A stretch of 20,619 nucleotides of DNA from a virus. The stretch's first letter is position 1. Each line of letters starts with the position of its first letter. Below, one piece after another: positions 1 to 20,619 of the stretch. Where the stretch lies: IMG/VR virus record IMGVR_UViG_3300009481_000141, positions 1 to 20,619 of that record. One strand, given 5' to 3'. A program made the position numbers and the translations under genes. A model generated the notes under the pieces. It had not been told where the DNA came from, did no database searches, and saw nothing but the letters and a program-made list of their open reading frames with translations.

Positions 1-1
1 A

Positions 2-487
2 CAGGATGCAACTCAAGCGACTGTCGAGAATACGATGGTCAGACAAGCAAGGCCAGATACTGAGCTCACTCCTCATCGAGAAGAGTTAATTAAAAGAGCT
101 CTTACAGGAATGGAACCCGATCATATTAATTACGATGCTCCATTAGATAATGTTCGGCATAAATTAGTTAGACCTGATTTAAACCTATCTCCAAAGGAAG
201 AGATCGCTTTGATACAAGCAGAGGAATTGATGAAATATGGAGCAGCGTCAGGTGAAACATTTGATATTCCAGCGAATACTCCAGAAGTTAAAAAGGTGGT
301 TCAACAGGTTAAATCAACACCAACGCCTCCAATTACTCCGACTGGAAGAAGTCAGTATGCAGGGAAATTAGCCAAGTTCTTAATACCTTTAATTACTGGA
401 TCTAGTGCTGGTTACTTGCTTAGCGATGCTCTTCAAGAAGCAGAAAAAGAGGAAGTTGCTGAACTATTAAACCAACCTATTAGTTAA
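2..487 (+). CDS. Hypothetical membrane-associated protein, 5' end outside window
   Basis: I do not recognise this protein. An ATG lies at 35, but the frame stays open to the left edge, so the true start is probably outside the window. The N-terminal two thirds are hydrophilic with mixed charge. A Pro/Thr-rich linker follows (about 95-105, counted from the ATG at 35), then one hydrophobic segment (about 113-128) and an acidic tail. It resembles in plan the protein at 4387-4854: a soluble domain, a small Gly/Ala-rich hydrophobic segment and a short acidic end. The next two genes follow directly on the same strand. Membrane association is inferred from the hydrophobic segment only. Confidence 0.6.
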   Translation, partial: QDATQATVENTMVRQARPDTELTPHREELIKRALTGMEPDHINYDAPLDNVRHKLVRPDLNLSPKEEIALIQAEELMKYGAASGETFDIPANTPEVKKVVQQVKSTPTPPITPTGRSQYAGKLAKFLIPLITGSSAGYLLSDALQEAEKEEVAELLNQPIS

Positions 488-633
488 AAACTATCGAAAA
501 ACAACAACGCAAATTATTAAAGATAGCTGCTAAGGCGGCAGTTTGTACCTCAAGAAAAGAAGCCAAAAAACTATTAAAGAAAGAGTTAAAAGCTCAGAAG
601 AAATTATCCAACGCTTATTTACTAAATGAATGA
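484..633 (+). CDS. Small basic protein lacking a canonical start codon
   Basis: An open frame of 49 codons follows a TAG at 481-483 and ends in TGA at 631-633. It encodes a Lys/Arg/Ala-rich, strongly helical peptide that reads like a real gene, and it fills the only gap between two neighbours. It contains no ATG, GTG or TTG. The second codon after the upstream TAA is AAA, in just the place where a TAATG-type overlap would put ATG. It also overlaps the next gene by 8 nt, which is normal spacing here. It could be a gene with a rare start (ATC at 493), a mutated start or a sequencing error. Function unknown. Confidence 0.35.
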   Translation, partial: LKTIEKQQRKLLKIAAKAAVCTSRKEAKKLLKKELKAQKKLSNAYLLNE

Positions 634-802
634 ATTAGCAGACCCTGATGTAATTCAACTTGCATTTCTATTCCCTTTTATACCGATTATTGCAGTAGGA
701 ATCGTAACCTTTATACTGGGCTACGACCTCAGAGAGGACTCAGAAGATGACGATGACGACGATGATCGAGGGATGTTACAGCCAGCTTGGAACGGGTTGT
801 AA
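626..802 (+). CDS. Small single-pass membrane protein with Asp-rich segment
   Basis: This 58-aa gene begins at ATG 626, overlapping the end of the preceding small frame, and ends at TAA 800-802. One transmembrane helix spans about residues 12-33. An acidic run at 37-47 is mostly Asp, and a short tail contains Pro-Ala-Trp. The plan (helix, acidic collar, short tail) suggests an inner-membrane or virion-associated miniprotein, but no family is assigned. It is the last gene before the attachment region, so the left arm of the element ends here. The coding call rests on the clear helix, the gene overlap and the lack of alternative frames. Confidence 0.6.
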   Translation: MNELADPDVIQLAFLFPFIPIIAVGIVTFILGYDLREDSEDDDDDDDRGMLQPAWNGL

Positions 803-813
803 TATTTTCTCCA

Positions 814-843
814 TGTCCAATTTGTCCAGTTCTCCATGTCCAG
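814..843 (+). repeat. Left cluster of TGTCCA repeats (candidate integrase arm sites)
   Basis: Three direct copies of TGTCCA(A/G) start at 814, 823 and 837, just left of the tRNA fragment at 892-939. The same motif recurs to the right of the fragment. Short direct repeats on both sides of an attachment core are the usual form of arm-type sites bound by the N-terminal domain of tyrosine integrases. That role is inferred from position and copy number. Confidence 0.6.
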
Positions 844-891
844 TGACAAAATGCGACTCAGTCATACCAAGGGATTTGGGGCATGCTCGAA

Positions 892-939
892 GGGCTCATA
901 ACCCGAAGGTCGCAAGTTCAAATCTTGCCCCCGCCACCA
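892..939 (+). other. tRNA-fMet(CAT) 3' half: attachment core (attP)
   Basis: The 48 nt match the 3' half of a cyanobacterial initiator tRNA. The anticodon stem has three G-C pairs (GGG/CCC) around a loop with anticodon CAT. A T-arm with a 5-bp stem (GCAAG/CTTGC) and TTCAAAT loop follows, then the acceptor 3' strand ending in encoded CCA. The bases upstream do not form a D-arm or a matching acceptor 5' strand, so this is a fragment and not a functional tRNA gene. Tyrosine integrases of phages and of the Prochlorococcus tycheposons target tRNA genes, and the element carries the part that rebuilds the gene after insertion. The host target is inferred to be the tRNA-fMet gene. Confidence 0.8.
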
Positions 940-946
940 AATACAT

Positions 947-973
947 TAAGCCCGGTTGATACTGGGCTTTTTT
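947..973 (+). terminator. Rho-independent terminator after the tRNA fragment
   Basis: AAGCCC and GGGCTT form a 6-bp stem around a 10-nt loop, followed by a run of six T. It sits 8 nt after the CCA end. It would terminate the reconstituted host tRNA transcript and shield the integrase region from readthrough. It may have come from the host together with the tRNA 3' end. Confidence 0.75.
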
Positions 974-1049
974 AGTGCTATAAAGGGTTCTCAGAGACTA
1001 GAGAGCCATGGAAAATGCTTTGTCAGAGGTTGAAACAAGTGTTTTTAAG

Positions 1050-1180
1050 TGGACAAAAAATGTCCAGTTTTCATGTCCAGTTGGGTCAAATGTCCAGTTT
1101 TTGAATCTGGAAATGTCCAGTTTTTCAGGTCGGAATTTTGTCCAATGACTGTTTCAATCGATAATTACCTATCTGTCCAA
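1050..1180 (+). repeat. Right cluster of TGTCCA repeats upstream of int
   Basis: Direct TGTCCA(A/G) copies start at 1061, 1074, 1091, 1114, 1139 and 1174, with one inverted copy (TGGACA) at 1050. Together with the left cluster there are about ten copies in under 400 bp. The array runs across the int start codon at 1145, so a protein bound here could control both recombination and int transcription. This fits arm-type sites and autoregulation, which I infer from position. Confidence 0.6.
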
Positions 1181-2443
1181 AAAGAATTTACCTTTCGTTG
1201 GAAGTTATTTAAGAAGAGCGGAAGCCCATATATTTACGTCAGGGATTCTTGGAAAGGTGCCGAAAGGATTTCCATCAAGCCTCTACGGATAGATGACGTT
1301 ACTAATTGTCAAACAGCTTGGAGTATGGTCCAAGAAATTAAGGACAAACATTGGTCGGATAATGTACAAAAAGTAGAGAAAGATTCGTATTGGAAATCTC
1401 ATGAAGTTTCATTCAATGATTTTCTAACTAGTAAAAACAAAGCATCAACAAATATTGAGTATTTCAGTCTTTGGAGAAATTTAAAAAGAAACGAAATTAA
1501 AAGAACATCTAAATCGATCCATAGATGGTTATGGGAAAAAACATGTGGATCAAAACCATTTCAGAAAAGATTAGATTTTTTAAAACAAGTACAAATTTAT
1601 GTTCGTAAACAGGAAGCAAAATATCCTACTTGGTTTACAGAAGATGAATATCTAACGCAAAGAGGAATGCATAATGAGTATCGCAAGATGAGTGAAGGAA
1701 AGAAGAAGAAGAAAGAAATGCATCCACCTAGAGCAATTGTTTCTAAGAAACAAATGGAAGATTATCTCGATGCCAATATCGAAGAGTTTCCATGGCAGTG
1801 CTGGTGCCTAGCCATGATGATGAATTATGGATTACGCAACCATGAGCTTTGGTATGCCAAGCCACTTGAGAATCTATTTCTTCTTATCCCCGGAAGATTA
1901 ACAAAATCACCTGAAGACCATAAGGTATGGCCTGCCTTTGCCGATTGGGATAAGAGATACAATTTATTCCGTAATTTCAAGAAGCATCAGGGGCACTTAA
2001 GAAGCAAATGTAGACCGAAGATTACGAGTGCAACTCGAACTGGTGTGACTTATCAAGTAGAAGATAAAGCAGCTTATGACAATGGAATTGGTCAGAACAA
2101 TTCTCAGCTTGGAGAATATATTACGAGAAATACTTTGGGGGCTAGTTACAAAACCAACGCAATAAGAGCATCCAAGTTAAGAACTGCATGCATGCCACCA
2201 CTCTTAGCAAAATCAACTGATGGATTGGATCGGATGATCGAGGCATTGCCATATGATTTACGCCACACTTGGGCTGTAACCATGCACTTAGAACCAGCCT
2301 TTGGAGATATTCCGATAGAACAATGTGCCGCAGCAATGGGACATGGGGTCGGAGTTCACAAAGACAAATATCTCTTATGGGCTGATAATGAAAAACAAGA
2401 AGATCAATTTATAAAGAACTGGAAGCATCCATTCGCAGCCTAG
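1145..2443 (+). CDS. int: Tyrosine recombinase (phage integrase)
   Basis: Site-specific recombinase expected to join the attP core at 892-939 to a host tRNA-fMet gene. With the start at ATG 1145 the protein has 432 residues. It has an N-terminal arm-binding/SAM-like region and a C-terminal catalytic domain. Visible catalytic positions are Arg231 (YGLRNHEL), Arg373 in YDLRHTW, His400 (MGHG) and the nucleophile candidate Tyr409 (KDKY). The usual His of the HxxR box is Tyr here. The frame is open back to GTG 1049, but that stretch only translates the TGTCCA repeats into a CPVF pattern, so ATG 1145 is preferred. It abuts a convergent gene whose stop is at 2444. Confidence 0.9.
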   Translation: MTVSIDNYLSVQKEFTFRWKLFKKSGSPYIYVRDSWKGAERISIKPLRIDDVTNCQTAWSMVQEIKDKHWSDNVQKVEKDSYWKSHEVSFNDFLTSKNKASTNIEYFSLWRNLKRNEIKRTSKSIHRWLWEKTCGSKPFQKRLDFLKQVQIYVRKQEAKYPTWFTEDEYLTQRGMHNEYRKMSEGKKKKKEMHPPRAIVSKKQMEDYLDANIEEFPWQCWCLAMMMNYGLRNHELWYAKPLENLFLLIPGRLTKSPEDHKVWPAFADWDKRYNLFRNFKKHQGHLRSKCRPKITSATRTGVTYQVEDKAAYDNGIGQNNSQLGEYITRNTLGASYKTNAIRASKLRTACMPPLLAKSTDGLDRMIEALPYDLRHTWAVTMHLEPAFGDIPIEQCAAAMGHGVGVHKDKYLLWADNEKQEDQFIKNWKHPFAA

Positions 2444-2683
2444 TTATTGAAAGAAATAATCCCTGCGAACACATGAAGGTAATTGATCTATTTTGCTAAC
2501 TGATATATCGTCGCCACACCAAAAACAATCTTGAATATCTCTGCATGTATTCATGAATGAACGGTAGTAAAGCAGCTTTAGTACAAAGCTAAATATTGGG
2601 TTTTGCTGAGTCCTGATCATGAACTTGATATTCTCGGCCTTATTGATTAATGACCAAAGCCTAAATTCTTCATGTAGTTCCAT
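2444..2683 (-). CDS. Hypothetical 79-aa protein, last gene of the xis operon
   Basis: Not recognised. It starts at ATG 2683, overlapping the preceding 51-aa gene by 14 nt, and ends at TAA 2444-2446, one base after the int stop. It is mixed-charge and aromatic-rich, with Cys at about 47, 53 and 56 (a CWC pair near the middle) and one at about 71. No membrane helix is convincing. Position in a three-gene unit led by an excisionase-like protein suggests a role in control of integration or lysogeny. That is inference only. Confidence 0.5.
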   Translation of the reverse strand: MELHEEFRLWSLINKAENIKFMIRTQQNPIFSFVLKLLYYRSFMNTCRDIQDCFWCGDDISVSKIDQLPSCVRRDYFFQ

Positions 2684-2825
2684 TGTCTTCCTCTAAATCT
2701 TGTATTTCTTCTGGGAATTCCATAGCGAATTCCATGAACTGAATGTCATCAAGCATGTGAAGGGGAATACCAGATTTAGAAAATTGCTTCTTATGCTTGT
2801 GGTCTTCGAAGTTTGAGCTGGTCAT
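2670..2825 (-). CDS. Small acidic hypothetical protein (51 aa)
   Basis: The start ATG at 2825-2823 overlaps the stop of the excisionase-like gene (ATGA), a clear sign of translational coupling. The stop is TGA at 2672-2670. The first 18 residues are basic with His/Lys clusters. The rest is hydrophobic-acidic with repeated Met-Glu-Phe and a C-terminal Glu/Asp stretch. No family is recognised. Its coupling to the xis-like gene suggests a partner or modulator of the recombination directionality factor. Confidence 0.55.
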   Translation of the reverse strand: MTSSNFEDHKHKKQFSKSGIPLHMLDDIQFMEFAMEFPEEIQDLEEDNGTT

Positions 2826-3037
2826 ACTTTCTTGATTCTTCGTCTGATGACATGGTCTGGAGAAGAAAGCATTTCATCCACAGCAGCTCGTCTCCAGATT
2901 TTTCCACTATTGGGGTTTAATGGGTCTTTGTATCTGTAATGAGTTCCTTTGGAAAAATATTTCTCATTGCGCTTTAGGGTTCTCGGACTGATACCCAAGT
3001 ACTCGCTCATGGCGATATTCGAAATCCAAGGCTCCAT
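2822..3037 (-). CDS. xis: Excisionase-like winged-helix DNA-binding protein
   Basis: A 71-aa protein starting at ATG 3037 with an AGG-containing ribosome site upstream. The N-terminal half contains a helix-turn-helix (SEYLGISPRTLKR). A wing-like segment with KDPLNPNSGKIWRR follows, then a basic C-terminus. This is the plan of MerR/Xis-type recombination directionality factors. Such factors sit near their integrase and favour excision, and may repress int. The frame is open upstream to 3217, but that part is the antisense of a Lys/Glu-rich gene and translates to a Phe/Leu run, so it is excluded. Function inferred from HTH, size and position. Confidence 0.65.
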   Translation of the reverse strand: MEPWISNIAMSEYLGISPRTLKRNEKYFSKGTHYRYKDPLNPNSGKIWRRAAVDEMLSSPDHVIRRRIKKV

Positions 3038-3073
3038 GTGACCTAACCTGACGTGTGTTGTTAGTGTATGGCT

Positions 3074-3107
3074 TATCTTGCAACGTGCAACCTTCTTAAT
3101 ATATAAG
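3074..3107 (+). promoter_or_regulatory. Putative promoter with TTGCAA operator-like motif
   Basis: A TTGCAA box at 3078-3083 is followed 18 bp later by TATAAG at 3102-3107, a plausible sigma-70 pair driving the plus-strand genes from 3119. TTGCAA/GTGCAA half-sites are repeated inside the box. Fifteen of its 16 bases (3074-3089) recur on the minus strand at 15251-15236, suggesting a shared regulator. Confidence 0.5.
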
Positions 3108-3118
3108 TGTCTTGCAAA

Positions 3119-3601
3119 ATGATGATGACTGAAGTCGAAGAAAAAAAGAAACTCACAGAAGAGGAAAAGAAGAAAGCAGAAGCTGCTAAGAAAAAGAAGG
3201 AGAAAAAGGAAGAACACGACGAACCTCTGTGGCAGGAGGTTTTAACGGCTAGTCTGAAAGTAGGTATTCTTGGGTGGTCCGTACTAATTCTCACTCTTTC
3301 ATATTGCAGTCTTCCAGAAAAGTTGACGTTTGGTACGACAGTTATCGAAATTCCAGAGCAAGGAAATATTGATCCAACTTTCCCGGCAAGTTTGCTCGGC
3401 GGAATCCTCTCATCGCTAGGGATTGCGACGGCTACTGCTAAGAAGAATGGTAATGGAAATGGTGGTGGTTTAACAGAAGAAAAGTTAATGAAAATACTTG
3501 CCACGATGAATAATAATGAGCAAGTTATTAGAGTTCAAACCCCAATCCACATTGTTGGCGGAGAGTTACTAAAGTCAGAAAAGACTAGTAAGGATAGTTA
3601 A
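3119..3601 (+). CDS. Membrane protein with charged N-terminal coiled coil
   Basis: A 160-aa protein with an N-terminal Lys/Glu/Ala-rich segment (about 5-35) likely to form a charged helix or coiled coil. A first transmembrane helix lies at about 42-64 and a second, weaker one at about 86-106. A Gly/Asn-rich linker and a soluble C-terminal domain follow. I choose one of the three tandem ATG codons (first at 3119) over GTG 3107, which falls inside the likely -10 box. The next gene begins in a TAATG overlap. No family is assigned; the plan would fit a phage membrane or virion-associated protein. It leads the plus-strand run to 6073. Confidence 0.6.
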   Translation: MMMTEVEEKKKLTEEEKKKAEAAKKKKEKKEEHDEPLWQEVLTASLKVGILGWSVLILTLSYCSLPEKLTFGTTVIEIPEQGNIDPTFPASLLGGILSSLGIATATAKKNGNGNGGGLTEEKLMKILATMNNNEQVIRVQTPIHIVGGELLKSEKTSKDS

Positions 3602-3810
3602 TGTCTGATTCTGGATTGAATCTAGATGCCTCTCAAGAGGTCAAGATCACAGTGATGCAGCTCAAGATAGAACGTCTGGAAGAGAAGCAGGCAGATCTTC
3701 GAGAACGCTTGAAAGTAGTAGAGAAATGGGTAATTGGTGCAGCAGCCGTGATAGCAGCAGGGACGACTGTTGTAGGATTCGCTACCAACATTAGTAAAGC
3801 GTATCTTTAG
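3601..3810 (+). CDS. XhlA-like small coiled-coil membrane protein
   Basis: A 69-aa protein with a heptad-rich helix (about 11-42) and then one transmembrane helix (about 44-62) with a short polar end. This order and size match the haemolysin XhlA family found in phage lysis regions. The resemblance is in architecture and in the ERL...LKVVEKW pattern rather than proven homology. The start overlaps the previous stop (TAATG). It could be a holin accessory or simply a small membrane adaptor. A protein of reversed plan (helix first, coiled coil second) is encoded at 17496-17711. Confidence 0.6.
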   Translation: MSDSGLNLDASQEVKITVMQLKIERLEEKQADLRERLKVVEKWVIGAAAVIAAGTTVVGFATNISKAYL

Positions 3811-3854
3811 AAGTTCAAAATTCTCTACGATATAGGTAAATAAGCAATCAACTG
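3811..3854 (+). promoter_or_regulatory. Intergenic region with GATATA promoter-like motif
   Basis: This 44-bp gap precedes a secreted-protein gene. It contains TTCAAA followed by CGATATA. A similar arrangement (TTCAAG then CGATATA) lies before the gene at 7879. The shared spacing suggests a weak phage or host-type promoter; low certainty. Confidence 0.3.
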
Positions 3855-4382
3855 ATGAAACGGTTCGCTGTTTTAATAGGATTATTGTCGCTGTGCGGAC
3901 CAGCAGGAGCTTCAGTAAGTCACAGAATTCAAAGTAATGTGCAGCTCACTGTAGACGGTGCAAGCACAACGGCTACTAGGATAGGGAGTTCGGTGTCTGC
4001 CAGTGGCATAAATGTCAAAGTGGGTACTGGAAATAATGATACTTTTGCTGGACTAACTGGTGGTTCTGCCACCGCAGCAGCTACGGTTACGCCGGGAAAT
4101 TTTGAAATCAATACAGCCGGACAAAATTTCAGCTTTACAAATACGGCGATTCAAGGGGATCCAATATCTACTCTGGCAGCAGGTGTAGCGGTAAACGCAA
4201 CCTCTGGGCAGGCAGCTTCACTCCCAGCTTACGGACAAGTGACATCGTTTGCCGGAGGCTCAAAAGGCAGTCTTGGAGCGACTTTGACCAGCGTAGGAGG
4301 GGGCACGTTGACCATATCGGCTGGAAATTCGGGCACGACCAGCATAGGACAGTTCACGTCTACTCTTGAAATCAATCGCTAA
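3855..4382 (+). CDS. Secreted Gly/Ser/Thr/Ala-rich protein
   Basis: A 175-aa protein with a clear Sec signal peptide (MKRF, hydrophobic core, AGA cleavage site before Ser20). The mature part is low-complexity and rich in Gly, Ser, Thr, Ala and Val, with no Cys and few charges. This composition suggests beta-rich repetitive structure such as a surface or filament protein. Cleavage and export to the periplasm are inferred. It is the first of three consecutive signal-peptide or exported candidates between 3855 and 6073. I do not recognise a named family. It could be a virion component that matures in the envelope or a protein altering the host surface. Confidence 0.65.
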   Translation: MKRFAVLIGLLSLCGPAGASVSHRIQSNVQLTVDGASTTATRIGSSVSASGINVKVGTGNNDTFAGLTGGSATAAATVTPGNFEINTAGQNFSFTNTAIQGDPISTLAAGVAVNATSGQAASLPAYGQVTSFAGGSKGSLGATLTSVGGGTLTISAGNSGTTSIGQFTSTLEINR

Positions 4383-4386
4383 GAAC

Positions 4387-4854
4387 ATGAATCCAGACAG
4401 TCAAGGTTTAAATCGAATACTTCAAGCTGCTGATGCGTGGGCATCCTCTGGACATACAGGGTTTCAAAAACATATAGGACTTTTTAAAGTTGGATTAATA
4501 GGAGCAGAAGAAGCAGCTCGCAGGTCATTAAACGACATTAAAATTCTTGCGGAAGCTGGAGACAACACAGCAAAAGCGCTTGTAAGAAATGTTTTATACA
4601 AGATGTATGGAGAAGATACTTATAACGAAATGGCAAAGATTAATTTAGCTGAAAAAAACCAGACATCTCAAGAAAATGTAGCTTCATCTATAAAAAAGGC
4701 TAAAGAATTAACCAATAAAATTATCACTAGCAAACCTGTGGCTGGTCTCAGGGGAAATCGTATGGCAATGGCTGCCTTAGCAGGACTAGGTGGAGCAGCA
4801 AGTGGTGCGACATTAGCAAGCCTATTGAATAAGGGAACTAACGAAGACTTATGA
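4387..4854 (+). CDS. Hypothetical helical protein with C-terminal hydrophobic segment
   Basis: With ATG 4387 as start the protein has 155 residues; an in-frame TTG at 4366 would overlap the previous gene. The N-terminal 110 residues are helical and polar and contain an AEAGDNTAKALV-type segment. A Gly/Ala-rich hydrophobic stretch (about 125-146) ends in a short acidic tail. The stop overlaps the next start (ATGA, 4851-4854). Its layout is like the gene at the left edge (2-487), so the two may be distant paralogues. No function is assigned. Confidence 0.6.
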   Translation: MNPDSQGLNRILQAADAWASSGHTGFQKHIGLFKVGLIGAEEAARRSLNDIKILAEAGDNTAKALVRNVLYKMYGEDTYNEMAKINLAEKNQTSQENVASSIKKAKELTNKIITSKPVAGLRGNRMAMAALAGLGGAASGATLASLLNKGTNEDL

Positions 4855-5291
4855 AACGGATATTAGGTTTATTAGTAGTCGTACTAAGCTGGCCTAATGT
4901 TAGTCATGCAGTCCCTATATCGCCAAATTTCTCTTCGGGAAAGCTCGACTCGACTACCACCCAACGGCAGGTGATTTCGGAGGTTATAGTATCAGAAGAT
5001 TTCAATACAGGCTGGGTTCATTCTGTGTCTGGCACAGGGATAAAGCCAACAACAGGAGTAATTAATCCAACGTCTCATACTGAAATCAGACATACGACAT
5101 TGAACGGTGGAACAAGTACATGGACAGGTTTGGATATAAATACCTCTCCCGACTTTTCTCTAGTGACAGAAGGAGGAGCCTTCCAATACACCTCCAGTTA
5201 CCAAGGTCCGGGGCTTCGAAATCGCACCCAAATAACTCGCACCTCAGAAATCGAAACCACGATTTCGAGTTCAAGCGTGTTCAGCCAATAG
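4851..5291 (+). CDS. Secreted protein, cyanophage-type hypothetical
   Basis: A 146-aa protein with a signal peptide (MKRI, hydrophobic core, cleavage after Ala20 in SHA). The mature domain is Thr/Ser/Gly-rich, with a central TSTWTGLDI segment, a GGAFQYTSSYQGPGL segment and a terminal VFSQ. From memory this pattern resembles a hypothetical protein family of marine cyanophages, which I cannot confirm here. It is coupled to the upstream gene by an ATGA overlap. The downstream frame begins around its stop codon. Exported; possibly a virion decoration or host-envelope protein. Confidence 0.65.
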   Translation: MKRILGLLVVVLSWPNVSHAVPISPNFSSGKLDSTTTQRQVISEVIVSEDFNTGWVHSVSGTGIKPTTGVINPTSHTEIRHTTLNGGTSTWTGLDINTSPDFSLVTEGGAFQYTSSYQGPGLRNRTQITRTSEIETTISSSSVFSQ

Positions 5292-6073
5292 CCATAAACC
5301 CAGTCATACCAAAGGTTTTAGGTTTAATATTATTAGTGCCGCATAGTGTATTAGCCAGTGATGTTGGTGGTGTTTCAGCCACCTCCAATCCGGTCGCTAA
5401 TAGCAGTGGTCAAGCGACTGTGAATGCATATCAAGTATTGACTGGAAATTTTATTAACTCTGCTTTTACTAATGGAGTGCAATGTCAAGCAGAGACTGTA
5501 ACGATATCGCCATATATTGGTAGGAGTAAAAATATTAAGTTACCTTTCGTCACTAGCTATAAGGATCCGGTCTACGACATGCGAGATATTGACGGGGATG
5601 GCGCTCCAGATAATCCGGGTGCCATCTTGTTTGAGAAGGATGTCCTCACACAACAGAAGGATAATTTCTCCTTAAATTATGGAGCTACTCTCCAATGGTC
5701 TAAGCCCTTAGATTCAAAGTTACAAGCGCTGTGCAAAGAAGCAGCCAGTACAGAGATTGCTCTGAGAAAAGCAAGCCTAAATTTGAAAATACTTGACTAC
5801 GAAATTTCACGTTTAAAACACTGTGGGACATTGCGGAAGGAGAATATATATTTCCGAAAAGGAACGAAGTACGCCCAGATATGCGAGGACGTTGAAGTTG
5901 GGGAACATCCGACTTCAGTACCTGATCATGCTCATAATCTAGAACAAATTAGCAAGGCTACTTCTTCAGATTCCTCTGCTCCAATCGGCGTTCACGAACG
6001 GAAAGCACCTTGGGCTTCTTCTTCAGAAGGCGAGGTAAAACCTTCTTTAAAGTCTTCTTCACCAGAGGCTTAA
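5288..6073 (+). CDS. Secreted protein with DxDxDG loop, no canonical start
   Basis: The frame carries a signal-peptide-like stretch (VLGLILLVPHSVLA, cleavage before Ser-Asp). It continues with a Val/Thr/Asn-rich region and DIDGDGAPDNPG, a calcium-loop pattern of the dockerin/thrombospondin type. A helical Cys-containing segment and a polar tail follow. No ATG, GTG or TTG lies where the signal peptide needs it. The only upstream ATG (5120) would add about 55 residues that are merely the shifted frame of the preceding gene. ATA at 5288 overlaps that gene's TAG stop, and a second ATA follows at 5294. The last 116 nt overlap the convergent gene. Real coding sequence is likely; start unresolved. 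Confidence 0.55.
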   Translation: MAINPVIPKVLGLILLVPHSVLASDVGGVSATSNPVANSSGQATVNAYQVLTGNFINSAFTNGVQCQAETVTISPYIGRSKNIKLPFVTSYKDPVYDMRDIDGDGAPDNPGAILFEKDVLTQQKDNFSLNYGATLQWSKPLDSKLQALCKEAASTEIALRKASLNLKILDYEISRLKHCGTLRKENIYFRKGTKYAQICEDVEVGEHPTSVPDHAHNLEQISKATSSDSSAPIGVHERKAPWASSSEGEVKPSLKSSSPEA

Positions 6074-6773
6074 CAAGCTTAAGAATGTAGTCACTCACTG
6101 GCTTCATTAAGACTGAACTAGTAACAGCTACAGCCGCCACAGCTCCTGTTGTTAAAGCAACTGGTGGTGGAGGTAGATATGTAAAAGCTATATCTTGTGG
6201 CTTCTCAGATATCCAGTTGGTGACACATTCACCATCTTCATTGAGTTCATATGACTCAACACGTTTGGTGCCAAATTTACCTTTACTACCAACAGGGGGA
6301 TCATCTGGTCTTGGACATGCAGGAGGTTCAGGTGGTGGTGGAGATGTAGGGGGAGGTGTTGGAGGCGAGGCACCACCAAATCCACTCATGTCAGCTCCTG
6401 TACCTTTATCATCTGTGCTTTGACTTTTAGATTTAGGTTGCTCTAGTGGTGGTGGTAATTGAACATTTTTTGCTGGTTCAATAACTGGTTGTAAATTATT
6501 GGGGTTATAGTCAAAGGCTGGCATGACGGGTTGTGTGCCGTCGCAGAGGAGTAAATTTCCAAATGGATCGTCCTCTATCAAGTTGTTGTTTCCAGAGGTC
6601 TCACGAGCCTCTACACAGCCCGGAACATCGACGATAGGAAAACCTATTGGACCAGTTATTAACTCCTGCGTGATGGGCACTGCAAGAGGGATACTATTAG
6701 GTACTGCTATCGCCCAGTCAGGTACTTCAGGAACCCTGACATTCCAAACTCTTATATCCCTTATATCAACCAC
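5958..6773 (-). CDS. Proline-rich membrane protein with basic C-terminal tail
   Basis: A 271-aa protein starting at GTG 6773, directly after the stop of the upstream 78-aa gene. Residues 1-100 are hydrophobic/proline-rich, including a GFPIVDVPGCVE segment and EDDPFGNLLLCD. A Pro/Ser-rich linker covers about 136-162. A hydrophobic helix lies near 205-224, followed by a strongly basic Lys/Arg tail (225-271). The plan suggests a membrane-anchored protein with a DNA- or lipid-binding cytoplasmic tail. No family is named. It converges on and overlaps the 5288-6073 gene by 116 nt. Confidence 0.6.
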   Translation of the reverse strand: MVDIRDIRVWNVRVPEVPDWAIAVPNSIPLAVPITQELITGPIGFPIVDVPGCVEARETSGNNNLIEDDPFGNLLLCDGTQPVMPAFDYNPNNLQPVIEPAKNVQLPPPLEQPKSKSQSTDDKGTGADMSGFGGASPPTPPPTSPPPPEPPACPRPDDPPVGSKGKFGTKRVESYELNEDGECVTNWISEKPQDIAFTYLPPPPVALTTGAVAAVAVTSSVLMKPVSDYILKLVKPLVKKTLKKVLPRLLKKKPKVLSVRERRLEQRNLKK

Positions 6774-7010
6774 TTAGAGATTAAGCGGTACTACGCCTCC
6801 AGTAGAGCTAGGCAGGGAAGGAATATCGACTTTTGGTAATGAGCCAGACACACCTTTCGTTAGTGCTGGAGTTATTGCCTTGATTAATTTATCTTGTAAA
6901 TGCTGCTGGGTTGATGGATTCTTGAGATAGAAATATCCAGCAACTGTGCCCCCAACAATCGAGATACTTATACCGAAACTCGCTATCGCAAGAATATTAA
7001 AGATTTTCAT
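6774..7010 (-). CDS. Small single-pass membrane protein
   Basis: A 78-aa protein when started at ATG 7010. An in-frame TTG at 7049 would add 13 polar residues before a methionine that already begins a good N-terminal helix. A transmembrane segment spans about 5-28, followed by an amphipathic region with Gln/Lys and a Pro/Ser/Gly-rich end. The next gene follows with zero spacing, so the two likely form a unit and perhaps a complex. Function unknown. Confidence 0.6.
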   Translation of the reverse strand: MKIFNILAIASFGISISIVGGTVAGYFYLKNPSTQQHLQDKLIKAITPALTKGVSGSLPKVDIPSLPSSTGGVVPLNL

Positions 7011-7089
7011 TGCTAATGCAAAGCTATCTTTAATTTTATAGGTTTTCAAAATGGAACAGATTGATTCACTATTTGTAAGTAGTTAATCT

Positions 7090-7641
7090 GTGGTTAATCG
7101 AGGTCAGTCATTGATACCAGAACGCTGGGAGAATTACCGATTTGGACTAGTTGAAATCTCTAAGGGGGCTGCCCTCAGAAGATTTAAACAATCAATTAAA
7201 GACGAATGGGGATGCTGCGCTTATTGCGGCAAGGTACATGCTAATGACGTTAAGATTCACTTAACCATTGATCATGTTCGACCAAAGGCTCACGGTGGTA
7301 GCAGTTTAAGAACTAACTTAGTTCCAGCTTGCTTGCCATGTAATTCAGCCAAGGGATCTACTCGTGACTGGATGGTGTGGTATGAGGCACAATCTTTTTT
7401 CTGCCCCGACAGAGCTGCCAGAATAAAGACATGGATCAAGCCATTGAACAACGATCTCTTCGACTTATGGTGTTTATCAGGAGGTGTTTCTAGTGAATCC
7501 AGACTTGACTCCAGAACAGAAGTTCATGCTTCACAGGATTGCGATAGAAACGAAGGATTTATCGAGAGACGAATTAATCGAGGCGTTACTAGGTTGCTGG
7601 GAGGGCAGATTTGTACAGAAGCAAGCCTTTCTTGCTGCTAG
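7090..7641 (+). CDS. HNH endonuclease
   Basis: HNH nuclease of the zinc-bound type. Cys43-x-x-Cys46 and Cys81-x-x-Cys84 form the metal site. The core reads TIDHVRPKAHGGSSLRTNLV with catalytic Asp61-His62 and Asn76, followed by CNSAKG. The expected fold ends near residue 120. The remaining tail (about 135-183) is read from the shifted frame of the overlapping NblA-like gene and has no conserved look, so the gene may have lost an earlier stop. The start at GTG 7090 is the only one available. Such genes in phages are homing or packaging-linked nicking enzymes; which applies cannot be told. It is divergent from 6774-7010. Confidence 0.8.
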   Translation: MVNRGQSLIPERWENYRFGLVEISKGAALRRFKQSIKDEWGCCAYCGKVHANDVKIHLTIDHVRPKAHGGSSLRTNLVPACLPCNSAKGSTRDWMVWYEAQSFFCPDRAARIKTWIKPLNNDLFDLWCLSGGVSSESRLDSRTEVHASQDCDRNEGFIERRINRGVTRLLGGQICTEASLSCC

Positions 7642-7831
7642 TAAAGATGCTGGTTTTGTCTTCAAATTCAATGAAGGCTCTGCTTTTATTCCTCCTACAG
7701 AAGAGCAAGAATCTACTGATTCCTTCTTATGCCTGTTTGAAGACGAAGAGGAAGATGAATTCGAAGAAGTATTTGAATCTCAAAGTTTTGAATTAGATAT
7801 GGAAGCTATTGTCTTAGATAAGGAAGATTAG
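7493..7831 (+). CDS. nblA: NblA-like phycobilisome degradation protein with acidic tail
   Basis: NblA adapts phycobilisomes to the Clp protease so that they are degraded. The first 55 residues fit NblA: DLTPEQKFMLHRI, then LSRDELIEALLGCW and a short helix with KQAFLAA. They correspond to the L(S/T)xEQxF and (M/L)SREQ blocks of the family. A strong Shine-Dalgarno sequence (AGGAGGTG, 7479-7486) sits 6 nt before GTG 7493, deciding this start. Family members are about 60 residues; this protein has 112 because of an acidic extension (about 70-112, rich in Glu/Asp/Phe). It overlaps the HNH gene by 149 nt. NblA-like proteins have been described in cyanophages. Family call probable; function inferred. 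Confidence 0.65.
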   Translation: MNPDLTPEQKFMLHRIAIETKDLSRDELIEALLGCWEGRFVQKQAFLAASKDAGFVFKFNEGSAFIPPTEEQESTDSFLCLFEDEEEDEFEEVFESQSFELDMEAIVLDKED

Positions 7832-7878
7832 CAATTCAAGTTTGATTGCGATATATTACAAAGTGAAAGACGAGGCTT
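7832..7878 (+). promoter_or_regulatory. Intergenic region with GATATA promoter-like motif
   Basis: A 47-bp gap with TTCAAG followed by CGATATA, close in form to the gap at 3811-3854. It may carry a promoter for the coupled gene series from 7879 to 9150. Weak evidence, based on two copies only. Confidence 0.3.
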
Positions 7879-8352
7879 ATGGAAGTATTAATCACAGGTG
7901 CAATGGCTGTTGTCGTTGGGCTTGCAACAGGACAATTTGTTTCGATTGGTTTAAAGAATAAAAAAGGGGATCACTCAGAACTATTTCAGAAAATAGATGC
8001 TATCGAAAGGGTGATTCCTACATTAATTCCTCGCACAGAAGTTCAAGAAGTAATTAATAAAGTTCCACCTTTAGTAGCTCAGCAAGTTCAATCAGAACTA
8101 ACAACAATGGCTACTCAACTCACAGCACAGATTCCTGTTCAGCAGCCACCCGTCTCAGCTCAGATACCACCAATGCCACCAGCATTTGAAGAGCAGCACA
8201 GGCAGAACTTAGCAAAAATGAAAGAGTTAGAAGCACGTATTCAGGAAGCTACTGCACCGATACAACAGCCAGCTCAGACACAAATGAGTCTTCCTCAGAT
8301 GGAAGCATTAGCAAAACAAATGCCAAAGCGTGGACGTAAGCCACGTCAGTGA
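7879..8352 (+). CDS. Membrane-anchored protein with AT-hook-like C-terminus
   Basis: A 157-aa protein starting at ATG 7879. An N-terminal transmembrane helix (about 4-25) is followed by a helical segment (40-85). A Gln/Pro-rich linker with repeated QQPP/PPMPP comes next, then a second helix with EELEAR-like heptads (about 105-122). The terminal segment PKRGRKPRQ resembles an AT-hook or a basic DNA-binding tip. The stop overlaps the next start (GTGA, 8349-8352). The plan would suit tethering DNA to the membrane, but that is a guess from composition. Confidence 0.65.
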   Translation: MEVLITGAMAVVVGLATGQFVSIGLKNKKGDHSELFQKIDAIERVIPTLIPRTEVQEVINKVPPLVAQQVQSELTTMATQLTAQIPVQQPPVSAQIPPMPPAFEEQHRQNLAKMKELEARIQEATAPIQQPAQTQMSLPQMEALAKQMPKRGRKPRQ

Positions 8353-8432
8353 TCAGTTGGATTATTCCTAGCATTTGTTTATTAGTACTTGGAATTTACT
8401 GGTTGGTTTACATTTATCCAGAGCGAAATTAA
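8349..8432 (+). CDS. 27-aa single-helix membrane peptide
   Basis: The start GTG at 8349 overlaps the previous stop as GTGA, and the stop TAA at 8430-8432 overlaps the next ATG as TAATG. Both junctions argue for real translation. The peptide is one hydrophobic helix (IIPSICLLVLGIYWLVYIY) with a short charged end (PERN). A peptide of the same length and plan is encoded at 12099-12182. It could be a regulator of a membrane complex or a lysis-related peptide. Function unknown. Confidence 0.5.
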   Translation: MISWIIPSICLLVLGIYWLVYIYPERN

Positions 8433-8578
8433 TGAATTGCTGGCACTGTAATACTGAATTAATTTGGGGTAGTGACTCAGATCTCCCAATTCCTTCTGAA
8501 GAATTCGATTTCATAACCAATTTAAGCTGTCCTAAATGTGAATCAGAAGTAGAGGTTTATCACAGAAAAACAAATTGA
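8432..8578 (+). CDS. Small zinc-ribbon protein
   Basis: A 48-aa protein with two CxxC knuckles: Cys3-x-x-Cys6 (NCWHCNTELIWG) and Cys32-x-x-Cys35 (LSCPKCESEVEVY). This is a classical rubredoxin-like zinc ribbon. The start ATG 8432 overlaps the preceding stop (TAATG), and the end overlaps the next TTG start (TTGA). A homologue is encoded at 17708-17863, sharing the C-x-x-C, LIW and EVY positions. Likely a small nucleic-acid- or protein-binding module, possibly a transcription modulator; target unknown. Confidence 0.65.
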   Translation: MNCWHCNTELIWGSDSDLPIPSEEFDFITNLSCPKCESEVEVYHRKTN

Positions 8579-9150
8579 TAGATGTTCCTTTTATTCATGA
8601 TTTTTATTTAGAAAGTTTTCCTTCTAATAAAGATAAACTTATAGATTTTATTGAAAACGGAGAAGAAGATAACACTCAGGATCTCAGTTGGACTGATCTA
8701 TGTTCTCTTGAAGTACAAGGGATTACAGGTGACAATCCCTTTAATTATCTAGCTCCAGTATTGAAAGAGTTTATTGGTGATTTAGGTCTAGATATTTCAA
8801 AAATAAATCTTCGCCTGATGGGCATATGGCGTAACACATATCGAAGAGGTGATTTTCAAGAAGTACATGATCATAATTATGATGATATCTCTGGAGTCAT
8901 TTTTCTGACTGATGAACAAGAAGATGATGGTAAATTTTATTTTTTAAACAAAAGTGGAAACGAGATTCCTTTTTCTTGGGACAAACTAAGAAAAGATAAT
9001 GAGAGGAAGATTCACGCACGTAGGCATTACATAAAAGCCGAGAGAGGCAAAGTAATTCTATTTCCTTCATACCTCCAACATGGAGTCACTGTTCACAAAT
9101 CAGATAATCCAAGAAGAACAGCAGCGTTTAATCTTCGGTTTTTAGAGTGA
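8575..9150 (+). CDS. 2OG-Fe(II) oxygenase superfamily protein
   Basis: Probable 2-oxoglutarate/Fe(II)-dependent oxygenase (191 aa) of the type common in marine cyanophages. The double-stranded beta-helix signature is visible. VHDHNYDDISGVIFL (H98/D99/H100) supplies proximal metal ligands, GKVILFPSYLQHGV supplies distal H169, and RRTAAFNLRF supplies an Arg (180 or 181) for 2OG binding. The start TTG 8575 overlaps the zinc-ribbon stop as TTGA, implying coupling. The substrate is unknown; families of this form act on proteins, nucleotides or small molecules. Its 3' end overlaps by 23 nt the end of a second, convergent oxygenase gene (9128-9736). Confidence 0.75.
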   Translation: MIDVPFIHDFYLESFPSNKDKLIDFIENGEEDNTQDLSWTDLCSLEVQGITGDNPFNYLAPVLKEFIGDLGLDISKINLRLMGIWRNTYRRGDFQEVHDHNYDDISGVIFLTDEQEDDGKFYFLNKSGNEIPFSWDKLRKDNERKIHARRHYIKAERGKVILFPSYLQHGVTVHKSDNPRRTAAFNLRFLE

Positions 9151-9736
9151 CCAATTTATCTATTACTCCTTCGGGGATAGTTTTGTATGCTTTTTCACTA
9201 AACATATCAAAGGCAATAGTTATTCTTTCGCTATCTCCGTTGTATTGATCAGTCCAGTGAGTTGTACCACTATTGAAGAAATGAAAATTGCCGGGAATAT
9301 TTAATAGTTTTTCATCCTTGATAAATGTTCTGTAGTAAGTAGAAGTTGAACCATCGGCTTTAACAGTCAAGTGTCCACACAGAGAATCAAGAGGATCAAC
9401 AATACCTCTGAAGTGTGCGTGGGGTTTTATTTGCTCACCCTTTCTTAGAACATTGGCCCAGCATTTGACATGTAATTGTTTAATCTTGGTCTCAGTGTAA
9501 TTTTGATAGCCTTTTAGAATCCATTTACGTAAGGGCTCAGCCTCTTGCCAATTCAATACGTTGTACCAGAAATATCTAGAAGTTAGAGAGTTAGGACTTA
9601 AGCCAGTTCCACTGTTTCCATCATTGCCATCGTATGAAGTATTTGGAAATTTCTCGATAATCACTGGCTCTTCTTTAAGTATTTTCTGCTCCAGCGGATC
9701 GCAGTTAATGTCACTTTCGATAACAATTGTTTTCAT
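9128..9736 (-). CDS. Second 2OG-Fe(II) oxygenase-like protein
   Basis: A 202-aa protein with ATG 9736 overlapping the halogenase stop (TAATG); the longer TTG-type start at 9760 is unnecessary. Residues 91-123 contain KPHAHFRG (H106/H108) followed by a CGHLTV strand. Residues 149-177 contain GNFHFFNSGTTHWT (H160) and GDSERITIAFD (R171). These match the two-His metal site and 2OG-binding Arg of the cupin-like oxygenase fold. Sequence similarity to the 8575-9150 protein is slight, so they are not recent duplicates. It is the last gene of the DUF5664-halogenase-oxygenase unit, so it probably acts on the same substrate pathway as the halogenase. Confidence 0.7.
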   Translation of the reverse strand: MKTIVIESDINCDPLEQKILKEEPVIIEKFPNTSYDGNDGNSGTGLSPNSLTSRYFWYNVLNWQEAEPLRKWILKGYQNYTETKIKQLHVKCWANVLRKGEQIKPHAHFRGIVDPLDSLCGHLTVKADGSTSTYYRTFIKDEKLLNIPGNFHFFNSGTTHWTDQYNGDSERITIAFDMFSEKAYKTIPEGVIDKLVTLKTED

Positions 9737-10872
9737 TATTTCTTCACTCCATCCATCCAATATTTGATACTCGTTGGAGCCCAGCAGCCGTACTCAGGTA
9801 ATCGACCTTGCTGTTCAAAGGTCTTAACAACTGATATAGGTAACGGCTCTAGGGTTTGAGTTAACTCATTAAATTTAGGGTCTATCTTTGTCCGTAGATT
9901 TCTTGCATGTTTCCAGAATTTAGTTTCAAATTTAGAACCGTTCTGATAATGCCAAAGAATAAATCTTTCTATCTCATGGATCTTATTATGAATCCACTTA
10001 GTTAAAGGTTCTGTTTTATTTTGTGGTCTAATTATTTGATCAAAGCATTGAACCACCCATTCCGTATGTATCCAACAAGCTGTTGCCTCTAAAGGTTCCA
10101 AGAAGTAAAGACGATTTCCATTAAGAAATACTCGCTTATCAATAACAGGATTCTTTGCTATGTAGCTTTTAAATTCAAGATGACCTGTTATGTACGCATC
10201 AAATTGATCCTGTAAATTATGGATTGCTTCTTTTTTAGTAGTTATATCTTTGTTGTATAAATAACCTAAAGCTCCTTGACTGCTTGGCAGGTCTGGTTTT
10301 GCAGGTAACACAAAACTCCAACCGTCAGAAGTTGCAACAGCTCTGGTATAAGAGAGAATTGATGTGTCCCATTTTGGCTTAGCTAGTAGACAAGAGTTAA
10401 CTGGCGTAATCAGAGGTGAGTAATCGTCATCATCTTTAGGTCTTCCTCTGCAATCAAATATATAGTCAGCATCAACGTCAGAATAGTTATCTACGTTTTG
10501 GTGAATAATATTGAATTGTCCAGACTTAACTACTATTTCCTGTAATTTTTTTGGGAAAAAATGCATCCCAACATTCTTAGGGGGAAACGGATGAAAGATT
10601 TCTTTCTTATGCCCCCAACCTTCGTAAAGGATTCCTGTCTTTATGGTTGCGTCAATTTGATTCTTATACCAATTGAATTCTTCGTTTAAAACATTCCAAA
10701 GCAAATGTGGTTGGTGAGGAAAGGTAGCTTGACCAACTTTTTCAGCAGGAGTATTGGGGTCATAGATAATCGAAATCTCTATTTCAAGACCTGTGTCTTT
10801 AGCAAGATCACCTAGTTGAAGTGCTGTAAAACAACCTGCATTCCCAGCACCAATTACTGCTACTTTGATCAT
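9736..10872 (-). CDS. Flavin-dependent (tryptophan-type) halogenase
   Basis: A 378-aa FAD enzyme predicted to use FADH2, O2 and halide to make a hypohalous intermediate. It has an N-terminal Rossmann motif, VIGAGNAG (7-14). The family's catalytic Lys is probably Lys78 in TIKTGILYEGWG. The family block EPLEATACW (259-267) covers the position of the active-site Glu. The WxWxIP motif typical of tryptophan halogenases is altered to GWSFVLP (184-190). It is shorter than PrnA-type enzymes (over 500 aa). Homologues of this annotation are widespread in marine cyanophages without a known substrate. It is coupled by TAATG overlaps to both neighbours. Confidence 0.85.
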   Translation of the reverse strand: MIKVAVIGAGNAGCFTALQLGDLAKDTGLEIEISIIYDPNTPAEKVGQATFPHQPHLLWNVLNEEFNWYKNQIDATIKTGILYEGWGHKKEIFHPFPPKNVGMHFFPKKLQEIVVKSGQFNIIHQNVDNYSDVDADYIFDCRGRPKDDDDYSPLITPVNSCLLAKPKWDTSILSYTRAVATSDGWSFVLPAKPDLPSSQGALGYLYNKDITTKKEAIHNLQDQFDAYITGHLEFKSYIAKNPVIDKRVFLNGNRLYFLEPLEATACWIHTEWVVQCFDQIIRPQNKTEPLTKWIHNKIHEIERFILWHYQNGSKFETKFWKHARNLRTKIDPKFNELTQTLEPLPISVVKTFEQQGRLPEYGCWAPTSIKYWMDGVKK

Positions 10873-11327
10873 TAATCTAAACCTAGATTTATTGGATCAA
10901 CTTCTGATGATTTCCAATCGGTCGAAAACTTCAATGATTGGGAATCATCTAACGGATGACATTTCAAGACTTCCTTATAAAGTTCGTGGTCAAACTCAAA
11001 TGAATCAGATTTAAGACCATCGCCTTTAGTGAAAGCTTGTCCGTCTGGACCAGTAAAACGATCATCAGTTCCCCAGCTATTGCGCTGGTATTCCATTAAA
11101 AAGAGCAGGCAGCATCCAGCATGTGCGAGATGCGAGTATCCAGTTTCTTTGTCGTTATCTTCTCCTCTCCACCAAGCGAATATATGTCTGCATAAGGCTG
11201 CGAAATATCTTCCCCACTCGGTTCCTCTACACCAATTATTCGCTGAATACTTTGCGCTCCCATAGCTGAGAACGTCAGCGATGTCTGTAATAGAAGCCCA
11301 AGGCACGAGATCAAAACGAGTCTTCAC
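10872..11327 (-). CDS. dATP/dGTP diphosphohydrolase-domain protein (DUF5664)
   Basis: A 151-aa protein. Residues 3-80 fit the DUF5664 helical domain: RFDLVPW, LSYGSAKYSANNW, RYFAALCRHIFAWWRGEDNDKETG-type segment and HLAHAGCCLLFLMEY. The family belongs to the MazG-like all-alpha NTP pyrophosphatases; some members (MazZ) hydrolyse dGTP or dATP in phages with altered bases. The tail beyond 85 is polar and unassigned. The start is GTG 11327, and the stop overlaps the halogenase ATG (TAATG). It heads the operon 11327-9128, so the halogenase and oxygenase may act on nucleotides. That pathway link is an inference. Confidence 0.75.
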   Translation of the reverse strand: MKTRFDLVPWASITDIADVLSYGSAKYSANNWCRGTEWGRYFAALCRHIFAWWRGEDNDKETGYSHLAHAGCCLLFLMEYQRNSWGTDDRFTGPDGQAFTKGDGLKSDSFEFDHELYKEVLKCHPLDDSQSLKFSTDWKSSEVDPINLGLD

Positions 11328-11362
11328 TTAATTAGCTTTCATTCTGCCTAGGATAATGTTAG

Positions 11363-11638
11363 TTGAATGAGAGGGCAAGCGTATTGAGTGATAACTCAGG
11401 CAAAGACAGACAAAAGCTTTTGACATGTGCCGTCATGGAGCGTCAGTTGCTTGAGGCTTTTGCTCTATGTAGTGCTCTTCTTAATGAATCGGATAAATCT
11501 TTAAATCCGACTCTTGTCATTGTCATGTTCACTTTGATCCATAACTTTCACTTTTTTCTAATGGTGAAGTACGTACCAAAGGAGTTCTGGCCTAAAAAAT
11601 TATTATTACTCGGAGCCGAATATGGGCCTAAGAAATAA
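11363..11638 (+). CDS. Small hypothetical membrane protein
   Basis: The frame from TTG 11363 gives 91 aa; ATG 11435 gives 67 aa and would be a better codon, though neither has a strong ribosome site. The central part has a hydrophobic stretch (LVIVMFTLIHNFHFFLMV) likely to cross the membrane, followed by a Lys/Pro-rich end. It overlaps the next gene by 17 nt. A possible -10 box (GATAAT) lies at 11352-11357 in the divergent gap with the DUF5664 gene. No family recognised. Confidence 0.45.
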   Translation: MNERASVLSDNSGKDRQKLLTCAVMERQLLEAFALCSALLNESDKSLNPTLVIVMFTLIHNFHFFLMVKYVPKEFWPKKLLLLGAEYGPKK

Positions 11639-11879
11639 AAAGTCTGCATTAGTCAGAAAGCACTTAGCTAGAGCACGGAGAGCTAATCACCATGCACAGA
11701 ACTATGGTGGAAGTACAGGCGGTAGGAAGAGTATTGATCGTGGATCTGGTATCAGCGTATTGAATAGAAGATCTGCTGAGCAAGCTGCGGAGAGTCAAGT
11801 ATTTAAAGATGATCTAGATCAATACGGTGCAAGGCGAGAAGCATGGGAAGCAAGAAAGTTGCCTTCTCTAGGCACTTAA
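11622..11879 (+). CDS. Small basic hypothetical protein
   Basis: An 85-aa Arg-rich protein starting at ATG 11622 within the end of the preceding gene. The first half is strongly basic (RKHLARARRANHH) with a Gly-rich hinge. The second half is acidic-helical with RREAWEARK. The basic arm could bind nucleic acid or a virion partner. No family is recognised. A 13-nt gap separates it from the lipoprotein gene. Confidence 0.5.
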   Translation: MGLRNKKSALVRKHLARARRANHHAQNYGGSTGGRKSIDRGSGISVLNRRSAEQAAESQVFKDDLDQYGARREAWEARKLPSLGT

Positions 11880-11892
11880 CCAAATAACAAAA

Positions 11893-12102
11893 ATGAAAAA
11901 ACTTTTACTAGTGTTGCCAATCCTTCTTGCCGGATGTGGTCTTGGAATGAATAACGGAGGAGGAGGTGGTGGTCGAGGATTAGACGCTTACTCTTTCATG
12001 AATACAGGTAGTGCAGACTCATACACATGCGAAGAAGTTGGAGACCAGAGAGAATCATATTGTGCTACCGGCGAACATCCGAACTTGTGCAATTGTTCAT
12101 GA
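11893..12102 (+). CDS. Small lipoprotein
   Basis: A 69-aa protein with MKKLLLVLPILLAGC, a textbook lipoprotein signal with lipobox LAGC and lipidated Cys15. The mature chain has a Gly run and four further Cys residues near the C-terminus, suggesting disulfide bonds in the periplasm. The stop overlaps the next start (ATGA). In phages small lipoproteins act as outer-membrane spanins or superinfection-exclusion factors. The pairing with a 27-aa membrane peptide is suggestive but not decisive. Confidence 0.75.
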   Translation: MKKLLLVLPILLAGCGLGMNNGGGGGGRGLDAYSFMNTGSADSYTCEEVGDQRESYCATGEHPNLCNCS

Positions 12103-12182
12103 CTACCTTTTTTCTACTGCTACTAGTAATAGCAGCTTATATCAACTTATTCTTCACGTACAAGCGTAGAAAGGATCTATAG
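12099..12182 (+). CDS. 27-aa single-helix membrane peptide
   Basis: ATG 12099 overlaps the lipoprotein stop (ATGA), a strong coupling signal. The peptide is a hydrophobic helix (TTFFLLLLVIAAYINLFFTY) with a basic cytoplasmic tail KRRKDL. It has the same length and general plan as the peptide at 8349-8432, but the charge of the tail differs. It may partner the lipoprotein. Too short for family assignment. Confidence 0.5.
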   Translation: MTTFFLLLLVIAAYINLFFTYKRRKDL

Positions 12183-12186
12183 AGTG

Positions 12187-12307
12187 TAGCCCGATAAGTG
12201 GACATTTGCCCCGTCATCGGGCTGGTGACCCGAAGGTCGGAAACACGTTGTAGCAATGATTCTGGGCGTACATTAAAAGTACTTGACAGAACTCTCGATT
12301 ATGTCCA
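12187..12307 (+). other. Att-like copy of tRNA-fMet anticodon arm with flanking TGTCCA
   Basis: At 12218-12239 the sequence matches 18 of 22 positions of the expected tRNA-fMet anticodon-stem region, including CGGGCT and ACCCGAAGGTCG, with the CATA of the loop changed to GGTG. An inverted TGGACA lies at 12199-12204 and a direct TGTCCA at 12302-12307, the motif of the candidate integrase arm sites. An alternative 8-bp hairpin pairs AGCCCGAT (12187-12194) with ATCGGGCT (12216-12223). No T-arm or acceptor stem is present. It could be a relic or secondary attachment site, or a structured RNA leader. This covers the 152-bp gap before 12335. Confidence 0.4.
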
Positions 12308-12311
12308 TGAT
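12283..12311 (+). promoter_or_regulatory. Putative sigma-70 promoter
   Basis: A perfect -35 box TTGACA (12283-12288) lies 17 bp before CATGAT (12306-12311), a 4/6 match to TATAAT. GTAC half-sites at 12268 and 12279 flank the -35 region and could form an operator. It would drive the short gene at 12335. Confidence 0.4.
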
Positions 12312-12334
12312 GATTTCACTTGCCTTAAACATTA

Positions 12335-12526
12335 ATGGATAACATCATTAGAAACATCATCACAGACGTAGAGTATTTACTTGATGAAATTGCGATAAAG
12401 AAAGCAGATGAGTTTGAATCTGAGGCTGAATCTTTTTTAGATAAATTAAATACCAATTATGAAATTGAGGATGTAAACGAAATTGATCGCAAGGTGACCT
12501 GTCTTATTTCTATTCCCCAGTCTTAG
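12335..12526 (+). CDS. Small acidic helical protein
   Basis: A 63-aa protein starting at ATG 12335 without a visible ribosome site. It is mostly amphipathic helix with many Glu, Asp and Ile residues, which suggests a small dimeric or partner-binding protein. The end overlaps the convergent gene at 12510 by 17 nt. A putative promoter lies 24 bp upstream. Not recognised. Confidence 0.5.
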   Translation: MDNIIRNIITDVEYLLDEIAIKKADEFESEAESFLDKLNTNYEIEDVNEIDRKVTCLISIPQS

Positions 12527-12944
12527 GAGTAATAACTGCTTCCACCATTCGAGTAGTCATTGGTTTAATCGTTAACTTATTGCCTTTCTTGACTGAGCTG
12601 TAGTATTCAATTTCTTCGGCAGTGAAATCATTAATCATGAATCTGCATTTCTTGCCTTGTTGCCAATCAGGATCTGGATCTAATGGATCCCACCACAACA
12701 CGAATTCAAATGGAGATTCGCCTAGAGCTTTATATCCGGGCATGGATTGATGCATCTTATGCACCCTTGTAGCCAAATCAGTGATATTGGTATAGATATC
12801 TGGAGTTAGTAATTTCCTATATTCCCTTTCGAATGGCAAGGCATCCTGCCAATTAATCCATGAGTCGTAGACGACTGATCGAATTGTTAGGTATGTCTCT
12901 CCATTAGGGGCAAGGAACTTATCCAATTCATCCTCTGTAGTCAT
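12510..12944 (-). CDS. Hypothetical 144-aa protein
   Basis: Start is ATG 12944, preceded by a good GGAGG ribosome site; the open frame upstream to 13238 is just the shadow of the methyltransferase-like gene. The protein has aspects of a compact soluble domain, with FVLWWDPLDPDPDWQ in the centre and a C-terminal MTTRMVEAV segment. It overlaps the methyltransferase-like gene by 17 nt at its start, so the two are probably co-translated. No family is recognised. Confidence 0.6.
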   Translation of the reverse strand: MTTEDELDKFLAPNGETYLTIRSVVYDSWINWQDALPFEREYRKLLTPDIYTNITDLATRVHKMHQSMPGYKALGESPFEFVLWWDPLDPDPDWQQGKKCRFMINDFTAEEIEYYSSVKKGNKLTIKPMTTRMVEAVITPKTGE

Positions 12945-13554
12945 AATCCCTCCCGTATGAAGCTTTGTATGTTTCGGTCCAGTCAGCTTCTCCGCTGTAT
13001 TCGTTGAAGACGACACGTCCCATTTGGCTGAATACGTTGTGGAAACGAGACAGCATGGTTTGAAATTTGGAGGGATCAGTTGGTGGCAAATAACTAATTG
13101 CCGACCAATCAGATGGAGATACTCCTCGAAATGTTTCCAGCTCCTCGTCCCACCATTGAGGACGTAATCTTCTGAATGGAATACACATGGGAAAGTCCCA
13201 TAGCCAAGGTGCTCGAATAATTGATTCGTTATGAGCAATCCAAATCACACACTGCTCAATACGACCTTGCCGATACTCAGTCAGTGCTTTATTTAAAAGT
13301 CTTCTAGTAAGACCAGCTCCAGCAGGGGCACCAATAAAGACTCTGCGATCACCACTGATTTTCCAATCTTTATGGACAATATCTTCGAGAGTATCTTTGT
13401 CCCTGTCATAGAAACGAGATGCAATAACAGACCGATTAATATCCTTAGTGGAATATGGATCAAGATCAATTGTTCCTAATACGGAACGGGCTCCTCTTAT
13501 GACTTCAGCCGGTGGAGCTAGGTCACATTTATTGACTCTCCTTGGCTCTGGCAT
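12928..13554 (-). CDS. Phage adenine methyltransferase-like protein lacking NPPY
   Basis: The 208-aa protein follows the plan of phage DNA N6-adenine methyltransferases. It has an N-terminal TIDLDPYSTKDINR block (28-41), the usual DLDPASS region, and SRFYDRD. A helix with LLNKALTEYRQG and WIAHNE follows, then WLWDFPMCIPFRRLR (117-131). At the place of the catalytic (N/D)PP(Y/F) motif it reads FIGAPAGAGL (73-82), so the target-base pocket is missing. It could be an inactive relative or an enzyme with changed chemistry. The neighbours are hypothetical; the upstream gene ends 3 nt before the start. Confidence 0.6.
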   Translation of the reverse strand: MPEPRRVNKCDLAPPAEVIRGARSVLGTIDLDPYSTKDINRSVIASRFYDRDKDTLEDIVHKDWKISGDRRVFIGAPAGAGLTRRLLNKALTEYRQGRIEQCVIWIAHNESIIRAPWLWDFPMCIPFRRLRPQWWDEELETFRGVSPSDWSAISYLPPTDPSKFQTMLSRFHNVFSQMGRVVFNEYSGEADWTETYKASYGRDYDYRG

Positions 13555-13557
13555 GAC

Positions 13558-14013
13558 TTATATCTCATCCATCATTGCTTGTATCCTTTTAGCCGGATGA
13601 TCTCTGGGGATGATCGCAGCCGAGCCTCCTGAGTTATCAAGTAAAAGGATGCAAATCTCTTCGTCAAATTTGCATTTATTGACCTTGGCTAAAACGTCTT
13701 TAAGGAATTCAATGACAGTTGTATCTCCTTCTTTCTGAGCTTCTTTCAAGTCCTGCTCAAGTGAAAACCTATTTATATAATTCTGCTTTTCAATATTGGG
13801 CTTACCATGCCTACTTGCTAGTTTGACGATTAAAGCTCCTTCTCCCATGTAACTCATGAGGGAGTCAAACTTGCCAATTAAATCAGAGATTATTGCTTCG
13901 CAGATTCTGACGTTTAATTCTTTTGATGCTTCTTTGTTCGATGAAGAAACAGATTTATCTATTAATTCAGGGAAAAATTTGACGAGTAGTTCTGTTGGCT
14001 TTGGTCGTGCCAT
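13558..14013 (-). CDS. Hypothetical 151-aa helical protein
   Basis: Starts with MARPKPTELLVKFFPELIDK at ATG 14013 and ends at 13558, 3 nt before the next start. The sequence is mostly helical with charged surfaces and a central NIEKQNYINRF segment. The C-terminal part has ILLLDNSGGSAAII, then DHPAKRIQAMMDEI. Small basic-start helical proteins in phages include small terminase subunits and DNA-binding accessory proteins, but I see no firm match. It overlaps the upstream 67-aa gene by 47 nt. Confidence 0.6.
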   Translation of the reverse strand: MARPKPTELLVKFFPELIDKSVSSSNKEASKELNVRICEAIISDLIGKFDSLMSYMGEGALIVKLASRHGKPNIEKQNYINRFSLEQDLKEAQKEGDTTVIEFLKDVLAKVNKCKFDEEICILLLDNSGGSAAIIPRDHPAKRIQAMMDEI

Positions 14014-14170
14014 ACGCTCTTTCGTAGTATGTGACTAAGGCGCTGTCTGATAAGTATTCCGCTTGGTGAAGCGAAGGTACATAACATCTGTATTTAGGAT
14101 CTTCAATACAAGATTCAACTAATAAACTTAGCGAGGAATGTAGATTCCAGAGATCGTTAGCTATAGCCAT
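13967..14170 (-). CDS. Small hypothetical protein (67 aa)
   Basis: ATG 14170 begins a helical N-terminal half (NDLWNLHSSLSLLVES) followed by a Tyr- and Ser-rich segment (VPSLHQAEYLSDSALV). It lies 9 nt downstream of the ThyX-like gene and overlaps the next gene by 47 nt in another frame. The spacing and composition make it probable. No function is visible. Confidence 0.55.
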   Translation of the reverse strand: MAIANDLWNLHSSLSLLVESCIEDPKYRCYVPSLHQAEYLSDSALVTYYERAYGTTKANRTTRQIFP

Positions 14171-14179
14171 AACAAAACC

Positions 14180-14920
14180 TCATGCTGCTATCCAACGCTG
14201 TTTTTTCTTGGTTCTTTTCTTTTCTAATCCTGAATACCACCAGCTATAAATCTCAGGAACCCATTTACGTATTTCTATAACAATCAAATCAATTAATGAC
14301 TTCATTTCATAGCTACTACGCATGAGTGTGACTCGCTCAAGTAGACGAAGCCAATCACCAAGACTCCCAGTCACTGTAGCGTTAATCAACAGATTTTGTG
14401 GTAATGACTCCTGTGCAACTTCCTTTGCGATACCTCGTTCTCGTGCAGCATTAAAGTCTATCAATCCTGAATAGGCTGCTGCTAGTTGTTCATTCCTATC
14501 AGTTTCTGTCCACTTGAATTGCTTGTCATCGTCTGGCGTATAAAAGCCAACAACTCTTGAGTAGACAAAGTCTTCAATAGATGTGTTGAAATCTTTTACT
14601 GGTAAACGATATGAATCCGCTGTTTCATGTATTGATTGACTACTGAAACAAAGAGATCGACACATCTCTTTCAAATCATTAATAGTAGGTTGGTCTCCCC
14701 TTATATGAAGAGTCAGGTGAGGGTGATCGAATGGGACATAGGCTTCGTTAGTGATCATCCTCTTATCTTTAACGGCAGGAGTCCACTGGTCGATAAACAT
14801 TTTTCCACTCTTATCTTCAGCAGGAGAAGAAGTATCATCTTCATCTAAAACCACTGCTGTAGGCTTATACGATCTATCAGTTAGTGTTTTGAAAACGTTG
14901 TATAAAAGTTTCTGTGGCAT
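14180..14920 (-). CDS. ThyX-like protein with degenerate signature
   Basis: A 246-aa protein; ATG 14920 is preferred because GGTGAAGAG precedes it, while the frame upstream only offers TTG 14974. Two parts recall flavin-dependent thymidylate synthase ThyX. One is HLTLHIRGD...CFSSQSIHETADSYRL (69-106), at the place of the RHRxxSxNExSxRY signature. The other is AKEVAQESLPQNLLIN...TGSLGDWLRLLERV (165-197), like the LP.n......W...L block. The Arg and His residues of the signature and the Arg before the Q/E-R box are missing. A catalytic ThyX role is therefore doubtful; an altered or pseudo-enzyme is likely. dCMP deaminase nearby supports a nucleotide context. Confidence 0.5.
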   Translation of the reverse strand: MPQKLLYNVFKTLTDRSYKPTAVVLDEDDTSSPAEDKSGKMFIDQWTPAVKDKRMITNEAYVPFDHPHLTLHIRGDQPTINDLKEMCRSLCFSSQSIHETADSYRLPVKDFNTSIEDFVYSRVVGFYTPDDDKQFKWTETDRNEQLAAAYSGLIDFNAARERGIAKEVAQESLPQNLLINATVTGSLGDWLRLLERVTLMRSSYEMKSLIDLIVIEIRKWVPEIYSWWYSGLEKKRTKKKQRWIAA

Positions 14921-15050
14921 CTCTTCACCACCAATCTTATTAACGGAAAACGGCTGGAAAGACACAATGCACAATATTTCTTCTACGCAGAAGTTAGATC
15001 ACTTACTCACGAAGTGCAAGAGTTGTCTTTCAAATGTCCCGATTAAATAA

Positions 15051-15236
15051 TTAAGAATCCATCGATTTATATTCATCGCTTAATTTGATATTCGCTACGA
15101 CATCATCACGAGTCTGTCCTCTTTTCTCTAAATCATCAAGCCACCACTGCATTCCTTCAGCGTCTGGCTCTCTCGCTAGTAGATCTCGATAAGTTTCCTT
15201 GATAAAAACCACATTCGAATCTGATGAATCTGTCAT
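15051..15236 (-). CDS. Single-domain DUF4214 protein
   Basis: A 61-aa protein almost entirely one DUF4214 repeat: a YRDLLAREPDAEGMQWW segment, then LEKRGQTRDDVVANIKLSDEY. This domain recurs in cyanobacterial and phage proteins with structural or surface roles. The start ATG 15236 lies within a TTGCAAC-type motif shared with the region before 3119. A second DUF4214 protein is encoded upstream at 15291-15935, with 54 nt between them. Confidence 0.75.
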   Translation of the reverse strand: MTDSSDSNVVFIKETYRDLLAREPDAEGMQWWLDDLEKRGQTRDDVVANIKLSDEYKSMDS

Positions 15237-15290
15237 GCAAGTTGCAAGATACTTAACATAAATTAACAGAAAGCAAATGGATCTGCTGGT

Positions 15291-15935
15291 TTAGTCAACC
15301 CTGTATTTATCTTCTAAGGCTTTAATACGTTTTTCAAGATCACTCTCGCCATTACCATCATCAATTCCGATATCAGAATTGTTTCCGTATTTCTTAAATA
15401 GATCCTCTGGGTCTAAGTATTCAGGAGGTGATCCTTCATATCGATCTCCGTGAAATCTATCCGCAGCTCCAATTTCATTAATACCAAGATGGACACTGTT
15501 TCTCATCTCAGGTAAAAACCTTTGATAGTAATCGTCGGTCATTCTGTTACCAGCCGATGATGCAGCGCTGATAGCGTCATAGATGCCATACTTTCTATCG
15601 TTGTAATTATCCCGATCAGGATTTGGTCTTCTTGGTCTTTCTGGATATGGTCTTCTTGGTCTTCCCGGCTTAGGTGGCTTAGGAACCTCTGGCAGAGTGA
15701 TTGAATTTTCTTCTTTTCCTCTGTTATAGCCATCGTATTCAGGGCTACGTCTAATATTTGCGATTACTTCTTCTCTTGTTTGACCTCTTTCATGAATGTC
15801 ATCTGCCCAGTACTTACGACCTTCATCGCCTAGATCTCTACCAAGCTCTTGCTGATAAACACCTTCTAACCATTTTTCTGTTCTTTCTCTTGCGGTCTTT
15901 TGAGGATCGCTACCCATTGGTGCTATCGCAGTCAT
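15291..15935 (-). CDS. DUF4214 protein with Pro/Arg-rich linker
   Basis: A 214-aa protein. Residues 21-67 form a DUF4214 unit (GVYQQELGRDLGDEGRKYW, HERGQTREEVIANIRRSPEY). A Pro/Arg/Lys-rich linker (80-110) follows. The rest is a helical C-terminal half with Asp/Gly-rich patches and a short coiled coil (DLEKRIKALEDKY) at the end. The linker plus coiled coil suggests a fibrous or assembly protein, possibly virion-associated. The paralogue of 61 aa downstream has only the DUF4214 unit. Export or assembly role is inference. Confidence 0.7.
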   Translation of the reverse strand: MTAIAPMGSDPQKTARERTEKWLEGVYQQELGRDLGDEGRKYWADDIHERGQTREEVIANIRRSPEYDGYNRGKEENSITLPEVPKPPKPGRPRRPYPERPRRPNPDRDNYNDRKYGIYDAISAASSAGNRMTDDYYQRFLPEMRNSVHLGINEIGAADRFHGDRYEGSPPEYLDPEDLFKKYGNNSDIGIDDGNGESDLEKRIKALEDKYRVD

Positions 15936-15977
15936 TATTGATCAATTAAATTAATAACCTTTATACAGTTTAGGAAA

Positions 15978-16652
15978 TTATTCAGTCATAAATTTTGGAG
16001 TCATGATCGAATTAACAGGCTGACCTGAGCCCATACGCCAATCGATCCAGATCTTATTTGTTTTCTCTAATCTCTCAAATGTTTTTGGGTCTTTATTTGC
16101 AGTGGTTTCTAGAAAGCAAAGCGTTTCACTTTCTAATTTACGAGTACTGAATTCAATATCAATCGTATCTAGTGAGCGTCGATGGTGGAAATGAGGTACA
16201 CCTTTGATCTTCATATGCAGCGGATTGCAGCAGTTATTATCTCCACAAATCATTTTCATTGGTAGCCGTCCAATATCTCCCCAAGTAAACCAACAGGCGA
16301 CACGAGCAGCAGAATATTGACGACCAGAATTCCAGTGTCGAGGTATTGGGAAATAACTTGAATTACAGCGAGTATGAAACTTTCCTCTCCAAGGCCAGCA
16401 TTCATCTGCTGTAGACATCTCAACGAAAGACCAGAATTCAAGAAACCTTCTGCGATGTGTTTTCTCTATTCGATGCACATCTAGAGAAAGTCTTCCTTCA
16501 GTTAAGGAACTAACGCATCGAACACAGGCGTGACTATCTGTGTATCTAGGAATGAGTGCATCCCTTGACCCAATACTGTGTTCATGGAAAAAACATAAGG
16601 GACCGCCTTCAATCTTTGAATGCAAATCTGGAGGGAGAGCCCACTGTGCCAT
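15978..16652 (-). CDS. HNH_3-like zinc protein with lost catalytic His
   Basis: A 224-aa protein. A zinc-knuckle-like N-terminus (CFFH...ACVRC, Cys20, Cys43, Cys46) is followed by an HNH_3-type core: ECWPWRGKF (84-92), GRQYSAARVACWFTWGDIG (110-128) and MICGDNNCCNPLHM (134-147). In active relatives the second block has an AHR His and the third begins with a His before Cys. Here these are Ala-Ala-Arg and Met-Ile, so nuclease activity is doubtful. The C-terminal part is unassigned. It may be a DNA-binding regulator derived from a nuclease. It ends 42 bp upstream of the DUF4214 gene. Confidence 0.6.
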   Translation of the reverse strand: MAQWALPPDLHSKIEGGPLCFFHEHSIGSRDALIPRYTDSHACVRCVSSLTEGRLSLDVHRIEKTHRRRFLEFWSFVEMSTADECWPWRGKFHTRCNSSYFPIPRHWNSGRQYSAARVACWFTWGDIGRLPMKMICGDNNCCNPLHMKIKGVPHFHHRRSLDTIDIEFSTRKLESETLCFLETTANKDPKTFERLEKTNKIWIDWRMGSGQPVNSIMTPKFMTE

Positions 16653-16654
16653 GT

Positions 16655-16897
16655 TTATTTAGTGTTAAAAGGAAAACCCTTTGGTGGATCAAATTTGCCG
16701 CCGAGTGCAATTAACTGCTTGGACTTGGGTAATAGACCAATGTGATCTATAGGCCATAGTTCTTTGCGAGTTGACTTTTCTAAAGCAATTGGAACAAGAA
16801 TGTCTTTAACGCCAGTCGCTTCAGGAGCACCGACGACCATTCCTTGCTTTCCGTCAACTTTGTTTTTGACTCGATGACCTAGTTTTAGGTCTAACAT
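16655..16897 (-). CDS. Small beta-rich hypothetical protein
   Basis: An 80-aa protein starting at ATG 16897. The N-terminal part (LGHRVKNKVDGKQGMVVGAPEATG) and repeated short strands suggest a small barrel of the SH3/KOW type, which often binds nucleic acid or proteins. The end is Lys/Pro/Gly-rich. It lies 2 nt upstream of the HNH-like gene in the same direction, so the two probably share a transcript. No named family. Confidence 0.6.
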   Translation of the reverse strand: MLDLKLGHRVKNKVDGKQGMVVGAPEATGVKDILVPIALEKSTRKELWPIDHIGLLPKSKQLIALGGKFDPPKGFPFNTK

Positions 16898-16946
16898 TGA
16901 TTACCTGTTCTGTCATCTTGATTGATACAGTACGCAATCTAGTTGT

Positions 16947-17471
16947 TTATGCAAGCTCGCCGCTGATTTCTCTAGGTTCATTATCATCATCTGGCTCAAG
17001 TGGACCTCTAATCGGGATGCGATGCACAGCAATACCAGCCTCTATAAACATTTCTCTGGCTGTGTCGAATGACTGTTGCCATCTAAGTGGTTCAACAAAA
17101 TCAGGCACAACAACTTTATTGATGTCAGCTTGAATTAAGACAGCAGCACAATTACTGCATGTCATCAAAGGCCATATATACATCGTTGCGCCTGTCAAAG
17201 AAACACCTGATTTTGCTGCGAATGCAACACAATTCATCTCAGCATGAACTGTCATTGACAGACGAGTATCTCTATCAGTTAATCGAGTGTTTGTATCAGT
17301 AATGCCGACAGGTAGGCCATTAAAACCTTGCGCTAAAATACGTCTATCTCTAACAGCTATAGCGCCGACTTTAGTACTGGGATCTTTTGACCAACCTGCA
17401 ATATTGGAAGCAAGAACTAGGAAGCGTTGATCCCAATGTTTTGGTGCTTTTGGTGGCTTTAAATTTTGCAT
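16947..17471 (-). CDS. dcd-like: Deoxycytidylate (dCMP) deaminase
   Basis: Zinc-dependent enzyme converting dCMP to dUMP, the precursor for dTMP or modified pyrimidines. The 174-aa protein shows SKDPSTKVGAIAV (28-40), the HAEMN motif with zinc-ligand His76 and catalytic Glu78, and PLMTCSNCAA (101-110) with zinc ligands Cys105 and Cys108. This is the complete ComE/dCMP-deaminase signature. The start is ATG 17471, divergent from a gene at 17496. T4-like phages carry such enzymes for nucleotide supply. The ThyX-like gene further along the strand would be the natural partner but appears degenerate. Confidence 0.9.
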   Translation of the reverse strand: MQNLKPPKAPKHWDQRFLVLASNIAGWSKDPSTKVGAIAVRDRRILAQGFNGLPVGITDTNTRLTDRDTRLSMTVHAEMNCVAFAAKSGVSLTGATMYIWPLMTCSNCAAVLIQADINKVVVPDFVEPLRWQQSFDTAREMFIEAGIAVHRIPIRGPLEPDDDNEPREISGELA

Positions 17472-17495
17472 AGAATATAAATGGAGGGATTATTT

Positions 17496-17711
17496 ATGAT
17501 TGAACTTTTGTCTGTTATTGGTGTAGCGACTGCCGGAGCATTGTGGCGTATTGCTTTCACTCAAGGCAGTATGAAGCGAGGTATGGAGGCAATCCTCAGA
17601 GAAGTGCAATTACTTAGAGGAGAGGTAGCCAAAGATATCATTATTGTAAAAGAAGAATTAAGAGATCACGAAGAAAGGCTTAGAAAATTAGAAACTAGCA
17701 AGAGGCGATGA
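17496..17711 (+). CDS. Small membrane protein with coiled coil
   Basis: A GGAGGG ribosome site at 17483-17488 precedes ATG 17496, so this start is chosen over ATG 17481, which would put the site inside the gene. The 71-aa protein has a transmembrane helix at about 2-20, then a heptad-rich helix (about 28-68) ending Lys/Arg-rich. It has the same elements as the XhlA-like protein at 3601-3810 in reverse order. The stop overlaps the next start (ATGA). Role unknown. Confidence 0.6.
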   Translation: MIELLSVIGVATAGALWRIAFTQGSMKRGMEAILREVQLLRGEVAKDIIIVKEELRDHEERLRKLETSKRR

Positions 17712-17863
17712 GCTGTTACAACTGCAATGGAGTTTTAATCTGGAAGGGGGAGATTAACTGCTCTGAAGATTTTCCTGATGGTGAATTTAATTTGCACACA
17801 ACGTTAGTCTGTGAAACATGCAAGGCATATGTTGAGGTCTACGCTAATACAAATATTAAGTAA
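17708..17863 (+). CDS. Small zinc-ribbon protein, paralogue of 8432-8578
   Basis: A 51-aa protein with Cys3-x-x-Cys6 and Cys35-x-x-Cys38, the ribbon plan of the 48-aa protein at 8432. Both start M-(S/N)-C-x-x-C-N and share LIW after the first knuckle and VEVY after the second. ATG 17708 overlaps the upstream stop as ATGA. Two copies of a small ribbon in one element suggest parallel use, for example at different promoters or complexes. Function unknown. Confidence 0.65.
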   Translation: MSCYNCNGVLIWKGEINCSEDFPDGEFNLHTTLVCETCKAYVEVYANTNIK

Positions 17864-17899
17864 AGAATAAATAGATTCAGAATCAGTAGACTAGGAAGC

Positions 17900-18034
17900 A
17901 TGATCATCATCTATCAAGAGCACATCGACGTGCTGGAGAAAGAAGTTGACGTGCTTGCTAATGAAGTACGTTTCTTAAAAGAGCAACTGGAATATAAATC
18001 TTTAGGACCGCCATTAGAACCAGACAAACATTAA
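17900..18034 (+). CDS. 44-aa coiled-coil protein
   Basis: ATG 17900 to TAA 18032-18034. The peptide has Val/Leu heptads with Glu/Lys flanks (DVLEKEVDVLANEVRFLKEQL), a near-certain coiled coil, then a Pro-rich end. It overlaps the convergent 104-aa gene by 4 nt. No strong ribosome site is visible. Small coiled-coil genes of this kind can be dimerising partners; function unknown. Confidence 0.5.
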   Translation: MIIIYQEHIDVLEKEVDVLANEVRFLKEQLEYKSLGPPLEPDKH

Positions 18035-18345
18035 ACAGCTCCTGCCTCTACATCAGCACCAGAACCAACTTCATCTGTGCCTAATTGGTTAGGTCTCCAT
18101 CCGCTTTGCCAAATTTCTCTTGATTTAATTTGTAGATCGTTAAATGTTTTGCCGTGATCATCGAGATACTTAACGATGATGTCTTTTATATTGTCTCCAC
18201 CGGGATATCCAGAGTAACGAGTATAGAGTCGAGCAAGGTCAACGATGTCTTGCTTGCTTAATTCTTTCAAACTCTTGCCAGTAATAGCATCAACAGTCGG
18301 CCTGTCTAAGCTATACATCGGATGAGTAGAGAAAATAGCAATCAT
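18031..18345 (-). CDS. Hypothetical 104-aa protein
   Basis: ATG 18345 begins a soluble protein. The N-terminal half has THPMYSLDRPTVDAITGKSL, then SKQDIVDLARLYTRYSGYPG, which looks like a well-packed helical domain. The C-terminal segment reads WQSGWRPNQLGTDEVGSGAD. From memory this resembles small cyanophage hypothetical proteins, but I cannot confirm it. It lies just downstream of the iteron region, whose promoter would probably serve it. Confidence 0.6.
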   Translation of the reverse strand: MIAIFSTHPMYSLDRPTVDAITGKSLKELSKQDIVDLARLYTRYSGYPGGDNIKDIIVKYLDDHGKTFNDLQIKSREIWQSGWRPNQLGTDEVGSGADVEAGAV

Positions 18346-18377
18346 TTTTGTATGTTCTTTCTTTCATATTGAATCAC

Positions 18378-18641
18378 AAAGGGTACAGGGTGTACAGGGA
18401 TCCACGCTTTCTATAACCTTTCCTAGAAATTGCTCTTCCTTTTAAATGTCTTTCTTATTCTTTTTTTCGTATAAATCGATCATAGCGTTTCTAAGAGATT
18501 GAAGATTTTTAAAATGCTGCTGAATTACTAGGAAAGGTTATACAGAGAGTGGAACCGTGTACCCTTTCTTGAGACTCATTTATTACTAGTTAATTTCAAG
18601 CAAGATGCCGTACCCTTTATTGGTGTACAAGGGGTACAGGG
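18378..18641. repeat. Iteron and inverted-repeat region, candidate replication origin
   Basis: In the 366-bp gap between two minus-strand genes, GGGTACA-type repeats occur at 18381 and 18632 (forward) and at 18558 and 18610 (reverse; the last is a partial copy lacking the first T). Related TGTACAGGG and TGTACAAGG copies lie at 18391 and 18624. A 15-bp arm TATAACCTTTCCTAG (18412-18426) has an exact inverted copy at 18528-18542, extending to imperfect arms of about 45 bp. The segment between is AT-rich. Repeat clusters flanking an AT-rich unwinding region beside a VapE-type primase-helicase gene are the form of satellite and phage origins. Promoter or repressor sites for the 104-aa gene could also be here. 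Confidence 0.5.
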
Positions 18642-18646
18642 TCAAT

Positions 18647-18681
18647 AAAAAAGACTGCCACTACTAGAAAGAGTGACAGCC
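18647..18681 (-). terminator. Rho-independent terminator after primase-helicase
   Basis: On the minus strand GGCTGTCAC (18681-18673) pairs with GTGGCAGTC (18661-18653) as a 9-bp stem with two G-U pairs, around an 11-nt loop. Six T follow at once (18652-18647). It lies 31 nt after the stop of the primase-helicase gene and would separate that transcript from genes downstream. Confidence 0.75.
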
Positions 18682-18711
18682 AAGTTGTTGAGATTTAGAG
18701 GTTTGTCTCAG

Positions 18712-20619
18712 TTAAGTCTTAATCCATACTCTCAATTGCTCACTATTCTTTTTAATTTTCTTCTTTTCGCAACCCTCTCTAGTCATGCAGTCAGTAATAT
18801 TCCTGCTCATTTGACTTTGTTGAGTAATAGGAATATCAAGCTCCCTAAACATTTCAGCCAGAGTTATGTAAGGTCTTCCTTGGTGGTAGCCAGAAGTATG
18901 CCTCTTTAAAACTTCCCTGACTGCAACTTCATAAGGTTGGTCTCTAGTAAAGGAGTCAGCGTAGTCAGAGATGTAACTAATTTCTGCACTAGTAAAAACA
19001 TGCTGGGGATCATCTAGATAACGCCTATAAGCAGATACCCAAATCGAATCTCTATCCTTCTTAAGTCGATCTAAATCAATAATCTTGATCGCTGGGTTTT
19101 CTTTAGATGGAACCTTGCCAACAACTTTGATCGGTAGGAATCGTCTGTTACCAGATGGATCACTTAAGAAATCAGTAGAGTTAGTTGCTCCAGCGAGAAC
19201 AAATGCTCTGGGATAAGATTTCTCGTTTTCATATTTCTTTGCCGACCTATCTGTACCAACAGAAACAAGGTTCTTTAATTCTTCCGAGTACTTGCGTTTG
19301 GTGTATCTCTCGAACTCATCCATCACAACAATGAAACCTGCGTGAAGTGCATGAGGTTTATCTTTTAAATAATCAATACCTTGCTGCATGGTTGTAACCC
19401 ATGGATAAGTCCCGTCAACTGGATGAGGCGGAGTGAGGTAACTAAAGAATGTTGACTTACCACAGTTCTGACTACCAATAAGAACAGGCATCCAATCATG
19501 AACACAGCCCGGATCAATGACTCTGGCTACAGCTCCTATTAAAAATCGTTTGAGAATTACATCAGCCAAAGTTGATCCATCTCTCATAATGGGGTTCTCT
19601 AGAGGATCACTAGGTACACCAAGAAGTTCAGTAGCAAGTCTGTCGAAGTATGGACACTGCTCAGTCCTTGCGGCACATTCTTCTAAGTATTTTTTGACTG
19701 GGTGATATTTATTTAGATATCCCACCTCAGAGGCGACATCAAATACCAAGGTCTTAGGGAAAACAGTGTTAGCTCGATGACTAACTTCTAGGTACATCAA
19801 AGTTGGATCATGGATTGGTCTTGCCTGATTCTTAGGACCAAATTCCAACTGTTGATTCATCACGTTTAATCTCAGGCCGGGATAAATATCTGGCATTAAT
19901 TGCCTGACTCGATCAACTTGATTTTCTCCGGGTCTTCCTCTAGCTGGAGCATCACCTCCTTCTGGTTCAACATCATCGTCGTCAGACTCATCAGCCACTT
20001 CTGGTTCAATCGTTGTAGATCTTTGCCATGGCATCTCACCGAATAAACCTTGGGTGGGTTCAGTTGTTGTTGCAACTAAATCATCACCAAAGCCATCATC
20101 CTCATCGTCACCCAAGAAAGCACTATGTTCATAGCCAGCGAACGTTGTGCCGTAATGACCAAGTAAATGATTGCTATCGGTCTTTAATTCAGAGGGAATA
20201 TTGCTACGCCAATCTGGGTCGCAGTTTGTGGCTTCCCAAAAAATTGTGGCTAGTGAATCTCCTCGGAAAGTTCTGAAGTATCTTTCTGTTGATTGTTTGG
20301 ATTTAGATCCACTCCCATGGTGACAACGACTAGCCCAGTCAGACCAGTAAGGAAAAACATCATCTCCACCTGCACTTGCAGAGACAGTAACTTTAATGAA
20401 TCGATCTCTCTCCCCGTCAACTGTTGGAGTAATGATATTTTCTAAACAATAGATAGCGAGCTGGATTGAATGATCATCAATATCTTCTTTCCTTCGATCA
20501 TATGTATTGCGCCTGACGACCAATGCTTTCTTAGCTTCTTCAATAATGTCGTAACCGAGAACAGCATCATCATTAATTAAAGGTTGCTGAGCATTGTCAT
20601 TTCCATAGAAGGTTCGACA
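18712..20619 (-). CDS. VapE/D5-like primase-helicase, 5' end outside window
   Basis: The frame is open to the right edge, so the N-terminus (probably the primase domain) lies outside. Numbering from TTG 20523, residues 45-110 resemble a PriCT-2 primase domain (VFPYWSDWAS, then RGDSLATIFWEA). A Glu/Asp-rich linker follows (136-200). The VapE/SF3-type ATPase begins near 300: Walker A GSQNCGKST (350-358), Walker B VVMDEFE (399-405), and AGATNST...SGNRRFLPI (444-465) as sensor/arginine-finger region. It would unwind and prime DNA during element replication. VapE helicases typify phage satellites and some phages. A terminator follows, then a candidate origin. Confidence 0.8.
   Translation of the reverse strand, partial: CRTFYGNDNAQQPLINDDAVLGYDIIEEAKKALVVRRNTYDRRKEDIDDHSIQLAIYCLENIITPTVDGERDRFIKVTVSASAGGDDVFPYWSDWASRCHHGSGSKSKQSTERYFRTFRGDSLATIFWEATNCDPDWRSNIPSELKTDSNHLLGHYGTTFAGYEHSAFLGDDEDDGFGDDLVATTTEPTQGLFGEMPWQRSTTIEPEVADESDDDDVEPEGGDAPARGRPGENQVDRVRQLMPDIYPGLRLNVMNQQLEFGPKNQARPIHDPTLMYLEVSHRANTVFPKTLVFDVASEVGYLNKYHPVKKYLEECAARTEQCPYFDRLATELLGVPSDPLENPIMRDGSTLADVILKRFLIGAVARVIDPGCVHDWMPVLIGSQNCGKSTFFSYLTPPHPVDGTYPWVTTMQQGIDYLKDKPHALHAGFIVVMDEFERYTKRKYSEELKNLVSVGTDRSAKKYENEKSYPRAFVLAGATNSTDFLSDPSGNRRFLPIKVVGKVPSKENPAIKIIDLDRLKKDRDSIWVSAYRRYLDDPQHVFTSAEISYISDYADSFTRDQPYEVAVREVLKRHTSGYHQGRPYITLAEMFRELDIPITQQSQMSRNITDCMTREGCEKKKIKKNSEQLRVWIKT

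Follow-up and report, generated by a model that had tools for sequence, protein, structure and literature searches.

We analyzed a complete IMG/VR record of 20,619 bp (hereafter the window), in which a vapE gene on the minus strand is followed at its 3' end by a block of repeats, hereafter the cassette. Read in the direction of vapE, the gene is followed by a terminator-like hairpin with a T-run, an outer iteron pair, an inverted iteron, the TGAGTCTC box, inner inverted iterons, one arm of a long inverted repeat, an AT-rich core with a TATGAT element, the second arm and a second iteron set at 9-bp spacing (Table 1). Genes for DUF3288, dCMP deaminase, HNH and ThyX proteins lie downstream, and about 70 bp separate the vapE stop from the first iteron. 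The hairpin was missed by a simple scan because its loop exceeds the limit of 8 used by the scan, and a T-run occurs at a similar place in most relatives. As read from the sequence, it would stop vapE transcription ahead of the putative origin.

Table 1. Positions of the features in and around the cassette, numbered along the window
Feature	Position	Strand	Evidence
VapE initiator (predicted middle region, helicase and C-terminal winged helix)	18712..20619	-	Pfam VapE-like 4.1e-40; phrog_1313
Terminator-like hairpin, GGCTGTCACT-loop-AGTGGCAGTC then TTTTTT	18647..18681	-	Read from sequence
Outer iteron pair, CCTGTACCC CTTGTACAC in vapE orientation	18622..18641	-	Repeat family D1
Single iteron CCGTACCC, opposite orientation in vapE sense	18608..18618	+	Motif count
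TGAGACTCAT box (ATGAGTCTCA in vapE sense)	18570..18579	.	Fixed point in relatives
Inner iterons beside arm, GTGTACCC and degenerate GTGGAACC; inverted relative to the 18380-18406 set	18549..18567	+	Inverted repeat I4
Inverted-repeat arm 1 (exact 15-bp part 18528-18542)	18502..18562	.	Repeat search; arm co-variation
AT-rich core, 73% AT; candidate melting region	18427..18527	.	Composition
-10-like TATGAT within core, reads towards DUF3288	18479..18484	-	Alignment of relatives
Inverted-repeat arm 2 (exact 15-bp part 18412-18426)	18392..18452	.	Repeat search; arm co-variation
Iteron set 2, CTGTACCC, CTGTACACC and degenerate GTGGATCC; spacing ~9 bp	18380..18406	-	D1, spacing 9
DUF3288 protein, first gene past the putative origin and outside it	18031..18345	-	Pfam 1.2e-11

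Repeats were counted as GGGTAC, GTACCC or TGTACA on either strand. The original prediction of at least six TGTACA/GGGTACA copies amounts to six sites only when both motifs and both strands are pooled: within 18378-18641, strict TGTACA occurs twice (18391 and 18624), GGGTACA lies at 18381 and 18632 on the plus strand and at 18558 on the minus strand, and there is an additional GTACCC at 18610. The six GTAC-centred sites have their GTAC at 18383, 18392, 18559, 18610, 18625 and 18634. Dinucleotide shuffles of 18360-18660 contained 0.13 such sites on average, and none of 10,000 reached six. The other predicted elements were found as described: a VapE helicase gene adjoins the repeats, the 15-bp exact inverted repeat (TATAACCTTTCCTAG and CTAGGAAAGGTTATA) extends imperfectly into arms of 61 nt with 77% complementarity (self-complementarity score of 72 vs 22 +/- 4 for shuffles), and the stretch flanked by the repeats is richer in AT than the window, which stands at 60%.

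Motif counts revealed no cluster comparable to the cassette elsewhere in the window or in two relatives (G003 and G004); the motifs counted in these sequences and in locus L005 were picked from the cassette region, and it is the absence of comparable clusters elsewhere that is informative. An unsupervised scan for clustered 8-mers ranked the cassette region second in the window, behind the att region, and is not decisive because coding repeats outrank the cassette in relatives. A search against Rfam returned no RNA family match within the window.

Viral family and VapE protein

The search for VapE relatives yielded 38 loci, several of them on records of ~85 kb, and three ~85-kb relatives have direct terminal repeats (114 bp in G013, 123 bp in G016 and 391 bp in G019). 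Synteny with the ~85-kb relatives covers most genes of the window. As the window is a fragment, we judged it through these relatives, of which G021 is the sole annotated member; G021 encodes a terminase large subunit and structural and tail proteins, and the nearest cultured relative of its virion and terminase proteins is Synechococcus phage S-EIV1 (TerL 50%), whose own annotation lists a family A polymerase and a different primase. Because syntenic ~85-kb relatives have terminase and virion genes, we assign the window, on gene content, to a family of ~85-kb tailed cyanophages with their own terminase and virion genes, of which it is a fragment. Satellites (PICI, SaPI) are defined by having no terminase or virion genes of their own, and judged on G021 this does not apply here; a satellite or tycheposon reading was dropped for the same reason. 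The likeness to satellite origins with two iteron sets that had been proposed thus extends to the two sets around an AT core and not to the context, which is an ~85-kb phage.

The phage was probably temperate, as suggested by an integrase gene next to a tRNA 3' half at ~890-940, which has CAT at the anticodon position (window 823-1120). Six TGTCCAG repeats flank the tRNA half (823, 837, 1061, 1074, 1091 and 1114), and 823-1120 is likely an attP with integrase arm sites. A VapE scan of genome contigs gave zero relatives, and a host search by exact match to the tRNA 3' half gave none.

Several other genes of the window were recorded. A gene for a dATP/dGTP diphosphohydrolase N-terminal domain (10872-11327) is conserved in the family (8/8 records tested), without PurZ; in the window and in G003, a six-frame match to dATP/dGTP diphosphohydrolase crosses stop codons past the ORF. 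The idea of a Z-DNA phage similar to S-2L was dropped, since PurZ was absent from these records although the dGTP-diphosphohydrolase-like gene was present in all of them. A tryptophan-halogenase-like gene (9736-10872) adjoins two 2OG-Fe(II) oxygenase-like genes (9128-9760 and 8575-9150), which together were not found in the close relatives compared and appear to be cargo.

The vapE gene of the window is truncated by the contig end, which cuts off the N-terminal prim-pol half. Full-length relatives are ~780 aa long with an AEP fold at the N-terminus, and we judged the domain make-up on one of these (L033). VapE is predicted to be a three-domain initiator, with an AEP prim-pol, a VapE/SF3-like helicase and a C-terminal winged helix. 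The N-terminal AEP-like fold is confident in the structure model, with S-2L PrimPol (6zp9, Z 10.9) and RepB' (3h20, Z 10.4) as best matches. The helicase and C-terminal part (residues 447-778) matches dsDNA-bound SaPI5 PriRep1 (7pds; Z 9.8 for the model, E 4e-16 for the sequence). Confidence in the model is modest over the helicase, which was assigned from Pfam and sequence. Residues 702-778 adopt a winged-helix fold in the model, seen also in SaPIBov1 Rep. A rolling-circle double-strand origin would call for a nicking endonuclease (HUH) gene alongside its hairpin; the Pfam hits of VapE and of the neighbouring genes scanned, a subset of the family ORFs, included no HUH domain.

Conservation and variation of the cassette

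The absence of the repeats from relatives with the same helicase had been set as the outcome that would speak against an origin. The comparison favours the origin reading: the order iterons, arm, AT core, arm and inverted iterons recurs 3' of VapE in at least 20 aligned loci, and a GAGTCTC box lies 111-150 nt past the vapE stop in the 22 aligned loci (five distant loci, L044, L046, L051, L054 and L067, were left out of the confident alignment). Position and architecture are conserved, with most relatives sharing the placement of the first iteron, and the sequences of iterons and arms vary by lineage, with for example GTACCC, GGTACC, GTCACC or TTGACAGGG. In the relatives, the regular 9-bp register of the iterons was read partly by eye.

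The two sides of the cassette change in concert. Complementarity between the two arms is higher within a genome than after arms are swapped between genomes (13.25 vs 8.66 +/- 0.49; 0/20,000 permutations). The inverted match between outer repeats of the two sides is likewise better for repeats of one genome than for repeats of different genomes, both for near-left against right (7.92 vs 5.83 +/- 0.34; 0/10,000) and in a second comparison (7.88 vs 6.03 +/- 0.29; 0/10,000), and within-genome co-variation holds for far-left and right repeats (0/10,000). One sub-clade (L035-L037, L048 and L052) has poor arms and keeps its iterons. We also compared iteron distance with protein distance, and a specific co-variation with the VapE C-terminus was rejected as inseparable from general relatedness, the correlation being 0.61 for the C-terminus and 0.59 for the helicase.

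In three loci (L042, L043 and L061), ~0.75-1.5 kb lie between vapE and the cassette, and the iterons stay grouped farther downstream; two arms were recognised in L043, L061 and the reference L056, and a single one in L042. The extra stretch may mark a site of cargo insertion; in L042 and L061 it begins with an open frame that immediately follows the vapE stop.

The layout was also found in the cultured cyanophage S-LBS1, whose prim-pol is 28% identical: its prim-pol gene is followed immediately by three iterons and, beyond a 65-nt core, by four inverted ones, with the iterons spaced at 9 bp and themselves forming 29-nt arms of 83% complementarity. Cyanophage S-2L had no significant inverted repeat after its prim-pol.

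Further motifs were noted in some relatives. The core of L007, L041, L045, L047, L055 and L057-L059 contains a short hairpin (e.g. CTTGGTT..AACCAAG) followed by GGGGAGGAA, which resembles a single-strand initiation hairpin and is absent from the window. A motif like CCTGCAATGGATCTC or CCAGTCGATCTCGG recurs near the cassette in L041, L044-L047, L050, L051 and L054. In two distant VapE phages, L170 and L177, the vapE stop is also followed at once by short tandem repeats (TGCAACATCAC and GTGTCTACACC), so iterons in this place may be general.

A putative replication origin and related systems

We consider it very probable that the region is the replication origin of a temperate cyanophage of ~85 kb and that it is recognised by the phage's own VapE prim-pol/helicase. 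In the mechanism that we propose, the C-terminal winged helix of VapE would bind the 8-9-bp iterons, whose two sets are arranged as a dyad, and two helicase rings would load head to head on this dyad. The long inverted repeat and the AT-rich core would melt or extrude into a single-stranded template, on which the prim-pol domain could lay the first primers. The promoter-like element in the core may assist opening of the DNA; we offer transcriptional activation only as a suggestion, because the window has no full sigma-70 match. GC skew was dropped as an origin marker: neither cumulative nor fourfold-site skew changed sign at the cassette, and the fourfold-site skew of genes in vapE sense was weaker downstream of it in 8/8 records (G013, G016, G019, G021, G003, G004, G006 and G007), a drop in the same direction that is displaced, with change points 1-13 kb from the cassette.

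Transcription control is the strongest of the alternatives, and in our view an unlikely one. The repeats would then be operators of a phage repressor or of VapE, and a promoter in the core would drive DUF3288, dCMP deaminase and ThyX; a TANNNT pointing towards DUF3288 is indeed kept in the core of 22/22 aligned loci, and dyad operators are common in phages. A simple scan nevertheless found no sigma-70 promoter in the window, and a 100-bp dyad with co-varying arms is more than an ordinary operator requires. The three loci with displaced cassettes also argue against it, as their iterons stay together away from vapE, with the qualification that the cassette may still precede a downstream gene. 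Operators of a repressor were rejected specifically on L005, where the repressor-vapE intergenic region upstream of vapE has no iterons of the GGTACC type. It is less probable still that the arms are kept alike by template switching or gene conversion and serve no function in initiation. Inverted repeats can homogenise each other and so mimic compensatory change, and switching between the arms could in part explain their co-variation, but it accounts neither for the fixed place after vapE and the fixed order of iterons, arm, core, arm and iterons, nor for the 9-bp iteron spacing and the layout in S-LBS1. A packaging (pac/cos) or site-specific recombination (att) site is the most remote of these readings: terminase or integrase sites can be short repeats around a dyad, but an attP candidate lies elsewhere (integrase gene at 1049-2443, beside the tRNA 3' half and TGTCCAG repeats) and the terminase of G021 is ~48 kb from the cassette.

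If the region is an origin, it matters beyond this virus. VapE-type helicases are common in phages and satellites, but tests of their origins are few, and there is debate over how a pRN1-type stem-loop initiates replication. The cassette offers a compact putative origin in dozens of natural variants, and because iterons and stem vary while the layout stays, the parts recognised by sequence and by structure are directly testable, with S-LBS1 as a cultured version for the laboratory. It also points to the replication start of an uncultured group of ~85-kb cyanophages. A wider proposal, which we regard as doubtful, is that such cassettes form a composite class of origins. One protein with prim-pol, helicase and winged-helix parts would assemble through lineage-specific iterons on a stem-loop conserved in structure, and the core of the stem-loop would carry a promoter; melting, transcription and self-priming would thereby be coupled, and a cassette of ~260 bp would evolve and move as a unit.

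Calling this an uncharacterised origin type, as in the original prediction, goes too far, since iterons of the SaPI/SCCmec kind (PMC7581432) and the stem-loop of pRN1 and BIP-1 (PMC4234260) were already known; new here is the occurrence of iterons and a long stem-loop together, of which we found no description for this virus family. S-LBS1 has a similar layout, in which two inverted sets of 9-bp-spaced iterons flank a ~65-nt core immediately past the prim-pol gene. S-LBS1 differs from the window family in being a 34.6-kb siphovirus with a divergent prim-pol and in that the iterons themselves make up the arms. None of the terms "origin of replication", "repeat" and "iteron" appears in the published description of S-LBS1 (PMC6157547). 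The oriV of RSF1010 likewise combines iterons with short stem-loops, ssiA and ssiB, which its primase RepB' recognises (according to PMC4234260), and RepB' is among the best fold matches of the VapE prim-pol. Where RSF1010 uses three separate proteins and separate hairpins, the window family has one fused protein and one long dyad.

In SCCmec, Cch2 is a SaPI-like helicase that uses its C-terminal domain to bind iterons lying 3' of its own gene, and the putative origin region also has inverted repeats, which are dispensable for Cch2 binding (PMC7581432). The cassette resembles SaPI Rep/PriRep and Cch2 systems in its short iterons directly 3' of the gene for a VapE/D5-type self-loading helicase with a C-terminal dsDNA-binding domain, in its two repeat sets around an AT stretch and in its PriRep-related helicase. 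Unlike SaPI and SCCmec, it belongs to a family of large tailed phages with terminase and virion genes, and unlike in Cch2 its iterons are arranged as a dyad on either side of a long inverted repeat that co-varies. A stem-loop 3' of orf904 is required for replication of pRN1, and the same arrangement was proposed for phage BIP-1 (PMC4234260); BPP-1 has a 48-nt inverted repeat after its primase gene. With these systems the cassette shares an AEP prim-pol, SF3 helicase and winged helix, followed by a terminator and then a long stem-loop whose sequence varies while its structure is kept (PMC4234260), a conservation that is strong over the arms (0/20,000) and weak in one sub-clade. Since iterons flank the stem-loop on both sides, and pRN1 is described as having none, the cassette would work like the pRN1 type without being a member of it. 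Our best reading is a self-initiating phage origin that combines SaPI/SCCmec-type iterons with a pRN1-type stem-loop.
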